Assembly (NCBI RefSeq): GCF_035593305.1
Contig: NZ_CP141615.1
Span: 992,001 to 1,056,000 of the forward strand
DNA length: 64,000 nucleotides
Direction: 5' to 3'
From: Limnochorda sp. L945t
GTDB lineage: Bacteria; Bacillota; Limnochordia; Limnochordales; Geochordaceae
The position numbers were made by a program, and so were the translations under genes. Numbering within the stretch: the stretch's first letter is position 1; the number at the start of each line of letters is the position of its first letter. The notes beneath the pieces are model-generated. The model made no database searches, had not been told where the DNA came from, and saw only the letters and a list, made by a program, of their open reading frames with translations. Positions 1 through 64,000 of the stretch are shown piece by piece.

Positions 1-2
1 AC

Positions 3-611
3 GCCGAGTCCAAACCGGTGCGGGCGCTGGCTTCCGAGTCGCCGCCGGCGGCTCCTGCGCCCTCGATCCGCCTGTCGGAGCGCATGGATGCGCCGCAGCT
101 GTCGGCCCGGACCGACTTCTCCGGCTGGAGCAACGTCCGGATGCGGATCGGAGAGAGGGCTGCCTCCGGGCGGGACACCACCGACATCGTGGAGCAGCTG
201 CGTAGAGCGCTCTTGTCGGGCCGGGGTGAGGGGGATCGCCGGCCGGCTGCGAGGGGCGGCCCTGCTGCCACCTCTGGCGCGGATGCTCCGGCCACGCCTT
301 CCAAGGGCCCCGATGGCGGGACGGCCGGAGGGGATGCGTCCTCCGGTGGCGACGTCTCGGTGGCCACGGTCGACGACGGCGCGTCGGACGCCAGCGTGGG
401 GGGACCCAAGGTCGTCTCCCCCGCCACCGCCGCCGGGTCCAAGATCGCGCCCAAGAGCGAGCTCCAGGGGGCCGGCCAGCAAGGCGCCCGGGTGATGGAC
501 GCTACGAGCGGCTCGATCGAGGCGACGTCCGGTGGGGCGGTCGTCCCGGCAGAGGATGCCTCGTCGCTCCAGCTGGACGTCCCCTCGGTACGATTACGGG
601 GAGGTTTCTGA
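3..611 (+). CDS. 3' part of an unidentified Ala/Pro/Gly-rich protein (5' end outside window)
   Basis: The frame is open from the window edge to a TGA at 609-611, so the true start lies upstream. The first third has ordinary composition with a short amphipathic segment (residues DTTDIVEQLRRALLSG). After that the sequence becomes low-complexity Ala/Gly/Pro/Ser, with a short conserved-looking C-terminus ending VRLRGGF. I do not recognise the family. Its place directly before queA suggests a gene at the end of a ruvABC/queA-type region, but that is inference from gene order elsewhere. It could be a secreted or spore-coat type low-complexity protein. Confidence 0.5.
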   Translation, partial: AESKPVRALASESPPAAPAPSIRLSERMDAPQLSARTDFSGWSNVRMRIGERAASGRDTTDIVEQLRRALLSGRGEGDRRPAARGGPAATSGADAPATPSKGPDGGTAGGDASSGGDVSVATVDDGASDASVGGPKVVSPATAAGSKIAPKSELQGAGQQGARVMDATSGSIEATSGGAVVPAEDASSLQLDVPSVRLRGGF

Positions 612-680
612 GGCCGCCCTGCCTGCCCGGCGGCGTGCGCGTCGCGCACCCACTGCCCGGCCAAGCGGCGCACGCGCGTG

Positions 681-2893
<2,213 letters not shown>

Positions 2894-2895
2894 TA

Positions 2896-3207
2896 GTGAC
2901 ACCCATCTGGCTGGCAGCCAGCCAGGAGCAGGCGCAGGGCAGCGTGCTGAGCCTCATTCTGTTCCTGGTCATCCCGTTCGTTTTCTTCTACTTGCTGCTG
3001 TGGCGGCCCCAGGCCCAGCAGCAGAAACGCCGGGAGCAGATGCTCAAAGGTCTCAAGAAGGGGGACCGGGTGGTGACGGTGGGCGGGATCCACGGCGAGA
3101 TCACCGCCATCAAGGACGACACGCTCACCGTCCGGATCGCCGACAAGGTCGAGGTCCGCATGAGCCGCTCAGGGGTCAGTCACGTTAAGGGCAAGGAGGA
3201 GGCGTGA
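2896..3207 (+). CDS. yajC: preprotein translocase subunit YajC
   Basis: Small single-pass membrane protein that associates with SecDF and the Sec translocon. One hydrophobic helix lies at about residues 16-36 (LSLILFLVIPFVFFYLLLW), followed by the family motif RPQAQQQKRREQMLKGLKKGDRV and a small beta-rich cytoplasmic domain with VVTVGGIHGEI. GTG 2896 is preceded by a GGGGAG ribosome site about 8 bases upstream. An open frame reaches further 5' but overlaps tgt. At 103 residues it is a normal YajC. The order tgt-yajC-secD-secF is common in bacteria. Confidence 0.93.
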   Translation: MTPIWLAASQEQAQGSVLSLILFLVIPFVFFYLLLWRPQAQQQKRREQMLKGLKKGDRVVTVGGIHGEITAIKDDTLTVRIADKVEVRMSRSGVSHVKGKEEA

Positions 3208-3211
3208 GGGT

Positions 3212-3880
3212 TTGCCCGAGCGGGTGAGGCTGGAGCAAGTGCGGGCCCACCCTCTCATCGGCGCGCTCATCCGGGCATCCAACGAGCACCTGGCCGCCCA
3301 GGGCTTCACCGAGCACGGCCAGCGCCATGCGGAGCTCGTCGCCCGGGTGAGCCGCAACGTGATGACGCACCTGGACCGCAGCCAGCGGGAGGCGGAGCTC
3401 GCTGAGATAGCGGGCTACACCCACGACATCGGCAACGCGATCGCCCGGGAGGCGCACGGCCAGGTGGGGGCGGCCGTCCTGGTCCAGGTCCTCTCGGAGC
3501 TGGGGATGGATCCTTACGAAATCGCCGTCGTCGCGGGGGCCGTCGGCAACCACGAGGAAGAGGTGGGCCAGCCCGTCAACCCGGTCTCGGCGGCGCTGAT
3601 CCTGGCCGACAAGAGCGACGTGCACAAAAGCCGCGTCCAGAACCCCGACCGGGCCCGCTTCGACATCCACGACCGGGTCAACTATGCGGTACAGAAGTCG
3701 TTCTTGCGGGTGCACCAGCCGGAGCACGTGGTCCAGCTCGAGCTCGAAGTGGACACCTCCATCATCCCGCTCATGGAGTACTTCGAGATCTTCCTCACCC
3801 GCATGCTGATGTGCCGGCGGGCGGCCGAGTTCCTGGGATGCCGCTTCCAGCTCCAGATGAACGGGGTCCGGCTGCTGTGA
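3212..3880 (+). CDS. HD-domain metal-dependent phosphohydrolase
   Basis: A 222-residue HD-superfamily protein. Metal-ligand candidates are the first His in GQRHAEL, the HD pair in GYTHDIGNA, the His in GNHEEEVG and the Asp in LILADKSD, in the expected order. Substrate is unknown; members of this superfamily cleave phosphate esters of nucleotides or cyclic dinucleotides. The TTG at 3212 lies 9 bases after an AGGAGGAGG run inside the yajC end. A GTG at 3224 is an alternative. It sits between yajC and secD, so it may be cotranscribed with the translocase genes, although secD also has its own promoter. Confidence 0.8.
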   Translation: MPERVRLEQVRAHPLIGALIRASNEHLAAQGFTEHGQRHAELVARVSRNVMTHLDRSQREAELAEIAGYTHDIGNAIAREAHGQVGAAVLVQVLSELGMDPYEIAVVAGAVGNHEEEVGQPVNPVSAALILADKSDVHKSRVQNPDRARFDIHDRVNYAVQKSFLRVHQPEHVVQLELEVDTSIIPLMEYFEIFLTRMLMCRRAAEFLGCRFQLQMNGVRLL

Positions 3881-3931
3881 GGGGTGCACCGTCCCGGCGG
3901 CGAGGGGTTGCAGGACGCGCCGTGAAGGCGT

Positions 3932-3961
3932 TTGACCGGGATCGTGGGCAGGGACTATAAT
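3932..3961 (+). promoter_or_regulatory. sigma-A type promoter upstream of secD
   Basis: TTGACC at 3932-3937 and a perfect TATAAT at 3956-3961 are separated by 18 bases, in the 148-base gap between the HD gene and secD. This is the best housekeeping promoter in the window and leaves a leader of about 60 bases before the secD GTG. The gap holds no other clear feature. Confidence 0.75.
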
Positions 3962-4028
3962 ACGGCCTGTGCGCGTGGCAGAGGGCGTCCGCACCGGTCC
4001 AAGCGCGCACCGTTGAGGAGGACAGCGT

Positions 4029-5249
4029 GTGAGTTCGGTGAAACTGTGGAGAACGCTCCTCATTCTGGCAGTGGTAGCCGTTGCCGGGGTGCTCCTGCTC
4101 ACGCGCCCGTTCCGCCTGGGCCTGGACTTGCAGGGCGGGACGCACGTCGTGCTGGAGGCGGAGCCGTCGCCCGGTATCGGGACGGTCGACGACCAGACCA
4201 TGCAGCGGGCCCTGGCCATCGTCGAGCGGCGCGTCAACGGGCTCGGGATCGCGGAGCCCATCGTCCAGCGTCAGGGCCAGCGGCGGATCATCGTGGAGCT
4301 GCCGGGGATCGACAACCCGCAGCAGGCGATCCAGACCATCGGCAAGACCGCGCTGTTGGAGTTCAAGAGCCCGACGGGTGAGACGGTGCTGACGGGAGCC
4401 GATCTGGCCACGGCCAGCTTGAGCCGGGACCAGTTCGGGCGCCCGGCGGTCGCCATCGAGTTCAAACCGGAAGGCGCGCGCAAGTTCGCCGATCTCACCA
4501 CGCGTTACGTGGGCCAGGTCATCCCGATCCTGCTCGACGGGCAGCCCATCTCGACGCCGGTCGTGCGTACGCCCATCCCGGACGGCAAGGCGCAGATCGA
4601 GGGCGACTTCACCGTCGAGGAGGCCAGGCACCTGGTGGTCCAGCTCAACGCCGGCGCGCTGCCCGTGCCGCTCAAGGTGGCCGAGGTGCGCACCGTGGGG
4701 CCGACCTTGGGCCGTGAGTCGATCGACCAAAGCCTGCGGGCGGGTATCGTGGGAGCAGCGCTCGTGTTCCTCTACATGTTGCTCTACTACCGCCTGCCGG
4801 GCGGCATCGCCGATCTGGCCCTGGCGGCTTACATCATCATCCTCCTCGGGGCCATGGTGGGGTTACAGGCGACGCTGACGTTGCCGGGCATCGCGGGGCT
4901 CGTGCTCTCAACGGGCATGGGGGTGGACGGGAACGTCCTGGTCCTCGAGCGGATCCGGGAAGCCCTGCGAGAGGGCAAGCGCGTGCGGGCGGCCATGGAC
5001 GAAGGGTTCAAGGGTTCCCTTCGGACCATCCTCGACGGCAACGTCACCGTGCTGATCGCGGCGGCGGCGTTGTTCTACTTCGGAACGGGTCCCATCCGGG
5101 GCTTCGGGGTCACGTTGACCCTCGGTATCGTGGCAAGCATGTTCACGCAGATAGTGTTGACCCGCCTGCTCCTCTCGATCTACATCGACCGGGATCCTGA
5201 GCGGGCAGCGCGGCAACTGCTGCCTGGAGGGGCGGGCGTCTCCCAATGA
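4029..5249 (+). CDS. secD: protein translocase subunit SecD
   Basis: Membrane component that uses the proton gradient to help complete Sec-dependent export. There is an N-terminal helix (about residues 8-25), the signature LGLDLQGG at about 31-37, a periplasmic P1-type domain with EIFKPEG-like segments, and a C-terminal bundle of about five helices including the SecD/F motif GMGVDGNVLVLERIRE. At 406 residues it is a short, separate SecD rather than a SecDF fusion. GTG 4029 follows a GAGGAGG ribosome site. Its stop overlaps the secF start as ATGA. Confidence 0.95.
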   Translation: MSSVKLWRTLLILAVVAVAGVLLLTRPFRLGLDLQGGTHVVLEAEPSPGIGTVDDQTMQRALAIVERRVNGLGIAEPIVQRQGQRRIIVELPGIDNPQQAIQTIGKTALLEFKSPTGETVLTGADLATASLSRDQFGRPAVAIEFKPEGARKFADLTTRYVGQVIPILLDGQPISTPVVRTPIPDGKAQIEGDFTVEEARHLVVQLNAGALPVPLKVAEVRTVGPTLGRESIDQSLRAGIVGAALVFLYMLLYYRLPGGIADLALAAYIIILLGAMVGLQATLTLPGIAGLVLSTGMGVDGNVLVLERIREALREGKRVRAAMDEGFKGSLRTILDGNVTVLIAAAALFYFGTGPIRGFGVTLTLGIVASMFTQIVLTRLLLSIYIDRDPERAARQLLPGGAGVSQ

Positions 5250-6217
5250 TCAAGGCCAGCAGAGTGGGTGGGGCAGCCCGAGCGGCGGAGCCGACCGCGT
5301 CTCCGGCCCGAGTGTACCCGTTCATGAGGTACCGAGCCTGGTACCTGGGGCTGACGGCGATCCTCCTGGCGGCAGCCGTCGTCGTGATCGTGACGAAAGG
5401 CTTCGTGCTCGGGATCGACTTCACCGGAGGGACGCTCCTGGAGCGGGGCATGCCACGCCCGGTGACGGCCGCCGAGGTCAGCACGGTGCTGCGGGGGCCA
5501 GAGCTCGCGGATCTCAGGCTGGAGGGATCCATCGTGCAGCCCCTGGACGGCGGCCGGGCGGTGCTGATCCGGACCTCCGAGCTCAATCAAGCTCAGATCC
5601 GGCGGGTCGACGAGGCCCTCAGGAACGCGTTCGGATCCGGCGTCACCGACCGGCGCACCGAGGTGGTCGGGCCCGTCGTGGGCCGCGAGCTCGTCAAGCA
5701 GGCGCTGATCGGGTTACTGCTGGCTTCGGGCGGGATCCTCGTCTACGTGACGGCACGCTACGAGTACCGCTTCGGCGTTGCCGCCATTGCGGCTCTCCTG
5801 CATGACGGGCTCGTGATCGTGGGCCTCTACTCCCTGCTGGGGATGGAGGTCAACGTGTCGACCGTGGCCGTGGTGCTTACCATCCTGGGCTACTCGGTCA
5901 ACGACACCATCGTGATCTTCGACCGGATCCGGGAGAAATTGGGCAAGGCCGGGCGGCGCAAGGACTTCGACCGGCTGGCGGACGAGGCCATCACCGAGAC
6001 GCTGCCACGCACCCTCAACACGGCGGGCGCCACGCTGGTCACGGTCCTGGCGCTTCTGCTGCTGGGCGGTGCCACCATCCACGACTTCGCGCTGGGGCTG
6101 TTCGTGGGCATCGCATCGGGTACCTACTCGTCGGTGTTCGTGGCCAGCGCCCTGTGGGTGGTGTGGCGCCTGGCCGACCTGAGGCGGAGCAGCCGCCGGG
6201 CCCGGGCGGCCGCCTGA
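5246..6217 (+). CDS. secF: protein translocase subunit SecF
   Basis: Partner of SecD in the inner-membrane translocase. After a first helix (LTAILLAAAVVVIVTKG) comes the SecF signature LGIDFTGGTLLE, a soluble loop, then a helix bundle with YSVNDTIVIFDRIRE and the TLNTAGATLVTVLALLL segment. Length 323 residues is usual. The ATG overlaps the secD stop by 4 bp, indicating coupled synthesis of the pair. Confidence 0.95.
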   Translation: MIKASRVGGAARAAEPTASPARVYPFMRYRAWYLGLTAILLAAAVVVIVTKGFVLGIDFTGGTLLERGMPRPVTAAEVSTVLRGPELADLRLEGSIVQPLDGGRAVLIRTSELNQAQIRRVDEALRNAFGSGVTDRRTEVVGPVVGRELVKQALIGLLLASGGILVYVTARYEYRFGVAAIAALLHDGLVIVGLYSLLGMEVNVSTVAVVLTILGYSVNDTIVIFDRIREKLGKAGRRKDFDRLADEAITETLPRTLNTAGATLVTVLALLLLGGATIHDFALGLFVGIASGTYSSVFVASALWVVWRLADLRRSSRRARAAA

Positions 6218-6316
6218 TCGCCGCCCAGGCCTGGCCAGGAGCCGAGGGCTCGAGGGGACGGCCGGGGGAGGCGTCCCCGGGCAGGACGGTGGCCGGTCGC
6301 TGGGGGCAGGTGAACC

Positions 6317-8014
6317 GTGAGCCGTTCACGGCCTGCCGGTGAGCCACGACATCTGGATCGGGAGGTGCCGGGGCTGTCACGACCGCTCCGGCACCTGCGC
6401 CGTTACCGGCAGGTGGCCGAGGTGCTCGCCCGGCACGGCTTCGCCGTGGTGCTGGAAAGCCTCGGGCTTCGCCGGCTGCTTCCTGCCTGGCATCGCACTG
6501 CACCGGCCGCCGGCGGGCCCGTGCACCTGCGGCAGGCGCTGGAGGAACTGGGGCCCACCTTCATCAAGCTGGGGCAGGTGCTGAGCCTGCGGGCGGATCT
6601 GCTCCCCCGCGAGTACGTCGAGGAGCTCGCCCGCCTGCAAGACCGGGTGGCTCCCGAACCTTTCGAGCTGAGCCGCAAGACCATCGAGGAGGAGCTCGGG
6701 GCTCCCGTCGAGCGGCTCTTCGCGCGGCTCGACCCCCACCCCATGGCCTCGGCCTCGTTGGGCCAGGTGTACGAAGGGACCCTGCCCACGGGCGAGGCGA
6801 TCGTGGTGAAGGTGCTGCGCGCCGGGGTGGAGGAACAGGTCCGGACCGACCTGGAGATCATCGACGACCTGGCGAAACTGGCCCGGGAGCGCCTGGCCGA
6901 ACGTCTGATCGATCCGGTGCGGCTGGCGGAGGAGTTCGCCCGTATCATGCGGCGTGAACTCGACTACCGGTTCGAGGCCCGCCACATCCAGCGGTTCCGT
7001 CACAACTTCCGCCACGACCGGCGCATCCGCATCCCCAGGGTGTACGACGCGCTCAGCGGCCGGCGAGTGCTGACGCTCGAGCGGCTCTGGGGGGTCAAGA
7101 TCTCCGAGTGGGACCGGCTGCAGCAAATGGGCGTCGACCGGCGCGCCCTGGCCCGCACGGGGGCGCAGATCTTCTTGAAGATGGTGCTGGTCGATCACTT
7201 CTTCCACGGTGACCCCCACCCCGGCAACCTGCTGGTCGAGCCCGACGGCCGGCTCGGGGTGCTGGACTACGGGATGGTTGCGGCGCTCCGCCCTCAAACG
7301 ACCGAGCAGCTGGTGCGGGTCTTCCTGGCGGTCGTGCGGCAGGACGCGGAGGGGGCCGTCCGGGGGATGCGCCGCATGGGCATCGTGCCCCCCGGCGCCG
7401 ACACGCAACGGCTCGTCGGCGACCTCGAAGACCTCATTGCCCGCAACTACGGGCGGCCCATCTCGGAACTCGTCCTGGCCGACGTGGTGCGCGACTCGCT
7501 GGACGTGGCGTACCAGCACCGTCTCGTGCTCCCGTCCGAACTGTTGCTCCTGGCGCGCGCGTTGCTCCTGCTCGACGGCCTGGGACGCCAGCTGGACCCC
7601 TCCTTCAATCCGCTGGAGGTGGCCGTCCCCTTCGCCCGGAGGCTGGTCCTGCGCCGTCTGACCTTGCGGCGCCAGGCCCAAATGCTCCTCGCCCCTTTGC
7701 AGGAGGTCGTCGAGGTGGTTCGTACCCTCCCGCAGAGGGTCGATCGCCTGCTCGAGCAGGCGGAGACCGGGCGGCTCGCAGTGCGCTGGCGGCCCGACGG
7801 ATACGAGGTACCGTTGCGCCGGCTCGAACGCGCGGTCAACCGGTTGGCGACGGCGCTGCTGGCCGGAGGTCTCGCCATCGCCGGCGCCCTCCTGTGGGAC
7901 GAGACGGGGCCGCGCCTGGCGGGCATCCACGTGGCGGCCGGGCTGGCCCTCGTGGCTTCGATCGGGTTGTCCGCAGGGCTCTTCTGGGGCATCTGGCGCT
8001 CCGGCAGGCTGTAG
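6317..8014 (+). CDS. ABC1/UbiB (AarF) family atypical kinase
   Basis: Membrane-anchored atypical kinase/ATPase of the UbiB family, linked elsewhere to isoprenoid-quinone or lipid metabolism. Diagnostic motifs are the KLGQVLS (KxGQ) motif at about residue 91, the Ala-rich loop SASLGQVYEG, the ATP Lys in VVKVLR, the catalytic HGDPHPGN and the metal-binding LDYGM. The C-terminus has two hydrophobic helices (about 520-562) that would anchor it. 565 residues is normal. Start GTG 6317 precedes a basic N-terminus. The substrate cannot be deduced from the context. Confidence 0.88.
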   Translation: MSRSRPAGEPRHLDREVPGLSRPLRHLRRYRQVAEVLARHGFAVVLESLGLRRLLPAWHRTAPAAGGPVHLRQALEELGPTFIKLGQVLSLRADLLPREYVEELARLQDRVAPEPFELSRKTIEEELGAPVERLFARLDPHPMASASLGQVYEGTLPTGEAIVVKVLRAGVEEQVRTDLEIIDDLAKLARERLAERLIDPVRLAEEFARIMRRELDYRFEARHIQRFRHNFRHDRRIRIPRVYDALSGRRVLTLERLWGVKISEWDRLQQMGVDRRALARTGAQIFLKMVLVDHFFHGDPHPGNLLVEPDGRLGVLDYGMVAALRPQTTEQLVRVFLAVVRQDAEGAVRGMRRMGIVPPGADTQRLVGDLEDLIARNYGRPISELVLADVVRDSLDVAYQHRLVLPSELLLLARALLLLDGLGRQLDPSFNPLEVAVPFARRLVLRRLTLRRQAQMLLAPLQEVVEVVRTLPQRVDRLLEQAETGRLAVRWRPDGYEVPLRRLERAVNRLATALLAGGLAIAGALLWDETGPRLAGIHVAAGLALVASIGLSAGLFWGIWRSGRL

Positions 8015-8066
8015 GAGACACAGCGGCGCCGGGCAAAGCTGGGGGGAATCTCCGCTGACGGTCGTA

Positions 8067-8408
8067 GTGGTTGCGTTCCTCGTGATCGTGCTGGTGGTGG
8101 CGGCGTTCGCCCTGCAAAACACCGTGCCGGTGACCGTGCAGCTCCTGGCATGGAGCTGGCAGGTCGATGCCGGGAGGCTCGCCGCCGCCGCAGCGGGCGT
8201 GGGCGGGCTGGCCGTCGCGCTGGTACTGGGGGCGGACGACATGCGGCTGCGGTGGCAGCTTCGCCGGGCGCTCGGCAGGGCCCGCCGGCTCGAGGCGCGC
8301 CTGGCGGCGGTCGAGTCCGACCGGGATCGGCTGGCGGAGGCAGCCGCGGCGGCGACGCACCCCGAGGTGAGAGAGGCCGCCTCGGCCCAGGATCGCCCTA
8401 CAGGCTGA
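8067..8408 (+). CDS. LapA-family small membrane protein
   Basis: About 113 residues: a hydrophobic helix (FLVIVLVVAAFALQNTVPV), a second helix (LAAAAAGVGGLAVALVLG), then a charged coiled-coil-like region. The ALQN...PV...LLAW pattern with a second helix is typical of LapA/DUF1049 proteins, thought to help assemble envelope polysaccharide or act as membrane scaffolds. GTG 8067 is the first standard start. An in-frame CTG at 8055, placed 7-8 bases after a GGGGGG run, may be the real one. It lies between the UbiB kinase and recJ. Confidence 0.7.
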   Translation: MVAFLVIVLVVAAFALQNTVPVTVQLLAWSWQVDAGRLAAAAAGVGGLAVALVLGADDMRLRWQLRRALGRARRLEARLAAVESDRDRLAEAAAAATHPEVREAASAQDRPTG

Positions 8409-8415
8409 GGCGGCC

Positions 8416-11103
8416 ATGGGGCAGGGGGTTGTGGGCGTCCAGGCCGTGGAGTGGCGATCCCGCGCGCCTCAGCCGGCGAGGGCGCGGCGGTTGGCCGCTC
8501 TGCTGGGACTTCACCCGGTGCTGGGGCAACTGCTCATCCACCGGGGCATCGAAGAGCCGGCGGCTGCCGCGGAGTTCTTGCGAACGCCGGCGCCCTCCCG
8601 GCAGGCGTGGCGGCTGCCGGGCGTCAAGCAGGCCGCCTGGAGGATCCTGCAGGCGCTGCGGCGCCACGAGCCCGTGGTCGTCTACGGAGACTACGACGCC
8701 GACGGCCAGACGGCGGCGGCCATCCTCGTACGGGCGTTACGCTATCTGGGCGGACGGGTGCACTGGTTCATCCCGCATCGCCTCTCCCTGGGCTACGGCC
8801 TGCACCAGGAGGTCCTGCTGGAGATGGCGGAGCGGGGCATTCGCCTCGTGGTGGCCGTAGACTGTGGCCTGACCGCGATCGAGCCGGTCCGGGAGGCGCA
8901 GCGGCGGGGCCTGGACGTCGTCGTGGTGGACCACCACGAGCCGGCGTCGACCCTCCCGGAGGCGGCCGCCATCGTGGCGGCCCACCGGCTGGGGGCGTGG
9001 CCGGGAGCCGACCGGCTGAGCGCGGCGGGCCTGGCCTACCACACCGCCATGGCGTTGTTGGACCTCGCCGGTACGGAGGAGGGCCCGATGGCCCCTGCCC
9101 TCGTGCAGCTGGCTGCGATCGGTACCGTCGCCGACGTCGTGAGCCTGACGGGCGAAAACCGCCGGCTCGTGCGGGAGGGGCTGCAGCAGATCCGCACGGC
9201 TCCCCTCCCGGGCATCGCCGCGCTTGCCCGGGTCGCCGGCGTCGACCCGGGCTCGGTCGATGCCTACCACGTGGCCTACATCCTGGCGCCCAGGCTCAAC
9301 GCCGCCGGGCGCGTGGACGACCCCGGCGTCGGCGTGGGGCTGTTGCTGGCGGAGGAGGAGCCACAGGCGCAGGCGGCCGCGCTGCGCCTGGAGGAGGCCA
9401 ACCGGGCTCGCCAGGCCACGGAGCGCGAGGTCCTCGATCAAGCGCTCGAGCGGGCCGAGGCGCTGGTCGAGGCGGAGGATCCCCCGATCCTGGTGGTGAG
9501 CGGGGAGGGCTGGCATCCCGGGGTGATCGGGGTGGTGGCCTCGCGGCTGGTCGACCGCTTCGCGCGCCCGGCGCTGGTCATCACGACGGAAGGGGAGAAG
9601 GCTCGGGGGTCGGGGCGCAGCGTCCCGGGGGTCGACCTGTACGCCCTGCTCTCCGCATGCTCCCGCACCTTCACCCACTTCGGGGGCCACCCCATGGCGG
9701 CCGGTTTCTCGCTGGCCAGCGCCGACGTCGAAGCCTTACGGGATTGCGTGACGCAGACGCTGGCTTCCCGCTGGCGGGGACCGTACGTGCGGGTCCTCGA
9801 CGTCGAGGCGTGGGTCGACCTTCGCGACGTGGACGAAACGCTGGTGCGCCAGTTGCGCCTGCTCGAGCCGCACGGAGAGGGCAACCCCCGTCCCGTGCTG
9901 GCCAGCCAAGGCCTGGCGGTGGTGGAGGCGCGGCCGATCGGTGCCGACGGCCGGCACCTGAGGCTGGTGGTGAAGGAGCGCCGGGAGGGCAAGGAGATGC
10001 CCGTGGTGGCGTTCGGGAAGGCGGAGGCATGGAAGGAGATCCTCGACCGCGCCACCTCGGCGGGCGTACCGGTGGATCTGGCTTTCACCCCTCAAATGGG
10101 CCGGTGGGGCGAGGTCGAGTTGAAGGCGCTCGAGCTCCGGGAAAGCGCTCGAGACGGCTGTGCGCCGCTCGTGTGGGATCCGCAAGGGTCGCGCTCGCCG
10201 GTGCTGCCCGCAGGCTCCGAAGCGGAGCTGCGGCCACGGAGACCGGAAGGGGCGACTCCGGCGCCGGCGGTCGTGGAGGACCGCCGCGGGCTTGCCGATG
10301 AGGGAATCGGCGCGCTCGCCGGGTGGTTGCGCCATACCCTGGACGCGATGCCCGGCACGACGGACGAGGTTGGTGTGCTCGTCGTCGTGCACGAGTGGCG
10401 GGAGGCCGTCCGCACGTGCGCGGCCCTGTGGGAGCATGCGCCGGACCTGGCGCACCGGGTAGGCTGGATGGACGAAGGGGCAGGGCGGGCTGCCGCCGGC
10501 GGCCCGCCATGGGAAACGGCCTTGCTGCACGGGCCGAGGGCTCTGGTGGCATCGCATCCTCGAGGGATGGAGCTCCTCGACGCCGCAGGGGTGGTGCTGG
10601 TCTGGCAAGTGCCCCCGGACGTCTGGGAATGGAAGGCAGCCTGGCGCAACCGGGGGGCGGTGCGGGTCGTCCTGGGCTACGGCGAGGCGGAGCGCGATCG
10701 CCTCGAGCGCACCATCCTGCAGGCGTTGCCGGGGGTGGAGGAGCTCCGGCACATCTTCCGCCTTTGCTCGGCGCAGGCGCGCGTGGCGGGGCCTCGCCTG
10801 GGCCCGGACGTGGTGGGGCTCGTGCAGAGCCTGCAGGTGCTGGATCCGGCCTGGAGGCCCGGTCGTCCCGTTCAACTGGTGGAGCGGGCGCTCATGGTCT
10901 TCGAGGACCTGGGGCTCGTCGAGCGGCTTGCGGGTGACGGGGGCTGGGTGTGGAAGGGGGCGAGAGCGGGAGTAAAGCTCGACTTGGCGCAGTCCCGCCG
11001 TTATAATGAGTTCACTCGGGCCCGCCGCTCGTGGCAGGAAGTCGTCCAGGAGGCCTTCCGGCAAGGGGCGCCTGCCTGGTGGCAACGAGGCTGCGGCGGG
11101 TGA
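8416..11103 (+). CDS. recJ: single-stranded-DNA-specific exonuclease RecJ
   Basis: 5'-3' ssDNA exonuclease for recombination and mismatch repair. DHH phosphoesterase motifs appear in order: YGDYDADGQTAAA, VVAVDCGLTA, VVVDHHEP and RLNAAGRVDDP. The DHHA1 half ends with SGRSVPGVDLY and FGGHPMAAGFSL, followed by an OB-fold with LEPHGEGNPRPVL. About 300 extra C-terminal residues resemble the Firmicutes-type RecJ C-terminal domain, ending in a Tyr/Arg-rich segment near SRRYNEFTRARRSW. At 895 residues it is longer than E. coli RecJ but fits the Firmicutes form. Confidence 0.93.
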   Translation: MGQGVVGVQAVEWRSRAPQPARARRLAALLGLHPVLGQLLIHRGIEEPAAAAEFLRTPAPSRQAWRLPGVKQAAWRILQALRRHEPVVVYGDYDADGQTAAAILVRALRYLGGRVHWFIPHRLSLGYGLHQEVLLEMAERGIRLVVAVDCGLTAIEPVREAQRRGLDVVVVDHHEPASTLPEAAAIVAAHRLGAWPGADRLSAAGLAYHTAMALLDLAGTEEGPMAPALVQLAAIGTVADVVSLTGENRRLVREGLQQIRTAPLPGIAALARVAGVDPGSVDAYHVAYILAPRLNAAGRVDDPGVGVGLLLAEEEPQAQAAALRLEEANRARQATEREVLDQALERAEALVEAEDPPILVVSGEGWHPGVIGVVASRLVDRFARPALVITTEGEKARGSGRSVPGVDLYALLSACSRTFTHFGGHPMAAGFSLASADVEALRDCVTQTLASRWRGPYVRVLDVEAWVDLRDVDETLVRQLRLLEPHGEGNPRPVLASQGLAVVEARPIGADGRHLRLVVKERREGKEMPVVAFGKAEAWKEILDRATSAGVPVDLAFTPQMGRWGEVELKALELRESARDGCAPLVWDPQGSRSPVLPAGSEAELRPRRPEGATPAPAVVEDRRGLADEGIGALAGWLRHTLDAMPGTTDEVGVLVVVHEWREAVRTCAALWEHAPDLAHRVGWMDEGAGRAAAGGPPWETALLHGPRALVASHPRGMELLDAAGVVLVWQVPPDVWEWKAAWRNRGAVRVVLGYGEAERDRLERTILQALPGVEELRHIFRLCSAQARVAGPRLGPDVVGLVQSLQVLDPAWRPGRPVQLVERALMVFEDLGLVERLAGDGGWVWKGARAGVKLDLAQSRRYNEFTRARRSWQEVVQEAFRQGAPAWWQRGCGG
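10979..11007 (+). promoter_or_regulatory. promoter inside the recJ end, driving apt
   Basis: TCGACT at 10979-10984 (4 of 6 to the -35 consensus) and a perfect TATAAT at 11002-11007 with a 17-base spacer. It lies in the 3' coding part of recJ, about 130 bases before the apt start, and would let apt and the (p)ppGpp gene be expressed apart from recJ. Confidence 0.5.
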
Positions 11104-11134
11104 GCCGTGGGGTTGGGAAGAAGGCATCGGGGCC

Positions 11135-11668
11135 ATGGATTTGAAAGCGCTCATCCGGGAGATTCCCGATTTCCCGAGGCCCGGCGTCAGTTTCAAGGAC
11201 ATCACGACGCTGATGAAAGATCGCGCCGCGCTGGCCTACGTGGTGAGGAGTCTGGCCGACCATTTCCGCGGCGCGGGTATTCAGACGGTCGTAGGGGTCG
11301 AGTCGCGGGGGTACGTGCTGGGAGCCCCCCTGGCCTATGAGCTCGGGACGGGCTTCGTCCTGATCCGCAAGCCCGGGAAGCTCCCCGCAGCGACCATCCG
11401 GGTCGAGTACGACCTCGAGTACGGCAAGGACGCGCTGGAGATCCACCGCGACGCGCTCCAAAGGGGAGAGCGGGTGCTCCTGGTGGACGACCTCCTGGCC
11501 ACGGGCGGCACCATGAGCGCCGCGGCCCGGCTCGTGCGGGAGCTGGAGGCCGAGACCGTGGGCTTCGGGTTCCTCATCGAGCTCACCTTTCTCGGAGGCA
11601 GGGAGCGCCTCAAGAGCATGGGGTTCTCCGACTCCCAGATCGTAACGCTGGTGCGGTATGATGCGTGA
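11135..11668 (+). CDS. apt: adenine phosphoribosyltransferase
   Basis: Cytoplasmic purine salvage enzyme making AMP from adenine and PRPP. The PRPP-binding motif VLLVDDLLATGGTM is present, as are the N-terminal IREIPDFPRPGVSFKDIT segment and the VGVESRGYVLGAPLAY loop. ATG 11135 gives 177 residues, typical of Apt. A longer frame reaches to 11006 but overlaps recJ and adds unrelated sequence. The order recJ-apt-relA is the usual Firmicutes arrangement. Confidence 0.95.
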   Translation: MDLKALIREIPDFPRPGVSFKDITTLMKDRAALAYVVRSLADHFRGAGIQTVVGVESRGYVLGAPLAYELGTGFVLIRKPGKLPAATIRVEYDLEYGKDALEIHRDALQRGERVLLVDDLLATGGTMSAAARLVRELEAETVGFGFLIELTFLGGRERLKSMGFSDSQIVTLVRYDA

Positions 11669-11695
11669 GGGGGACCGGGCCGGCTGCGGGTCGGG

Positions 11696-13930
11696 ATGAA
11701 TCAGGCGACGGCCGCCACTACGCTGGATGCGCCCCTGGAGGCGCTCATCGATCGGATCCGTGCCTACAATCCAACGGTGGACACGGAGCTATTGGCGCGC
11801 GCCTATACGTTCGCGCGCCAGGCGCACGCCGGCCAGGTACGAGACTCCGGCGAATCCTACTTCCAGCACCCCGTGGAAGTCGCGCGGATCCTGGCGGAGC
11901 TCCAGGTGGACGTGGCGACCATCGCGGCGGGGCTGCTGCACGACGTGCTCGAGGATACCCCGGTGACGGTGGAGGAGCTCACGGAGCACTTCGGCCCGGA
12001 GATCGCCCGGCTGGTCGACGGGGTCACCAAGCTGAGCAAGATCCCGTTCCAGTCCCGGGAGGCCCAGCAGGCGGAGAACCTGCGCAAGATGTTCCTGGCC
12101 ATGGCCGAGGACCTGCGCGTGGTGCTGATCAAACTGGCCGACCGCCTGCACAACATGCGCACCCTTCGCCACCTGCCGCCCGAGCGCCAGCGCAAGGTGG
12201 CGCGCGAGACGCTCGAGATCTACGCGCCGCTCGCTCACCGCCTCGGGATCTGGCAGCTCAAGTGGGAGATGGAAGACCTCGCCCTGCGCTACCTGGACCC
12301 TACGGCCTACTACCAGCTGGTGCAGGCCGTGGCCAAGAAGCGCACCGAGCGCGAGGGCGAGCTCGAAGAGGTCATGGAGATCCTGCGCCGCAAGCTGGCG
12401 GAGATGGGGATCGCCGGGCGGGTGCAGGGGCGCCCCAAGCACTTCTACTCCATTTACCAGAAGATGCGCACCCAGGGCCGCTCGCTGGACGAGATCTACG
12501 ACCTCATGGCCGTGCGGGTCATCGTGGGCGACGTCAAGGACTGCTACGCCGTGCTGGGCATGGTGCACAGCCTCTGGAAGCCGATACCAGGCCGCTTCAA
12601 GGACTTCGTGGCCATGCCCAAGTCCAATCTGTACCAGTCGCTCCACACCACGGTCATCGGGCCCCGGGGCGAGCCACTGGAAGTGCAGATCCGCACCCAG
12701 GAGATGCACGAGGTGGCCGAGCGCGGCATCGCCGCCCACTGGCTGTACAAGGAGAAGCGGACGGCGAGCGCGTTCGACGCCAAGGTCGCCTGGTTGCGCC
12801 AGGTGATGGAATGGCTGCGGGAGATGAAAGACCCGCACGAGTTCATGGAGACCCTCAAGATCGACCTCTTCGAGGACGAGGTCTTCGTCTTCACGCCGAA
12901 GGGGGACGTCAAGAACCTCCCGGCAGGCTCCACGCCGGTCGACTTCGCCTTCTCGGTCCACACGGACATCGGCTTGCGCTGCGCGGGTGCCAAGGTCAAC
13001 GGGCGGCTCGTGCCCCTGCACTACCGGTTGCGCAACGGTGAGATCGTGGAGATCGTCACCGGCAAACACGCGCAGCCGAGCCAGGACTGGCTCAACTTCG
13101 TCAAGACGTCGAAGGCCCGGAGCAAGATCCGCAGCTACCTGAAGGAGGCGCGGCGCGAGCAGAGCCTGGCCCACGGCCGGGAGATGCTGGAGCGCGAAGC
13201 CCGGAGGTTGGGCATCGACCTGGCCGAGGCGGCGAAGGAGGACGCGCTGGCCCAGTTGAGCCGGCGTTACGGGCTCGCCTCGGTGGAGGACCTGTACTCG
13301 GCCATCGGGTTCGGGCGGATCTCGGCCGCGCAGGCGCTGGCGCGCCTGGTGGGCAAGGAGGAGTTGGCCGAGCACGCGCACCGTCGGCCGGAGACCCCGG
13401 TGCGCCCCGGCCGCGGCGAGACCGACGCGGGCAGCAGCATCGTGGTGGAGGGGGCAGACAACCTCCTGGTGCGGTTTTCCAAGTGCTGCTCGCCCGTGCC
13501 GGGCGATGCCATCGTCGGCTACATCACCCGGGGGCGGGGCATCTCGGTCCACCGGGCCGATTGCCCCAACCTGCAGCAAATGCTGGTGGAGCCGGACCGG
13601 CAGGTCCAGGTGCGCTGGCGCAGCGTGGCCGGCGTGCTGTACCCGGTGGACCTGCAAATCGAGGCGCACGACCGGGTCAACCTGCTCTCCAACATCATCA
13701 ACGCCATCTCGGACGGCAAGACCAACATCGAAGCCGTGCAGACCCGCACGACCCGTCATCACCTGGCCATCATCCACGTCGTGGTGGACATCGACGGGAT
13801 GCCTCACCTCGCCGATCTCATGCGCCGCCTCCGGCAGGTCGAGGGCGTCATCGACGTTCGCCGGGCGCAGGCCAGCTCGCCGGCCTCTCCCGCGGCTCCG
13901 GGCCCCGTGCGGCACGCCCCGGAGGTCTAG
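11696..13930 (+). CDS. bifunctional (p)ppGpp synthetase/hydrolase (RelA/SpoT family)
   Basis: Makes and degrades the stringent-response alarmone. Domains in order: HD hydrolase (HPVEVARILAEL, then GLLHDVLEDT), synthetase with GRPKHFYSIYQKM and the RFKD motif (the RxKD form of bifunctional enzymes) in IPGRFKDFVAMPK, a TGS domain (VFVFTPKGDVKNLPAG), a conserved-Cys region (FSKCCSPVPGD) and a C-terminal ACT domain (IEAHDRVNLLSNI). 744 residues is normal. ATG 11696 follows a GTCGGG stretch. The intact HD residues suggest hydrolase activity is retained. Confidence 0.94.
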   Translation: MNQATAATTLDAPLEALIDRIRAYNPTVDTELLARAYTFARQAHAGQVRDSGESYFQHPVEVARILAELQVDVATIAAGLLHDVLEDTPVTVEELTEHFGPEIARLVDGVTKLSKIPFQSREAQQAENLRKMFLAMAEDLRVVLIKLADRLHNMRTLRHLPPERQRKVARETLEIYAPLAHRLGIWQLKWEMEDLALRYLDPTAYYQLVQAVAKKRTEREGELEEVMEILRRKLAEMGIAGRVQGRPKHFYSIYQKMRTQGRSLDEIYDLMAVRVIVGDVKDCYAVLGMVHSLWKPIPGRFKDFVAMPKSNLYQSLHTTVIGPRGEPLEVQIRTQEMHEVAERGIAAHWLYKEKRTASAFDAKVAWLRQVMEWLREMKDPHEFMETLKIDLFEDEVFVFTPKGDVKNLPAGSTPVDFAFSVHTDIGLRCAGAKVNGRLVPLHYRLRNGEIVEIVTGKHAQPSQDWLNFVKTSKARSKIRSYLKEARREQSLAHGREMLEREARRLGIDLAEAAKEDALAQLSRRYGLASVEDLYSAIGFGRISAAQALARLVGKEELAEHAHRRPETPVRPGRGETDAGSSIVVEGADNLLVRFSKCCSPVPGDAIVGYITRGRGISVHRADCPNLQQMLVEPDRQVQVRWRSVAGVLYPVDLQIEAHDRVNLLSNIINAISDGKTNIEAVQTRTTRHHLAIIHVVVDIDGMPHLADLMRRLRQVEGVIDVRRAQASSPASPAAPGPVRHAPEV

Positions 13931-13936
13931 CGCTCC

Positions 13937-14431
13937 GTGCGCGTCGTGGTCCAGCGGGTGAAAGAGGCGCGCGTCATGCTCGAGGACGGCGGCGTGGTCG
14001 CCTCGACGGGACCGGGGTTGGTGGCCCTCGTCGGCGTGGAGCACGGCGATGCGCGGCCGGACGCGGAGTGGATGGCGGAGAAGCTGGCGGGCTTGCGGAT
14101 CTTCGAGGACGATCGGGGCCGTCTCGACCGGTCGGTGCAGGAAGCCGGCGGTTCCATCCTCCTCGTCTCCAACTTCACCGTGGCAGGGGAGTGCCGTAAG
14201 GGGCGCCGGCCGAGTTTCGAGCGCGCCGCTGCGCGCGAGCAGGCGCGCCGGGTGATGGAGCAGCTGGAAGAGGCGGTCAGGCGCCGGGGGATCCCGGTCG
14301 CGACGGGAAGGTTTGGCGCCTCCATGCAGGTGATGCTGGTCAACGATGGCCCCGTGACGCTGGTCGTGGAGACGCCGCCCAAAGCGGTGACGGCCGGGGC
14401 GCAACTGGACGGGCCGTCGAAGGGGCGGTAA
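13937..14431 (+). CDS. dtd: D-aminoacyl-tRNA deacylase
   Basis: Removes D-amino acids, and glycine from tRNA-Ala, from mischarged tRNAs. It starts with MRVVVQRVKEARV, the usual DTD N-terminus. The two motifs that form the active site across the dimer are present as a variant SNFTVAGECRKGRRPSF (often SQFTLY) and VNDGPVTL. At 164 residues it carries about 15 extra C-terminal residues compared with typical DTD. It follows the (p)ppGpp gene by 6 bases, the standard relA-dtd pair of Firmicutes. Confidence 0.92.
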   Translation: MRVVVQRVKEARVMLEDGGVVASTGPGLVALVGVEHGDARPDAEWMAEKLAGLRIFEDDRGRLDRSVQEAGGSILLVSNFTVAGECRKGRRPSFERAAAREQARRVMEQLEEAVRRRGIPVATGRFGASMQVMLVNDGPVTLVVETPPKAVTAGAQLDGPSKGR

Positions 14432-14434
14432 AAT
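14406..14434 (+). promoter_or_regulatory. promoter upstream of the PpiC/TPR gene
   Basis: TGGACG at 14406-14411, a 17-base spacer and TAAAAT at 14429-14434 (5 of 6 to consensus). It overlaps the dtd stop and leaves about 35 bases to the ATG at 14476. Confidence 0.55.
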
Positions 14435-14475
14435 GGCGCGCGTCGCGGTGGGTAGAGGGGTGGCGCATTCGGGCG

Positions 14476-16011
14476 ATGCTGTTTGAACGCATGCGTTCGC
14501 AGATGAAATGGATCATCGTCGTGGTGGCGGTGGCCTTCGCCGTGACCTTGCTGTACGTCGGGGTGCCGTTCTTCTTCCGCGGGGAACAGAGCGCCCAGGC
14601 GGCCATCGCCAACGTCAACGGGCAGTCCATCGACCTGGCGTCCTTCCAGCGAACTTACCTGGACCAGCTGCGCGCCTACGAGCAGAGCCGTGGCACCGTC
14701 CGGCCGACCGACATCGAGGAGATCAAGTACCAGGCCCTCAGCCAGCTCATCAACATGAGGCTTTTGGTGCAGGCCGCCCGCGACGAGGGGATCAAGGTCA
14801 ACCGCAAGGACGTGGACGCGCGCTTCAACCAGGTGCGAGACGGCTTCCCCTCGGAGGCGGAGTTCAGGCGGCAGCTGCAGCTGCGCAACATGACGGAGCA
14901 AGACCTGCGCAAGGCCATCGAGGACGGGCTCATGGCGGAGAAGCTCCAGGAGAAGCTCGCCTCCGGGATCCAGGTCAGCGACCAGGAGGTGGCCCGGGCC
15001 TACGAGCAAGTTCACGTCCGCCAGATCCTCGTCCGCCCCGCCAGGGCCGACGACGCCGGGTGGGCGGAGGCGAAACGGCGCGCCGAGCAGGTGCAGCGGG
15101 ACCTGAAGGCCGGGGCCGACTTCGCTGCCCTTGCCAAGAAATACTCGGACGACGAGGCGACCAAGGCGAAGGGCGGCGATCTGGGCATGCTGGGCCGGGG
15201 GGCGCTGCCGGCGCCGGTGGAGGCCGTGGCGTTCCAGCTGGCCAAGGGCGCCGTCTCCCAGCCGGTGAAGAGCGATCTCGGCTACCACATCGTGCAGGTA
15301 CTCGACCGCAAGGAGGCCAGGGGGCCGGAGTTCGAGAAGGAGAAGCCGCAGCTCGTCGACCAGCTCCGCCAGGAGAAGGCCAACGAGGCGTTTGCCAAGT
15401 GGTTCGCCGACCTGCGGCGGCAGGCCTCGGTCTCGATCCTCGATCCGCAGCTGGCCGCCCGGGAGGCGCTGGCCCGCGGGGACGCCGAGCAGGCGCTGGC
15501 GCTCTATCGCCAGGCGGCCGAGAAGACGCCGGACGACGCGTACGTGCAGTACGGCATCGGCGCCACCCTGATGGGCCTCAAGAAGCTCGACGAGGCGGTC
15601 GCGGCCTTTCAGAAGGCGACCGAGCTCGCTCCGAGCGACCCGGTGCTGCAGCTGGCCCTGGGCAACGCCTACCAGCAGAAGGGCGACAAGGCCAAGGCGG
15701 CAGCCGCTTTCCGCAAGGCGTCCGAGCTGTCTCCCATGGACCTGCAGATGCACCTGACGCTGTACATGATGTTCAGCAGCCTGGGCCTCAAGGACGACGC
15801 GGCCCGGGAGGAGCAGGAGCTGGAGAAGATCCAGAAGGTCATGGAGGAGCAGCAAAAGGCGCAGGAGGAGTTCATGAAGCGGCTGCAGGAGCAGCAGCAA
15901 AAGCAGTCAGAGAGCTCTGCGCCCCCACAGCCGCAAGCGCAAGAGCAGCCGGCGCCGTCGCAGCCGTCGCAAGCGACGCCCCAACCGGCGCAGCCCAAGA
16001 CCAACCCGTAG
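14476..16011 (+). CDS. SurA/PpiD-like peptidyl-prolyl isomerase with TPR repeats
   Basis: Predicted membrane-anchored folding factor acting outside the cytoplasmic membrane. An N-terminal helix (WIIVVVAVAFAVTLLYVGVPFFF, about residues 12-34) is followed by a SurA-type chaperone region, then a parvulin domain (about 170-275: VRQILVRPARADD, FAALAKKYSDDEATKAKGGDLG, DLGYHIVQVLD). Residues about 330-420 form at least three TPRs (ARGDAEQALALYRQA; LKKLDEAVAAFQKA; KAKAAAAFRKASEL). The tail is Gln/Pro-rich. The PPIase plus TPR combination is less common than either alone. It has its own promoter and is followed by hisS after 12 bases. Confidence 0.85.
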   Translation: MLFERMRSQMKWIIVVVAVAFAVTLLYVGVPFFFRGEQSAQAAIANVNGQSIDLASFQRTYLDQLRAYEQSRGTVRPTDIEEIKYQALSQLINMRLLVQAARDEGIKVNRKDVDARFNQVRDGFPSEAEFRRQLQLRNMTEQDLRKAIEDGLMAEKLQEKLASGIQVSDQEVARAYEQVHVRQILVRPARADDAGWAEAKRRAEQVQRDLKAGADFAALAKKYSDDEATKAKGGDLGMLGRGALPAPVEAVAFQLAKGAVSQPVKSDLGYHIVQVLDRKEARGPEFEKEKPQLVDQLRQEKANEAFAKWFADLRRQASVSILDPQLAAREALARGDAEQALALYRQAAEKTPDDAYVQYGIGATLMGLKKLDEAVAAFQKATELAPSDPVLQLALGNAYQQKGDKAKAAAAFRKASELSPMDLQMHLTLYMMFSSLGLKDDAAREEQELEKIQKVMEEQQKAQEEFMKRLQEQQQKQSESSAPPQPQAQEQPAPSQPSQATPQPAQPKTNP

Positions 16012-16023
16012 GAGTCACGAGGG

Positions 16024-17307
16024 ATGGCAACGGTCAAGGCACCTCGGGGCACGGAGGACGTGTTGCCGGGCCGTTCGGAGCAATGGAGCCGCCTGGAGGC
16101 CGTCACCCGTGAGGTGATGGCCTCTTACGGCTACCGGGAGATCCGGACGCCCGTCTTCGAGCACACGGAGCTGTTCGTTCGCGGGGCGGGCGAGGCGACC
16201 GACGTGGTCGAAAAGGAGATGTACACCTTCGCCGACCGTTCCGGGCGCAGCATCACGTTGCGGCCGGAGGGGACGGCACCGGTGGCCCGGGCCTACATCG
16301 AGCACGGGATGAAGCTGTGGCCGCAGCCGGTGAAGCTGTTTTACATCGGGCCCATGTTCCGCTACGAGCGCCCGCAGGCAGGCCGATTGCGCCAGCACTA
16401 CCAGATCGGCGCCGAGGCGCTCGGTTGCGGCGATCCGGCTCTCGACGCCGAGGCGATCCTGCTGCCCATCGAGCTGTTCCGCAGGCTGGGTCTGTCCGGG
16501 TTTTCCGTGCACCTCAACAGCATCGGTTGCCCGCGTTGCCGTCCGGCTTACCGGGAGCGCCTGCTCGAGTACCTGCGACCCCGGGCGGCGCAACTGTGCG
16601 AAAGCTGCCAGCGCCGGCTCGAGCGAAGCCCGTTGCGGGTACTCGACTGCAAGGTGCCCACGTGCAGGGCGGTCACCGAGGCGGCGCCGCGCTCGTTCGA
16701 CTACCTGTGCGACGACTGCCGCGTGCACTTCGAGACGCTGCAGGGCCACCTGGGGGCCCTGGGAGTCTCGTATACGCTCGACCCCCGCCTGGTTCGCGGC
16801 TTCGACTACTACACCCGCACCGTTTTCGAGGTGCTCTCGGACCAGCTGGGCGCCCAAAACGCCCTGGCCGGCGGGGGTCGCTACGATGGTCTGGTGGAGA
16901 GCCTGGGCGGGCCGCCCACTCCCGGGGTCGGGTTTGCCTCCGGGATGGAGCGGGCGATGCTCGCGGCCTCCTCCGCCGGCAAAGCGGGCGGGATCGAGGA
17001 CGGCCGCGCCGGATGGATCGACGTCTACGTGGCAAGCGCAGCCCCTGCGCGGCGCCGGGAGGCGCTGCTCGTCACCCGGCGGTTGCGCGAGCAGGGGTGG
17101 CGGGTGGAGACCGACTACGAGGGGCGGAGCCTCAGGGCGCAGTTGCGCTGGGCGGACCGGGCGGGAGCCCGGGTCGCGGTCATCGTCGGAGAAGAGGAGA
17201 CGAGCGAGCCCGGCGACCCGATGGTGGTGAGGCACCTGGCGCGAGGCGAGCAGCAGCGGGCGGACGACGCGCAAGTCGTGGCGTTGGTGGGCCGGTGGCT
17301 GGCCTAG
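16024..17307 (+). CDS. hisS: histidyl-tRNA synthetase
   Basis: Class II synthetase charging tRNA-His. Motif 2 is FRYERPQAGRLRQHYQIG, and the histidine-specific motifs are LVRGFDYYTRTVFEV and ALAGGGRYDGL. The C-terminal anticodon-binding domain starts near residue 335. ATG 16024 follows an AGGAGTCACGAGGG stretch. Several Cys pairs (GCPRCRP, LCESC, VPTC, LCDDC) lie in the middle insertion, consistent with a metal site found in some bacterial HisRS. The order hisS-aspS is typical for Firmicutes. Confidence 0.96.
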   Translation: MATVKAPRGTEDVLPGRSEQWSRLEAVTREVMASYGYREIRTPVFEHTELFVRGAGEATDVVEKEMYTFADRSGRSITLRPEGTAPVARAYIEHGMKLWPQPVKLFYIGPMFRYERPQAGRLRQHYQIGAEALGCGDPALDAEAILLPIELFRRLGLSGFSVHLNSIGCPRCRPAYRERLLEYLRPRAAQLCESCQRRLERSPLRVLDCKVPTCRAVTEAAPRSFDYLCDDCRVHFETLQGHLGALGVSYTLDPRLVRGFDYYTRTVFEVLSDQLGAQNALAGGGRYDGLVESLGGPPTPGVGFASGMERAMLAASSAGKAGGIEDGRAGWIDVYVASAAPARRREALLVTRRLREQGWRVETDYEGRSLRAQLRWADRAGARVAVIVGEEETSEPGDPMVVRHLARGEQQRADDAQVVALVGRWLA

Positions 17308-17385
17308 AGGGAGCGCCGGCCTCACGGGAGCAGCAGCGGGCAGGACAGGACGGCCAGGGCAGGCGTAGGGAGAAAGCGAGCGATC

Positions 17386-19176
17386 ATGAGCGGCACTACC
17401 TTTGGCCAGCTGTTGAAGCGTACGCACGAGGCAGGGACGCTACGGAAAGAGCACGCCGGCCAGGACGTGCGCCTGGACGGCTGGGTGTTGCGCAGGCGTG
17501 ACCACGGGGGGCTCATCTTCATCGACCTGAGAGATCGCAGCGGGGTCGTCCAGGTGGTCGTCACGCCCGAAGCGGGCCAGGAGGTCTTCCAGCTGGCTGA
17601 GCGGCTGCGGCCGGAGGACTGCATCGGCGTGGCCGGCCGGGTGCGTCGGAGGCTACCCGGCATGGAAAACCCGCAGCTCGTCACCGGTGCGGTCGAGGTG
17701 GTGGCGAGCGAGCTCCGGCGCTACAGCGCGTCGGCGACGCCGCCGTTTCCCGTCGACCACTGGACCGAGGTGGACGAGGCCCTGCGCCTGCGCTACCGGT
17801 ACCTCGACCTGCGCCGGCCCGGCATGCTGGAGGTCCTGAAGCTGCGCCACCGGATCAACGACCGGATCCGCCGGTACATGGACCGCCTCGGCTTTCTCGA
17901 GATTGAGACGCCCATGCTGACCCGGTCGACCCCGGAAGGCGCGCGCGACTACGTGGTGCCGTCCCGGGTGCACCCGGGGCACTTCTACGCCCTGCCCCAG
18001 TCACCGCAGCTGTTCAAGCAGCTGTTGATGGTCTCCGGCGTCGAGCGTTACTACCAGATCGCCCGGTGTTTCCGCGACGAGGACCTGCGGGCCGACCGCC
18101 AGCCCGAGTTCACGCAGCTCGACGTGGAGATGTCGTTCGCCGACGAGGAGGACGTCCTCTCCCTGACCGAAGGCCTCATGGCGGAGCTGTTCCACGAGAT
18201 CCTCGGCGTCGAGGTCCGGCTTCCCCTGCCGCGCCTACCCTTTTCGGAGGCGATGGGGCGCTTCGGATCGGACAAGCCGGACCTGCGGATACCGGGCCGG
18301 ATCCTCGACGTGAGCGAAAAGCTGAGGGGAAGCGGTTACCGCATCTTCGCCGAGGCGGTCGCAGCCGGCCGGCGGGTCAAGGCGCTGGCGATGCCGGTAC
18401 GCCCTTCCCGCAGCGAGCTCGACCAGCTCGTGGACGAGGCACCGCGCCTCGGGCTCCAGGGCCTGACGTGGGCCGTGGTGGACGGGGCGGAGCTCCGGTC
18501 CCCCGTCGCCCGCCACCTGCAGGAGAGCGAAAAGACGATGCTGATCGCCCTGGCCCGGGAGCAGGGGGCGAGCCTGCTCTTGCTGGCGGCGGACGAGGAG
18601 GAGACGGTGCTGGCCGCCCTGGGCCGCCTGCGCCTGGAGCTGGGCGAGCGGCACGGCCTCGTGGCGAAAGACCGGTGGGAGCTGTTGTGGGTGGTCGACT
18701 TCCCGCTGCTCGAGTACAACGCGCAGGAGCGACGCTGGGAAGCCCGCCACCATCCTTTCACGTCGCCCCGGCCGGAGGACCTGCCCCTGCTCGAAAGCGA
18801 CCCGGCACGGGTCCGGGCGCGGGCGTACGACCTCGTCCTCAACGGGGTGGAGCTCGGCGGCGGGAGCATCCGGATCCACGACCGGGAGGTGCAGGAGCGG
18901 GTGTTTGCCGCCATCGGGCTTTCCCGGGAACAGGCCACGGCACAGTTCGGTTTCCTCCTGGAGGCGTTCGAGTACGGGCCGCCTCCTCACGGGGGCATCG
19001 CACTCGGGCTCGACCGGCTGGTCATGATGATGGCGGGGCGCCCGAGCATCCGGGACGTCATCGCCTTTCCCAAGACCGCCCAGGCGACCTGCCCGCTGAC
19101 CGGGGCACCCGCCCCCATCTCGGAGCGCCAGCTGCGGGAGCTGCATCTGCGGGTGCCTCAGGTGCCGGTGCCGTGA
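17386..19176 (+). CDS. aspS: aspartyl-tRNA synthetase
   Basis: Class IIb synthetase. Domains are an N-terminal OB fold for the anticodon (about residues 20-105, [15 protein letters not shown]), catalytic motif 2 ([18 protein letters not shown]), a bacterial GAD insertion (about 290-420) and motif 3 ([14 protein letters not shown]), ending in the usual [11 protein letters not shown] segment. 596 residues fits the bacterial type. ATG 17386 follows an AGGGAGAAAG ribosome site. Whether it also charges tRNA-Asn cannot be decided from the window. Confidence 0.96.
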
Positions 19177-19190
19177 GCCGCGCGCGCCCG

Positions 19191-19220
19191 TTGCCCGGCC
19201 GCGCGAGCGTGTGATATGAT
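19191..19220 (+). promoter_or_regulatory. promoter for the 6S RNA
   Basis: TTGCCC at 19191-19196 and TATGAT at 19215-19220 with an 18-base spacer, 15 bases after the aspS stop. A 10-bp perfect GC hairpin (19221-19230 with 19237-19246) follows at once, so the primary transcript would begin within or just before it and mature 6S RNA would need 5' processing. Confidence 0.55.
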
Positions 19221-19246
19221 GGGGCCGGCCCGGAGGGGCCGGCCCC
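19221..19246 (+). other. GC-rich perfect hairpin between aspS and the 6S RNA
   Basis: Arms GGGGCCGGCC (19221-19230) and GGCCGGCCCC (19237-19246) with a 6-base loop. Only TTCG follows rather than a run of T, so a rho-independent terminator for aspS is possible but not typical. It could instead be the 5' end of the 6S precursor. Confidence 0.5.
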
Positions 19247-19267
19247 TTCGAGGCTCGTAACGACGGG

Positions 19268-19473
19268 CGTCTTCGAGCCCTGCTGTGTTCGCGGTGAAGC
19301 TGCCATTGTGATGAGCCAACACCATCACAAAGGGAGTCCGGGCTCTGCGGGCGTAGGGCAGGCTGTCCGCTGGCACGGACAGTAGCCCAGGGAGTCCGCA
19401 GGAGGGCACCCACCTGCCTGAGCACCGGGTTCATCAACGGGTAGCCTCAGCGGCACGGCGGGGCTCTTGGTAT
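19268..19473 (+). ncRNA. ssrS: 6S RNA
   Basis: 6S RNA mimics an open promoter and sequesters housekeeping RNA polymerase. A 13-bp closing helix with G-U pairs joins 19275-19287 (GAGCCCTGCTGTG) to 19454-19466 (CACGGCGGGGCTC). The 5' block CTGTGTTCGCGG and the 3' block GGGTTCATCAACGGGTAGCC followed by an AGCGGCACGGCGGGGC-like end resemble the same blocks of E. coli 6S RNA, recalled from memory. There is no plausible gene in the 307-base gap. The position between aspS and rarA is where B. subtilis 6S-1 lies. Ends are estimates. Confidence 0.85.
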
Positions 19474-19483
19474 CCGTACGAGG

Positions 19484-20860
19484 GTGGTCGGCGCCGCGAA
19501 CGCAAGCGGACACGAGCAACCGGCGCTGTTCGAGGAGCGGGGGGCGCCTGCCGGAGGACGGGTGCCGCTGGCGGCGCGCATGCGCCCGCGCAGCCTCGAC
19601 GAGCTGGCGGGGCAGGATGCGGTCGTCGGCCCGGGTACTCCCCTCCGGCGGGCCATCGAGGCCGACCGGCTGTTCCAGTCCATCATCTTGTGGGGGCCGC
19701 CGGGAAGCGGCAAGACCAGCCTGGCGGCCATCATCGCGGAGCGCACGCAGGCGCATTTCGAGACGCTGAGCGCCGTGCTGGCCGGGGTGGCCGACATCCG
19801 AAGGGTGGTGGCCGAGGCCCGGCGGCGGCGGGCCAGCGGCGGTAGGACCATCCTCTTCGTCGACGAGATCCACCGCTTCAACCGGGCCCAGCAGGATGCC
19901 CTGCTGCCCCACGTGGAGGACGGCACCGTCACCCTCATCGGCGCCACGACGGAAAACCCCTTCTTCGAGGTGGTCGGCCCGCTCGTCTCCCGGGCCCGCG
20001 TCTTCCAGCTCCGGCCGCTCGAGCCGCGCCACATCCGCCAGATCCTGGAACGAGCCCTGGCCGACCGGGAGCGAGGGCTCGGCAGCCTGTCGCTGCGTGC
20101 GGCTCCGGAGGCGCTCGAGTATCTGGCACGCGCCGCGGAAGGGGATGCGCGCAGTGCGCTCAACGCGCTGGAGCTCGCCGCCGAGGCAACTGTGGCCGCA
20201 CGGGTCACCGTCATCGACCTGGAGAGCGCCCGCCAGGCCATGCAGAGGCGTTCGCCGAGGTACGACCGCTCGGGGGACGAGCACTACGACACCATCTCCG
20301 CGTTCATCAAGTCCGTGCGGGGCAGCGACGTGGACGCGGCGTTGTTCTGGCTCGCCAAGATGGTGCGCTCGGGGGAGGACCCCCGGTTCATCATGCGGCG
20401 GCTGCTCATCCTGGCCGCCGAGGACGTCGGGCTGGCCGACCCCCAGGCCATCGTGATCACGTCAGCCTGCGCGCACGCCCTGGAGTGGGTGGGCCTGCCC
20501 GAGGCCCAGTACCACCTGGCGCTGGCGACGATCTACCTGGCGCTCGCCCCCAAGAGCAACTCGGCCGGGGCCTACTTCTCGGCGCTGGAGGAGCTGGAAC
20601 GCTCCGGGCAGCACGAGGTACCCGACCACCTCAAGGATGCCAGCCGGGACAGCGGTGCCCTGGGCCACGGCAAGGGGTACCTCTACCCCCACGACTTCCC
20701 CGGGCACTGGGTCCAGCAGGCTTACCTCCCTGCAGCCCTGCAGGGCCGGCGGTTCTACCGGCCCTCCGATCAGGGCGCCGAGGCGGAGCTCCACCGCCGG
20801 TGGGTCGCCCGGCGAGGCGGCGGGGGCGAAGAGCACCCCGTCCCGCCGGAGGCGAAATGA
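19484..20860 (+). CDS. rarA: replication-associated recombination protein A (AAA ATPase)
   Basis: RarA/MgsA acts at stalled replication forks. Walker A is GPPGSGKTSLA, Walker B is ILFVDEIHRFNRAQQDALLPHVE, sensor 1 is GATTENPFFEV, and the C-terminal tetramerisation region includes RFIMRRLLILAAEDVGLADP. At 458 residues it is in the normal range. GTG 19484 follows GAGGG within only about 18 bases of the 6S RNA closing stem, so the 6S transcript may read into it. The N-terminal SGHEQPALFEE segment is the usual PIP-like leader of bacterial RarA. Confidence 0.94.
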   Translation: MVGAANASGHEQPALFEERGAPAGGRVPLAARMRPRSLDELAGQDAVVGPGTPLRRAIEADRLFQSIILWGPPGSGKTSLAAIIAERTQAHFETLSAVLAGVADIRRVVAEARRRRASGGRTILFVDEIHRFNRAQQDALLPHVEDGTVTLIGATTENPFFEVVGPLVSRARVFQLRPLEPRHIRQILERALADRERGLGSLSLRAAPEALEYLARAAEGDARSALNALELAAEATVAARVTVIDLESARQAMQRRSPRYDRSGDEHYDTISAFIKSVRGSDVDAALFWLAKMVRSGEDPRFIMRRLLILAAEDVGLADPQAIVITSACAHALEWVGLPEAQYHLALATIYLALAPKSNSAGAYFSALEELERSGQHEVPDHLKDASRDSGALGHGKGYLYPHDFPGHWVQQAYLPAALQGRRFYRPSDQGAEAELHRRWVARRGGGGEEHPVPPEAK

Positions 20861-20979
20861 GCCCATGCCCTCTCCGGCCGCCCGCGCAGCCTGCCCTTTT
20901 GACACTGTGGAAAGCAGCATGCTAAGGTGAACCGGTGCGCACCGCGAGGTGCGGCGCCGGGAGAACGCAGGAGCGGGGC

Positions 20980-22185
20980 ATGGCCGAGATCTACCTCGAC
21001 AACGCGGCCAGCGTGCCGATGTGCGCGGCCGCCAGGGCGACCATGCGAAGGGTCCTGGAGCAGGGGCTGGCCGATGCCAACCCATCCAGCCCCCATGCGC
21101 CGGGGCGGCGGGTCCGCGCGCTCCTCGACGAGGCCCGGGCGACCGCGGCACGGTGGCTCGGGTGTTCGCCGGGCGAGATCGTCTTCACCTCGGGCGGGAC
21201 CGAGGCGGACAACCTGGCCCTGATCGGGGCGGCCACCGCTTCCCGGCGCGAGGAGGGGCGCTCGGGCGTCGTGGTGAGCGCCATCGAACACCACGCCGTG
21301 CTCGACGCGGCGCGGGCCCTCGAGGCCCGGGGCTTCGTGGTGGAGCTGGCCAGATGCGACGGCAGCGGGGTCGTGCGGCCCGAACAGGTGCGGCGCGCCC
21401 TGGAGCGGGTGCAAGCCCGGGGCGCCCGGGTGGGCGTCGTCGCGCTGATGCTGGTCAACAACGAGGTCGGCACCGTCCAGCCCGTGGAGGACGTGGCGGA
21501 GCTGGCCGCGTCGGCAGGCGCCCGCCTCTTCGTGGACGCCGTGCAGGCCCCGTTCCACGCCGTCCTCGATCCCGGCAGCCTGGGCTGCGACCTGCTCGCC
21601 CTTTCCGCCCACAAGATGGGAGGGCCGAAAGGGGCCGGGCTCGTGTACGTGCGCCGCGGCATCCCCTTCGACCCGGTCACCTACGGCGGCGGCCAGGAGC
21701 GCATGCTGCGCCCCGGTACCGAGAACGTGCCGGGCATCCTCGGGATGGCGGCGGCCCTGGAGTGGGCCAGGAGCGAGCGGGAGGCCATCGAGGCACACAA
21801 GGCGAAGCTCGAGCGAGGCCTCCTCGATCATCTGCGTCGCCTGGTACCGGACGTGGAGATCAACACGGGTGCGGCGCGGCGCTCGCCGGGCCTCGTCAAC
21901 CTGTGGGTGCCGGGAGTCGAGTCCCAGGTGTTGCTGGCCGCCCTGGACATGGCGGGCGTCGCCTGCTCGTACGGCGCCGCCTGCACGTCGGGTGGGCTCC
22001 AACCGTCCCACGTGCTGCAAGCCATGGGACTCGACGAACAGAGGGTGGCGAGTTCCATCCGGGTGAGCGTGGGCCCGTTCAACACCGAGGCCGAGATGGC
22101 CGAGGCCGCGAGCCGGATGGCGCACGTCATCCGCGCTTTGCGGACGAGCGGAGAGCGAGGACCGGATGCATGCGGGTCGTCGTAG
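20980..22185 (+). CDS. cysteine desulfurase (NifS/IscS family)
   Basis: PLP enzyme that takes sulfur from cysteine as a persulfide. The PLP lysine is in LALSAHKMGGPKG, the catalytic Cys in YGAACTSGG and the PLP-site His in SAIEHHAVLDAA. 401 residues is typical. ATG 20980 follows GCAGGAG. A longer frame begins at 20935 but adds unconserved residues. It overlaps mnmA by 16 bases, so it is the likely sulfur donor for tRNA 2-thiouridylation, by analogy with paired desulfurase-mnmA genes in Bacillota. A role in Fe-S assembly cannot be excluded, as no iscU/sufU is nearby. Confidence 0.92.
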   Translation: MAEIYLDNAASVPMCAAARATMRRVLEQGLADANPSSPHAPGRRVRALLDEARATAARWLGCSPGEIVFTSGGTEADNLALIGAATASRREEGRSGVVVSAIEHHAVLDAARALEARGFVVELARCDGSGVVRPEQVRRALERVQARGARVGVVALMLVNNEVGTVQPVEDVAELAASAGARLFVDAVQAPFHAVLDPGSLGCDLLALSAHKMGGPKGAGLVYVRRGIPFDPVTYGGGQERMLRPGTENVPGILGMAAALEWARSEREAIEAHKAKLERGLLDHLRRLVPDVEINTGAARRSPGLVNLWVPGVESQVLLAALDMAGVACSYGAACTSGGLQPSHVLQAMGLDEQRVASSIRVSVGPFNTEAEMAEAASRMAHVIRALRTSGERGPDACGSS

Positions 22186-23327
22186 CCATGAGCGGTGGGG
22201 TGGACAGCTCGGTGGCCGCCGCCTTGCTGGCCGAGGCAGGCCACGAGGTCATCGGCGTCACGTTGCAGATATGGCCCGGGGGGCTGCGCCCGCCGGGGCG
22301 GCACGTCGGGTGCTGCTCCATCGACGCGGTCGAGGACGCCCGGCGGGTGGCCGACCGGTTGGGCATCGCCCACTACGTGTTCAACTTCCAGGAGCTCTTC
22401 GAACGGGCGGTGATCGGCCCCTTCACCCGGGCCTACCTGGACGGGCAGACGCCCAATCCGTGCATCTGGTGCAACGAGCGGGTCAAGTTCGGGGCGCTGC
22501 TCGATCGGGCGGTGCAGCTGGGGGCCGACGCCCTTGCCACGGGGCATTACGCACGGGTCGAGCGGGCTTCGGACGGTAGCGGGAGGTACCTGCTCCTTCG
22601 CCCCAAGGACCGGGCGAAGGACCAGACGTACGCACTGTGGCCTCTCACCCAGCGGCAGCTCGAGCGGGTGGTCTTCCCGCTGGCGCCTTACACCAAGCAG
22701 GAGGTGCGGGAGATCGCGCGCAAGCTGCGCCTTCCGGTGGCGTCCAAGCCGGAGAGCCAGGAGATCTGCTTCATCCCCGACGACGACTACCGGCGCTACC
22801 TGCGCGAGCATGCGCCCGAGGCGCAACAGCCGGGAGAGATCGTCGATACGACCGGCCACGTGCTGGGCCGCCATCCCGGGGTCGCCTTCTTCACGGTGGG
22901 CCAGCGCAAGGGGCTGGGATTGGCCGCAGGGAGGCCCCTGTACGTCGTCGCCGTCGACCCGGCCAGCCGCCGGGTGGTGGTCGGGGATCGCCGGGAGGCA
23001 CAGGCCGTGGGACTCATCGGCGTGCGGCCCAACTGGATTGCTCGGGCACGGCTGGAGGGCCCGATGCGGGTGGAGGCTCGCATCCGGCGCATGGCGGCGG
23101 ACGCCCCGGCCACCATCGAGCCTGCACCTGCCGAGACCGGGGCGCCGGAGCCGGCCGTGCGGTGCCACTTCGACGAGCCCCAGTGGGCCGTCACGCCGGG
23201 CCAGTCGGTGGTCTTCTACCGCGGCGACGTGGTGATCGGAGGGGCCGTCATCCGAAGGGGGCTGGTTGACGCCTCCCGGGCTGCGCATACTACCTCCGCA
23301 CGCCCGTACGAGGTTGTACCGCGATGA
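22170..23327 (+). CDS. mnmA: tRNA-specific 2-thiouridylase MnmA
   Basis: Adds sulfur to U34 of Lys, Glu and Gln tRNAs. The PP-loop is AMSGGVDSSVAA, the first catalytic Cys is in NPCIWCNERVKFG and the second in SQEICFIPDDDY. A conserved TVGQRKGLG block and a C-terminal barrel domain follow. ATG 22170 begins six residues before the PP-loop, as usual. The frame continues far upstream, but that part lies under the desulfurase gene and is a shadow. 385 residues is slightly long because of an inserted segment near residues 312-330. Confidence 0.95.
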   Translation: MRVVVAMSGGVDSSVAAALLAEAGHEVIGVTLQIWPGGLRPPGRHVGCCSIDAVEDARRVADRLGIAHYVFNFQELFERAVIGPFTRAYLDGQTPNPCIWCNERVKFGALLDRAVQLGADALATGHYARVERASDGSGRYLLLRPKDRAKDQTYALWPLTQRQLERVVFPLAPYTKQEVREIARKLRLPVASKPESQEICFIPDDDYRRYLREHAPEAQQPGEIVDTTGHVLGRHPGVAFFTVGQRKGLGLAAGRPLYVVAVDPASRRVVVGDRREAQAVGLIGVRPNWIARARLEGPMRVEARIRRMAADAPATIEPAPAETGAPEPAVRCHFDEPQWAVTPGQSVVFYRGDVVIGGAVIRRGLVDASRAAHTTSARPYEVVPR

Positions 23328-23345
23328 GGAGGCAGGGAAACCGGG

Positions 23346-23600
23346 ATGCGGCGGTTCGTGCGAGGGATGCTCTGGGGTGGGGTGTTGGGGGCGCTGCTGG
23401 TGCTCTACGCGACCGGATCCTCCGGCGACCGTTCGCAGCGGGCCGACGGGATCCCGCTGCGGAGGCTGCGCCGGCAAGCCGCGGGGGAGGCGGCCGAGGC
23501 GGCCCTGAAGGAGAGCCGGTCTTCCCGGCTGCAGCTGGCGCTGGATGCCGGTCGGGCCGCGGTGGACGCCACGCTGGCGCTCTTGGGCCTCAAGGCATAA
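23346..23600 (+). CDS. small single-pass membrane protein of unknown function
   Basis: 84 residues: a basic start, one helix (MLWGGVLGALLVLYATG, residues 9-25), then an amphipathic Ala/Arg-rich helix (about 35-84) ending LALLGLKA. The layout resembles YtxH-like small membrane proteins, but I cannot name a family. ATG 23346 lies 13 bases after a GAGGAGG run at the mnmA stop. It is the only gene between mnmA and the AI-2E family transporter. Confidence 0.6.
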   Translation: MRRFVRGMLWGGVLGALLVLYATGSSGDRSQRADGIPLRRLRRQAAGEAAEAALKESRSSRLQLALDAGRAAVDATLALLGLKA

Positions 23601-23660
23601 CCGGGCGGCCCGGGAGAGCCGGGGCGGTACGTGCCACGGGGAGCGCCCGAGGCGTGAGGC

Positions 23661-24797
23661 GTGGACGCTCCCGTGGGTGAGCGCCGGTTTTGGTACGCGG
23701 CAGGGCTGGTGGGCCTGGCCCTGCTGATCGTCGTCTGGCGACTGCGGGCGGTGGCCACGCCGTTCGTCCTGGCCCTCGTGGTGGCCTACTTGCTGGAGCC
23801 GCTGGTCGCGTTGCTCGAGACCCGCCAGGTGCCCCGGGGGCCGGCCATCCTCATCGTCTACCTCGCCCTGGGCCTGCTTCTCAGCCTGCTGTGGGTGAGC
23901 GTCGTCCCCTCCGTCGTCGCCGAGGTCGACAACCTGGCCCGCCGCCTTCCCTCCCAGAGCCAGCAATGGAACGCGGCCATCGGGGAGATGCTGGGGCGGC
24001 TGCGCCTGCATACCCTGCCGGAGGTGGTTCAGAACGCCCTCAACGCTGCCGTAGGCCGGATCGAGGGGATGCTGACCGGGTTCGCTTCGCGCCTGGCGGC
24101 CCTGCTCGTCTCCACGCTCTCCCAGGTCCTCAACCTGATCCTCACGCCGGTGCTGGCCTATTACATCCTCAAGGACCGGGATCGGCTGGCCGAGGGGATC
24201 GTCACCGTCATACCGGCGAGCGTGCGCCGCAGGGCCGTCGAGCTGGCGCTCGAGATCGACCGGACGCTGGCGGCCGTCATCCGGGGCCAGCTCCTGGTCT
24301 CCATGTCCATCGGCGCGCTGGTCGCAGCCGGCCTCGTGCTCCTCAAGGTGCGCTATGCCCTGGTGCTGGGCCTCTTGGCCGGGTTGCTCGACATCGTGCC
24401 CTACTTTGGCCCGGTGGCGGCCGGCATCCCCATCGTCTTGCTCTCCCTGGCCAACGGCCCGTGGACCGCGGTCTGGGCGGTCGTGTTGCTGGTGGCGGCC
24501 AATCAGATCGAAGGCGCCTTGCTGCAGCCCCGGGTGATGAGCCGCTCCTCCGGGCTGCATCCCCTCGTCGTCATCGCCGCCGTGCTGGCCGGGGCCGAAC
24601 TGGCGGGGATCTTCGGCATGCTGCTGGCCGTGCCCGTCGCCTCCGTGGGCCGCACCACGCTGCTCTTCTTCTTGCGGCCGGCCGCCGGAGGCGGCCCGGC
24701 GCCGTCCCCGCCGGCGGGCCCACCCGCCCGCCCGGCAGCCCCCGCTGCGCCCGCCGCCCCCGGACGAGGCCGCCGCGGGGGGCAACGTCCGCATTGA
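23661..24797 (+). CDS. AI-2E family transporter (PerM/YtvI type)
   Basis: Polytopic membrane protein with about seven to eight predicted helices. The family pattern is present: an N-terminal helix pair with PFVLALVVAYLLEPLV, a long soluble loop (about 85-165), then PVLAYYILKDRD, the LLAGLLDIVPYFGPVAAGIP block and the C-terminal LHPLVVIAAVLAGAELAGIFGMLLAVP block. The last 45 residues are Pro/Ala/Gly-rich. The substrate is not predictable: the family includes autoinducer-2 exporters and Na+/H+ antiporters. Start GTG 23661. Confidence 0.88.
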   Translation: MDAPVGERRFWYAAGLVGLALLIVVWRLRAVATPFVLALVVAYLLEPLVALLETRQVPRGPAILIVYLALGLLLSLLWVSVVPSVVAEVDNLARRLPSQSQQWNAAIGEMLGRLRLHTLPEVVQNALNAAVGRIEGMLTGFASRLAALLVSTLSQVLNLILTPVLAYYILKDRDRLAEGIVTVIPASVRRRAVELALEIDRTLAAVIRGQLLVSMSIGALVAAGLVLLKVRYALVLGLLAGLLDIVPYFGPVAAGIPIVLLSLANGPWTAVWAVVLLVAANQIEGALLQPRVMSRSSGLHPLVVIAAVLAGAELAGIFGMLLAVPVASVGRTTLLFFLRPAAGGGPAPSPPAGPPARPAAPAAPAAPGRGRRGGQRPH

Positions 24798-24820
24798 CAA
24801 GCATTGGGGGCTCCTATACC
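24794..24820 (+). promoter_or_regulatory. candidate promoter upstream of alaS
   Basis: A perfect TTGACA at 24794-24799 overlaps the end of the transporter gene. TATACC lies at 24815-24820 with a 15-base spacer, shorter than ideal. A TACCCT at 24817-24822 would give 17. No T-box-like leader fits in the roughly 50 bases before the alaS start. Confidence 0.5.
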
Positions 24821-24871
24821 CTTTAGGTGATTCTCAGGCGGCAGGGTAAGGGGTCGGATCGAAGGGCTTCC

Positions 24872-27523
24872 ATGCGAAGCATGACGGCCAGGGAGCTGCG
24901 GGAGGCGTACCTGGGCTTCTTCGAGGGTAAAGGGCACGTACGGCTTCCGGGTTCCTCGTTGATCCCCAAGGGTGATCCGACGCTCCTGTTGACGGGCGCG
25001 GGCATGGTGCAGTTCAAGCCTTACTTCCTCGGCACGGCGGAGCCGAGCTACCGGCGGGTGACGACGTGCCAGCGATGCGTCCGCACGGCCGACATCGACC
25101 GCGTGGGGATGACTGCCCGGCACGGCACGTTCTTCGAGATGCTCGGTAACTTCTCGTTCGGAGACTACTTCAAGCGGGAGGCCATCGCCTGGGCGTGGGA
25201 GTTCGTCACCGGCGTCCTGGAGATCGATCCCGAGCGGTTGTGGGTGAGCATCTACCGGGATGACGACGAGGCGTTCGACCTGTGGCACCGGGAGATCGGT
25301 TTGAGCCCGGAACGGATCGTGCGGCTGGGCAAAGAGGACAACTTCTGGGAGATCGGGGTCGGGCCGTGTGGCCCCTCCTCGGAGATCTACATCGACCGGG
25401 GCCCGCAGTACGGCTGCGGGCAGGAGAGCTGCCGGCCGGGCTGCGATTGCGGGCGGTTCCTGGAGTTTTGGAACCTGGTCTTCATCCAGTACCACAAGGA
25501 CGAGCAGGGCCAGTACCATCCCCTCAAGCGAACGGGCATCGACACCGGGATGGGGCTCGAGCGCATGCTCGCCATCCTGCAGGGCGTCGAGACCATCTTC
25601 GAGACCGACGAGGTGCGGCAGATCCTGGATCAGGCTGCCGCCATCGTAGGGCGCACGTACGGCGAGGAGGCGCACGCCGACCGCACCATCCGGATCCTCG
25701 TGGATCACGGGCGAAGCGCGACGTTCATGGCGATGGACGGGATCGTGCCCGGCAATGAGGGCCGCGGTTACGTCATGCGCCGCCTCATCCGGAGAGCGAG
25801 CCGGTACGCGTGGCTCATGGGCATCCACGAGCCGCTGTGGGCCCGCCTGGCCGGAGCCGTCGTCGAGGCGATGGGGCACGCGTACCCCGAGCTGGCAGAG
25901 CGCCGTGAGCTCATCTTGCGGGTGCTGGAGTCGGAAGAGCGGCGGTTTCTCTCGACCCTGGAGACGGGCCTGTCGGTGCTCGACCAGATGCTGGCCAGCC
26001 GCGGCGGGCAGGCACCGGGCCGCATCGGCGGCGAGGAAGCTTTCCGCCTGTACGACACGTACGGTTTTCCCCTGGAGCTGACCGAGGAGATCGCCGGCGA
26101 ACGGGGCGTCGAGGTCGACCTCGAGGGGGCGAGGGCGCTGCTCGAAGCGCAGCGGGAGCGCGCCCGGGCGGCCCGCCGGACGTACGGCTATCTCGGTTCG
26201 GGTACGGAGGCGCTGGCCGAGGCGCTGGAAGGGCTCAGCTCCGAGTTCGTGGGTTACGGGCAGGGCCGGGCCGAAGCGGTGGTGGCGGCGGTCCTGGTCG
26301 GCGGCGAGCGGCGGTCGCTCGCGCAGGCGGGCCAGGAGGCGCTGGTGGTGCTGGACCGCACGCCCTTCTACGCGGAGGGCGGCGGGCAGGTGGCGGATAC
26401 GGGCTCGCTGCGGTGGCCGGGAGGAGTGGCGAGCGTACTGGATGTGCAGCGGCCGCTCGCCGACGCCATCGTGCACCGGGTGCGGGTCGAGGAGGGCCGG
26501 CTGGCGGAAGGCGACCGGGTAGAGGCGAGCGTCGACTGGGAGCGGCGGATGCGCACCGCCCGGCACCACACGGCTACCCACTTGCTGCACCGTGCTCTCC
26601 GGAGCGTCCTGGGGGAGCACGCGACGCAGGCGGGCTCGCTGGTGGCGCCCGACCGGCTGCGGTTCGACTTCAACCACTTCGAGGCGCTCTCGCCCGAGCA
26701 GCTCGGGCGTATCGAGGAAGAGATCAACCGGCGGGTGCTGGACGACCTGCCGGTGGTCCCCGTGGAGACGACCGTCGAGGCGGCGCTGGCCCAAGGCGCC
26801 ATGGCCTTGTTCGGTGAGAAGTACGGCGAGCGCGTGCGCATGGTCGACATCGGGGAGGGCTACAGCCGGGAGCTTTGCGGCGGGACCCACGTGCGGAGGA
26901 CTGGCGAGGTGGGCCTGGTCCACATCGTCGAGGAGACCGGCGTGGCCGCCGGCGTCCGGCGTGTCGAGGCCGTCGCGGGGGAGGCGGCGCTCGAGTACCT
27001 GCGCCGCCGTGAACGGCAGTGGCGACAGGTGGCGGGAAAGCTCCAGGTAGGGCCCGAGGAGCTCGTGCAGCAGGTCGAGCGCCTGCTGGAGCAACAGAAG
27101 GCCAGCCAGGCCGAGATCGAACGGCTGCAAGCGAAACTGCTCGCCCAGTACGCGGGGCGTCTGGCCGCGCGGGCCGAACGCGTCGGCTCGGCCGCCCTGG
27201 TGGTGGAGCGCCTGGAGGGGCTGGACGCCCCTGCCTTGCGGGCGCTCGGCGACCGGCTCCGCGAGGCCCTGGGCTCCTGCGTCGTCTTCCTGGCGAGCCC
27301 GTCCGACGGGAAAGTCTTGTTCGTGTCCATGACCAGCCCGGAGCTGGCGAGGGTCGGCGTCCACGCCGGCGAGATCGTCAAGGCCGCGGCGCGAGCGGCC
27401 GGGGGCGACGGGGGAGGCCGGCCGGAGCTGGCGCAAGCCGGCGCCAGGGACCTTTCACGGGTGGACGAGGCCCTGCACGCGGCCCGGCAGCGGGCCAAGG
27501 AGCTGTTGGCCCTGGCCGGCTGA
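24872..27523 (+). CDS. alaS: alanyl-tRNA synthetase
   Basis: Class II synthetase with linked editing domain. It opens with [16 protein letters not shown] and has the catalytic [13 protein letters not shown] and [15 protein letters not shown] blocks. The editing-site zinc motif is [13 protein letters not shown], with the later Cys-Gly-Gly-Thr-His (CGGTH) element. A coiled-coil follows (about 720-760), then the C-Ala domain with the Gly-rich [15 protein letters not shown] segment. ATG 24872, 5 bases after GAAGGG, gives 883 residues, the usual length. A GTG at 24827 would extend it without conserved sequence. Confidence 0.96.
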
Positions 27524-27596
27524 GGAGAGGGCCCATGGATGCCGGGGGAGCCGAGCAGGATCCGGCGCAAGTCCATCCAGAAAAGGGGGAGGCAGA

Positions 27597-27905
27597 GTGC
27601 TCACGGCACCAGGAGCCGCCACGCCTCCGCAGCCACCCGGGGCCGGGGGAGAGACGGTACGGTTCCGGGTCGACGAGGCGACGGGCCGCCGGCGAGCTGC
27701 CGAGGTCCTGCGCCAGGTCTATCAGGCCCTGGTCGAGAAGGGGTATCATCCGACCAGCCAGCTGGTCGGATACCTGCTGTCGGGTGATCCCACGTACATC
27801 ACGAGCCATCACAACGCCCGCAGCCTCATCCGTACGGTCGAGCGGGACGAACTGCTCGAGGAGATCATCGAGCACTACATCCACTGCCCCGGTACCCGCC
27901 ATTGA
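27597..27905 (+). CDS. IreB family regulatory phosphoprotein (UPF0297)
   Basis: 102 residues. After a divergent Pro/Gly-rich N-terminus of about 20 residues comes the conserved UPF0297 core: [34 protein letters not shown] and [18 protein letters not shown]. IreB is a small protein phosphorylated by the PASTA kinase IreK in Enterococcus and affects cephalosporin resistance there. GTG 27597 follows GGGGGAGG by 5 bases. The order alaS-ireB-ruvX-DUF1292-mltG is the classic Firmicutes block (yrzL-yrrK-yrzB in B. subtilis). Confidence 0.9.
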
Positions 27906-27946
27906 GACGCCGGCCGGTGGACCGAAGCGCGCAAAGCGGGCCGGCG

Positions 27947-28438
27947 ATGCCGATGCGACCGGTGCAAGGGCGTATCATGGCGCTGGACGTGGGCGAGAAG
28001 AGCCTCGGAGTGGCGATCAGCGATTCCCTGGGGGCGACCGCTCAACCCCTGGTGACGCTGTGGCGCAAGGGTCTGGCAGCAGACCTGGAGGCCGTTTCGC
28101 AATTGGTCAGGTCCATGGGAGTCGAGGAGGTGGTAGTGGGGCTGCCAACACGCACCGATGGCCGTGAGGGGCCCGAGGCGGAACGAGTGCGTGCTTTTGC
28201 CGGCAAACTGCGGAGCGTCGTCGACGTGCGCGTGCGGCTCTTCGACGAGCGCTTTTCGACCCGGCAGGCCGAACGTATCCTGCTGGAGGCAGACCTTCCC
28301 CGGCGTCGTCGCCGCAGGGCGGTCAACCACGTGGCGGCAGCCATCATCCTGGATGCTTACCTCACCTGGCGCCAGGTAAGGCGAGCGCAGGCGGAGGGTA
28401 CCCTACATGAGGCCGGAGATGCAGACGGTCAGGGCTGA
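27947..28438 (+). CDS. ruvX: RuvX/YqgF family Holliday-junction-resolvase-like protein
   Basis: RNase H-fold protein, implicated elsewhere in rRNA maturation and possible Holliday junction cleavage. The first acidic residue is in MALDVGEKSLGVAISD (Asp14) and the second in LFDERFSTRQAERIL (Glu101). The third catalytic position, Asp before Ala-Ala in members I recall, is Asn127 here (AVNHVAAAIIL), so nuclease activity is uncertain. I chose ATG 27947 (163 residues). A TTG at 27902 overlapping the upstream stop, and ATGs at 27953 and 27978, are alternatives. A Gly/Asp-rich tail is extra. Confidence 0.87.
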   Translation: MPMRPVQGRIMALDVGEKSLGVAISDSLGATAQPLVTLWRKGLAADLEAVSQLVRSMGVEEVVVGLPTRTDGREGPEAERVRAFAGKLRSVVDVRVRLFDERFSTRQAERILLEADLPRRRRRRAVNHVAAAIILDAYLTWRQVRRAQAEGTLHEAGDADGQG

Positions 28439-28471
28439 GTGTGTCCCGGTGCGGGAAAGGATGGATGCCAC

Positions 28472-28885
28472 GTGGCCGAAGAGAAGGAGCGCCGGCACGC
28501 GGAGCATGCGGACGATGCCGAGGACGAGGATCGGGTCACTCTCGTCGACGACGAGGGGCAAGAGCACGAGTTCACCCTGATTGACGTGGTCGAGGTCGAC
28601 AAGCGGCGGTACGCGGTCTTGCTGCCGGAGGAGGATCCCGAGGAGGGAGCGTACGTTTTCCGCCTGGAGAACGACGCCGACGGCGAAGAGGTCCTCGTCA
28701 ACGTGGAAGACGACGACGAGTTCGACCGGGTGGTCCACGCGCTGGAGGAGCAGGAAGAGGGCGACGAAGAGGACGAATCGGACGACGGGGACGCCTGGGA
28801 CGAGGACGACGACTACGACGAGGACGAGGACGAAGACCTGGACGAAGACGACGAGGACGAGGAAGACGAAGACCGCCGTCACTGA
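28472..28885 (+). CDS. DUF1292 domain protein (YrzB-like) with a highly acidic tail
   Basis: 137 residues. The DUF1292 core is RVTLVDDEGQEHEFTLID through RRYAVLLPEE and GAYVFRLEND to EEVLVNVEDDDEFDRV. After about residue 90 nearly every residue is Asp or Glu, much more than in usual YrzB proteins, encoded by repeated GAC/GAG codons. GTG 28472 follows AAAGGA by 10 bases. An open frame begins at 28439 without a better ribosome site. Function is unknown. It sits between ruvX and mltG as in other Firmicutes. Confidence 0.87.
   Translation: MAEEKERRHAEHADDAEDEDRVTLVDDEGQEHEFTLIDVVEVDKRRYAVLLPEEDPEEGAYVFRLENDADGEEVLVNVEDDDEFDRVVHALEEQEEGDEEDESDDGDAWDEDDDYDEDEDEDLDEDDEDEEDEDRRH
28750..28882 (+). 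repeat. GAC/GAG triplet tract encoding an Asp/Glu tail
   Basis: About 130 bases made mainly of GAC, GAG, GAA and GAT codons at the 3' end of the DUF1292 gene. Such a near-repetitive purine-pyrimidine triplet tract could vary in length between strains without shifting the frame. Confidence 0.6.
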
Positions 28886-28957
28886 GGTGTTCGAGGAGTG
28901 CCGGGTGGCCGGTCGCGCGGCCGCCCGGCGGTAAACGGGCAGGAGGTGGGCAGGGGG

Positions 28958-30010
28958 TTGCATCCCGCCGAGACCCCGTCAGCGGTTGGCACCGGGTGGC
29001 ACAAGGCCGGCCGGTGGGTGGGCATCGCAGCCGCGGCGGGGGCTCTCGCCGTCACGGCGGCCGGGGTCATCGTGGCGGCGTGGATGATGCCGGTGTCGTC
29101 GGGCCCGCTCGTGGCCAGCGTCATCATTCACGTGCCCCAAGAGAGCACCGCCTCCCAGGTCGGGCGAGAGCTCGAGGAGCGCAACCTCGTGCGATCGGGA
29201 TGGCTGTTCGCCCTGATGGCCCGGGTGCAGGGGCTCGACCAGCGGCTGCAGGCCGGCTACTACCGCTTGCGGGCCGACATGGCGCCGCAGGAGATGATCC
29301 GGATCCTCTCCCGGGGCGCGGTGGCCGTCGAGGAGGTCACCATCCCCGAGGGTTCGACCATCGAGGGTATCGCCTGGCGCCTGGAGCGCGCGGGTCTGGC
29401 CAATGCCCGGCGCTTCATCGAGCTGGCCTCCGACGATCGCTGGCTGTTCGGCGAGAGCCGGCCCATCGACAAGCCGCCCGGCAGCCTGGAGGGCTACCTC
29501 TTCCCCGATACGTATCGCTTCGCGGTGGGTCAAGACGAAGAGGCCCTCATTCGCAAGATGGTGGCCCGTTTTGCCGAGAAGGTCCTGCCCCTTTACCAGG
29601 AGCTCGGCGCAGGCGGCAAGCTCTCCTTGCACCAGGTCGTGGTGCTCGCCTCCATCGTGGAAAAGGAGGCCATGCGGGACAGCGAGCGAGCGCTGATCGC
29701 GTCGGTATTCCACAACCGTCTGCGCCTGGGGCGCCCGCTCCAGGCGGATCCCACGCTGATGTACATCCTGCACCCCCCTCCCAAGAAGCTCTACCGGCAG
29801 CACCTGGCCATCGATTCGCCTTACAACACGTACCGGTACCCGGGGCTTCCCCCCACTGCCATTGCCAGCCCGGGGCTCGCTTCGATCCGGGCGGTGCTCC
29901 GGCCGGCTTCGACTCCCTACCTGTACTTCGTGGCACGGGGCGACGGGACCCACGTCTTCAGCCGCACCTTCCGTGACCACGTCGACGCGCGCCGCCGCCT
30001 CGCCTATTAG
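28958..30010 (+). CDS. mltG: endolytic transglycosylase MltG (YceG-like)
   Basis: Membrane-anchored enzyme that cleaves nascent peptidoglycan strands. One helix (GALAVTAAGVIVAAWMM) is followed by the YceG domain with QVGRELEERNLVRSGWLF, LEGYLFPDTYRF, the catalytic Glu in LASIVEKEA, the FHNRLRLGRPLQADPTLMY block and YNTYRYPGLPPTAIASPG. I prefer TTG 28958, 11 bases after AGGAGG, giving 350 residues. GTG 28898 is possible but adds an unconserved Arg-rich extension and lacks a spaced ribosome site. Confidence 0.93.
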   Translation: MHPAETPSAVGTGWHKAGRWVGIAAAAGALAVTAAGVIVAAWMMPVSSGPLVASVIIHVPQESTASQVGRELEERNLVRSGWLFALMARVQGLDQRLQAGYYRLRADMAPQEMIRILSRGAVAVEEVTIPEGSTIEGIAWRLERAGLANARRFIELASDDRWLFGESRPIDKPPGSLEGYLFPDTYRFAVGQDEEALIRKMVARFAEKVLPLYQELGAGGKLSLHQVVVLASIVEKEAMRDSERALIASVFHNRLRLGRPLQADPTLMYILHPPPKKLYRQHLAIDSPYNTYRYPGLPPTAIASPGLASIRAVLRPASTPYLYFVARGDGTHVFSRTFRDHVDARRRLAY

Positions 30011-30054
30011 CCGGCACCCGGGGACCAGCACCGTACCTCCCGCGCCTTCATAGC

Positions 30055-30795
30055 ATGGGAATTGGCTTCATGGCGTGGGGGGTACGGAGCTTGATTCCAT
30101 GGCTCGCAGCGTGGGATATCCTGGCGGAGTCCCTGCGGCACATTCCGTGGCTGGCGGGTTACGTGGGCGGCGAGGGATCCTTCCCCTTGCCCCTGGACGA
30201 GCAAGAGGAGAGCCGGCTGGTCCAGGCGATGCTGCACGGCGACACCGAGGCCCGCAACATCCTCATCGAGCACAACCTGCGCCTGGTGGCCCACGTGGTG
30301 AAGAAGTTCGAGTCCACGGGCGAGGAGACCGAAGACCTCATCTCCATCGGCACCATCGGGCTCATCAAGGCCATCAATACCTTCGATCCGGGCCGGCGCA
30401 CCCGCCTTGCTACCTACGCCGCCAAGTGCATCGAAAACGAGATCCTGATGCACCTGCGCTCCGTGCGCAAGAACCGGGGGGAGACCCTCCTGTACGACCC
30501 CATCGGGTCGGACGGCGACGGCAACGACGTCACCCTCATCGACGTGCTCGGGAGCGACGCCGACAGCGTCTCCGAAGCGGTGGAGGCCCAGGCCGAGAAG
30601 GACCGGCTGCGCCGCACCCTCACCACGCTGACCAAGAGGGAGCGGTGGGTGCTCCAGATGCGCTACGGGTTGCTGGACGGGATGCGCAAGACGCAGCGAG
30701 ACGTGTCCCGCCAGCTGGGGATTTCCCGCTCTTACGTCTCGCGTATCGAAAAACGGGCGCTCACCAAACTCCAGCAGCAGCTCCAAAACGGGTGA
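30055..30795 (+). CDS. sigK: sporulation sigma factor SigK (uninterrupted)
   Basis: Late mother-cell sigma factor. After an N-terminal hydrophobic stretch of about 42 residues, which may act as a membrane-bound pro-sequence, comes the SigK-type core: FPLPLDEQEE, EHNLRLVAHVVKKFES, EDLISIGTIGLIKAI, TYAAKCIENEILMHLR, DPIGSDGDGNDVTLIDVL and the region 4 helix QLGISRSYVSRIEKRAL. The DPIG...LIDVL and AHVVKKF wording favours SigK over SigE. The gene is continuous, with no skin-like element. No Shine-Dalgarno precedes ATG 30055; ATG 30070 is also possible. Confidence 0.9.
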   Translation: MGIGFMAWGVRSLIPWLAAWDILAESLRHIPWLAGYVGGEGSFPLPLDEQEESRLVQAMLHGDTEARNILIEHNLRLVAHVVKKFESTGEETEDLISIGTIGLIKAINTFDPGRRTRLATYAAKCIENEILMHLRSVRKNRGETLLYDPIGSDGDGNDVTLIDVLGSDADSVSEAVEAQAEKDRLRRTLTTLTKRERWVLQMRYGLLDGMRKTQRDVSRQLGISRSYVSRIEKRALTKLQQQLQNG

Positions 30796-30804
30796 GCGGA
30801 CCAC

Positions 30805-30819
30805 CGAGGGCCTCCCTCG
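30805..30819 (+). terminator. weak hairpin after sigK
   Basis: CGAGGG and CCCTCG (30805-30810, 30814-30819) with a 3-base loop, followed after about 20 bases by CCTCCTTTTCC. The stem is short and the T-run poor, so termination here is only a possibility. Confidence 0.25.
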
Positions 30820-30867
30820 CCCCGGCCTGCTTCCTCCTCCTTTTCCGGCCGATCGCGGACGGGCTCT

Positions 30868-30876
30868 TGCTATAAT
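30868..30876 (+). promoter_or_regulatory. extended -10 promoter at the YqeG-like gene
   Basis: TGC followed by a perfect TATAAT (30871-30876) makes an extended -10 element. No convincing -35 is present 16-18 bases upstream. The start codon ATG is at 30886, only 9 bases after the -10, so the transcript would begin at or within a few bases of the ATG. Confidence 0.6.
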
Positions 30877-30885
30877 AGGGCCACT

Positions 30886-31527
30886 ATGCAGCGCAGCAAC
30901 GGCCCGAGCGCTTCTTACACGCTCCCGGCGGCGGCGCCGTGGCAACTCCTGGTGCCGGATCTCTGGGTGGACGACCTCGAGGCCATCGACCTCGACCGGT
31001 TGGGGCGCCACGGGATCCGGTGCCTGCTCGTGGACATCGACAACACCCTCATCCCCTGGGGCGAGCCGTTACCGGACGCCCGGGCCTACCGCTTCGTCGA
31101 GCGGGCTCGCCGGGCCGGGCTGCAGGTGGTCATCCTGTCCAACGCCCGCCGGGGGCGGCGAGCGGCCGTCGCGGCCGCCCTGGGGGTCCCGGCGGTGCGC
31201 TCGGGCTTCAAACCCCGTCGCTCGGTCTTCCTGGCCGCGGCCGCCCTCGTCGGGTGTCGACCGGAGCAGGCGGCGGTGGTCGGCGATCAGCTGTGGACGG
31301 ACGTGCTCGGAGGCCGGCGGGCGGGGATGTTCACCATTCTCGTCGATCCGCTCGGTGCCGAGGAGAGCCTGTTGACCAGGGCCATCACGCGCCCGGTCGA
31401 GCGAGCCGTCCTGCGGTGGCTCGCCAGGCGTGGCAGGCTGCCGGCCGCGCGGGTGCAGGCCCGGCTCGCCGGCAGGAGACGATCCGTGCAGCAGGGCCGC
31501 CCCGGTACGGGCCGCAGGCCGGGCTGA
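30886..31527 (+). CDS. YqeG-like HAD superfamily (subfamily IIIA) phosphatase
   Basis: 213 residues. The HAD nucleophile motif is LLVDIDNTLIPWG (Asp50 and Asp52), motif II is VVILSNARRG and motif III/IV is FKPRRS...AAVVGDQLWTDVLGG. The arrangement matches YqeG, a predicted cytoplasmic phosphatase of unknown substrate often found by shikimate or efp genes. The Arg-rich C-terminal 45 residues are extra. There is no ribosome site before ATG 30886 and the promoter -10 lies 9 bases away, suggesting a leaderless or near-leaderless mRNA. Confidence 0.87.
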   Translation: MQRSNGPSASYTLPAAAPWQLLVPDLWVDDLEAIDLDRLGRHGIRCLLVDIDNTLIPWGEPLPDARAYRFVERARRAGLQVVILSNARRGRRAAVAAALGVPAVRSGFKPRRSVFLAAAALVGCRPEQAAVVGDQLWTDVLGGRRAGMFTILVDPLGAEESLLTRAITRPVERAVLRWLARRGRLPAARVQARLAGRRRSVQQGRPGTGRRPG

Positions 31528-31563
31528 GGACGGGATCGAGACAGAGGGAGGAAGGCCAGGCGC

Positions 31564-32799
31564 GTGTTGCGCATGCTCACCGCGGGGGAGTCTCACGGCC
31601 CCGCGTTGACGGTGATCGTGGAAGGGGTACCGGCGGGTCTGGCGCTCTCGCCGGAGGCCATCGACCGGGAGCTGCGCCGCCGCCAGGAAGGATACGGGCG
31701 AGGCCAGCGGATGCGGATCGAGCAGGATCGCGCGCGCATCCTGTCCGGGGTGCGCCAGGGGATGACCCTGGGCAGCCCCATCGCGCTCCAGGTCGAAAAC
31801 CGGGACTACCCGCACTGGGCCCACACCATGGCGCCGCAAGTCCAGCCGGAGCAGGAGCCGGGGGCGGAGGCCGGCGCCAGGTGGCGGAGCCGGCCGGTGA
31901 CGCGGCCGCGTCCGGGGCACGCCGACCTGGCGGGGGCCCTCAAGTTCGGCTTCACCGACGTGCGCAACGTCCTCGAGCGGGCCTCGGCCCGGGAGACTGC
32001 CGCCCGGGTAGCGGCCGGGGCCGTCGCCCGCCAGTTGCTGGCGGCGGTCGGGATTACGGTAGTCGGCCGAGTCGTACGGATCGGGCCGGTCGAGGCCGAT
32101 CCGTTCGATGGGTCGGCGGAGCTCGACTGGGCGGAGCTGGCCCGGCGGGCAGAGGCGTCCCCGGTGCGCTGCGCCTCCGAGACGGCCACGAGGGCGATGA
32201 TGGAGGCTATCGATCAGGCCCGGCGGGACGGAGATACCCTCGGGGGGATCTTCGAGGTCGCCGCGCTCGGGGTGATGCCCGGCCTCGGTAGTTATGTGCA
32301 GTGGGACCGGCGGCTCGATGCGCGGCTGGCCGCCGCCTTCATGAGCATCCCGGGGGTCAAGGGGGTGGAGGTCGGCCTGGGCTTCGAGCTTGCGAGCAGG
32401 CCGGGCTCCGCCGCTCACGATCCGATCCTGTACGGGCCCGTCCCGCCCCTCCAGTGGACGCCGAGCCCGGAGGCTCCCGGCTACTTCCGCCCGAGCAACC
32501 GGGCCGGCGGCCTGGAAGGTGGGGTCACCACGGGGCAGCCGGTCGTCATGCGCGCGGCGATGAAACCCCTGTCCACGCTCATGCGCCCACTGGCCACCGT
32601 GGACATGGCGAGCCACGAGCCGGCCGAGGCGGCCGTGGAGCGTAGCGACGTCTGCGCGGTGCCCTCGGCGGCGGTCGTCGGGGAAGCCATGATGGCCTGG
32701 GTGCTGGCCGAGGCGCTCCTGGAGAAGTTCGGCGGCGACAGCGTGGAAGAGCTCCGGCAAGCCGTCGAGGCGTACCGGCGGCGGCTTGCCCGGCGCTGA
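31564..32799 (+). CDS. aroC: chorismate synthase
   Basis: Last step of the shikimate pathway, FMN-dependent. Family signatures are [17 protein letters not shown], the [12 protein letters not shown] block, [16 protein letters not shown] with [19 protein letters not shown], and the C-terminal [12 protein letters not shown] and [24 protein letters not shown] blocks. 411 residues is slightly long. GTG 31564 follows GGGAGGA by 11 bases. It heads a shikimate cluster with the fused kinase/synthase and aroQ. Confidence 0.96.
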
Positions 32800-32822
32800 A
32801 GCGGAGCGGGGGATGCGCGCCG

Positions 32823-34484
32823 GTGGGACACCTGTATCTGACAGGGTTCATGGCCTGCGGCAAGAGCACGGTGGGCCGGATGGTGGCCGCCAGGCTCGGG
32901 CTTCCCTTCGTGGACCTCGACGAACTGGCCGAGCGGCGGACGGGCCGTTCCGTCCCCTCCATCTTCGCGGAGGGGGGCGAAGCCGCTTTCCGGGCTCTGG
33001 AGCGGGAGCTCCTGGAGGAGGTGGCCGGCTGGCCGGACCACGTGGTGGCCACCGGCGGGGGCATCGTGGAGGACCCTCGAAACCGCGCGCAAATGGCCGC
33101 CACCGGGCATGCCGCCTGGCTCTACTGCGACGTGGCCCGAGCGGTGGAGCGAGCGTTGAGCGACGGCCGGGCGCGGCCGCTCCTGGGATCGGGGCCGCAG
33201 GCTCAGGCTCACGCGCGTGCGCTGTGGGCGAAGCGACGATGGTGGTACGCCGGGGCGCCGATCTGGGTCGACGGCCGGCAACAGGGGGCCGAACAGGTGG
33301 CGACCCGGTTGGTCGAGGCGCTCGCCTGGCTGCGGGTGGCTCCACCTGCCGCGTGGGTGCTCGGCCCCCAGGGCGGTTACCCGGTGCTCGTGCGGCGGGG
33401 GCTCGTGCGCGAACTACCGGCCGTGCTGGAGATCCTGGCAAGCCGCATGGAGCTCGGCGGAGGGTTGTTGGTCGTGGCCGACGCGGCGGTGGAAGCCCTT
33501 GCCCGGCAAGTGGCGCTCGACCTGGAGCGCTCGGGCTGGCATGCCACCGTAGCAGCGGTCGGGCCGGGGGAGGAAGCCAAGCAGTTGGAGGTCGTCGAGC
33601 GCCTGTGCGAGGTGGCGGCCGGATCCGGGGTGGATCGAGGCGGCCTCGTGGTGGCCGTCGGGGGCGGCGCTGCGCTGGACGCGGCGGGCTTCGCAGCGGC
33701 GACTTACATGCGGGGCATCCCCTGGGTCGCCGTCCCCACGACCCTGCTCGCACAGACCGATGCTTCCATCGGGGGCAAGACCGCCGTCAACACGGCCCGG
33801 GTGAAGAACCTGATGGGTAGTTTCCACCATCCCCTCGCCGTCGTGGCCGATCCGGCCACGCTGGCTACCTTGCCCGTCCGGCAGTGGCGCTCGGGGCTCG
33901 CGGAGGTGATCAAGCACGGGCTCGTGGGCGATCCGTCGCTGCTCGGGGAGATGGACGGCCCGTGGGCCCCGTCGCGAGCGGACGGGGAGGGCTTCGAGGA
34001 ATTGCTGCGCCGATCGGTCGCCGTCAAGGCGCTGGTCGTGACCGAGGACCCGACCGAGACCGGGGAACGGGCGATACTCAACTTCGGCCATACGGTCGGT
34101 CACGCCCTGGAGTCCGCGAGCAACTTCGAGCGGTTCCTGCACGGGGAGGCGGTCGCCATCGGCATGGTGACCGCCTTGCTGTTGTCCGAGGAGCTGGGGG
34201 TGCTGCAGGAACCCGGCCTCACCGGGCAGGTGGAGGCGATGCTGCAGGCGGTGGGCCTTCCCACGACGGCCGCTCCGGATCCCCCGCCGGCCGAGACGCT
34301 GTGGGCGTGGATGGGCAAAGACAAGAAGCGGCGCGCGGGGCATCAGCGGTGGGTGCTGTTGCAGCGCCCCGGGGCGCCTCTGGTGGTGAGCGACCGCGTC
34401 GGCTTCGACGCTTTCGCCCGCACCTGGTCCCGCCAGCACGGCCGGGCGGCATCCGGCGCCGCGGGCGGGGCAGGAAGGGAGTGA
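32823..34484 (+). CDS. aroKB: bifunctional shikimate kinase / 3-dehydroquinate synthase fusion
   Basis: One continuous 553-residue frame holds two shikimate enzymes. Residues 1 to about 170 are shikimate kinase: P-loop GFMACGKSTVG, substrate Asp/Arg motifs FVDLDELAE and FRALERE, and the ATGGGIVED motif. Residues from about 178 are dehydroquinate synthase: VVAVGGGAALDAAGF for NAD, the VPTTLLAQTDASIGGKTAVN block, the metal-site GLAEVIKHGLVGD and the NFGHTVGHALE/FLHGEAVAIGM His residues. No stop or frameshift separates them. The two reactions are not consecutive (steps 5 and 2). Confidence 0.93.
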   Translation: MGHLYLTGFMACGKSTVGRMVAARLGLPFVDLDELAERRTGRSVPSIFAEGGEAAFRALERELLEEVAGWPDHVVATGGGIVEDPRNRAQMAATGHAAWLYCDVARAVERALSDGRARPLLGSGPQAQAHARALWAKRRWWYAGAPIWVDGRQQGAEQVATRLVEALAWLRVAPPAAWVLGPQGGYPVLVRRGLVRELPAVLEILASRMELGGGLLVVADAAVEALARQVALDLERSGWHATVAAVGPGEEAKQLEVVERLCEVAAGSGVDRGGLVVAVGGGAALDAAGFAAATYMRGIPWVAVPTTLLAQTDASIGGKTAVNTARVKNLMGSFHHPLAVVADPATLATLPVRQWRSGLAEVIKHGLVGDPSLLGEMDGPWAPSRADGEGFEELLRRSVAVKALVVTEDPTETGERAILNFGHTVGHALESASNFERFLHGEAVAIGMVTALLLSEELGVLQEPGLTGQVEAMLQAVGLPTTAAPDPPPAETLWAWMGKDKKRRAGHQRWVLLQRPGAPLVVSDRVGFDAFARTWSRQHGRAASGAAGGAGRE

Positions 34485-34491
34485 ACGAAGG

Positions 34492-34941
34492 TTGCGGCGG
34501 GTACTGGTCCTCCACGGGCCCAACCTGGATCGGTTGGGGGTCCGGGAGCCGCACATCTACGGGTCGGAGACGCTGGAAGCGATCAACGGCCGCATCGCCC
34601 GGGAAGCCGAGAAGCTCGGCGTGGCCGTCTCCTTCCTGCAGAGCAACCACGAGGGGGCGCTGATCGACGCCATCGGCCAGGCGCCGGGCAAGGTGGACGG
34701 GATCGTCATCAACCCCGGAGCCTACGGCCATTACAGCCTGGCCATCCGCGACGCGCTGGCCGGGTGCGGGCTGCCCGCCGTCGAGGTCCACCTCACCAAC
34801 GTCTACCGGCGCGAGCCATGGCGCCAGCGACTGGTCACGGCAGCCGGTTGCATCGGCGTGATCAGCGGCTTCGGCGGCGAGGGGTACGTGCTCGCCCTGA
34901 GGGCGCTGGTAAACTATTGGGGGCAGGAGCAGGGGGTGTAA
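34492..34941 (+). CDS. aroQ: 3-dehydroquinate dehydratase, type II
   Basis: Third shikimate step. Type II signatures are VLHGPNLDRLGVREPHIYG with the catalytic Tyr, QSNHEGALIDAI, VINPGAYGHYSLAIRDAL and the catalytic His region VEVHLTNVYRREPWR. 149 residues is normal. It begins with TTG at 34492, 7 bases after the fused aro gene, which follows the order AroC, AroKB, AroQ. Confidence 0.95.
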   Translation: MRRVLVLHGPNLDRLGVREPHIYGSETLEAINGRIAREAEKLGVAVSFLQSNHEGALIDAIGQAPGKVDGIVINPGAYGHYSLAIRDALAGCGLPAVEVHLTNVYRREPWRQRLVTAAGCIGVISGFGGEGYVLALRALVNYWGQEQGV

Positions 34942-34980
34942 CGGCTCCGCCGTATTAGCAATCAGCCCGGGGGTGAACGC

Positions 34981-36093
34981 GTGGACCAGGCACAGGAGAT
35001 ACGCGCCCGTGTCGAGGCCATGGCCCGCAAGGTGTCGGAGATGCAAGTGGACGCCATGGTCGTGGCCGCCTACGAGAACCGCCGCTACCTGACCGGCTTC
35101 ACGGGGAGCGCCGGGGTGGCCATCGTCTCCCGCGACCCGGGAGAGCAACCGGTGCTGCTGGTCGACTCGCGCTACACCGAGCAGGCCCGCGCCCAGGCGG
35201 TTGGCTGGGAGGTCATCCAGCACGGCGACTACGTCTGGGAGGCGATGCGCGACGTCCTGCAGCGCATCGGGGCGAGGAAGGTCGCGTTCGAGGCGGATCA
35301 CGTCACGGTGCGCCAGGCTTCGCGCTGGCAGCAGGAGATGGGCCAGTTCGAGTGGGTGCCGGTGGAGCAGCAGGTCGAGGCGTTGCGCGCGGTCAAGTCC
35401 CCGTGGGAGCTCGAGCGGATGCGGCGGGCCGTGGCCATCACCGACGAGGCGTTTTCCTACATCCTCACGGTGATCCGGCCGGGCATTACCGAAAAGGAGG
35501 TCGCGTGGCGTCTCGAGGTCTTCATGCGCGAGCACGGAGCCGAACGCCTCGCCTTCGACACGATCGTCGGCTCCGGCCCCAACGGGGCGTTGCCCCACGC
35601 CTATCCCACCGACCGCGCCATCCAGCCGGGCGACCTGGTGGTGCTGGACTTCGGGTGCGTCACAGATGGTTATCACTCCGACATGACCCGGACGGTGGCC
35701 GTGGCGCCGGTCTCGGCCAGGGCCCGGGAGATCTACGACCTGGTGCGGCGCTCGCAGGAGACCGGCGTGCAGGCGGTACGCCCCGGCCGCACCGGCCAGG
35801 AGGTGGACGCGCTCGCTCGGGCGGTCATCGAAGAGGCCGGGCTCGGCCCATACTTCGGACACGGGCTGGGGCACGGCGTGGGCCTGGAGATCCACGAGCC
35901 CATTCCCAGGCTGTCGAGGGTGTCGGACGGGGTGCTGGTGCCGGGGATGGTGACCAGCGTGGAGCCCGGCGTGTACCTTCCGGGGTGGGGCGGCGTCCGG
36001 ATCGAGGATCTCGTGGTGGTGACCGAGGGGGGGTGCGAGGTGCTGACCTCGTCTCCCAAGGACCTCCAGGTGGTGGATGGCAACTCCGGCTAA
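34981..36093 (+). CDS. M24 family Xaa-Pro aminopeptidase (PepP/PepQ-like)
   Basis: Cytoplasmic metallopeptidase cleaving X-Pro bonds. After a creatinase-like N-domain (RRYLTGFTGSAG), the catalytic domain has the five metal ligands in order: Asp and Asp in VVLDFGCVTDGYHSDMTRT, His in FGHGLGHGVGLEIHE, Glu in TSVEPGVYLPG and Glu in GVRIEDLVVV. 370 residues is typical. GTG 34981 starts after GGGGGTGAAC. It precedes efp, as in many Bacillota. Confidence 0.93.
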   Translation: MDQAQEIRARVEAMARKVSEMQVDAMVVAAYENRRYLTGFTGSAGVAIVSRDPGEQPVLLVDSRYTEQARAQAVGWEVIQHGDYVWEAMRDVLQRIGARKVAFEADHVTVRQASRWQQEMGQFEWVPVEQQVEALRAVKSPWELERMRRAVAITDEAFSYILTVIRPGITEKEVAWRLEVFMREHGAERLAFDTIVGSGPNGALPHAYPTDRAIQPGDLVVLDFGCVTDGYHSDMTRTVAVAPVSARAREIYDLVRRSQETGVQAVRPGRTGQEVDALARAVIEEAGLGPYFGHGLGHGVGLEIHEPIPRLSRVSDGVLVPGMVTSVEPGVYLPGWGGVRIEDLVVVTEGGCEVLTSSPKDLQVVDGNSG

Positions 36094-36139
36094 TCCGTGG
36101 CAAACGGGGCCGTAGGGCCCGGGCAAAGGAGCAACGGCC

Positions 36140-36697
36140 GTGATCTCAGTCAACGACTTGCGACCAGGGCTGACCATCGAAGTCGACGGCGAGGTCTGGA
36201 GCGTGGTGGAGTTCCTCCACGTAAAGCCCGGCAAGGGTGCCGCGTTCGTGCGCACCAAGTTGAAGAACGTGAAGAGCGGTAACGTGATCGAGCGGACGTT
36301 CCGGGCGGGCGAGCGTGTCAACCGGGCCCACGTCGAGACCCGCGAGATGCAGTACCTCTATCACAGCGGGACCGAGTGGTACTTCATGGACACCCGGAGC
36401 TTCGAGCAGATCTCCATCCACGAAGATTACCTGGGCGATGCTCCCAAGTACCTGAAAGAGAACGACGTCATCCTCATCCAGTTCTACGAGGGACAGCCCA
36501 TCGGGGTGGAGCTGCCGACCTACGTCGAGCTGAAGGTCGTCGAGACCGAGCCCGGCGTCCGGGGCGACACTGCCCAGGGCGGCTCCAAGCCGGCCAAGCT
36601 CGAGACGGGCCTCGTGGTCCAGGTACCTCTGTTCATCAACACGGGAGACGTGCTGAAGATCGACACCCGGACCGGCGAGTACTTGTCCCGCGCCTAG
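36140..36697 (+). CDS. efp: translation elongation factor P
   Basis: Helps the ribosome through polyproline stretches. Three beta-barrel domains are recognisable. The tip lysine, the site modified in many bacteria, is in VKPGKGAAF, and the last domain contains the signature [21 protein letters not shown]. 185 residues is exact for the family. GTG 36140 follows AAAGGAG. The high proline content of proteins in this window is consistent with a need for EF-P. Confidence 0.96.
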
Positions 36698-36710
36698 GGA
36701 GCCGGCCCAG

Positions 36711-36739
36711 GCATACCCTCCGGCTTCCCCTCATAGCGT
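36711..36739 (+). promoter_or_regulatory. possible sigma-E type promoter before the spoIIIA operon
   Basis: GCATACC at 36711-36717 and CATAGCGT at 36732-36739, spaced by 14 bases, recall the sigma-E pattern (ATA-containing -35, about 14 bases, CATA-type -10). It lies 18 bases before the spoIIIAA GTG. In B. subtilis spoIIIA is transcribed by sigma-E. Confidence 0.4.
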
Positions 36740-36757
36740 CTACCGGAGGGACATGCC

Positions 36758-37834
36758 GTGGACCGGACCGACGCCGCCGTCGTTTCCTCACGTGCGGGGC
36801 CCGGTGGGCGGGCGCCGCAATCTCGTAGCGTGCCGCGCTCGGGCCCGTTGGGCGGCGTGGCGTGGCGAGCGGCGGTGCTGCCGCTCTTGCCCGAACCCGT
36901 CCGCAGCGCCATCGAGTCTCTGCCCCACGACGTGGCCGCCTGCGTGCTGGAGGTCCGCGTGCGAGCCGGGCGCCCCCTCATGGTCGTCACGGCAAAGGGG
37001 CAGTACTTCGCCGGCCCGGGCGGGCTCTTGTCGGCGCGGCCGGACGGCGCGCTCGTGGCAAGCAGCCATCTGGTGCAATCCCTGGTCGATCGGCTCGCCT
37101 CCGGCTCGCTGTACGCGGTGGGAGAAGAGCTGCGCCAGGGTTTCTTGACCCTTCCCGGCGGCCACCGAGTCGGGCTCGGCGGGCGGGTGGTCGTCGGATC
37201 CCAGCGCAACGTGCAAGCCCTCACGGACTTCTCCAGCGTGGTCTTGCGCATGGCGAGAGCGGTCGAAGGGGCGGCGGAGCCGCTCGTCCCCGCGCTGCTC
37301 ACGTCCCGGGGCGGCCGGCGCACGTTGGCCAGCACCCTGGTCGTCTCGCCGCCCGGGGCCGGCAAGACGACGCTGCTGCGGGATCTCGCCCGCGTCGCCT
37401 CCTCGGGGCTGCCCGCCGCCGGGCTGGAGCCGGCGCAGGTCGTCATCATCGACGAGCGCTCGGAGCTGGCCGGATGCGTGGACGGCGTCCCCCAGCACGA
37501 TGTCGGCCCCCGCACGGACGTGCTGGACCGGTGTCCCAAGGCGGAGGGAGTGGTCTGGGCGCTTCGCTCCCTGGGCCCGGACGTTTTGGTCACGGACGAG
37601 GTGGGATCGGACCACGACGTGGAGGCCCTGGAACGGGCCGCCCATGCGGGTTGCACCATCCTGGCCTCGGCCCACGCCTGGAACCTCGCGGAAGCCCGGA
37701 GGCGGCCCGGCATCGCCGCGTTGTTGCGTCACGAGGTCTTCGAACGGGTCGTGGTCTTGAGCCGCCGGCGCGGCCCCGGGACGGTCGAGCAAGTGGCGAG
37801 GACCGTCCCGTCCGCCGGGGAGGGGGAGGGCTGA
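36758..37834 (+). CDS. spoIIIAA: stage III sporulation protein AA (ATPase)
   Basis: Mother-cell ATPase of the SpoIIIA-SpoIIQ channel, related to secretion ATPases. Walker A is VVSPPGAGKTTLLRDLAR and the Walker B-like block is VVIIDERSELAG. Conserved VGPRTDVLDRCPKA, VTDEVGSDHDVEAL and RVVVLSRRRGPGTVE blocks follow. 358 residues is somewhat long because of a 30-residue Pro/Ser/Arg-rich N-terminus. GTG 36758 follows GGAGGG by 7 bases. It is the first gene of a complete spoIIIAA-AH operon. Confidence 0.94.
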   Translation: MDRTDAAVVSSRAGPGGRAPQSRSVPRSGPLGGVAWRAAVLPLLPEPVRSAIESLPHDVAACVLEVRVRAGRPLMVVTAKGQYFAGPGGLLSARPDGALVASSHLVQSLVDRLASGSLYAVGEELRQGFLTLPGGHRVGLGGRVVVGSQRNVQALTDFSSVVLRMARAVEGAAEPLVPALLTSRGGRRTLASTLVVSPPGAGKTTLLRDLARVASSGLPAAGLEPAQVVIIDERSELAGCVDGVPQHDVGPRTDVLDRCPKAEGVVWALRSLGPDVLVTDEVGSDHDVEALERAAHAGCTILASAHAWNLAEARRRPGIAALLRHEVFERVVVLSRRRGPGTVEQVARTVPSAGEGEG

Positions 37835-37835
37835 G

Positions 37836-38354
37836 ACGCTCCAGACCGTTGGCTTCGCGCTGGTAACGGGCGGACTCGGCGGCGTGGGCTTGCTGAGAGC
37901 CCAGTCGCTTTCCCGGCGCGTCGAGGAGCTGATCCAGCTCCGGCGGGCGCTCCGGGTGATCGAGGCGGCGGTGCAGCACCTGGCTCTGCCGGCGCCCCAG
38001 GCCTTCGAGCGGGCGGCCCGGGCGACCTCGGGCTGTGTCCGGGCCAGCCTGGCCGGGGCGGCGGACCGGCTCCGATCCGGTCCCGGCCAGCCGGCGGGCG
38101 AGGCGTGGCTGCGAGCGATGGAGAGCGTGGCCGACCGCTGCCATCTGCAGCCGGAGGAGCTCGGCATCTTCCGGGAGCTGTGCCTGCACTTCGGCCGGGT
38201 GGACGCAAGCATGCAGGTCGAGCTGTTGCGAGACGGGGTGGCCCGCCTGGACGGGATCATCGAGCAAGCCCGCCAGGAGAAGGAGCGCCTCGAGCGCCTG
38301 TACCGGTTTTCCGGGCTGGCGATCGGGCTGGCGCTGGCCGTGATGCTCCTGTAG
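37836..38354 (+). CDS. spoIIIAB: stage III sporulation protein AB (non-standard start likely)
   Basis: Membrane-anchored partner of SpoIIIAA. Recognisable blocks are RRVEELIQLRRALRVIEAAV, ICRELCLHFGR-like FRELCLHFGRVD, QARQEKERLERLYR and a C-terminal helix (FSGLAIGLALAVMLL). The first standard start, GTG 37884, would cut into the N-terminal helix (TVGFALVTGGLGGVGLL) that family members have. Upstream in frame the only start-like codon is ACG 37836, 5 bases after GGGGGAGGG and right after the spoIIIAA stop. It gives 172 residues, the family length. The start is inference. Confidence 0.8.
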   Translation, partial: TLQTVGFALVTGGLGGVGLLRAQSLSRRVEELIQLRRALRVIEAAVQHLALPAPQAFERAARATSGCVRASLAGAADRLRSGPGQPAGEAWLRAMESVADRCHLQPEELGIFRELCLHFGRVDASMQVELLRDGVARLDGIIEQARQEKERLERLYRFSGLAIGLALAVMLL

Positions 38355-38363
38355 TCGACGCCG

Positions 38364-38579
38364 GTGGGGGTCGTGGCGATCGTGGACGTGACGTTGATCT
38401 ACCGGATCGCAGGCCTGGGAATCCTGATCGCCATCCTGCACCTTTTCCTCTCTCAGGCAGGTCGGGAAGAGCAGGCCCAGATGCTCAGTCTCGCCGGCGT
38501 CATCATCGTGTTGCTGTGGATCATCCAGCTCATCGGCCAGCTGTTCCGGGACGTGGAGTCGGTTTTCCGGTGGTGGTGA
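38364..38579 (+). CDS. spoIIIAC: stage III sporulation protein AC
   Basis: Small two-helix membrane protein of the SpoIIIA complex. Helices are IYRIAGLGILIAILHLFL and SLAGVIIVLLWIIQLI, with QAGREEQAQ between, as in SpoIIIAC. It has 71 residues from GTG 38364; in-frame GTGs at 38373 and 38382 are alternatives, and the last would match the usual length best. It ends 3 bases before spoIIIAD. Confidence 0.9.
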   Translation: MGVVAIVDVTLIYRIAGLGILIAILHLFLSQAGREEQAQMLSLAGVIIVLLWIIQLIGQLFRDVESVFRWW

Positions 38580-38582
38580 GAG

Positions 38583-38981
38583 GTGGAACTGGTGGCCAAG
38601 GTGGCGGGCGTGGGCCTGGTCGTGACGGTCTGGATCACCCTGCTCAAAGGTCGCACGCCGGAGTTTTCGCTGGCGCTGCTGGTGGCGTTCACGGCTCTCG
38701 CCCTGGGAACGATCGTCGGTCCGCTGCGAGAGGTGGTGGAGACGTTCGGGCGGCTCAACCGGGCCGCAGGGGGCTCGGCGATGTACATCGAGGTCATCCT
38801 CAAGTCCGTGGCCATCGCCTACGTTGCCGGCTTTGCCGCTCAGCTGAGCCGGGATGCGGGACAGCAATCGGTGGCCATGACGGTGGAGACGGTCGGGAAG
38901 GTGGCGGTGCTCGCCAGTGCGCTCCCCGTCTTCGTGGCGCTGCTGGACGCGCTGTGGCGCTTGCTGCCGGCGGTGGGTTGA
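38583..38981 (+). CDS. spoIIIAD: stage III sporulation protein AD
   Basis: Membrane protein of about 132 residues with roughly four helices: VAKVAGVGLVVTVWITLL, FSLALLVAFTALALGTIV, YIEVILKSVAIAYVAGFAAQ and VAVLASALPVFVALLDAL. The segment AYVAGFAAQLSRDAGQQSVA is characteristic of SpoIIIAD. GTG 38583 lies 3 bases after the spoIIIAC stop. Part of the channel between mother cell and forespore. Confidence 0.92.
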   Translation: MELVAKVAGVGLVVTVWITLLKGRTPEFSLALLVAFTALALGTIVGPLREVVETFGRLNRAAGGSAMYIEVILKSVAIAYVAGFAAQLSRDAGQQSVAMTVETVGKVAVLASALPVFVALLDALWRLLPAVG

Positions 38982-38987
38982 CACCCC

Positions 38988-40232
38988 TTGAGCCGATGGA
39001 CGAAGGCCATGGCGACGATCGCCGTCGCCGTGGCGATGGGCGCCGGCAGCTCCCTGGCCGCTACGGCGCAGTTCCCGGGGGGTCGTGTATCGCCCGGCGG
39101 TGCTGCGGGGACCTCCGCCCCGGAAGGCACCGCTCCGCCCCGCATCGTGGAGGAGGTCTACCAAAGGGGCGTGGAGCACGTCGACCTCGAGCGGCTGGAC
39201 GAGCTGTACCGGTCGGTGGACCGGGACGTCCAGGACCGCGTGCGTCTCGATTTCCGGAGGTTTCTCACGACGGCCGGGCGAGAGGGGCTTCCCTCGGCCG
39301 CAGAAGTGCTCGACGCGGCCGTGGCGATCCTGACCCGCGAGCTGGTGGCCAACGCCCGCACCCTGGCCCGGATCGTCGCGCTCAGCTTGCTGGGGGCCGT
39401 GCTGGCGCAACTCGGCAAAGGGGTCGGGGGCCAGGGGGTACAGGACGTGGCGCAGGCCGCCGTGCTCGTGGCCCTGGTCTGGATCGGCCTCGAGAGCCTG
39501 ACGCTCGCCCTGCGAATGGTGGGACAGAGCGTGCAGCAGATGAGCGCCATCGCCCAGGCGGTTATGCCCACCTTGTCGAGCCTCGCGCTTCTGGCGGGCG
39601 CCGGGCCGGCTTCTTTGGCGCTGCACCCCGTCCTGCTCGGAGTGGTGACGCTGGCGGCGACGGTGCTCGAACGGGTGGTGGTGCCCGGCCTGGTCATCGG
39701 GGGAGGCCTGGCGGTGGCCGGCCACGTCGCCCCGGACTTCCCGATCTCCCGCCTCAGCTCCCTGGTGCACCAACTCGCCCTCACGGCGCTGGGGCTCACG
39801 CTGACCATCCTGCTGGGCGCCACCGCCGTACGGGGCGCCATCGCCCCGGTGGCCGATGGGGTGGCGCTGCGCACGGTCAAGTACCTGACCGGCGCCACCG
39901 TGCCGGTGGTGGGGCGGATGATGTCGGAGGCCGTCGAGGTCGTGGCCGGAGGCTCGACCCTCATCCGAAGCGGCATCGGCGTGATCGGGCTCGCTCTCGT
40001 GATGCTTGCCGCGCTGGCCCCGGTATTGAAGCTCCTGGCCGTGATTTTCGTCTACCGTCTGGCGTCGGCCGTGCTTCAGCCGGTCAGCGACCCGCGCATC
40101 GTCGGCGCCCTGGGGGCCATGGGTGACACCCTGGGGCTGCTGCTGTCGGCCCTGGCGGCCACGGTGGTCGTCTTCGTGCTGGCCCTCGCCGCGACGATCG
40201 GAGCCGGCACCATGGCGGTGCTGGCCCGTTGA
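38988..40232 (+). CDS. spoIIIAE: stage III sporulation protein AE
   Basis: Largest membrane subunit of the complex, 414 residues. A signal-peptide-like start (SRWTKAMATIAVAVAMGAGSS) is followed by a short extracytoplasmic part, then about eight helices. Conserved blocks include MPTLSSLALLAGAGPASLALHP, the VRGAIAPVADGVALRTVKYL segment and PVLKLLAVIFVYRLASAVLQPVSD. The start TTG 38988 has no clear ribosome site, so it probably depends on coupling to spoIIIAD, which ends 6 bases upstream. Confidence 0.93.
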   Translation: MSRWTKAMATIAVAVAMGAGSSLAATAQFPGGRVSPGGAAGTSAPEGTAPPRIVEEVYQRGVEHVDLERLDELYRSVDRDVQDRVRLDFRRFLTTAGREGLPSAAEVLDAAVAILTRELVANARTLARIVALSLLGAVLAQLGKGVGGQGVQDVAQAAVLVALVWIGLESLTLALRMVGQSVQQMSAIAQAVMPTLSSLALLAGAGPASLALHPVLLGVVTLAATVLERVVVPGLVIGGGLAVAGHVAPDFPISRLSSLVHQLALTALGLTLTILLGATAVRGAIAPVADGVALRTVKYLTGATVPVVGRMMSEAVEVVAGGSTLIRSGIGVIGLALVMLAALAPVLKLLAVIFVYRLASAVLQPVSDPRIVGALGAMGDTLGLLLSALAATVVVFVLALAATIGAGTMAVLAR

Positions 40233-40274
40233 GCGGCGCGCGAAGGCCGGGATCCCGGCGGAGGAGGTGAGGGA

Positions 40275-40820
40275 GTGAGCGGGCTTGCCCACTGGGCCCA
40301 GCAGATCATGGCCCTGCTGCTCTTGTTCGTGCTGGTGTCGCTGCTGATACCGGAGGGGAACCTGCGGGGCACGGTGCGCTCCGTGATGGGGCTCGTGCTG
40401 GTGGCGGCCGTGCTGCGGCCCGTCGCCGACCTGGTGGAGAACGCCGGCCTGGCCGGCGCCCCGGCCGGAGCGTGGCTGGAGCAGCTGGTACCCGGCGGGC
40501 CGCCGGCGGCCTCCGGCGCGCCGCTCCTGCGAGAGGGCATCGGCGAGGCGATGGCGGCCCAGGCCGTCGATGGCCTCGACGGCGCCGTCCGGGCGGTGGT
40601 AACCCAGGCGATGGAAGGCCAGGGATACGAGGTCCTGGACGTCCGGGTGGAGCCGGGGACGAGCCGCGCCTCCCAAGGGAGCCTTTCGGCCGGCGTGCGG
40701 ATGGAGATCCGGGCGCGGCGCCGGTCCGAGACCGCCCCCCCTCTCTCCCGGGTGGGCGCCTACGTGGCGGCGCTCGCAGGCGTCGACGACGCTTCGGTTC
40801 GCATCGATCTCGAGCCATAG
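40275..40820 (+). CDS. spoIIIAF: stage III sporulation protein AF
   Basis: 181 residues: two N-terminal helices (QIMALLLLFVLVSLLIP and VMGLVLVAAVLRPVADL) and then a soluble domain with ring-building-motif character (VTQAMEGQGYEVLDVRVE). GTG 40275 follows GGAGGAGGTGAGGG. Position in the operon and the LLIPEGNLRGTVRSVMGLVL block identify it. Similarity of SpoIIIAF to other families is low, so the order of genes is important support. Confidence 0.88.
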   Translation: MSGLAHWAQQIMALLLLFVLVSLLIPEGNLRGTVRSVMGLVLVAAVLRPVADLVENAGLAGAPAGAWLEQLVPGGPPAASGAPLLREGIGEAMAAQAVDGLDGAVRAVVTQAMEGQGYEVLDVRVEPGTSRASQGSLSAGVRMEIRARRRSETAPPLSRVGAYVAALAGVDDASVRIDLEP

Positions 40821-40836
40821 GGGGGTCCTGGCGACG

Positions 40837-41538
40837 GTGCTGGAAGATCGCCCGTCCGGGCGCTTCGGCGAAGGATCGTCCGGCCTCAAGCCGGCCTGGC
40901 TGAAGCGGTGGGCCGAGCTGGTGAAGCTCCCGCCGGCCCAGGCCAGGACGGCGGCGCTGCTGGTGGCGGCCGCCGCCGTGGGCATCGGGCTCATGGGCCT
41001 GCCCGACTTCATGGGCCAGCAGCCGGACCGAACGGGAACGGGTAAGAGCCTCGTCACCTCGGGTCCGCCGGGGGCCGCTCCGGCCGCGGCCGTCGCCCCT
41101 GCGGTGCCGGAAGCCCCCGGGTACGCGCAGGAGGTCGAGCGGGAGCTGGAGGCGATCCTGGGCCTCATGGACGGCGTGGGAAGCGTCAAAGTGATGATCA
41201 CGTGGGATCAGGCGTCCGAACAGGTGATCGCATACAACGAAACCGTAGACGAGCGCGCTTCCCCTCCCGGCCTGCCGGGCGAAGGCGCCCCGCGCTCGAC
41301 TCCCTCCTCGCCGGTGAGCGAGCGCAGGGAGGAGCGGCAGGCGGTCATCATCCGGGACGCCGACGGGCGCCGGGAAGGCCCCATCGTTCTGACCGAGCGG
41401 TATCCGAGGGTCCGGGGGGTGGTGGTGGTCGCCGACGGGGCCCGTGACCCGCGGATCCGCCTGGCGATCCAGCGGGCCGTGTCGGCGGCATTAGGAGTGG
41501 CCCCGTACCGTATCCATGTACAAGCCAAGCGCCGGTAG
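40837..41538 (+). CDS. spoIIIAG: stage III sporulation protein AG
   Basis: Ring-forming component of the mother cell-forespore channel. One helix (ARTAALLVAAAAVGIGLMG, about 47-66), a Pro/Ala linker, then the ring-building domain: LEAILGLMDGVGSVKVMITW, a variable insertion, and the conserved PRVRGVVVVADGARDPRIRLAIQRAVSA-type block ending near RIHVQAKRR. 233 residues is typical. GTG 40837. Confidence 0.93.
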   Translation: MLEDRPSGRFGEGSSGLKPAWLKRWAELVKLPPAQARTAALLVAAAAVGIGLMGLPDFMGQQPDRTGTGKSLVTSGPPGAAPAAAVAPAVPEAPGYAQEVERELEAILGLMDGVGSVKVMITWDQASEQVIAYNETVDERASPPGLPGEGAPRSTPSSPVSERREERQAVIIRDADGRREGPIVLTERYPRVRGVVVVADGARDPRIRLAIQRAVSAALGVAPYRIHVQAKRR

Positions 41539-41555
41539 AGAGAGGTGATGGGCGG

Positions 41556-42263
41556 ATGTTTTACGCGCTCAACATCAAGGCGTTCAGATGGTGGCTGGTC
41601 GGGTTGGTGGCCGGGCTGGTCGGGTGGGGCCTCTGGACTGCCCTGGGACACGCGCCCGGGCCGGGGATCCCGATGGCGTTCGAGCGCAACTTCGCTCCGG
41701 CCCCCGCGAGCGTCCCGGCGTTGTCGGAGGAAGGGGCGCCGAAGGCGACGCCAGCCGAGGACGGGGGCGGCACCGACGCAGCCGTCGCCACCGTTCCCGA
41801 GGCGGCCCCTGAGCGGGCTCCGGCGGCAAGCCCTCGCGAGCCGGTCGTGGGGCGGCCCGGCGCAACGTGGCGGGCCGATCCGAATGACTTTCGCGCCGAG
41901 CGTGAACGGCTGCGCAGCCAGGAGATGGAGACGGTCCAGCGCATCCTGGACGATCCGAAGGCCTCGGAAGCGCGCAAGGCGGAAGCGCAAGGCCAGCTCC
42001 TCAAGCTGCTGGAACGCAGCCGACGGGAGATCGAGGTCGAACAGCTGTTGCAGTCGGCGGGGATTCCCGATCCGGTGGTGAGCATCGGGGAATCGGGCGT
42101 CCAGGTGGTGGTCCCGCAGCCGCTTTCGGCCCAGGGCGCAGCCCGCATCGGTGAACTCGTCGCACGTATGGCCGGCGTGCGGAGGGAAAACATTTCTATC
42201 ATTGACAGCCTCACCGCGTTCGGGGGCGGTCGAGCCTGGGAGGAAAGTGGCGCCGGGCGGTGA
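41556..42263 (+). CDS. spoIIIAH: stage III sporulation protein AH
   Basis: Mother-cell subunit that binds forespore SpoIIQ. A short N-terminus, one helix (WWLVGLVAGLVGWGLWTAL), a long Ala/Pro/Glu linker, and a C-terminal ring domain with RLRSQEMETVQRILDDPKAS, EIEVEQLLQSAGIPDPVVS and GAARIGELVARMAGVRRENI. 235 residues fits. ATG 41556 follows GAGAGGTGATGGG. SpoIIQ itself is not in the window. Confidence 0.93.
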   Translation: MFYALNIKAFRWWLVGLVAGLVGWGLWTALGHAPGPGIPMAFERNFAPAPASVPALSEEGAPKATPAEDGGGTDAAVATVPEAAPERAPAASPREPVVGRPGATWRADPNDFRAERERLRSQEMETVQRILDDPKASEARKAEAQGQLLKLLERSRREIEVEQLLQSAGIPDPVVSIGESGVQVVVPQPLSAQGAARIGELVARMAGVRRENISIIDSLTAFGGGRAWEESGAGR

Positions 42264-42311
42264 AGTACCCGCGCTGTGGCAAGCCGGGGACAGGAGGTTG
42301 AGGGGGCCGAC

Positions 42312-42821
<510 letters not shown>

Positions 42822-42893
42822 ACGTCCTGCCGATTGCGGTTCCAGCGTTCGACGAATACGCGACACCGACGGCCGAGGTGGCGGGACCAGCCT

Positions 42894-44252
42894 GTGTTTC
42901 AAAAGGTACTCATTGCCAATCGCGGCGAAATCGCGCTCCGTATCCTCAGGGCATGCCGGGAGCTCGGGGTCCGCACCGTCGCGGTCTACTCCGAGGCCGA
43001 CCGCGACAGCCTTCCCGTGCGGCTGGCGGACGAATCGTACTGCGTCGGGCCCGCCCCCTCCAGCCGGAGCTACCTCAACATCCCCAACATCATCAGCGCC
43101 GCGCTGCTGTCGGGCGCCGACGCCATTCACCCGGGGTACGGTTACCTGGCGGAGCGGGCCGACTTCGCGGAGATCTGCGAGAGCCACGGCCTGGTCTTCA
43201 TCGGCCCTCCGGCCTCTGCCATCGAGTCGATGGGGGACAAGCTCAGGGCCCGCCAGCGAGTACGGGAGGCCGGAGTGCCGGTACTGCCGGGCAGCGACGG
43301 CCCGGTGTCGGACGAGCAGGACGCGGTGCGCGTGGCGGAGGCCGTGGGCTATCCCGTGATGGTGAAGGCGGCTGCCGGCGGGGGCGGCCGGGGGATGCGG
43401 GTAGCTCGCACGCCCGAGGAGCTGCGACGGGTGCTGCAGGCTGCCCGGGCGGAGGCGGAGTCGGCCTTCGGCGACGGGACGCTGTACCTCGAGCAGCTCC
43501 TGCCGGACGCCCGGCACATCGAGGTGCAGGTGCTGGCCGACCAGTACGGCCACATGGTGCACCTCGGCGAACGGGAGTGTTCGATCCAGAGGCGGCACCA
43601 GAAAATCGTCGAAGAGGCCCCGTCTCCCATGGTGGACGAGGCGTTGCGCCGGCGGATGGGGGAGGCGGCCCTCAGGGTCGCCCGAGCCGTGACTTACGTC
43701 AACGCGGGCACGGTCGAGTTCCTGGTGGACCCCGAAGGACACTTCTACTTCCTGGAGATGAACACCCGGGTGCAGGTCGAGCACGGGGTCACCGAGATGG
43801 TGACCGGGGTCGATCTGGTGAAAGCCCAGATCCGCATCGCCGCCGGGGAGGAGCTCACCCTGGCGCAAGAGGACATCCGGCTCGACGGCCACGCGATCGA
43901 GTGCCGCGTCAACTGCGAAGACCCCGAGACGTTCACCCCCTCCCCGGGCACCATCACCGGGTTGTGGCTGCCGGGCGGGCCGGGGGTGCGGGTGGACACG
44001 GCCATCTACGCGGGCTACACGGTGCCTCCTTACTACGACTCGTTGCTGGCCAAGCTGATGGCGTGGGGTCAGCAACGGGAGGAGGCCGTCGCGAGGATGG
44101 CCTCGGCGCTGGCCGAGTTGCGCATCGAAGGCGTCCGGACCAACGTGGAGTTTTTGAGGCGGGTGGTGAGTTCGCCCGAGTTTGGCGAGGGACGGCTTTC
44201 CACCGACTTCGTCGAACGGGTCATGCACGTGCACGTCCCGGGCGGCCGTTGA
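42894..44252 (+). CDS. accC: acetyl-CoA carboxylase biotin carboxylase subunit
   Basis: ATP-dependent carboxylation of biotin on AccB. An ATP-grasp enzyme starting QKVLIANRGEIALRI, with HPGYGYLAERADF, the Gly-rich KAAAGGGGRGMRV, GERECSIQRRHQKIVEEAPSP and MNTRVQVEHGVTEMVTG. GTG 42894 places the start two residues before the conserved KVLIANRGEIA, giving 452 residues. A TTG at 42834 extends 20 residues without conserved sequence. The carboxyltransferase genes accA/accD are not in the window. Confidence 0.96.
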   Translation: MFQKVLIANRGEIALRILRACRELGVRTVAVYSEADRDSLPVRLADESYCVGPAPSSRSYLNIPNIISAALLSGADAIHPGYGYLAERADFAEICESHGLVFIGPPASAIESMGDKLRARQRVREAGVPVLPGSDGPVSDEQDAVRVAEAVGYPVMVKAAAGGGGRGMRVARTPEELRRVLQAARAEAESAFGDGTLYLEQLLPDARHIEVQVLADQYGHMVHLGERECSIQRRHQKIVEEAPSPMVDEALRRRMGEAALRVARAVTYVNAGTVEFLVDPEGHFYFLEMNTRVQVEHGVTEMVTGVDLVKAQIRIAAGEELTLAQEDIRLDGHAIECRVNCEDPETFTPSPGTITGLWLPGGPGVRVDTAIYAGYTVPPYYDSLLAKLMAWGQQREEAVARMASALAELRIEGVRTNVEFLRRVVSSPEFGEGRLSTDFVERVMHVHVPGGR

Positions 44253-44290
44253 CCGGGGGCCCGGCGCTCCGGAAGGAGCGGCCGGGGCTT

Positions 44291-44299
44291 TGCTATAAT
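44291..44299 (+). promoter_or_regulatory. extended -10 promoter before asp23
   Basis: TGC directly followed by TATAAT (44294-44299), 39 bases after accC ends and 48 bases before the asp23 GTG. A hairpin (GCTCC GGAA GGAGC, 44266-44279) lies just upstream and could end accC transcription. No good -35 at 16-18 bases. Confidence 0.6.
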
Positions 44300-44346
44300 G
44301 GGCTTGCCCGCGTGCGCACGGCCCGTTCGAAGGAAGGGGCTGTTGA

Positions 44347-44832
44347 GTGGTGGATGCGGAGCACTGGCCGGGTGACGAGCGCGGCGCAGGGCCGGCACCA
44401 TCCGGCGACGCGGTGGGCGAGGGCATGGGGGCCGACGCGTCGGAAGGGTTCATCGAGTCGCAGGAAGGGGAGCTCGGCGAGGTCCGGATCGCCAACGAGG
44501 TCGTGAGCACCATCGCCGGGCTCGCCGCGGTGGAGGTCGAGGGAGTCGCGGGGATGACCGGCGGCCTCGCCGGCGGCATCGCGGAGATGCTGGGGCGCCG
44601 CAACCTGTCACGAGGGGTGCGGGTCGAGGTCGGGCAGCACCAGGCGGCCATCGACCTCTTCATCGTCATCCAGTACGGCGTACGGATCCCCGACGTGGCG
44701 TGGAAAGTCCAGGAGAACGTGAAGCGCCAGATCGAAACCATGACCGGCCTCGAGGTCACGGAGGTCAACGTGCACGTGCAGGGGGTTCAGCTGCCCCAGC
44801 CGGAGCGGACCGAAGAGAGTCGGGTGCGTTGA
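44347..44832 (+). CDS. Asp23/Gls24 family envelope stress response protein
   Basis: 161 residues. After an acidic, Gly-rich N-terminus of about 40 residues the Asp23 domain begins: GEVRIANEVVSTIAGLAAVEVEGVAGM, LSRGVRVEVGQHQAAIDLFIVIQYG and IPDVAWKVQENVKRQIETMTGLEVTEVNVHV. Members are membrane-associated through AmaP and respond to envelope stress. Two GTGs in tandem (44347, 44350) form the start. A strong extended -10 lies upstream. The amaP gene follows 15 bases later. Confidence 0.92.
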   Translation: MVDAEHWPGDERGAGPAPSGDAVGEGMGADASEGFIESQEGELGEVRIANEVVSTIAGLAAVEVEGVAGMTGGLAGGIAEMLGRRNLSRGVRVEVGQHQAAIDLFIVIQYGVRIPDVAWKVQENVKRQIETMTGLEVTEVNVHVQGVQLPQPERTEESRVR

Positions 44833-44847
44833 GGAAGGAGTCAGGGC

Positions 44848-45465
44848 GTGTATCCGCTGAGCGGTTCGACCTCGGCATCGTCGGCGGCCCAGGGTGAAGG
44901 CGAGCCTCCGGGGCGCTTGCCCGTGATCGACCGGGCGCTGGTCCTGGTGGCCGGCCTCGTGGTGGTGGCGGTCGGCTTCGTCGGTATGACCGTGGGGCTG
45001 TTCGGATGGGATGCCGGGTCGACGCTCTCCTGGTGGGTCGCCCAGGACCCCAACCGCGGGCGGGTACTGGTCTCGGCCGTCGGCGCCGCGCTGGCCGTCA
45101 TCGGGGCGGCAGCTTTGCGGCCGGCCGTGCGCAGCGCGGGCCGGGACCGGACCATCGTGCGTTCGACGAGCCTGGGAGAGGTCCACATCTCGGTGCGGGC
45201 CATCCAGACCCTGGCCCGGCGGGCGGCCTCCCAGGTGCAGGGGATCCGGGAGGCCGAAGTCCAGGTGACCCCCTCTTCCGTGGGGGACGTCAACGTTCGG
45301 GTCATCCTGACCGTGGCCCCCGACGAGCCCATCCCGGAGCTGTGCGACCAGGTCCAGTCTCGCATCGACCAGTACCTGCGCCAGACGGCCGGCGTCAGCT
45401 GCGGGCAGATCCGTCTGGTGGTCAGGGGGATTTCCCGGGACGGCCACCGTTCCCGGTCGGAGTAG
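44848..45465 (+). CDS. amaP: alkaline shock response membrane anchor protein AmaP
   Basis: 205 residues: two helices (ALVLVAGLVVVAVGFVGMTV and VLVSAVGAALAVIGAAAL) and a cytoplasmic Asp23-like domain with GEVHISVRAIQTLARRAA, IREAEVQVTPSS, VNVRVILTVAPDEPIPEL and GVSCGQIRLVVRGI. Homologues anchor Asp23 to the membrane. GTG 44848. Adjacent asp23-amaP genes suggest the two act together. Confidence 0.9.
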   Translation: MYPLSGSTSASSAAQGEGEPPGRLPVIDRALVLVAGLVVVAVGFVGMTVGLFGWDAGSTLSWWVAQDPNRGRVLVSAVGAALAVIGAAALRPAVRSAGRDRTIVRSTSLGEVHISVRAIQTLARRAASQVQGIREAEVQVTPSSVGDVNVRVILTVAPDEPIPELCDQVQSRIDQYLRQTAGVSCGQIRLVVRGISRDGHRSRSE

Positions 45466-45483
45466 GGGCAAAAGGGGCAGGCC

Positions 45484-45891
45484 ATGAGCAGGCGTCTGGC
45501 CCGCGAAGTGGCGCTGCGGGTCTTGTTCCAGGTCGACGTGGGGAAGGCCAACTGGCAGGCCGCCCTGGAGCGGAGCCTCAAGGAAGTCCCGCTCTCTCCG
45601 GTCCAGCAGGAGTTCGGGCGCCAGCTGGTGGAAGGCGTCATCAACCACCAGCAGGAGATCGACCGGCTCATCTCGCGCTTTGCCATCGATTGGACGCTGG
45701 ACCGGATGGCCAACGTCGATCGCAACGTCATGCGCATCGCGCTGTTCGAGATCCTCTATCTCAAGGACATCCCGCCGAGCGTCTCCATCAACGAGGCGGT
45801 CGAGCTGGCCAAGAAGTACGGCGACCAGGACTCCGGCAAGTTCGTCAACGGGATCCTCGGTAACGTGGTGCGCCATGTCGACCACAGCTGA
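45484..45891 (+). CDS. nusB: transcription antitermination factor NusB
   Basis: RNA-binding protein for rRNA antitermination. All-helical domain with AREVALRVLFQVDVG, FAIDWTLDRMANVDRNVMRIALFEILY, and IPPSVSINEAVELAKKYGDQDSGKFVNGILG. 135 residues is typical. ATG 45484 follows AAAGGGGCAGGCC. It overlaps xseA by 17 bases; the folD gene found between them in some Firmicutes is absent. Confidence 0.95.
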   Translation: MSRRLAREVALRVLFQVDVGKANWQAALERSLKEVPLSPVQQEFGRQLVEGVINHQQEIDRLISRFAIDWTLDRMANVDRNVMRIALFEILYLKDIPPSVSINEAVELAKKYGDQDSGKFVNGILGNVVRHVDHS

Positions 45892-47218
45892 GCCAGGGGC
45901 GGCGGCCGGCGCGCCGTCCCCTTGGTCCGTGGCGCTGCCCGGTGGCCGGGTGTGGACCGTTTCCCAGCTGACGGAGAAGATCCGCAGCCGGTTGGCCACC
46001 GACCTGAGCCTGCAGCAGGTGGCAGTGGCGGGCGAGGTGACGGGGTTCAAGGCGCACAGCGCCTCCGGGCACCTCTACTTTTCCCTGAAGGATTCGGCCA
46101 GCCGCATCCCCTGCGTGATGTGGCGCAGCCACGCGCAGCGGCTCGCCTTGCGGGTCCAGGACGGGGACCAGGTGGTGGCCACCGGGTACGTGGACGTCTA
46201 CCCGCCCGGAGGCGCCTACCAGCTCTACGTCCAGGGGTTGTACCCGGTGGGTCGGGGCCTGCTCCACGCCCGGCTGCAGGCCCTCTACCGGAGGCTCTCC
46301 TCCGAGGGCCTGTTCGACCCGGCGCGCAAGCGTCCCGTGCCGAAGTGGCCGAAGAGCGTGGGGGTCGTCACTTCGCTCGACGGGGCGGCCTTGCGCGACA
46401 TCCGGGCCACTTTCCGGCGCCGGAGCCCGGCCACGCCGCTCATCGTCTGCCCGGCGCGGGTACAGGGCGAGGGCAGCGTGGAGAGCGTCCTCTCCGCCCT
46501 GCAGCGCATCACCCGGTTCCCCGGGGTGGACGTCGTCATCCTGGCCCGCGGCGGGGGTGCCGCCGACGACCTGTGGGTCTTCAACGACGAGCGCCTGGTC
46601 CGGGCCGTGGCGGCCTCGCCGGTGCCCGTGGTGTGCGCGATCGGGCACGAGATCGACGTCACGCTGGTGGAGCTCGCCGCCGACGTACGGGCCTCCACCC
46701 CCACGGCCGCCGCCGAGCTGGCCGGCCCGGACGAGGCCGCGGCCGCCGGTTCGCTGCAGCAGTACCGGTGGCGGCTCGATCGGGCGATACGGCGCCATGT
46801 CGGGCTTTCCCGGGAACAGGTGGAGCGGCTCGCACGCCACCGGCTGCTCCAGCAGCCGCAGCGCTGGTTGGCCACCTACCGCCAGCAGGTGGACGAACTG
46901 CGGGCCAGGGCCGATTGGCAGATGCGGCGCCGCCTCGAAGCGCCCCGCCTGGCGCTGGCGCGTCTCGGGGAAAGGCTTGCGGCCACCAACCCGCTACAGC
47001 TGTTGGCGAGGGGATACGCCCTGGCCGAGAACGAAACGACGGCGCGGCGTATCCGGAGCGTGGCCGACGCCAGCCCGGGACAGCGGGTGCGGCTGTGGGT
47101 GGCCGACGGCTCGCTCGGCTGCGAGGTGCGGGAGCGAACGCCCGGAGTGCCGTGGAGGAGGGCCGCCGACCCGCCGGGCTCTGCCGGAGCGGGACCACGC
47201 GAAGGGGAAGCCAGATGA
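45875..47218 (+). CDS. xseA: exodeoxyribonuclease VII large subunit
   Basis: Catalytic subunit of exonuclease VII. An N-terminal OB fold (VAVAGEVTGFKAHSASGHLYFSLKD) is followed by the nuclease domain with SVGVVTSLDGAALRDI, ILARGGGAADDLWVFNDERLVRAVA, and CAIGHEIDVTLVELAADVRASTPTAAAEL. A coiled-coil region and the C-terminal LLARGYAL motif come next. ATG 45875 lies within the nusB end. 447 residues. The last 30 residues are Pro/Gly-rich. The stop overlaps xseB as ATGA. Confidence 0.95.
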   Translation: MSTTAEPGAAAGAPSPWSVALPGGRVWTVSQLTEKIRSRLATDLSLQQVAVAGEVTGFKAHSASGHLYFSLKDSASRIPCVMWRSHAQRLALRVQDGDQVVATGYVDVYPPGGAYQLYVQGLYPVGRGLLHARLQALYRRLSSEGLFDPARKRPVPKWPKSVGVVTSLDGAALRDIRATFRRRSPATPLIVCPARVQGEGSVESVLSALQRITRFPGVDVVILARGGGAADDLWVFNDERLVRAVAASPVPVVCAIGHEIDVTLVELAADVRASTPTAAAELAGPDEAAAAGSLQQYRWRLDRAIRRHVGLSREQVERLARHRLLQQPQRWLATYRQQVDELRARADWQMRRRLEAPRLALARLGERLAATNPLQLLARGYALAENETTARRIRSVADASPGQRVRLWVADGSLGCEVRERTPGVPWRRAADPPGSAGAGPREGEAR

Positions 47219-47466
47219 GGGAAGGAACGGGCGAGGACTCGCTGACCTTCGAGGAGGCCCTCGAGCGATTGGAACAGGCCGTGGAGCGCTTGGAGTCCGG
47301 GGAGCTGACCCTCGAGCAAGCGCTGGAGGCCTATGAAGAGGGTGTGCGCATGGCGCGTATCTGCGCCCAGCGCCTGCAAGCGGCGGAGGCCAGGCTCCTG
47401 GTGCTCTCCCAGCAGCAAGGGCGCGACGTCGCCGTCCCTCTGGAAGACGAAGAGGAGAAACGATGA
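47215..47466 (+). CDS. xseB: exodeoxyribonuclease VII small subunit
   Basis: 83-residue helical partner of XseA. The family core LTFEEALERLEQAVERLESGEL and LEQALEAYEEGVRMARICAQRLQAAEARL is complete. It overlaps xseA by 4 bp (ATGA) and ispA by 4 bp (ATGA), so all three are likely translated in a coupled manner. Confidence 0.95.
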   Translation: MREGTGEDSLTFEEALERLEQAVERLESGELTLEQALEAYEEGVRMARICAQRLQAAEARLLVLSQQQGRDVAVPLEDEEEKR

Positions 47467-48377
47467 GAGCCGCCCCCCTTCCGGGCCGCGCCGCGGCGGG
47501 CGCCGCTTACCTGGAGCGATGGGCCCCGCCTGTGGACGGGGAGCTGGACCGCCTGCTCCCGGCCGAGTCCGAGGAACCTTCCGTGCTCCACCGGGCGATG
47601 CGCTACTCGGCCCTGGCGCCGGGGAAGAGGGTCCGGGGGGTCATGGCGGTGGCCGCCTGCGAGGCGACCGGGGGCGAGCCGCGCTCGGCCCTCCCCCTGG
47701 CGGCGGCGCTGGAGATGATCCACACCTATTCGCTGATCCACGACGACCTGCCGGCGATGGACGACGACGACTGGCGGCGGGGCCAGCCCAGCTGCCATCG
47801 GGCCTTCGGGGAAGGGACGGCCATCCTGGCGGGCGATGCCTTGCAGAGCCTGGCGTTCGAGGTGCTGGCGAGCCTGCCCGAGCGGAGCGGGGTGAGTGCC
47901 CAGACGGCGCTCGCCATCGTTCACCAGGTGGCGCTGGCCGTCGGGAGCCGGGGCATGGCGGGCGGGCAGGCGGAGGACCTGCAGGCGATGGGTGAAACGG
48001 GCGGGCCGGTGCCGGCCGAGCGGCTGTGGAGCATCCACCGGCGAAAGACGGCGGCACTGCTGAGGGCCTCGGTGGTGGCCGGCGGGCTGCTGGGCGTCGA
48101 CGGAGGCCCGCAGGCTTTGGACGGCGCCGTCGTGCGGGCCCTCGGGGAGTTCGGCGAGGCGGTGGGCCGGGCGTTTCAGATCGTCGACGACGTGCTGGAC
48201 GTGGAGGCGGATCCCCGAGAACAGCGGGTGAGCGCGGCCGCGGTACTGGGGAAGGAAGGGGCGCTGCGGGAGGCCGAACGCCTCACCCGGGTCGCGCTGG
48301 AAGCGCTCGAGCCGCTCGGGCCCAAGGCCGGGCCCTTGCGGGACCTCGGCCGGTTTTTGTGCGAACGAACGGTGTGA
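47463..48377 (+). CDS. ispA: farnesyl/geranyl diphosphate synthase (polyprenyl synthetase)
   Basis: Condenses IPP with allylic diphosphates. The first Asp-rich motif is IHDDLPAMDDDDWRRG and the second QIVDDVLDVEADP; KRVRGVMAVAACEATGG and the HRKKT-like HRRKTAALLRASV block are also present. 304 residues is typical of IspA. The ATG overlaps xseB. It is the last protein gene before the noncoding RNA, and the RNA's -10 element overlaps its stop codon. Confidence 0.94.
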   Translation: MRAAPLPGRAAAGAAYLERWAPPVDGELDRLLPAESEEPSVLHRAMRYSALAPGKRVRGVMAVAACEATGGEPRSALPLAAALEMIHTYSLIHDDLPAMDDDDWRRGQPSCHRAFGEGTAILAGDALQSLAFEVLASLPERSGVSAQTALAIVHQVALAVGSRGMAGGQAEDLQAMGETGGPVPAERLWSIHRRKTAALLRASVVAGGLLGVDGGPQALDGAVVRALGEFGEAVGRAFQIVDDVLDVEADPREQRVSAAAVLGKEGALREAERLTRVALEALEPLGPKAGPLRDLGRFLCERTV

Positions 48378-48383
48378 TATACT
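48375..48383 (+). promoter_or_regulatory. extended -10 promoter of the large noncoding RNA
   Basis: TGA TATACT (TATACT at 48378-48383) overlaps the ispA stop. T-rich TTTTGT at 48355-48360 lies 17 bases upstream as a weak -35. The predicted transcript starts near 48390. Confidence 0.55.
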
Positions 48384-48389
48384 GGGGGT

Positions 48390-49050
48390 GCCCCGAAACG
48401 GTGGGTGGCGCAGTATCCTAGTCGGAGCACCTGCTCCTGAGGACGGGCCTAAAAATCCGTCGAGGGCACATCGATGAAGTCCCTGGTGGCGGCTTTGGAC
48501 GCCCAGTCCGGGGTGGCTGCTGGGGGTTAAGGTCGTGGGGCGATCTGCAACGGCATGCAGGCGTGGACCCTGCGACCGCGGAGACCCACGCTCGTGGGGC
48601 GCCCGCCAGATCCGAGTCGGGCCGGGCAAACTACGACGTGGGCTGAACCTGCACGCGGTGCTGCGCACGAGGACCTGGAAGGTGCCGGGTGCCTGCGCTG
48701 GGTGCAGCGTAGCCTGCCTTGAGCCGCCGAAGCGGGATGGCTGGTCCTTCCCATCGTACTCCCCAAGGGCCCGGGCCGTACGGTGGTAGCAGCCTGAAAG
48801 CTCCGGGGCAAAAGAGGCTAGGGGACAGTGTGCTGCGTCGAGGAAAACTCCTAGGCTGTCCTCGCCGAGCGAGGGGCGCTCTGGGGATTGCAGTGTGGTC
48901 TAAGTGGCAATCCAGCCCTGCCGACGGTGACGCGGCAGTGTGGCCGGAAAGGGGAAACCGCCGGGCCGGCGACGGCCCGGAGGGCCGCAGGGAAAACCTG
49001 CTGGACCTCAAGCCACAATATTTACTCAGAGCGCTGCCACCCCCGTGGGG
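48390..49050 (+). ncRNA. OLE (ornate, large, extremophilic) RNA candidate
   Basis: About 660 bases between ispA and an OapA-like gene hold no convincing protein but many perfect hairpins: CCGGGCC/GGCCCGG (48961-48967 with 48974-48980) and GGATTGC/GCAATCC (48885-48891 with 48907-48913), plus GCGTGG/CCACGC pairing near 48572-48595. A possible terminal helix pairs 48403-48409 (GGGTGGC) with 49036-49042 (GCCACCC). OLE RNA is a roughly 600-nt RNA of anaerobic or extremophilic Firmicutes that lies in this ispA neighbourhood, binds the membrane protein OapA and localises to the membrane. Identification rests on context, length and structure, not on an alignment. Ends are estimates. Confidence 0.82.
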
Positions 49051-49076
49051 CCTCCGTATAGCTCCAATGGTCGAGC

Positions 49077-49124
49077 AAACGGCGACGACTCCGGTGCCGG
49101 GAGGCATCCGGACCGTCGCCGTTT
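49077..49124 (+). other. long inverted repeat between the OLE RNA and oapA
   Basis: AAACGGCGACG (49077-49087) and CGTCGCCGTTT (49114-49124) are perfect 11-base reverse complements around a 26-base, partly self-complementary loop. The strong stem ends in GTTTCG with no longer T-run. It could separate the RNA from oapA as a terminator or be a processing site or attenuator. Confidence 0.6.
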
Positions 49125-49175
49125 CGTAGGCGGGCGCACGGGCGAAAGCCGCGCGCCCTGAAGGAGGAGCATCGC

Positions 49176-49817
49176 ATTCCATCCGTGGGGGCGACCAACG
49201 GCAGGCGCCCGCTGCGAAGGTTTTTCAGCATCGGCCTGACCACCGCTGCCATCTCCGCCGTCCTTTCCATCTCGTCGAGCGGGGCGGCCAGCACGTTGGG
49301 GGTCGCGGCAGCCGTTGGGGCGCTGCTCCTGGTCATCGCCACGGGCATCCTCTTCGACGTGATCGGAGTCGCGGCCACCGCGGCGAGCGAGCGCAACTTC
49401 CACGCCATGGCCGCCGACAAGGTGCCGGGCGCGCCCCAGGCGATCTGGATCGTCCGCAACGCGGACCGGGTGGCCAACTTTGCCAACGACGTCATGGGAG
49501 ACGTGGCGGGCACCCTCTCGGGCGCCCTTGGCGCCGCGATCGTCGCCCAGCTCGTGCCCGGCGGGCCGCGCCTGCAGGAGCTCTGGGGAACGGCGGCCAT
49601 CGTCGCCGGCATCTCGGGGCTGACCGTGGGGGGCAAGGCGGCTTTCAAGGCGTTCGCCATCGGCCAGGCGGAGGCGATCGTCTTTCGCATGGGACGGTTG
49701 CTGGCCTCGCTGGAGCGATTGGCGGGCCGCTCCTTCGTCACGGGCGTAGGGCCGGCTCGCGCCTCCGCCTCGGCCCGCAGGCCGCGCGTGGCGGCGGGAG
49801 GGCGAGGCCGCCAGTGA
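49176..49817 (+). CDS. oapA: OapA, OLE-associated membrane protein
   Basis: Predicted membrane protein of about 210 residues with four hydrophobic segments: TTAAISAVLSISSSGAAS, GALLLVIATGILFDVIG, VAGTLSGALGAAIVAQL and AAIVAGISGLTVGGKAA. The segments GILFDVIGVAATAA, FHAMAADKVPGAPQA and NADRVANFANDVMGDVAGTLSGA match my memory of OapA (DUF21-related), the protein that holds OLE RNA at the membrane. A good AAGGAGG (49161-49167) sits 8 bases before an in-frame ATT at 49176; the first standard start, GTG 49185, is 17 bases away. I therefore list ATT. The last 30 residues are Arg/Ala-rich. Confidence 0.85.
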   Translation: MPSVGATNGRRPLRRFFSIGLTTAAISAVLSISSSGAASTLGVAAAVGALLLVIATGILFDVIGVAATAASERNFHAMAADKVPGAPQAIWIVRNADRVANFANDVMGDVAGTLSGALGAAIVAQLVPGGPRLQELWGTAAIVAGISGLTVGGKAAFKAFAIGQAEAIVFRMGRLLASLERLAGRSFVTGVGPARASASARRPRVAAGGRGRQ

Positions 49818-49828
49818 AGGGGCACAGC

Positions 49829-50698
49829 ATGGCGGGCAAGCCGGTGAAGCATCCCCGCGCCGACCAGGCGCTGGTGGAGCAGGCGCTGGCCAGGAGCCGG
49901 GAGGAGGCCCGGCAGCTGATCCTGATGGGAGCGGTGAGGGCCGGCGAGCAGGTGATCTCGCGCCCGGGCCAGCGCATCGACCCCGGCGTGAGGCTGGAGG
50001 TGGCCGGACCTCGCAACCCGTACGTGAGCCGCGGCGGGCTCAAGCTCCAGCGAGTGCTGGAGGAAGTGCCGGTACCGGTAGAGGGCGCGGTCTGCATGGA
50101 CGTGGGCGCTTCGACCGGCGGGTTCACCGACTGCTTGCTGCGACACGGGGCGCGCAAGGTCTACGCGGTGGACGTGGGTTACGGGCAGCTGGCCTGGAAG
50201 CTCCGCAACGATCCGAGGGTGGTGGTGCTGGAGCGCACCAACATTCGGTACCTGCCCCCGGAGCGGATCGGCGAGCCGCTGGACGTGATCACCGTCGACA
50301 CCTCGTTCATCTCCGTCACCCTGTTCCTGGCAAAGCTGCGGGCAATGCTCCGCCCGGAGGGATGGGCGGTGGTCCTGGTGAAGCCTCAGTTCGAGGCCGG
50401 GCGTGCGCAGGTGAAGCGGGGCGGGGTCGTGAAGGACCCCGGCGTGCATCGCCAGGTGCTGGAAAAGGTGGCGAGCTCGGCGGTCGAGGCAGGCTTTCGG
50501 GTCGAGGCCGTGCTGAGGAGCCCGCTTCTGGGCCCCAAGGGCAACCTGGAGTTTTTCGAGGTGCTGCGGCCGCTGGCTTCGAGAGGGAGCGCGGGCGTGG
50601 CGACCGGAGCGGCCACCGTCGACGCCATGATCGAGAGGGCGCTCGCCGAGCCTGCGCCGCGTCAGGAGGAGGCGGGGCAGCCACGGTCCGGAAGCTGA
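49829..50698 (+). CDS. tlyA: TlyA family rRNA (cytidine-2'-O)-methyltransferase
   Basis: An N-terminal S4 RNA-binding domain (RADQALVEQALARSREEARQ) is followed by an FtsJ/RrmJ-like methyltransferase fold: SAM motif MDVGASTGGFTDCLLRHGA, VYAVDVGYGQLAWKL, VVVLERTNIRYL, DVITVDTSFISVTL and the VKPQFEAGR block. 289 residues. ATG 49829 follows AAGGGG by 6 bases; a GTG at 49814 overlapping the oapA stop is an alternative. It follows the OLE-oapA pair as in other Firmicutes, but without dxs between. Confidence 0.93.
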   Translation: MAGKPVKHPRADQALVEQALARSREEARQLILMGAVRAGEQVISRPGQRIDPGVRLEVAGPRNPYVSRGGLKLQRVLEEVPVPVEGAVCMDVGASTGGFTDCLLRHGARKVYAVDVGYGQLAWKLRNDPRVVVLERTNIRYLPPERIGEPLDVITVDTSFISVTLFLAKLRAMLRPEGWAVVLVKPQFEAGRAQVKRGGVVKDPGVHRQVLEKVASSAVEAGFRVEAVLRSPLLGPKGNLEFFEVLRPLASRGSAGVATGAATVDAMIERALAEPAPRQEEAGQPRSGS

Positions 50699-51543
50699 TA
50701 CTGGCGCCTCACCGGGAAAAGCCCCAGGCGCTGAGGCTCGCCCTGGAACTGGTGGCGCCACTGAAGGCCCTGCACGCCGACGTCTACCTGGAGCGAGCCG
50801 CCGCCGAGGCTACCGGACGGCAGGATCTGGCCTGGCCGGGCGCGGACTGGCACGGGGCCGACGTGGTCGTGGTCTTCGGCGGGGACGGGGCGTTGCTCCA
50901 CGCGGCGCGCCAGGCGGCGCCCCAGGGCGTGCCTGTGCTGGGCGTCAACGTGGGGCGCCTCGGTTTCCTGGCCGAGGTGGAGGCGTCCGAGTTTCCGTCC
51001 ATGCTGGGCCGGCTGGTGCAGGGAGGTTTCGGCGTCGAGGAGCGCATGATGGTGGAGGCGGAGCTGATCAGGGCCGAAGGCCACGGTACCCACCGGTGGC
51101 TGGCCCTCAACGACGTGGTGGTGGCCCGCACCACCTACTCGCGCATCACGCGCCTGGAGGCGCGGGTCACGAACGACGTCATCGGGGCCTTCCCGGCCGA
51201 CGGGCTCATCGTGGCGACGCCCACCGGCTCGACCGCCTACTCGCTGTCCGCGGGCGGGCCCATCGTGCATCCGCTCCTGGACTGCTTCGTCATCACCCCC
51301 ATCTGTCCCCACTCCCTGGTGGCCCGTCCCGTGGTCATCCGGCCGGAGGAGACCATTACCGTGCTGGCCCACGGCCCCAGCGAAGATCTCGTGCTGACCG
51401 TCGACGGCCAGCTCAGCGAACCCATGCATCCGGAAGACGAGGTGGTGGTCCGGCGAGCTCCGTTCCGGGCGCGGCTCGTGCGGCTGTCGGGGCGCTCCCC
51501 GTACGCGGTGCTCCGGCAGCGGCTCAGCCATCCCGAGGTGTGA
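50683..51543 (+). CDS. nadK: NAD kinase (non-standard start likely)
   Basis: Phosphorylates NAD to NADP. Signature blocks are VFGGDGALLHAAR, VLGVNVGRLGFLAEV, LNDVVVART and ATPTGSTAYSLSAGGPIVHP. The conserved N-terminal strand (KLILAPHREKPQALRLA) begins near 50689, but no ATG, GTG or TTG exists between 50362 and there. The next in-frame GTG (50752) would delete it. I list ACG 50683, 10 bases after AGGAGG (50667-50672), as the best guess; CTG 50695 is another. An ATG at 50362 would add over 100 residues lying under tlyA. 286 residues fits the family. Confidence 0.88.
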   Translation, partial: TVRKLILAPHREKPQALRLALELVAPLKALHADVYLERAAAEATGRQDLAWPGADWHGADVVVVFGGDGALLHAARQAAPQGVPVLGVNVGRLGFLAEVEASEFPSMLGRLVQGGFGVEERMMVEAELIRAEGHGTHRWLALNDVVVARTTYSRITRLEARVTNDVIGAFPADGLIVATPTGSTAYSLSAGGPIVHPLLDCFVITPICPHSLVARPVVIRPEETITVLAHGPSEDLVLTVDGQLSEPMHPEDEVVVRRAPFRARLVRLSGRSPYAVLRQRLSHPEV

Positions 51544-51555
51544 CGCCGGGTCCCG

Positions 51556-52026
51556 ATGAAAGCACGGCGCCAGTCGGCCATCCTTCGGATCGTCCGTGAC
51601 GTGCCCGTCCAGACGCAGGAGGAGATCCTCGACCACCTGCGCCGGCAGGGCATCGTCGCCACCCAGGCCACCATTTCCCGGGACATCAAGGAGTTGCGCC
51701 TGGTGAAGGTGCCCACCCAGGACGGTCGCTACCGCTACGCGCAGGCGAGCGAGCCCGACCTGGCAGAGCGGCTCGCCCGAGCTCGGCGGGCGCTCCGGGA
51801 GTACGTGGTCCACGTGGAGGCGGCGGGGCACATCGTGCTGTTGCGCACGCTGTCCGGGACGGCCAACGCCGTGGCCGCCGCCCTGGACGCGCTCGACTGG
51901 CCCGAGGTGATCGGCACCATCGCCGGCGACGACGCCATTTTGATCATCGTGCGGCCCCGCCGGCACGCCGAAACCCTGGATCCCAACGCCGAGCAGGTCG
52001 TGCAGCGCATCTCGCAACTGCGGTGA
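51556..52026 (+). CDS. argR: arginine repressor ArgR/AhrC family
   Basis: Transcriptional regulator of arginine metabolism. Winged-helix N-domain with RQSAILRIVRD, TQEEILDHLRRQG and VTQATISRDIKELRLVKV (here ATQATISRDIKEL), and a C-terminal arginine-binding trimer domain with GTANAVAAALDALDWPEVIGTIAGDDAIL. 156 residues is usual. ATG 51556 follows nadK by 12 bases. The nadK-argR-recN order is conserved in Firmicutes. Confidence 0.94.
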   Translation: MKARRQSAILRIVRDVPVQTQEEILDHLRRQGIVATQATISRDIKELRLVKVPTQDGRYRYAQASEPDLAERLARARRALREYVVHVEAAGHIVLLRTLSGTANAVAAALDALDWPEVIGTIAGDDAILIIVRPRRHAETLDPNAEQVVQRISQLR

Positions 52027-52056
52027 GCGTCCATGGGTCAGTACGGAGAGAGTGCG

Positions 52057-53760
52057 ATGCTCGCAGAGCTCAACGTGGAAAACGTCGCCCTCATCGAGAA
52101 GAGCCGGCTCTCCCTGGGGCCGGGGTTCAACGTCCTGACGGGCGAGACGGGGGCCGGGAAGTCCCTCGTGCTGGATGCCCTGGGGATGGTCATCGGGCAG
52201 CGGGCAGGGGCCGACCTCATCCGCACGGGCGCGCAGGCGGCCCGGGTCGAGGCCCTGTTCGAGGTGCCCGCCTCTTCGGGGGTGGCGCAGGCGCTGGAGG
52301 CGGCCGGTTACCCACCGGAAGACGGCCAGCTGCTGCTGGCCCGAGAGATTCACCGTTCGGGACGGAACCGCTGCCGCATCAACGGGCGCCCGGCGACCGT
52401 CGGGGAACTGGCCCGGCTCGGCGCGCTGCTGGTGGACGTGCAGACCCAGCACGAAAGCCAGCGCCTCATGCTGGCTTCGGTCCAGCTCCAGCTGCTCGAC
52501 GCCTTTGCCGGCCCGGACGTGCTGGAGCTGGCAGGCCGGGTGGCGGACCTGTGGGGCCGGTGGAGCGCGGCCCGCTCCGAGCTCGAGCAGCTGCGCACCC
52601 GGGAACGGGAGCGGCTGCACGAGATCGACCTGCTGCGCTTCCAGATCCAGGAGATCGACGCCGCGGCCCTCCGCCCCGGCGAGGAAGAGGCGCTCATGGA
52701 CGAGCACTCGCGGCTCGCTCATGCCGTCCAGCTCCAACAGCTGTTGGGCGAGGCGCTGGAGCACCTGGGGGCAGGCGCTTCGTCCGGGGCGGACGTGGGG
52801 GCGCTGGCGCTGTCGGGGATGGCCCAGCGCCTCGTGCAGCAGGCAGCCTCGCTCGACCGGGCCCTCGAGCCGATCGGCCGCGAGCTTCTCGCCTGCACCG
52901 AGCAGCTCGGGGAGCTGGCGCGCGCGATGCGCCGCCACCTGGATCAATACGAAGTCAGGCCCGACCGCCTCCAAGAGGTAGTAGAACGCCTGGAGCTGAT
53001 CGACCGGCTCAAGCGCAAGTACGGCAACTCCGTCCGGGCGGTGCTGGAGTACGCGGACGCCGCCCGGCGCAAGCTCGAGGCTCTGGAGAGCGAGGGCAGC
53101 CGCGCCGGGCAGCTGCAGGCGGCGGTCGAGGAACTCGGGACGCGCTACGAGCAAGCGGCCGCCGAGCTCAGCCGGCGCCGCCAGGAGGCGGCGCAGAGGC
53201 TGTCGCGAGCGGTCGAGCGGGAGCTCGGGGAGCTCGCCATGCCCCGGGCGCGCTTCGAGGTGGCGGTCGCGCCTGACCAGCAGCCCGGCCCTTCGGGGCG
53301 CGACGGCGTGACCTTCCACTTCTCCGCCAACCCGGGCGAAGCGCTTCGGCCTCTGGCCAGGGTGGCGTCGGGCGGCGAGCTGTCCCGCACCCTCCTCGCC
53401 TGCCAGAGTGTGCTGGCCCACGTGCAAGAGGTGCCGGTGCTGGTCTTCGACGAGCCCGATGCGGGGCTCGGCGGGCGGGCGGCGCAGGCGGTCGGCGAGC
53501 GGCTGGCCCGGCTGGGGAGGCTGCGCCAGGTGCTGGTGGTCACCCACCTCCCCCAGGTGGCAAGCATGGCGGACTTTCACATCCGGGTCGAGAAAGTCGA
53601 CCGGGACGGGCGAAGCCTCGTCCAGGTACGTCCTCTCTCTCCTGGGGAGAGAATCGAGGAACTCGCTCGCATGCTGGGCGGGTCGACGATCACCGACTCC
53701 GCCCGGGTGCATGCCGAAGAGCTCCTGCGCCTGGCAGGCCAAGCCAAAGCGGCCGGATGA
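52057..53760 (+). CDS. recN: DNA repair protein RecN
   Basis: SMC-like ATPase for double-strand break repair. Walker A is GETGAGKSLVLDAL near the N-terminus. A central coiled-coil (about 160-370) follows, then the signature VASGGELSRTLLA and Walker B VPVLVFDEPDAGLGG near the C-terminus. ATG 52057, 6 bases after GGAGAG, places the start just before LNVENVALIE and gives 567 residues; ATG 52033 lacks a ribosome site. Confidence 0.95.
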   Translation: MLAELNVENVALIEKSRLSLGPGFNVLTGETGAGKSLVLDALGMVIGQRAGADLIRTGAQAARVEALFEVPASSGVAQALEAAGYPPEDGQLLLAREIHRSGRNRCRINGRPATVGELARLGALLVDVQTQHESQRLMLASVQLQLLDAFAGPDVLELAGRVADLWGRWSAARSELEQLRTRERERLHEIDLLRFQIQEIDAAALRPGEEEALMDEHSRLAHAVQLQQLLGEALEHLGAGASSGADVGALALSGMAQRLVQQAASLDRALEPIGRELLACTEQLGELARAMRRHLDQYEVRPDRLQEVVERLELIDRLKRKYGNSVRAVLEYADAARRKLEALESEGSRAGQLQAAVEELGTRYEQAAAELSRRRQEAAQRLSRAVERELGELAMPRARFEVAVAPDQQPGPSGRDGVTFHFSANPGEALRPLARVASGGELSRTLLACQSVLAHVQEVPVLVFDEPDAGLGGRAAQAVGERLARLGRLRQVLVVTHLPQVASMADFHIRVEKVDRDGRSLVQVRPLSPGERIEELARMLGGSTITDSARVHAEELLRLAGQAKAAG

Positions 53761-53832
53761 GGCCTGACCGCCCACGCACTTACCCGCCGGGGGCCCGGTG
53801 CCTGCGGGGAAATTAGCCCGGAGGCGTCCGGG

Positions 53833-55197
53833 ATGGAAAGAGGCACCACCCTTCGGCAGCGCACCCGCGCACTGCTCTGGCCCTTGCTCCTGCTCCTCGG
53901 GCTGTCCGCTACGGGGCTTTTCAGCTGGCCCGGGCGCATTCGCGCCATCTCGGGGAACCCCGCGCTGTTGCCGGTGCCTCCCCCGGTCCGGGTCGCAGGC
54001 CCGGAGGACCGGGTCCTCATCAAACTCCACGACCGCCAGGGCGCCGTGGTGCAATTCGACCGCCCGGGCAGCGTGCGGCTGGAGCTCAGCCTGTTCGGGC
54101 TGTTTCCGTTGCCGCCCATGGTCGTGGACGTGGTGCCGCCCCTCGAGCTCGTGCCGGGCGGCCAGGCGATCGGGGTGTTGCTGGCGCCTCACGGCCTGGT
54201 GGTGGCGGAGATGGTGCCCGTGCGCGAGCCGTCCGGCCGGGTGCGCTACCCCGGGAAAGAGGCGGGGCTGCAGGCGGGAGACCTGCTGTTGGAGGCCGAC
54301 GGCCAGCTCCTGCGCCGCCCCGAGGACCTGACGCTCGCCATCCAGGGAGCTGGAAGCCGCGGGCGGCCGGTCGAGCTGCTGGTCGCGCGTGGCAATCACC
54401 GGTTCCGGACCAGCCTGCTTCCCTCTCCCATCCAGGAGGCCACGTCCCGGTCTGGCGGGCGTTCGCTGCGCAGCCGGGCCGGGTACACCGCCGGGGTGCG
54501 GTGGGTGGCAGGGCTCTTGGTGCGCGACACGGCCGCCGGCGTGGGGACGCTGACGTTCGTCGACCCTCGCACTCGCCGATTCGGAGCCCTCGGGCACATG
54601 ATCGTCGAAGCCGACCGCCGCCCGCTCGTGATGCCCGACGGGCGCATCGTACGGGCGGCGATCACCAGCGTGGCGGCCGGCATGCGAGGACGGCCGGGGG
54701 AGAAGGTGGGGGCGTTCGAGGACTCGCAGGGAGAGCTCGGCATCGTCGACCAGAACACGGCGGTGGGCATCTTCGGCCGGATTGTTCGGGATCCGCCCGC
54801 GGGGCTGGTCAACCGGCCGGTGCCGGTCGCCCTCGAGTCACAGGTGCGGGAAGGGCCGGCCACCATGCTCACCGTGCTGAGGGGCGAGCGGGTGGAGAGC
54901 TTCCAGATCGAGATCCTGCGCATCCGCACGCTGGGGGTGCCACCGTCGCAGCGCCTGGTCCTCCGGGTGACCGATCCGCGCCTGTTGGAGCAGGCGGGCG
55001 GCATCGTGCAGGGGATGAGCGGCAGCCCCATCCTGCAGGACGGCCATCTCGTGGGTGCCGTGACCCACGTGGCCATCCAGGAGCCGAGCCGGGGATTCGG
55101 GGTGCTGATGGAAGCCATGGCGGAAACCGCGGGGCTGTGGAAGGTTCCCGGAGGACAGGTGGGTCGGGCGGAGAACAAAGCTGACCGCGCCGCTTAG
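53833..55197 (+). CDS. spoIVB: SpoIVB serine peptidase
   Basis: Forespore protease that signals activation of pro-SigK processing in B. subtilis. An N-terminal helix (ALLWPLLLLLGLSATGLFSW), a PDZ domain (GKEAGLQAGDLLLEADGQLL) and an S55 peptidase domain with catalytic His in FGALGHMI and catalytic Ser in GMSGSPILQDGHLVGAVTHV. 454 residues is close to the family norm. ATG 53833. The recN-spoIVB-spo0A order is the standard one. Its pathway partner sigK is also in this window, about 24 kb away. Confidence 0.94.
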   Translation: MERGTTLRQRTRALLWPLLLLLGLSATGLFSWPGRIRAISGNPALLPVPPPVRVAGPEDRVLIKLHDRQGAVVQFDRPGSVRLELSLFGLFPLPPMVVDVVPPLELVPGGQAIGVLLAPHGLVVAEMVPVREPSGRVRYPGKEAGLQAGDLLLEADGQLLRRPEDLTLAIQGAGSRGRPVELLVARGNHRFRTSLLPSPIQEATSRSGGRSLRSRAGYTAGVRWVAGLLVRDTAAGVGTLTFVDPRTRRFGALGHMIVEADRRPLVMPDGRIVRAAITSVAAGMRGRPGEKVGAFEDSQGELGIVDQNTAVGIFGRIVRDPPAGLVNRPVPVALESQVREGPATMLTVLRGERVESFQIEILRIRTLGVPPSQRLVLRVTDPRLLEQAGGIVQGMSGSPILQDGHLVGAVTHVAIQEPSRGFGVLMEAMAETAGLWKVPGGQVGRAENKADRAA

Positions 55198-55245
55198 CAA
55201 ATGCCGGGCGCTTCGGTGAGTTCTCTCCACGAGGGGGGTCGAAGA

Positions 55246-56064
55246 ATGCAACCGTTTTTCGTGGTGCTCAGCGACGATGCCCAGGGTTTCGGCCGGGCGG
55301 TAGCAGAGAGGCTCCAGCAGGACCCAGCGTTCGGGCCGGTGCGCCTGGCCCAGAGCGCCGCGGAAATGGAGCGCCTGCTGGCGGAGTCGCAGGAGGGGCC
55401 GCCGCACGCGGTGCTGCTGGACCTGGCGCTTCCCGGGCTGGGGGGGCCCTCTGGGGCCGAGAGGCTCACCTCCTGGTGGCGCCATCATGCCCGGCGCAGG
55501 GGGGCGTCGCCGGACGACAGGCCGGGGCCGGAGCGGTGGATCGTCGTCAGCCCCGTGGGCGACGACTCGGTGGTGAGCGCGGCGTACGGGTGGGGGGCCG
55601 ACTACTTCGTGGTGCGGCCTTTCGACGTGCCGACCCTGGTGGAGCGCCTGCGGCAAATGCTCACGGGGGCCCGGCCGGCCGGGCGGCGTGACCGGGAGCG
55701 CAAGCGGCGGGAGCTCGAGAGCCGGGTCGTGCGGTACATGGAGGACCTGGGCGTACCCCCACACTACAAGGGCCGGGCCTACCTGAAGGACGCCATCGTC
55801 ATGGTCGTGGAAAACCAGGAGCTCTTGCACAGGGTGACCAAAGACCTCTACCCGCGTATCGCCGCGATGCACCACACCTCGGCGTTCAAGGTCGAGCGGG
55901 CCATCCGTCACGCCATCGAAAGCACGGTGGCCCGGGGCAACCTGGCGCTCATCGAGTCCATGTTCGCCCACCTCATGGACGAAAACCGGACGCGCCCCAC
56001 CAACTCCTCGTTCATCGCCCGCATGGCCGACCAGGTGCGCTCGGACATCGCCCGAAGCGCCTGA
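55246..56064 (+). CDS. spo0A: sporulation master regulator Spo0A with an atypical receiver
   Basis: Response regulator that starts sporulation. The receiver has Asp10-Asp11, the phospho-acceptor Asp59 (VLLDLALPGL) and Ser102, but the normally invariant switch Lys is Arg124 (FVVRPFD). It also has an insertion of about 15 residues (near 78-96). The effector domain is clear: GVPPHYKGRAYLKDAIVMVV, TKDLYPRIA, KVERAIRHAIESTVARGN and the PTNSSFIARMAD end. ATG 55246, after GAGGGGGG, gives 272 residues; ATG 55201 is in frame but lacks a ribosome site. Confidence 0.92.
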   Translation: MQPFFVVLSDDAQGFGRAVAERLQQDPAFGPVRLAQSAAEMERLLAESQEGPPHAVLLDLALPGLGGPSGAERLTSWWRHHARRRGASPDDRPGPERWIVVSPVGDDSVVSAAYGWGADYFVVRPFDVPTLVERLRQMLTGARPAGRRDRERKRRELESRVVRYMEDLGVPPHYKGRAYLKDAIVMVVENQELLHRVTKDLYPRIAAMHHTSAFKVERAIRHAIESTVARGNLALIESMFAHLMDENRTRPTNSSFIARMADQVRSDIARSA

Positions 56065-56149
56065 GATCCCCTGCGGGTGGCCCGCCGGGCGTTCGATGCA
56101 ATTTCCGGGCCGGCGCCGCTCACACTAGCGCCGAGGAGAGCGACCGCAG

Positions 56150-57334
56150 GTGGAAGCGGCGCGGCTTGCGTTCCCGGGCGGAGCGGCCAGGGATGGCCGG
56201 CCGATCCAGGGCCGGGCTCGCCTGGACTCCCTCACGAAGCGCCTCGCCTTGCGGCTGAGGCCCGGTGAGATCGCGGTCATCGCCCACCGGGACCTGGATG
56301 CCACCACCGCGGCCGGGCTGGCGGAGGCGCGGCCGGCGGCGGTCGTCAACGCGCTGTGCAGCCTGACCGGAAGCGTGCCGGTGGAGGGGGCCCTGGTCCT
56401 GGCGCGGGCGGGCGTCCCGGTGGTGGACGAGGTCGGCCGGGCCATTTTCGAGCGGGTGCGAGACGGCCAGATCGTGCGGGTGGACGGAGCGACGATCCGC
56501 GATCGACAGGGTCGGCCGCTGGGGCGCGGCATACGCCTGAGCGCCCGCGACATCGAGACGCGGCTCGAACTGGCCCGCCGGCGGCTGGCCCCGCTCGCTT
56601 CTGCCTTCGTCGACAACACCATCGCCTACGCCCAGAAGGAGAAGGCCCTCCTCACCGAGCCGCTGGAACTCCCGCCCCTGTCGACCCCCATTCGCGGGCG
56701 CCCGGCCGTGGTGGTCGTGCGGGGGCAGGGGTACCGCCAGGATCTGGCCATGATCGCTCCGTTCATCCGCCGCGCCCGCCCCGTCCTGATCGGTGTCGAT
56801 GGGGGAGCGGACGCGCTCTTGTCGGCAGGGTGGCGGCCCGACGTGGTCGTGGGCGACATGGACTCCGTGAGCGACCGGGGGCTGCTCGAGTCCAGGGAGC
56901 TGGTCGTCCACGCCTACCCCGGCGGGCCTGCTCCGGGGCTCGCCCGGGTGCGCAGGCTGGGCCGGTTCGCTCACGTGCTGCCGGCGCCGGGCACGAGCGA
57001 AGACGTAGCCCTGCTGCTCGCCCACGGGGCAGGGGCCGTGATGATCGTGGCGGTGGGTACCCACACCGGCTTTCTCGACTTCCTGGAAAAGGGGCGTGCC
57101 GGCATGGCCAGCACCGTGCTGGTTCGCATGCGAGTGGGCCACCTGCTGGTCGACGCGAGGGGATTGGCCCGGCTCTATGATCCTGGCCCCGGCTGGGTGC
57201 CTTACGTGTCGCTGGCAGCTGCCGCCCTCTCCTCCCTGGGGGCCGTCGCCCTGGCCTCCGAGGGGCTCCGAACCCTGCTCCGCTTGTTGTGGCTCCGGGT
57301 GCGGGCGGGGATGTGGGTGGGAGGGGTGGGGTGA
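56150..57334 (+). CDS. SteA-like protein (cytokinetic-ring / thiamin pyrophosphokinase-like fold)
   Basis: 394 residues. An N-terminal domain with GEIAVIAHRDLDATTAAGLAE and ALCSLTGSVPVEGALVLARAG is followed by a thiamin pyrophosphokinase-like region: LIGVDGGADALLSAGWRPDVVVGDMDSV and the PGTSEDVALLLAHGAGA block. One or two C-terminal helices (YVSLAAAALSSLGAVALAS) would anchor it in the membrane. In Corynebacterium SteA acts with SteB in cell division. The following gene is SteB/MctB-like, supporting the call. Start GTG 56150, following CGAGGAGAG. Confidence 0.82.
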   Translation: MEAARLAFPGGAARDGRPIQGRARLDSLTKRLALRLRPGEIAVIAHRDLDATTAAGLAEARPAAVVNALCSLTGSVPVEGALVLARAGVPVVDEVGRAIFERVRDGQIVRVDGATIRDRQGRPLGRGIRLSARDIETRLELARRRLAPLASAFVDNTIAYAQKEKALLTEPLELPPLSTPIRGRPAVVVVRGQGYRQDLAMIAPFIRRARPVLIGVDGGADALLSAGWRPDVVVGDMDSVSDRGLLESRELVVHAYPGGPAPGLARVRRLGRFAHVLPAPGTSEDVALLLAHGAGAVMIVAVGTHTGFLDFLEKGRAGMASTVLVRMRVGHLLVDARGLARLYDPGPGWVPYVSLAAAALSSLGAVALASEGLRTLLRLLWLRVRAGMWVGGVG

Positions 57335-57341
57335 GGCCATC

Positions 57342-58121
57342 GTGATCCCCGATGTCCGCCAGCACAGCCTGACGCTCGCAGCCGTCTTCGTCGCGCTCGC
57401 GGTCGGCGTGGCCGTAGGCACGGCCGGTGCGGGAGGCCATCTCCTGGCCGGGCAGGAGAAGGTGATCGTCCAGCTCGAGCAGCGCTTCGCGCAGCTCGAG
57501 GAGCAGATCCGCCGCGCCGCCGAGGAGAAGGAGGCACTCCGGGCCCAACTCGAGCGGTATCGCCTGGCGGTGAAGGACCTCCTTCCGGCCGTCGTCGCCC
57601 GGAGCCTGGACGGGCAGAGCGTGGAGGTGATCGCCGTACCCGGGGCCCGGGCCGCGGGCGTGCAGGTGGAGTCGCTGCTGCGCGCTGCGGGCGCGAGCGT
57701 CCGGCTGGTGGTGCCCCGCACGGGGCCTGCCCCGGTGAGCGCCGGCGCTGCACACCTCCTCGTCGTCGGCCCCTGTAGCCGGGTCGTGGGGCTCGTGGGG
57801 GCCGGGGACGACCCCAGCTCGTCGCCGGGCGATCGGGCCCGGCAAGCCATCCTCTGGGCCTCTTCCAGCGCAAGCTTGCCGGCGTCACCCGTCACGGCGA
57901 CGGCGTGGGTCGACGCCGTGGACGAGCCCCTCGGGCAGGCAGCGCTGCTCGCGGCCCTCGTCGAAGGCCGGGAGGGGCAGGTGACGGAGGAGGAGGCGAT
58001 CCGCTGGCTTGAGCGCGTCCACGCGGGCGAAAGCGGTGAGCGCGGTGGTCCCTGCGTTCAACGAGGCGGGCCGGGTGGGGCCGACGGTACGCGCCCTGTG
58101 GACGGTGCCGGGCGTTCGTGA
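57342..58121 (+). CDS. SteB/MctB-like (copper transporter family) membrane protein
   Basis: 259 residues: one N-terminal helix (TLAAVFVALAVGVAVGTA), a coiled-coil (about 35-75, EKVIVQLEQRFAQLEEQIRRAAEEKEAL) and an extracytoplasmic domain with SLDGQSVEVIAVPGARAAG. This is the MctB (PF11382) layout. Members were named as copper transporters in Mycobacterium, while the Corynebacterium homologue SteB works with SteA. GTG 57342 begins 7 bases after steA. The last 30 residues overlap the next gene by over 80 bases and look unconserved. Confidence 0.8.
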   Translation: MIPDVRQHSLTLAAVFVALAVGVAVGTAGAGGHLLAGQEKVIVQLEQRFAQLEEQIRRAAEEKEALRAQLERYRLAVKDLLPAVVARSLDGQSVEVIAVPGARAAGVQVESLLRAAGASVRLVVPRTGPAPVSAGAAHLLVVGPCSRVVGLVGAGDDPSSSPGDRARQAILWASSSASLPASPVTATAWVDAVDEPLGQAALLAALVEGREGQVTEEEAIRWLERVHAGESGERGGPCVQRGGPGGADGTRPVDGAGRS

Positions 58122-58737
58122 GGTCGTGGTGGTGGACGACGGCTCGTCCGACTCCACGGCCGAGGAGGCGGCCGAGGCAGGGGCCCGCGTCGTGAGACTG
58201 CAGCGCCACGCCGGCAAGTCGGGAGCGTTGCGCGCGGGGTACCGGGCGGCCGGCGGGGAGGTCCTGCTGCTGGCCGACGCCGACCTGGGCCCCTCGGCCG
58301 CGTCGCTGGCAGCTCTGTGCGCGCCCGTGGCCGGCGGGGACGCGGACATGGCGGTGGCCATCCCCATGGTGCGCTCCGGCGGAGGGCTGGGATTGGTGCG
58401 GGGGCTCGCCGGCTGGGCGGTGCGCAGGATGGGAGGGTGGCAACCCAGGGCGGCCCTGTCCGGCCAGCGGGCACTGCGGGCCGAGATCGCCCCCGCGTTG
58501 CTCGAAGGCCCGGCCCTGCGGTTCGGGGTGGAGCTGCAGATGAGCATCCGGGCCGGGCGGTTGGGCTTGCGCGTGGTCGAGCTCGAGGTGCCGTTCACTC
58601 ACCGGGCGACGGGGCGGGACCTCGGCGGCTGGCTGCACCGGGGCCGGCAGCTGCGGGACGTGGCCTTCACCCTCTGGCGCCTGGCGCGCTCGGGAGAAGA
58701 CGGGGCAGGGACGGAAGCGCCATGGCGACGGTCGTGA
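58009..58737 (+). CDS. family 2 glycosyltransferase
   Basis: 242 residues of GT-A fold: VVPAFNEAGRVGPTVRAL, the nucleotide-binding VVVVDDGSSDSTAEEAA, GKSGALRAGYRAAGGEVLLLADADLG with the DxD-like Asp pair, and a C-terminal conserved GQRALRAE. No membrane helices, so it is a cytoplasmic transferase likely using a lipid acceptor. TTG 58009 or GTG 58036 could be the start; the latter is closer to the conserved strand. It overlaps the end of the SteB-like gene, which suggests a tightly coupled cassette. Confidence 0.86.
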   Translation: MSASTRAKAVSAVVPAFNEAGRVGPTVRALWTVPGVREVVVVDDGSSDSTAEEAAEAGARVVRLQRHAGKSGALRAGYRAAGGEVLLLADADLGPSAASLAALCAPVAGGDADMAVAIPMVRSGGGLGLVRGLAGWAVRRMGGWQPRAALSGQRALRAEIAPALLEGPALRFGVELQMSIRAGRLGLRVVELEVPFTHRATGRDLGGWLHRGRQLRDVAFTLWRLARSGEDGAGTEAPWRRS

Positions 58738-59579
58738 GACGGGTCGCGGGGGCGGCCCTTTCGTGGGGAGCGGTGCGCTGGGGGACGCCCCTGGTGGCAA
58801 GAGCGGCGAAGGAGATCGGGCTCGTTCGGGCCAGCCGCCGCGGCACACGGGTCCCCACGGCCGCCGGAGCGGCGACGACCGCCGCCTCGGTGGCCGGAGC
58901 TCTGGTGAGCGGCGCCGGTCAGGGCTTGCCCCCGGCTTACGGGCCGGTCGTCGTGGCGACCCTGGCGGGCCTGCTGGACGATGTCTCGGCCGGCCAGGGG
59001 CCGAGAGGATGGAGGGCCCATTGGAGGGCCTGGAAGGAAGGCCGGCCCCGCACGGGAATCCTCAAGGCAGCCGGCATCGTACTGGCCGCCGGCGCGGCGG
59101 GGATGGCCGTCGCGCGGCAAGCCGGCATCGCCCGGGCGGGCTTGAGCGCGGCCAGCGCCGTGCTCGGGGCCAACTTGCTCAACCAACTCGACACGGCTCC
59201 CGGGCGCTCGGCCGGCGCCTATCTTGCCGGGATGGGCTTGCTCGCCCTGGCCGCAGAGCCCGGCCGGCGCGGCGCCTGGTGGGACGTGTTGCCCGTCAGC
59301 GCGGCCGTGGCCGCTTATCTACCCTACGACCGCCGGGGCGAGGCGATGCTGGGCGATGCGGGGGCCAACGCCCTGGGGTCGGCCCTGGGGTGGACGGCGG
59401 GCCAGTGCCTTCCGTTGCCGGCGCTGATCGCCTGGGTGGCCGCGCTGGCCGGGCTCAACGTAGGCCTGGACCGCTGGTCGCTGAGCAGCTTCTTGGAGGG
59501 GCATCCGAAGCGCCCCTTCCGGTGGGCGGTGCTGCAGGAAGGCCCGCTCGCGCGGCTGCGCGCGAACGCCAGGGGCTAG
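58722..59579 (+). CDS. MraY/WecA-like membrane protein (GT4-type phosphotransferase relative)
   Basis: 285 residues with about six to eight short hydrophobic segments. Two motifs recall the polyprenyl-phosphate sugar-1-phosphate transferase family: LAGLLDDVSAGQGP (the Asp-Asp motif) and RRGEAMLGDAGANALGSALG (the second Asp in a Gly-Asp-x-Gly). Parts in between are degenerate, so the activity is uncertain. The upstream frame is a shadow of the glycosyltransferase; ATG 58722 overlaps its end. Together with the GT2 it may build a lipid-linked sugar. Confidence 0.7.
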   Translation: MATVVRRVAGAALSWGAVRWGTPLVARAAKEIGLVRASRRGTRVPTAAGAATTAASVAGALVSGAGQGLPPAYGPVVVATLAGLLDDVSAGQGPRGWRAHWRAWKEGRPRTGILKAAGIVLAAGAAGMAVARQAGIARAGLSAASAVLGANLLNQLDTAPGRSAGAYLAGMGLLALAAEPGRRGAWWDVLPVSAAVAAYLPYDRRGEAMLGDAGANALGSALGWTAGQCLPLPALIAWVAALAGLNVGLDRWSLSSFLEGHPKRPFRWAVLQEGPLARLRANARG

Positions 59580-59622
59580 ACGCTCGGCGGGGGCCTGCCT
59601 GCTTCAGGGGGGTTGAGCGAGG

Positions 59623-61926
59623 ATCGGCGCATCCCGCGGGCGAAACGCCGCCTGGATCGACGAGACCCTGGGCCCCTCCGGCGCTCTCGCCCGGGCTCTC
59701 GGGGCGCGATACGAGGCCCGGCCGCAGCAGGCGTGGATGGCCGAGGAGGTGGCCCACCGGCTGCGGGCCGGGGGCATCGCGTTCATCGAGGCCGGCACGG
59801 GGACGGGCAAGTCCCTGGGATATCTGATTCCCCTGGGCGCCCACCTGCTGGACGATGACCCAGAGGGGCGCGCGGTGGTGGCCACGTATACCCTGCCGCT
59901 GCAGGACCAGCTCCTGCGCCACGACGTTGCCCTGGCCGAGAAGGCCCTCGGCCGCGCCCTCCCCGTTGCGCTGGCGAAAGGGTGGGGCAACTACCTGTGC
60001 CTGCTCCGCCTCGATCACCTGGCCCGGGGGCAGCACGACTGGCTGGAGGGGCTGGCGGAAGAGCAGCCGCCGCGCCCGGCGATAGACGAGCTGATCCGGT
60101 GGAGCGAGGGGGCGGGCGACCAAGGACGCGCCCACGCCGGCACCTGGTCGGAACTGCCGCCCGGCCGGTGGGAGACGGTGTGGGCGCTCGTGGCGGCCGA
60201 ACCGGACCGCTGCCCCCGGCGCCGGTGCCCCCTGTACGAGGCCTGCTTCTATCACGCGGCCCGGCGCCGCATGCTGGAGTCGCGGCTCGTCCTCGCCAAC
60301 CAGCACCTCCTGCTGGCCGACCTGGCGCTCAGGCGGGAGGCCGACTCCGGCGAGGCCGCCGTGTTGCCTGCTTTCTCCTACCTGGTCGTGGACGAAGCCC
60401 ACCATCTCGAGGACGTCGCCGTGTCGCACCTGGGGGTGGAGCTCTCGAGCGAGGCCGTCCTGGCGCGCCTGCGTCGCCTGACCAGGGGCCGCTCGAGGCT
60501 GTTGGGGGAGCCTGCGCGCGCAGCGCTGGCCGTGCTGGAGCGGTTGTTCTACGCGCTGCGGCGGGGCCTGGAGCGCGCAGCCCCGGGCATGGCGACAGGC
60601 ATGGCTCGCACGCCCGGCTCCGTCCAGCACCCGGCCCGCCTGACCCCGGGGATGGCCGAGACCCTTTGCGGGCCGGCCCTTCTCGGCGAGGCGAAGGAGG
60701 CCCTGGAGGAGGTCGCCTCGCAGGCCGAGCAACTGGCCCAGCGAATGGCGGGCCAGGAGGGCGACGGAGAGGAGGGGGCCCGTTCGCACGCCGCCGCCGA
60801 CCTCGTCGCCGTGGCCCGGTGGGCACGTCGCGCGGCCCGGGACCTGGAGGCGGTCACGAGCGCGCAGGCGGAGGGATACGTCTTCTGGATGGAAGCCGCT
60901 TCGCGGGCACCCGGCCTCGTGTTGCGAGCGGCCCCGCTGGACGTGGGGCCTGTGCTGGCGGCGGAGCTCTTCGGCGCCGTGCGGGCGGCGGTCCTCACCA
61001 GCGCCACCCTGGCTGACGGCCCCGCCGGATTCCTGCCGCTGCGCCGCCGCCTCGGGCTGGCGTCAGCCGGGGATGCCCCTGCCGGAGACGGGCCGTCTTC
61101 GAGTCCGGCTTCCCCGGCGCCGGCGCCCTGGGCGGGCGAAGCGCAGGCCGAGTGGGACGAAGACGGCGCGCTGCTGCGGGCGGTCGTGGGCGTCTCCGGC
61201 GCGCCGCCCGTCGTCCGCAGGGAGGAGGCGTTGACCGAGTGCGTCATTCCGTCCCCGTTCGATTTCCGCTCCCAGGCGCTGGTGGCGGTGCCCTCGGACT
61301 TCCCGGCGCCCGACCGCCCCGGTTTCGTCGAACGCCTGGCGGAGCTATCCCTGGCCCTGGCGGTGGAGCTCGGGGGGCGCCTGCTGGTGCTCTTTACCTC
61401 GCACCGGATGATGGCCGAAACATGGAAGGAGATGGAGGCGCTCCCCGCGGCCGGGAGCTTGCGCGTGCTGGTGCAGGGGGGCGCTTCCCGGACGGCCCTG
61501 CTGGACGCGTTCCGGGAGGGCCGTGGCGAGGGGATGGTCCTGATGGGCGCCGACAGTTTCTGGGAAGGGGTCGACCTCCCGGGCCCGACGCTCTCGTGCG
61601 TGGTGCTGGCCCGCCTGCCGTTCCCGGTGCCGGATCACCCCCTGGTCCGGGCCAGGGCCGAGCGGATTTCCGAGCAAGGAGGGGACCCCTTCTGGGAAGA
61701 GTGCGTGCCCCGGGCCGTCACCCGCTTCCGGCAAGGATTCGGGCGGCTCATCCGCACCCGGCAGGATCGAGGGGCGGTGGTGGTCGCCGACCCCCGCCTT
61801 CTGACCCGCTCCTATCGACATCGTTTCTTGGACCTGCTTCCCCGGTCTTCCTTGATCGCCGGCCCGGCTCATCGCATCGTGCGGGAGGTCGTCGAGTGGA
61901 CAAGACCGTCCTTGCCATCATCCTGA
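59623..61926 (+). CDS. DinG-family ATP-dependent DNA helicase (non-standard start likely)
   Basis: Superfamily 2 XPD-like helicase. Walker A is IEAGTGTGKSLGYL, an Fe-S cluster is suggested by Cys residues in NYLCLL and CPRRRCPLYEACF, and the DEAH box is VVDEAHHLEDVA. TSATLADG, FTSHRMM, GADSFWEGVDLPGP and the motif VI region RQGFGRLIRTRQDRG follow. The first ATG (59737) lies inside the Q-motif-like segment YEARPQQAWM. Upstream in frame the conserved-looking IDETLGPSGALARAL is open to 59617, with only ATC 59623 near AGGGGGG. I list ATC as a guess. Confidence 0.85.
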   Translation: MGASRGRNAAWIDETLGPSGALARALGARYEARPQQAWMAEEVAHRLRAGGIAFIEAGTGTGKSLGYLIPLGAHLLDDDPEGRAVVATYTLPLQDQLLRHDVALAEKALGRALPVALAKGWGNYLCLLRLDHLARGQHDWLEGLAEEQPPRPAIDELIRWSEGAGDQGRAHAGTWSELPPGRWETVWALVAAEPDRCPRRRCPLYEACFYHAARRRMLESRLVLANQHLLLADLALRREADSGEAAVLPAFSYLVVDEAHHLEDVAVSHLGVELSSEAVLARLRRLTRGRSRLLGEPARAALAVLERLFYALRRGLERAAPGMATGMARTPGSVQHPARLTPGMAETLCGPALLGEAKEALEEVASQAEQLAQRMAGQEGDGEEGARSHAAADLVAVARWARRAARDLEAVTSAQAEGYVFWMEAASRAPGLVLRAAPLDVGPVLAAELFGAVRAAVLTSATLADGPAGFLPLRRRLGLASAGDAPAGDGPSSSPASPAPAPWAGEAQAEWDEDGALLRAVVGVSGAPPVVRREEALTECVIPSPFDFRSQALVAVPSDFPAPDRPGFVERLAELSLALAVELGGRLLVLFTSHRMMAETWKEMEALPAAGSLRVLVQGGASRTALLDAFREGRGEGMVLMGADSFWEGVDLPGPTLSCVVLARLPFPVPDHPLVRARAERISEQGGDPFWEECVPRAVTRFRQGFGRLIRTRQDRGAVVVADPRLLTRSYRHRFLDLLPRSSLIAGPAHRIVREVVEWTRPSLPSS

Positions 61927-62642
61927 GCGTCGCGGTCCTGGTGGCGGTGGTGGCGGCCCGCGCAGGCCAGGCGGCTTCACCGGATGCCGCCGGCAAGCTG
62001 GCGCCGGGCCCGTCCTCGCCCTTCACCTTCCGTCCGCCTCCGGGCACGCGGATCTACGTCATCCAAAAAGGTGACACCCTGTTCAGCATCGCCCGCCGTT
62101 TCGACACCACCGTCGACGTGATCCGTACCCTCAACGGCCTCGACGATCCCGATCGCATCGCCGTGGGCCAGCCGCTGGTCGTCCCGGACGCAGCCCCGTC
62201 CGGGCGAGATCCCTCGGTCGCCGCCGCGGCCTCCCCCGCCCCGGCGGCGCGACCCGCCTTCGGGTTTGGCCGGCTGTACCGGTACTCCCAACAGGATCGG
62301 CGCCTGCTCGCCGCGATCATCTGGCTCGAGGCCCGCGGCGAACCGTTCGAGGGCAAGGTGGCGGTGGGGGCGGTGGTGCTCAACCGGGTCGAGAGTCCCC
62401 TGTTCCCCGACTCCGTCGAGGAGGTCCTCCTCCAACCGGGCCAGTTCCCGTTCAGCGCCGAGACCCTGTACTCCGTGCAGCCCGACTCCTCCGCCTGGCA
62501 GGCCGCCGACCGGGCGCTGGCCGGCGAGGATCCGACGGGCGGGGCCCTCTACTTCTACAACCCGGAGCGGACGGTCACCCCGGAGTTCTGGGCCGGGCGC
62601 CCCGTGGTCGCGCGCATCGGCCGGCACGTTTTCACCCGGTGA
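61896..62642 (+). CDS. LysM-domain cell wall hydrolase, SleB/CwlJ type
   Basis: 248 residues: an N-terminal helix (VLAIILSVAVLVAVVAA), a LysM domain (YVIQKGDTLFSIARRFDTT), a Pro/Ala linker and a Hydrolase_2 domain (about 130-248) with LAAIIWLEARGEPFEGKVAVGAVVLNRV and FYNPERTVTPEFW. SleB-type enzymes degrade spore cortex; others remodel the cell wall. GTG 61896 follows GGGAGG by 7 bases and overlaps the helicase gene by 31 bases. Confidence 0.87.
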   Translation: MDKTVLAIILSVAVLVAVVAARAGQAASPDAAGKLAPGPSSPFTFRPPPGTRIYVIQKGDTLFSIARRFDTTVDVIRTLNGLDDPDRIAVGQPLVVPDAAPSGRDPSVAAAASPAPAARPAFGFGRLYRYSQQDRRLLAAIIWLEARGEPFEGKVAVGAVVLNRVESPLFPDSVEEVLLQPGQFPFSAETLYSVQPDSSAWQAADRALAGEDPTGGALYFYNPERTVTPEFWAGRPVVARIGRHVFTR

Positions 62643-62694
62643 GTTCTAGCGGGTCACCGGCGGCGACTAAGGTTTGCACCAGGGGTCGTCGACG

Positions 62695-63543
62695 GTGGTC
62701 TTCCGCTGGCGGGGAGGAGCGCGCTTTTGGCTCATCGCGGTGCCGGTGGTCTGGTTGGCCTCGGTGGCCAGCTACCTGGTCGGGAGCGAGACCGTGGCCG
62801 TCGTGTCCCGGGTGCTGTTGAGCCGCCTCGTGCCCATCTACAAAGTCGACACCGCCCACCCCCGGATCGCCATCTCGTTCGACGCCATGTGGGGCACCTC
62901 GCGCACCGACCGGATCCTGGAAATCCTCCGCAACCACCGCGTGAAGACGACCTTCTTCCTGGGGGGCAACTGGGTCGACAAGTACCCGGAGTACGTCCGC
63001 AAGATCGTGGCCGAAGGCCACGAGGTCGGCAACCACACCTATACCCACCCCCACCTCAACAGCCTCTCCCCGGATCAGATCCGCTGGGAGCTGGAGGAAA
63101 ACCAGCGGCGTATCGACGCGCTGGTGGGCCGCCCACGGGTGCTGCTCTTCCGGCCGCCCTTCGGGGAGTATTCCGACAAGGTCATCGAGGTGGCCGACCA
63201 GCTGGGCTACTACACCATCCAGTGGTCCGTCGACTCGCTGGACTGGCAGAACCTCAGCGCCGGGGCCATCATCGACCGGGTCATGAGGGTCGTCGGGCCC
63301 GGCGATATCGTGCTCTTCCACAACGACGGGGCCAACACGCCCGACGCCGTGGAACGGCTCATCCCGATGCTGCGGGAGCGGGGCTTCGAGATCGTGCCGG
63401 TCTCGCAGCTCATCTACCACTCCGACTACATCATCGAACCCCACTCCGGCTTGCAGCGCCGCCGCCCGCGCCCGGTTCCGCCGGCGCCGCAACGCCCCGG
63501 CCCGCCGGCTCCTCCGCCCGGGCAACGCCCACCGAGCCGCTGA
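62695..63543 (+). CDS. polysaccharide deacetylase (PdaB/NodB-like)
   Basis: 282 residues: an N-terminal helix (FWLIAVPVVWLASVASYLVG), then a NodB domain with AISFDAMWGTSRTDRILEIL, the metal motif HEVGNHTYTHPHLN, the FRPPFGEYSD motif and the C-terminal IVLFHNDG His region. The first motif has SFDAMWG in place of the usual TFDDG; this wording is common in PdaB-like sporulation proteins. A Pro-rich tail follows. TTG 62674 is an alternative start. Likely acts on peptidoglycan outside the membrane. Confidence 0.86.
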   Translation: MVFRWRGGARFWLIAVPVVWLASVASYLVGSETVAVVSRVLLSRLVPIYKVDTAHPRIAISFDAMWGTSRTDRILEILRNHRVKTTFFLGGNWVDKYPEYVRKIVAEGHEVGNHTYTHPHLNSLSPDQIRWELEENQRRIDALVGRPRVLLFRPPFGEYSDKVIEVADQLGYYTIQWSVDSLDWQNLSAGAIIDRVMRVVGPGDIVLFHNDGANTPDAVERLIPMLRERGFEIVPVSQLIYHSDYIIEPHSGLQRRRPRPVPPAPQRPGPPAPPPGQRPPSR

Positions 63544-63585
63544 GAGACCGGCGCCGTCCTGGAACGAAGGGAGAGGGGGCCGGGC

Positions 63586-64000
63586 GTGAGGCTTTTCTTC
63601 ACGGTCGACGCACGGGTGGTCAAACGGGCCCTCGGGGTGGTGGCCGGCGCGCTGGTGCTGGCCAGCCTGCCGTGGCTGTGGGACACGGCGGTCCGTCTGC
63701 GCTACGGCGTGAAGCCCGGCGTCACCCTGGCCGGGCAGGCTGTGGGGTGGCTGCTGCCGGAAGAGCTGGACCGCAGGCTTGACGACATGGGACGGGAGCT
63801 GGATCGCCCGGCTCGAGACGCGAAGGAGGACGCGACGACCGGCCGGGTGATCCCGGAAGCCGAGGGCCGGGAGCTGGACCGGGCCGCGACCGCCCGCAAG
63901 CTGCTGGCGGCGCCGCCGTTCGCCCGGGTCGAACCGGTCTTCACCCGGCTGCTGCCGGCCGTCACCCGGTTGCACTATCGGGCCATCTACCAGGGGCCAT
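63586..64000 (+). CDS. VanW/YoaR-like peptidoglycan-binding protein, N-terminal part (cut by window end)
   Basis: The frame begins at GTG 63586, after GAGAGGGGG, and is open to the last base. A signal anchor (ALGVVAGALVLASLPWLWDTA) is followed by a region like the peptidoglycan-binding domain that precedes VanW domains (VKPGVTLAGQAVGWLLPEELDRRL). An irregular Arg/Asp-rich part includes VIPEAEGRELD. The diagnostic VanW domain would lie past the window, so the call is provisional. Confidence 0.6.
   Translation, partial: MRLFFTVDARVVKRALGVVAGALVLASLPWLWDTAVRLRYGVKPGVTLAGQAVGWLLPEELDRRLDDMGRELDRPARDAKEDATTGRVIPEAEGRELDRAATARKLLAAPPFARVEPVFTRLLPAVTRLHYRAIYQGP

Follow-up and report, generated by a model that had tools for sequence, protein, structure and literature searches.

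A full-length OLE RNA and its membrane partner OapA in a Limnochordales genome that also carries lipid A genes

Based on the analyses described here, we conclude, with a probability of about 0.97, that a locus of the window, i.e., of the 64,000-nucleotide stretch of Limnochorda sp. L945t DNA that was analysed, holds the genes for a full-length OLE RNA and for OapA, the membrane partner of this RNA, in the order Limnochordales. The RNA is a complete, ordinary member of its family, and the surprise lies in the type of host, a bacterium with two membranes of the Gram-negative kind that is related to the Gram-positive bacteria to which discussion of OLE has been confined. The locus itself is not new, the published GTDB survey having very likely included such genomes. 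Few bacterial non-coding RNAs are larger than OLE. The features of the locus are as follows:

47463-48377, plus strand: ispA (polyprenyl synthetase; PF00348, E 2.8e-45)
48375-48383, plus strand: extended -10 element TGATATACT (read directly; -10-like boxes in relatives)
48389-49056, plus strand: OLE RNA (ole), full length, 668 nt (Rfam RF01071, covariation, single genomic copy)
48403-48409, plus strand: 5′ arm of the terminal helix, GGGUGGC, pairing with 49036-49042
48466-48474, plus strand: CACAUCGAU with the palindrome AUCGAU, P4a region (read directly)
49036-49042, plus strand: 3′ arm of the terminal helix, GCCACCC, pairing with 48403-48409
49077-49124, plus strand: strong hairpin between OLE and oapA (-34.4 kcal/mol, z -3.5)
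49185-49817, plus strand: oapA, 210 aa, four-helix membrane protein (DxxxD, synteny, alignment, predicted fold)
49814-50698, plus strand: tlyA (rRNA cytidine-2′-O-methyltransferase; TIGR00478, E 5.1e-71, above cut-off)

An OLE RNA-OapA locus had been proposed here by a sequence-only reading, which named a covariance search with RF01071 as a check. In this search the model was matched over its entire length (positions 1-616) with 432.4 bits and an E-value of 1.2e-123, against a gathering score of 50; together with the covariation and the DxxxD motif of OapA described below, this bears out the proposal. Of the proposed interval, 48378-49180, the RNA occupies 48389-49056, but the end of the interval is a spacer with the strong hairpin. 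RF01071 was the sole Rfam match in the OLE neighbourhood, a single copy was found in the 3.31-Mb single-contig genome, and a search of fourteen well-known control genomes with the same model gave no match. To examine the structure, 41 OLE RNAs, drawn from the order, the class and the phylum, were aligned, and the Rfam pairs plus the terminal helix were projected onto them. Changes on both sides occur in 123 of 166 pairs, and the covariation score is 0.441, compared to 0.193 for shuffles and 0.10-0.16 when partners were slid by 1-3 columns. In the window sequence itself, 146 of the 159 family base pairs are canonical, in agreement with the several perfect hairpins noticed before. Rfam's structure line leaves the helix joining the 5′ and 3′ ends unpaired, yet 99.3% of its cells are paired and six of its seven pairs show two-sided changes. 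The P7-P9 stems vary in length and fit the family model more poorly, as in other members, and helices 9, 11 and 12 are paired in 44-61% of cells of the 41-sequence alignment. The fold-energy z-score of the window RNA (-3.6) is weak evidence beside covariation. The invariant segments of the OLE alignment are kept, as are AUGAAGU and GUUAAGG, the segments that would flank a k-turn near P5. In the P4a region, reported to be bound by OapA in Halalkalibacterium halodurans (PMC9723947), AUCGAU is the commonest form among relatives, though not the sole one. Judged from the aligned sequences, the window RNA thus keeps its secondary structure under compensatory change.

A promoter had been suspected at the ispA stop, and TGATATACT indeed lies across it: the TATACT box overlaps the stop codon TGA at 48375-48377, and the predicted start at about 48390 coincides with base 1 of the Rfam match. 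The -35 element is poor, and neither a strict sigma-70 consensus scan nor a terminator scan listed a site, TGATATACT included. Nevertheless, all ten of the other aligned OLE sequences from Limnochordales, including one from the same species, have -10-like boxes at this place. Downstream of the RNA, the hairpin at 49077-49124 is followed by only a short T run (TTTCGT). A similar spacer hairpin is present in one relative (G333), and several relatives have an intrinsic terminator at this position before oapA. The hairpin is a candidate for a weak terminator or a 3′-processing element; it may reduce read-through into oapA, and a tandem transcript is uncertain. In H. halodurans, OLE RNA was detected at about 630 nt (PMC9723947). 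In the window genome, ole would have a promoter of its own within ispA and would also be transcribed in the run accC-yqhY-amaP-nusB-xse-ispA-ole-oapA-tlyA-nadK-argR-recN-spoIVB.

The isoprenoid/tlyA neighbourhood that had been claimed was recovered in the order ispA-ole-oapA-tlyA, the start of tlyA overlapping the stop of oapA, and the description of the host as sporulating has support at the level of genes (SpoIVB). It was also correct to call the RNA a high-GC member (67% GC), but such members are common in the order Limnochordales. A Symbiobacterium thermophilum contig likewise carries OLE. Upstream of OLE, two adjacent Asp23-family genes, one yqhY-like and one amaP-like, are located at window positions 44347-45465 on the plus strand; yqhY is reported among the genes most often near OLE. 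Elsewhere in the window, a 6S RNA was detected at 19274-19468 on the plus strand (RF00013, 80.8 bits, E 2.4e-14).

The product of 49185-49817 is supported as OapA by its DxxxD motif and its CNNM-like predicted fold, by synteny and by its alignment with the family. Its start codon is uncertain, as the in-frame ATT at 49176 is better spaced from the AGGAGG at 49162-49167 than the GTG at 49185. An AlphaFold2 model (pLDDT 87.9) has four long helices (residues 7-37, 40-66, 93-123 and 129-160), consistent with the four-helix membrane protein that had been read from the sequence, and the quoted NADRVANFANDVMGD segment is present. The motif, which distinguishes OapA from CNNM domains (PMC11332333), is D102-VMG-D106, and both aspartates are invariant in 66 sequences. 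Among homologues that follow OLE, identity to the window protein is 58-62% within the family and 31-47% across the class and phylum. The homologue beside the full OLE RNA of Marinococcus halophilus is 45% identical. Within the family, changes fall mostly at third codon positions. In the PDB fold search, CNNM transporters take the first six places, and the matches include MtCorB (7M1T/7M1U) and bacterial CNNM/CorC (7CFF/7CFG), with E-values of 0.035-0.41 and probabilities of 0.90-1.00, so that the likeness is remote. 7M1U is also the fold match published for H. halodurans OapA (PMC11332333). Pfam CNNM (PF01595) matched weakly in 33 of 66 OapA homologues. No Pfam family scored for the window protein, and no OapA or OapB model matched in a search of Pfam and NCBIfam. 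When the OapA profile was compared with the genome's single CNNM protein by hhalign, no match was obtained; consequently, the CNNM link of OapA rests on the weak Pfam matches of its homologues and on the fold search.

Candidates for the remaining partners of the OLE ribonucleoprotein (RNP) were found elsewhere in the genome. An ORF between map and infA matches PDB entry 7k9b, “OLE-associated protein B”, over residues 11-97 (E 9.5e-9). The candidate for OapC (YbxF) is an L7Ae-type protein encoded between rpoC and rpsL, which exceeds the cut-off of PF01248; its best NCBIfam match, the L7ae-like PRK13602 (E 1.4e-21), is below the cut-off of that model. The gene for bS21 (rpsU) is present. Going by these matches, the genome encodes oapA, oapB, oapC and rpsU alongside ole. 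There is one CNNM-CBS-CorC (MpfA-type) protein, at 2.318 Mb; OLE carriers are reported to have typically at most one.

The window system resembles that of H. halodurans, a “full-length” OLE type (PMC11332333), in matching the whole model, in its conserved segments, in its position between ispA and oapA, in having a putative promoter of its own and in the encoded partners OapA, OapB, OapC and bS21. It differs in that the RNA has 67% GC, 668 nt and longer variable stems, and in that it occurs in a thermophile that is diderm and carries lipid A genes, instead of a Gram-positive bacterium. OLE variants 1 (TANB77) and 2 (RF39) have a conserved core in common with the window RNA, but their P7-P9 region is short or missing and they often occur without OapB and OapC, whereas the window RNA has long P7-P9 stems and its genome encodes both proteins. 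As to the protein, four long helices, the DxxxD motif and a gene directly after ole are typical of the OapA family, and the modelled fold appears nearest to the archaeal CNNM protein MtCorB (7M1T/7M1U). In contrast to the family, the C-terminal tail is long and basic and no Pfam family scored. The transmembrane fold resembles the CNNM domain of the MpfA/CNNM-CBS-CorC Mg2+ transporters, but OapA is without their CBS and CorC/HlyC domains.

It is extremely unlikely that the interval instead codes for a protein on one strand, its hairpins being by-products of high GC. At 67% GC long open frames are to be expected, and they do occur, for example one of 183 aa on the minus strand and one of 136 aa on the plus. 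However, the same frames are interrupted by stops in nearly all relatives (median 3-5.5 stops across 40 relatives), and indels disregard the reading frame, only 95 of 527 gap runs being divisible by three. This reading was rejected on these two grounds; in addition, compensatory changes lie well above both the shuffled and the slid controls. The earlier impression of about 660 bases without a convincing protein agrees with the 668-nt Rfam match and the unconserved frames, and no coding signal, which would have spoken against an OLE RNA, was seen in the relatives. Alternatively, the conserved region could be a long structured 5′ leader of oapA with a cis-regulatory role and not a free-standing RNA. 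In its favor, 163 of the fetched loci (a count that includes duplicates of some genomes) have oapA after OLE and on its strand, the OapA profile match lying at a median distance of 54 nt. All exceptions to this order in the survey belong to the class of the window, and they retain OLE. In three MAGs from two genera of the window's taxonomic order (G191, L102, C48; G330, L104, C76; G318, L229, C227), oapA is inverted and convergent with OLE, and precedes tlyA where the contig extends that far. In G304 (L223, C67:4930-5547) and G306 (L224, C42:203-766), oapA is unlinked from OLE, on another contig; the OLE locus of G306 (L225) continues with dxs-tlyA-nadK without oapA. Further, OLE has its own promoter, several relatives have a terminator before oapA, and the RNA detected in H. 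halodurans measures about 630 nt (PMC9723947). The leader reading is, therefore, very improbable and was rejected because of the loci with an inverted or distant oapA. These same loci show that cotranscription of OLE and OapA is not obligatory, and they represent natural constructs expressing RNA and protein separately.

The uncoupled OapA proteins form one subtype with one member per genome, 51-56% identical to the G304 member in a comparison of four full proteins and the C-terminal part from G318; the G304 protein shares no more than about 44% identity with any OapA outside the subtype. In a further genome that is 99% complete (G301, L222, C36), no OapA was found with either query, and OLE is followed by dxs; this genome is an apparent exception to the rule that OLE occurs with OapA. 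Outside the survey, Peptococcaceae bacterium 1109 (L117:4866-6237) has oapA before OLE on the same strand. In several MAGs of different families, the draft contigs are broken within the OLE gene or next to it (L102 of G191, L103 and L104 of G330, L077 of G322:C11, and contigs of G323 and G329). A second OLE without oapA is present in G340 (L126, C52:8354-8992, minus strand), 89% identical to the first copy. Downstream of it are genes for a membrane protein of 333 aa and for an MpfA-like CNNM/CBS protein, the latter split in two frames. The altered P4a palindrome of the second OLE was considered as a sign of lost OapA binding, an idea which was dropped since oapA-linked OLEs also carry CCGAU, GCGAU or ACGAU. 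Contamination was considered as well, but the nearest aligned relative is the first copy of the same genome (0.89, next 0.83) and the GC content is similar. A duplication is the more likely origin, although the contig could be misbinned.

The host was identified from kinship and genome form. A genome search found G324 to be of the same species as the window genome, and its contig is that of the MAG Limnochordaceae bacterium Bu05, which has been placed with Carboxydochorda subterranea L945 at an AAI of 97.13%; the L945 genome is among the three from Limnochordales isolates that are closed (PMC11456536). We infer that the host is C. subterranea (spelled Carboxydichorda at NCBI), probably the type strain. 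Transmission electron microscopy of L945 revealed a didermic wall with an outer membrane, and outer-membrane gene markers are reported across Limnochordia (PMC11456536). Lipid A and outer-membrane marker genes were checked in the window genome, where LpxC, LpxB, an LpxA-like acyltransferase, FabZ, LpxD, Omp85 and TamB are encoded in one cluster at 2.72-2.74 Mb. OLE was found in 54 of the 61 genomes searched of the class Limnochordia. A full OLE is also present in a Halothermothrix MAG of another class, described as LPS-diderm.

One could object that the OLE locus is a recent foreign insert or a decayed remnant, leaving the diderm cell without a functional RNP. Many OLE RNAs in the phylum do score higher than its 432 bits, the highest reaching 578, and the length of 668 nt is due to inserts in variable stems. 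Yet OLE is present throughout most of the class, the neighbourhood is the standard one of nearly all fetched OLE loci, the invariant segments are retained, OapA proteins of the family share 58-60% identity, with changes predominantly at third codon positions, and OapB, OapC and bS21 are all encoded. We therefore regard an insert or remnant as very unlikely and a complete, resident OLE locus as the preferred reading.

For the latter, the most economical interpretation, by analogy, would be an RNP in the membrane that acts through OapA to tune the handling of divalent metals. The RNA would fold and dimerise, offering P2/P4a to OapA, the P5 k-turn to OapC and P12.2/P13 to OapB. OapA would be the obligate membrane partner, placing the RNP in the cytoplasmic (inner) membrane, and, being CNNM-like, it probably moves or senses divalent metal ions. 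The RNP may help the cell to withstand cold, alcohols and Mg2+ stress, phenotypes shown only in H. halodurans.

The OLE papers treat OLE as Gram-positive and take its absence from Negativicutes as a hint at the cell wall (PMC11332333), and in a recent model domain 2 of OLE reaches the cell wall (PMC12265935). The implication of a diderm host appears not to be discussed in the literature searched: where “OLE RNA” and “diderm” occurred together, the latter stood only inside a reference title. Here the genes of the OLE RNP persist in a cell that has an outer membrane and carries genes for lipid A. Their persistence thus does not require a thick wall, and the RNP would not be dependent on the Gram-positive one, which is new with respect to the published picture. 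We tentatively suggest, as a possibility to which we give about one chance in three, that in Limnochordia the OLE RNP is active in the inner membrane, within a diderm envelope of the LPS type, so that whatever domain 2 may contact on the outside would be a thin-walled periplasm, and that OLE is an ancestral envelope device of the Bacillota, older than the loss of the outer membrane and not tied to the Gram-positive wall. The full OLE RNP gene set in a cultured diderm offers a direct test of the cell-wall idea.

Follow-up and report, generated by a model that had tools for sequence, protein, structure and literature searches.

SteA and SteB genes joined to two sugar-transfer genes downstream of spo0A in Limnochorda: a possible membrane module of Bacillota and Actinomycetota

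The 64,000-nucleotide stretch of Limnochorda sp. L945t DNA analysed here (the window) carries, downstream of spo0A, homologues of steA and steB followed by two genes for sugar-transfer proteins. In Mycobacteriales, SteAB and RipA make up a cell-separation system (M. tuberculosis Rv1697/Rv1698, C. glutamicum cg1603/1604), and work in actinobacteria has shown that SteA and SteB form a complex, that this complex controls RipA and that GDP/UDP stabilise C. glutamicum SteA (PMC6705760, PMC12977500). What are these genes doing next to spo0A, and is their association with sugar-transfer enzymes meaningful? A sequence-only reading of the locus had proposed a division or envelope-glycan module of spore formers. 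The location of steAB downstream of spo0A in Bacillota, with the same suggestion of a sporulation role, is already found in PMC12977500, and that part of the reading is therefore not new.

Table 1. Genes of the locus and upstream neighbours (positions in the window)
Gene	Position	Strand	Product or role	Evidence
tlyA, nadK, argR, recN	49814..53760	+	older portion of block	synteny
spoIVB	53833..55197	+	upstream neighbour	TIGR02860 337 bits
spo0A	55201..56064	+	directly 5' of steA	Spo0A_C 111.5 bits
steA	56150..57334	+	SteA family, 394 aa	NF040608, PDB match, motif alignment
steB/mctB	57342..58121	+	SteB/MctB, 259 aa	PF11382 73.7 bits
gt2	about 58036..58737	+	GT2 glycosyltransferase, ~233 aa, GTG start	PF00535 73.5 bits
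mraYL	58722..59579	+	divergent MraY/WecA/DPAGT1 fold, 285 aa	PF00953, Foldseek

The four genes and their products

The four genes are open and collinear (Table 1). Seven bases separate steA from steB, the tail of steB overlaps gt2 by 86 bases, and gt2 overlaps mraYL by 16. The sequence-only description of four nearly touching or overlapping genes at 56150-59579 was borne out, for family identities as well as for coordinates. A scan for promoters and terminators gave nothing exceeding chance.

SteA matches the curated model NF040608 over positions 1-367 of 369 (417.8 bits, cut-off 150) and, in the PDB, M. tuberculosis SteA (9hmy, E 2.5e-55) as well as entry 9hmz (E 4.8e-39); its PF12555 match is below the cut-off. 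Following the structures described in PMC12977500, the protein is read as a swivelling-type N domain, a thiamine-pyrophosphokinase (TPK)-like C domain and a C-terminal membrane helix. The C-terminal tail is hydrophobic (best 19-residue hydropathy, median 2.47 across loci with steB). Motif alignment locates VDGGADAL, GDMDSVSD and GTSED in the C domain, and these mark a conserved phosphonucleotide-type pocket (VDGGADAL / GDMDS / GTSED), more TPK-like than that of M. tuberculosis SteA. The likeness to TPK rests on the motif GVDGGA..L..PD..VGDMDS and on a PF04263 match of 29.7 bits, just below the cut-off of 30.7, but only 33 of the 113 profile positions are matched, and SteA has an additional N domain and the membrane helix. 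SteA is not known to have TPK activity.

SteB has a single N-terminal membrane helix, followed by a long coiled coil (helices 5-29 and 33-84 in the model) and a divergent C domain. The PF11382 (MctB) match is above the cut-off and spans residues 4-121; in the case of M. tuberculosis, PMC12977500 argues against MctB being a copper transporter. A profile of the SteB family finds M. tuberculosis SteB (9hle, E 1.1e-19) and C. glutamicum SteB (8au6, E 1e-15) over the soluble domain. The window SteB's own model, of moderate confidence (pLDDT 82), had no meaningful PDB match in the fold search, and its C domain was not recognised.

The GT2 match exceeds the PF00535 cut-off of 23.3, and the catalytic motifs DDG.SD and DAD (DxD) are retained. 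Conserved columns include D34 D35, D81 x D83, S142 G Q R and H201 R202 Q205. The nearest PDB entry is dolichol-phosphate mannose synthase (5mlz, E 5.9e-8). GT2 is DPM1/ArnC-like in best PDB matches and GT-A catalytic motifs, but differs from these enzymes in being the catalytic domain alone.

MraYL scores 26.8 bits in one search against PF00953 and 27.6 in another (cut-off 27), and a homologue reaches 29.5 bits against TIGR00445, where the cut-off is 192. The fold is clearer: the AlphaFold model (pLDDT 90) matches MraY/DPAGT1 structures with Foldseek probability 1.00 and TM 0.56-0.67 (DPAGT1 6fwz, 0.64; MraY 8cxr, 0.67). The window genome also encodes ordinary MraY and WecA-type genes, and alignment with them reveals the shared motifs DD, NxxNLxD and GD. 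MraYL differs from these enzymes in several respects. DGLDG is replaced by DLRPGRA (DTAPGRS in the window), with the loss of the second Asp; the C-terminal His motif (HHH/HxH) is missing; the protein is shorter, and it is found almost exclusively in the company of SteA. D86, D87, K115, N154, D157, P160, R162 and D212 are invariant in 60 aligned homologues. The label "degenerate" that MraYL had received is apt for its sequence and for its C-terminal sugar loop, but not for the catalytic aspartates.

Distribution in Bacillota and Actinomycetota

All 37 Limnochordia loci show the order tlyA-nadK-argR-recN-spoIVB-spo0A-steA-steB-gt2-mraYL, the only one without gt2 and mraYL (L065) ending at a contig end, and SteA is present in 40 of the 41 genomes of the class. 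The order is common, with local changes, to 74 further Bacillota loci, so that the arrangement is far beyond chance; conservation of the four-gene set across Bacillota, a check proposed on first reading, is thereby supported. The neighbours downstream are also conserved (NUDIX, DUF3866, xerD, or pyrG). In L095, L108 and L126 gt2 is missing, and steA-steB-mraYL remain adjacent. In 15 Bacillota loci no steB intervenes between steA and gt2, and steA-gt2-mraYL are still together. True loss of steB was ruled out for 13 of these, the gene being located elsewhere in the genome.

Deep Actinomycetota feature the same four genes with tlyA-nadK-recN, and without argR, spoIVB and spo0A; steA-steB-gt2-mraYL are contiguous in about 20 of the first 40 Actinomycetota loci obtained. 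Ten actinobacterial loci host the gene of the lipid-glycan flippase MurJ ahead of mraYL (TIGR01695 266.6 bits, cut-off 235.6), and GT4 genes are also found in the block. Mycobacteria, M. leprae included, retain tlyA-nadK-recN-steA-steB without spo0A. SteA sequences of Bacillota and Actinomycetota fall apart in trees, which fits old vertical descent. The deep splits of the mraYL and GT2 trees could not be ordered because of too many long branches.

The association of mraYL with SteA extends to whole genomes. Among Bacillota, mraYL was found in 110 of 110 informative SteA-bearing loci versus 1 of 46 SteA-negative genomes; among actinobacteria, in 54 of 59 SteA-positive versus 1 of 61 SteA-negative genomes (Fisher p 6e-27, uncorrected for kinship). 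Together with the conserved synteny, these counts uphold the linkage of steAB to lipid-sugar enzymes seen in the window.

The SteA pocket motif GD[MFV]DS is present in 111 of 111 Bacillota SteA and in 53 actinobacterial SteA. The pocket is degenerate in every sequence of one Mycobacteriales-like clade lacking mraYL, and intact wherever mraYL is kept. Further independent cases of pocket decay or mraYL loss were sought in 17 additional actinobacterial loci, and one event only was found; the two changes are one event on the SteA tree, and their link is hence a single evolutionary coincidence.

The window proteins can be set beside the SteAB-RipA system. Both families match by curated model and PDB structures, the genes are adjacent, and mycobacteria also have tlyA-nadK-recN upstream. 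In contrast, steAB is followed by two sugar-transfer genes in the window and in the majority of the non-mycobacterial genomes examined, and SteA there has an intact pocket (GDMDS); the mycobacterial locus lacks both genes, and the mycobacterial pocket is degenerate. The window genome gave a single weak NlpC/P60 match (29.5 bits, 265-aa frame), and a RipA-like hydrolase is therefore not evident in it. Papers connecting SteAB with MraY or glycosyltransferases were not found in the largely open-access literature covered. The mraYL/SteA co-occurrence, the MurJ insertion and the SteA pocket pattern were not found in the searchable papers, and are new relative to them.

Alternative readings: sporulation, inherited gene order or a receptor role

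According to the sporulation hypothesis, put forward on first reading and in PMC12977500, SteAB and the two enzymes would act at the asymmetric septum or in engulfment under Spo0A. In most Bacillota loci the set follows spo0A directly, 21 Bacillota loci have SpoIIM genes further downstream, and in the phylum sample Spo0A is carried by 98 of 99 SteA-positive versus 32 of 51 SteA-negative genomes, a count uncorrected for kinship. However, the set is not restricted to Spo0A-bearing organisms, as Actinomycetota carry it without spo0A or spoIVB, and one Bacillota genome (G079) keeps it with no Spo0A found. Conversely, 32 of 130 Spo0A-bearing genomes lack SteA: taking Spo0A as a sign of sporulation, the set is lost in sporulating species at the level of the phylum, but not within the class. 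In L101, L105, L110, L136 and L139, spo0A is either no longer linked to steA or inverted relative to it, while the four-gene set persists. The idea of a spore-former module marked by spo0A is not supported by these data, and a spore-former-specific reading was rejected as the main explanation in view of actinobacterial synteny without spo0A; a sporulation role of this kind is improbable. Since mycobacteria keep tlyA-nadK-recN-steA-steB without spo0A, the spo0A neighbourhood is probably inherited gene order rather than the sign of a role in sporulation.

Inherited order might also account for the whole set, the four genes being adjacent only as part of a housekeeping block, from tlyA to xerD, that was never broken. 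Neighbours as unrelated as tlyA, nadK and recN on one side, and NUDIX, DUF3866, xerD or pyrG on the other, are indeed conserved in the same block. The lack of any functional link is nonetheless unlikely, given that mraYL and SteA co-occur genome-wide and not only locally, relocated steB is still kept in 13 of 15 genomes, the genes overlap, and the pocket has decayed in the clade without mraYL. A different doubt concerns MraYL, which without the second DGLDG Asp and the His motif may not be a normal enzyme. It could be catalytically dead and act in the membrane as a receptor of the lipid carrier, or of a lipid-linked sugar read by SteA, leaving GT2 as the sole enzyme. The short C-terminus is in keeping with this, as is the fact that several lineages without gt2 retain mraYL, which makes MraYL SteA's closest partner. 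But the aspartates matching the catalytic DD and GD of MraY, plus the lysine, are invariant in the 60 homologues and argue for metal-diphosphate chemistry; a dead receptor is quite unlikely.

A possible link between lipid-linked glycans and wall cutting

We tentatively regard the locus as encoding, in the form typical of Bacillota, an ancient membrane module of four proteins, which would couple the supply of lipid-linked glycan to septal wall cutting. MraYL, perhaps with GT2, would load a sugar onto a polyprenyl-phosphate carrier at the cytoplasmic face. SteA, in turn, may bind a nucleotide or nucleotide-sugar of this step in its TPK-like pocket (GDMDS ... TSED). The transmembrane helices of SteA and SteB could relay the ligand state to the outer SteB coiled coil, which in turn would place a putative cell-wall hydrolase at the septum. 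By such a relay from SteA through SteB to the hydrolase, wall cutting would be tied to lipid-linked glycan supply.

The comparison shows the four-gene set to be ancient and common to spore-formers and actinobacteria, which suggests that the SteAB switch originally partnered a lipid-linked sugar step, lost in the well-studied tuberculosis-type bacteria. More tentatively still, SteA and MraYL might form the heart of an ancient checkpoint not recognised so far: a cytoplasmic sensor of nucleotide or nucleotide-sugar would monitor a dedicated sugar step on the lipid carrier and, acting through the membrane, license hydrolysis of the septal wall. The only version studied, that of mycobacteria and corynebacteria, would then be a stripped descendant, with sugar enzymes lost and SteA pocket decayed.

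The adjacency to spo0A invites a natural inference, here corrected: it does not equal sporulation. In the tuberculosis bacillus SteA regulates cell separation, and the survey indicates where its ligand and input signal may be sought, as most non-mycobacterial SteA examined have an intact TPK-like pocket and occur together with a GT2 and a MraY-fold transferase of divergent sequence, in some cases also with a MurJ flippase. If the proposed coupling is true, wall cutting at division would be joined to a sugar step on the lipid carrier, by a route that differs from FtsEX.

The four-gene set and its conservation in Bacillota

The four neighbouring genes proposed by the sequence-only reading are borne out, as all are open and collinear (see table), in a genome made of one contig of 3.31 Mb. 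SteA is identified with certainty from its sequence (NF040608, 417.8 bits, cut-off 150; PDB 9hmy, E 2.5e-55). The identity of SteB is supported by PF11382, which covers its N-terminal helix and coiled coil, and by the match, at the family level, of the SteB profile to solved SteB structures. The gt2 product is certainly a GT2 glycosyltransferase, at family level. The score of the MraY/WecA-like product (mraYL) lies at the Pfam threshold, but its predicted structure clearly adopts the MraY/DPAGT1 fold. The steB/gt2 overlap is unusually long (86 bases, different frames).

Features of the window discussed in the text
Feature	Position	Strand	Remarks
spo0A	55201-56064		
steA	56150-57334	+	open frame
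steB	57342-58121	+	open frame
steB/gt2 overlap	58036-58121		
gt2	58036-58737	+	open frame; start placed by alignment to relatives
mraYL	58722-59579	+	open frame

SteA is found in 40 of 41 Limnochordia genomes (36/36 of those meeting the quality filter), and in full form in 99 of 150 evenly drawn Bacillota genomes. The anticipated conservation of the set across Bacillota holds: the order tlyA-nadK-argR-recN-spoIVB-spo0A-steA-steB-gt2-mraYL is kept in 37/37 class loci, bar genes unscored or lost at contig ends, and, with local changes, in 74 fetched phylum loci. In 15 of the latter steB is absent between steA and gt2, but is found elsewhere in the genome for 13; gt2 is absent in three (L095, L108, L126). 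In locus L133 an in-frame TAA removes the membrane helix of SteA, possibly marking a decaying copy, and steB was not found anywhere in that genome (G046). DUF3866 (uncharacterised, conserved in the Bacillota block), NUDIX, SpoIIM and XerD genes recur downstream of mraYL in different loci among L076-L149.

Co-occurrence of mraYL and SteA

Matches to mraYL above 140 bits were found in 54/59 SteA-positive and 0/61 SteA-negative actinobacterial genomes, counts that ignore kinship; scoring as present one borderline match (108 bits, genome G295) gives 1/61. In Bacillota, again ignoring kinship, mraYL accompanies every SteA locus intact at contig ends, and is found in 1/46 SteA-negative genomes (G165). 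Generic MraY and WecA proteins score below 55 bits on the mraYL profile, and are thus cleanly separated.

Residues D86, D87, K115, N154, D157, P160, R162 and D212 are invariant in 60 aligned mraYL homologues. Compared with MraY and WecA of the same genome, mraYL keeps the DD, NxxNLxD and GD motifs, but has Pro where DGLDG has its second Asp, and lacks the His motif near the C-terminus. Judging from these residues, mraYL may either work as a transferase whose sugar specificity is unusual, or serve as a receptor that binds the carrier.

The C domain of SteA carries a TPK-like (thiamine pyrophosphokinase-like) pocket. GD[MFV]DS is present in SteA of 111/111 Bacillota and 53 actinobacterial loci, nearly always accompanied by VDGGADAL and TSED. 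SteA proteins of mraYL-less genomes (M. leprae and those of L255, L261, L262 and L281) feature GDPDQ, GNPDE, GNPTG or similar, as do other mycobacterial SteA and that of C. glutamicum. These degenerate sequences form one clade, so that mraYL loss and pocket decay count as one event. UDP and GDP stabilised SteA of C. glutamicum only, not that of M. tuberculosis, and the study left the ligand open (PMC12977500).

Actinomycetota loci and descent

Eight mycobacterial loci, M. leprae included, read tlyA-nadK-recN-steA-steB, with both gt2 and mraYL absent after steB. The same five-gene order is found in nearly all of 40 other actinobacterial loci, and about 20 of the 40 have an uninterrupted steA-steB-gt2-mraYL run. 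In ten (L230, L237, L243, L251, L252, L258, L259, L260, L264, L265; Pfam) steB is followed by a MurJ flippase gene (TIGR01695, 266.6 bits in the one tested), usually with a GT4 gene, and then by mraYL. A large unannotated membrane protein of about 770 aa is usually also encoded there; the one tested had no Pfam match. PyrG, NUDIX and XerD genes recur downstream of mraYL in different actinobacterial loci.

In SteA trees the two phyla fall either side of one branch (99-100% SH-aLRT), which fits old vertical descent. Support in mraYL and gt2 trees is too low to judge.

The link to spo0A

The sequence-only reading had taken the linkage to spo0A and to lipid-linked sugar enzymes as suggesting a division or envelope-glycan module of spore formers. 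An earlier study had found steAB immediately after spo0A in Bacillota, for the most part Clostridia, and suggested a sporulation role (PMC12977500). Spo0A is present in 98/99 SteA-positive vs 32/51 SteA-negative genomes of the phylum sample, kinship being ignored. The block does not need spo0A, since mycobacteria share tlyA-nadK-recN-steA-steB; spoIVB-spo0A may have entered it in Bacillota or dropped out of it in Actinomycetota. In L136 and L139 the spoIVB/spo0A pair has the opposite orientation, still between recN and steA, and can therefore move as a unit. Locus L111 retains spoIVB-steA-steB-gt2-mraYL, and Spo0A was found neither there nor elsewhere in its genome (G079).

The receiver domain of the window Spo0A is weakly matched (PF00072, 30.6 bits), and Arg replaces the conserved switch Lys (VVRPFD). 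The residue is Lys in 29 and Arg in 7 of the 37 class loci, and Lys in 60/62 other Bacillota loci. A second Spo0A_C match, in the genome that contains the window and in several relatives, suggests a Spo0A paralogue.

Since glycosyltransferase partners, SteA co-occurrence and pocket pattern were not found in the searchable literature, the Bacillota set is classed, as predicted from its genes, as a more complete version of the SteAB system.
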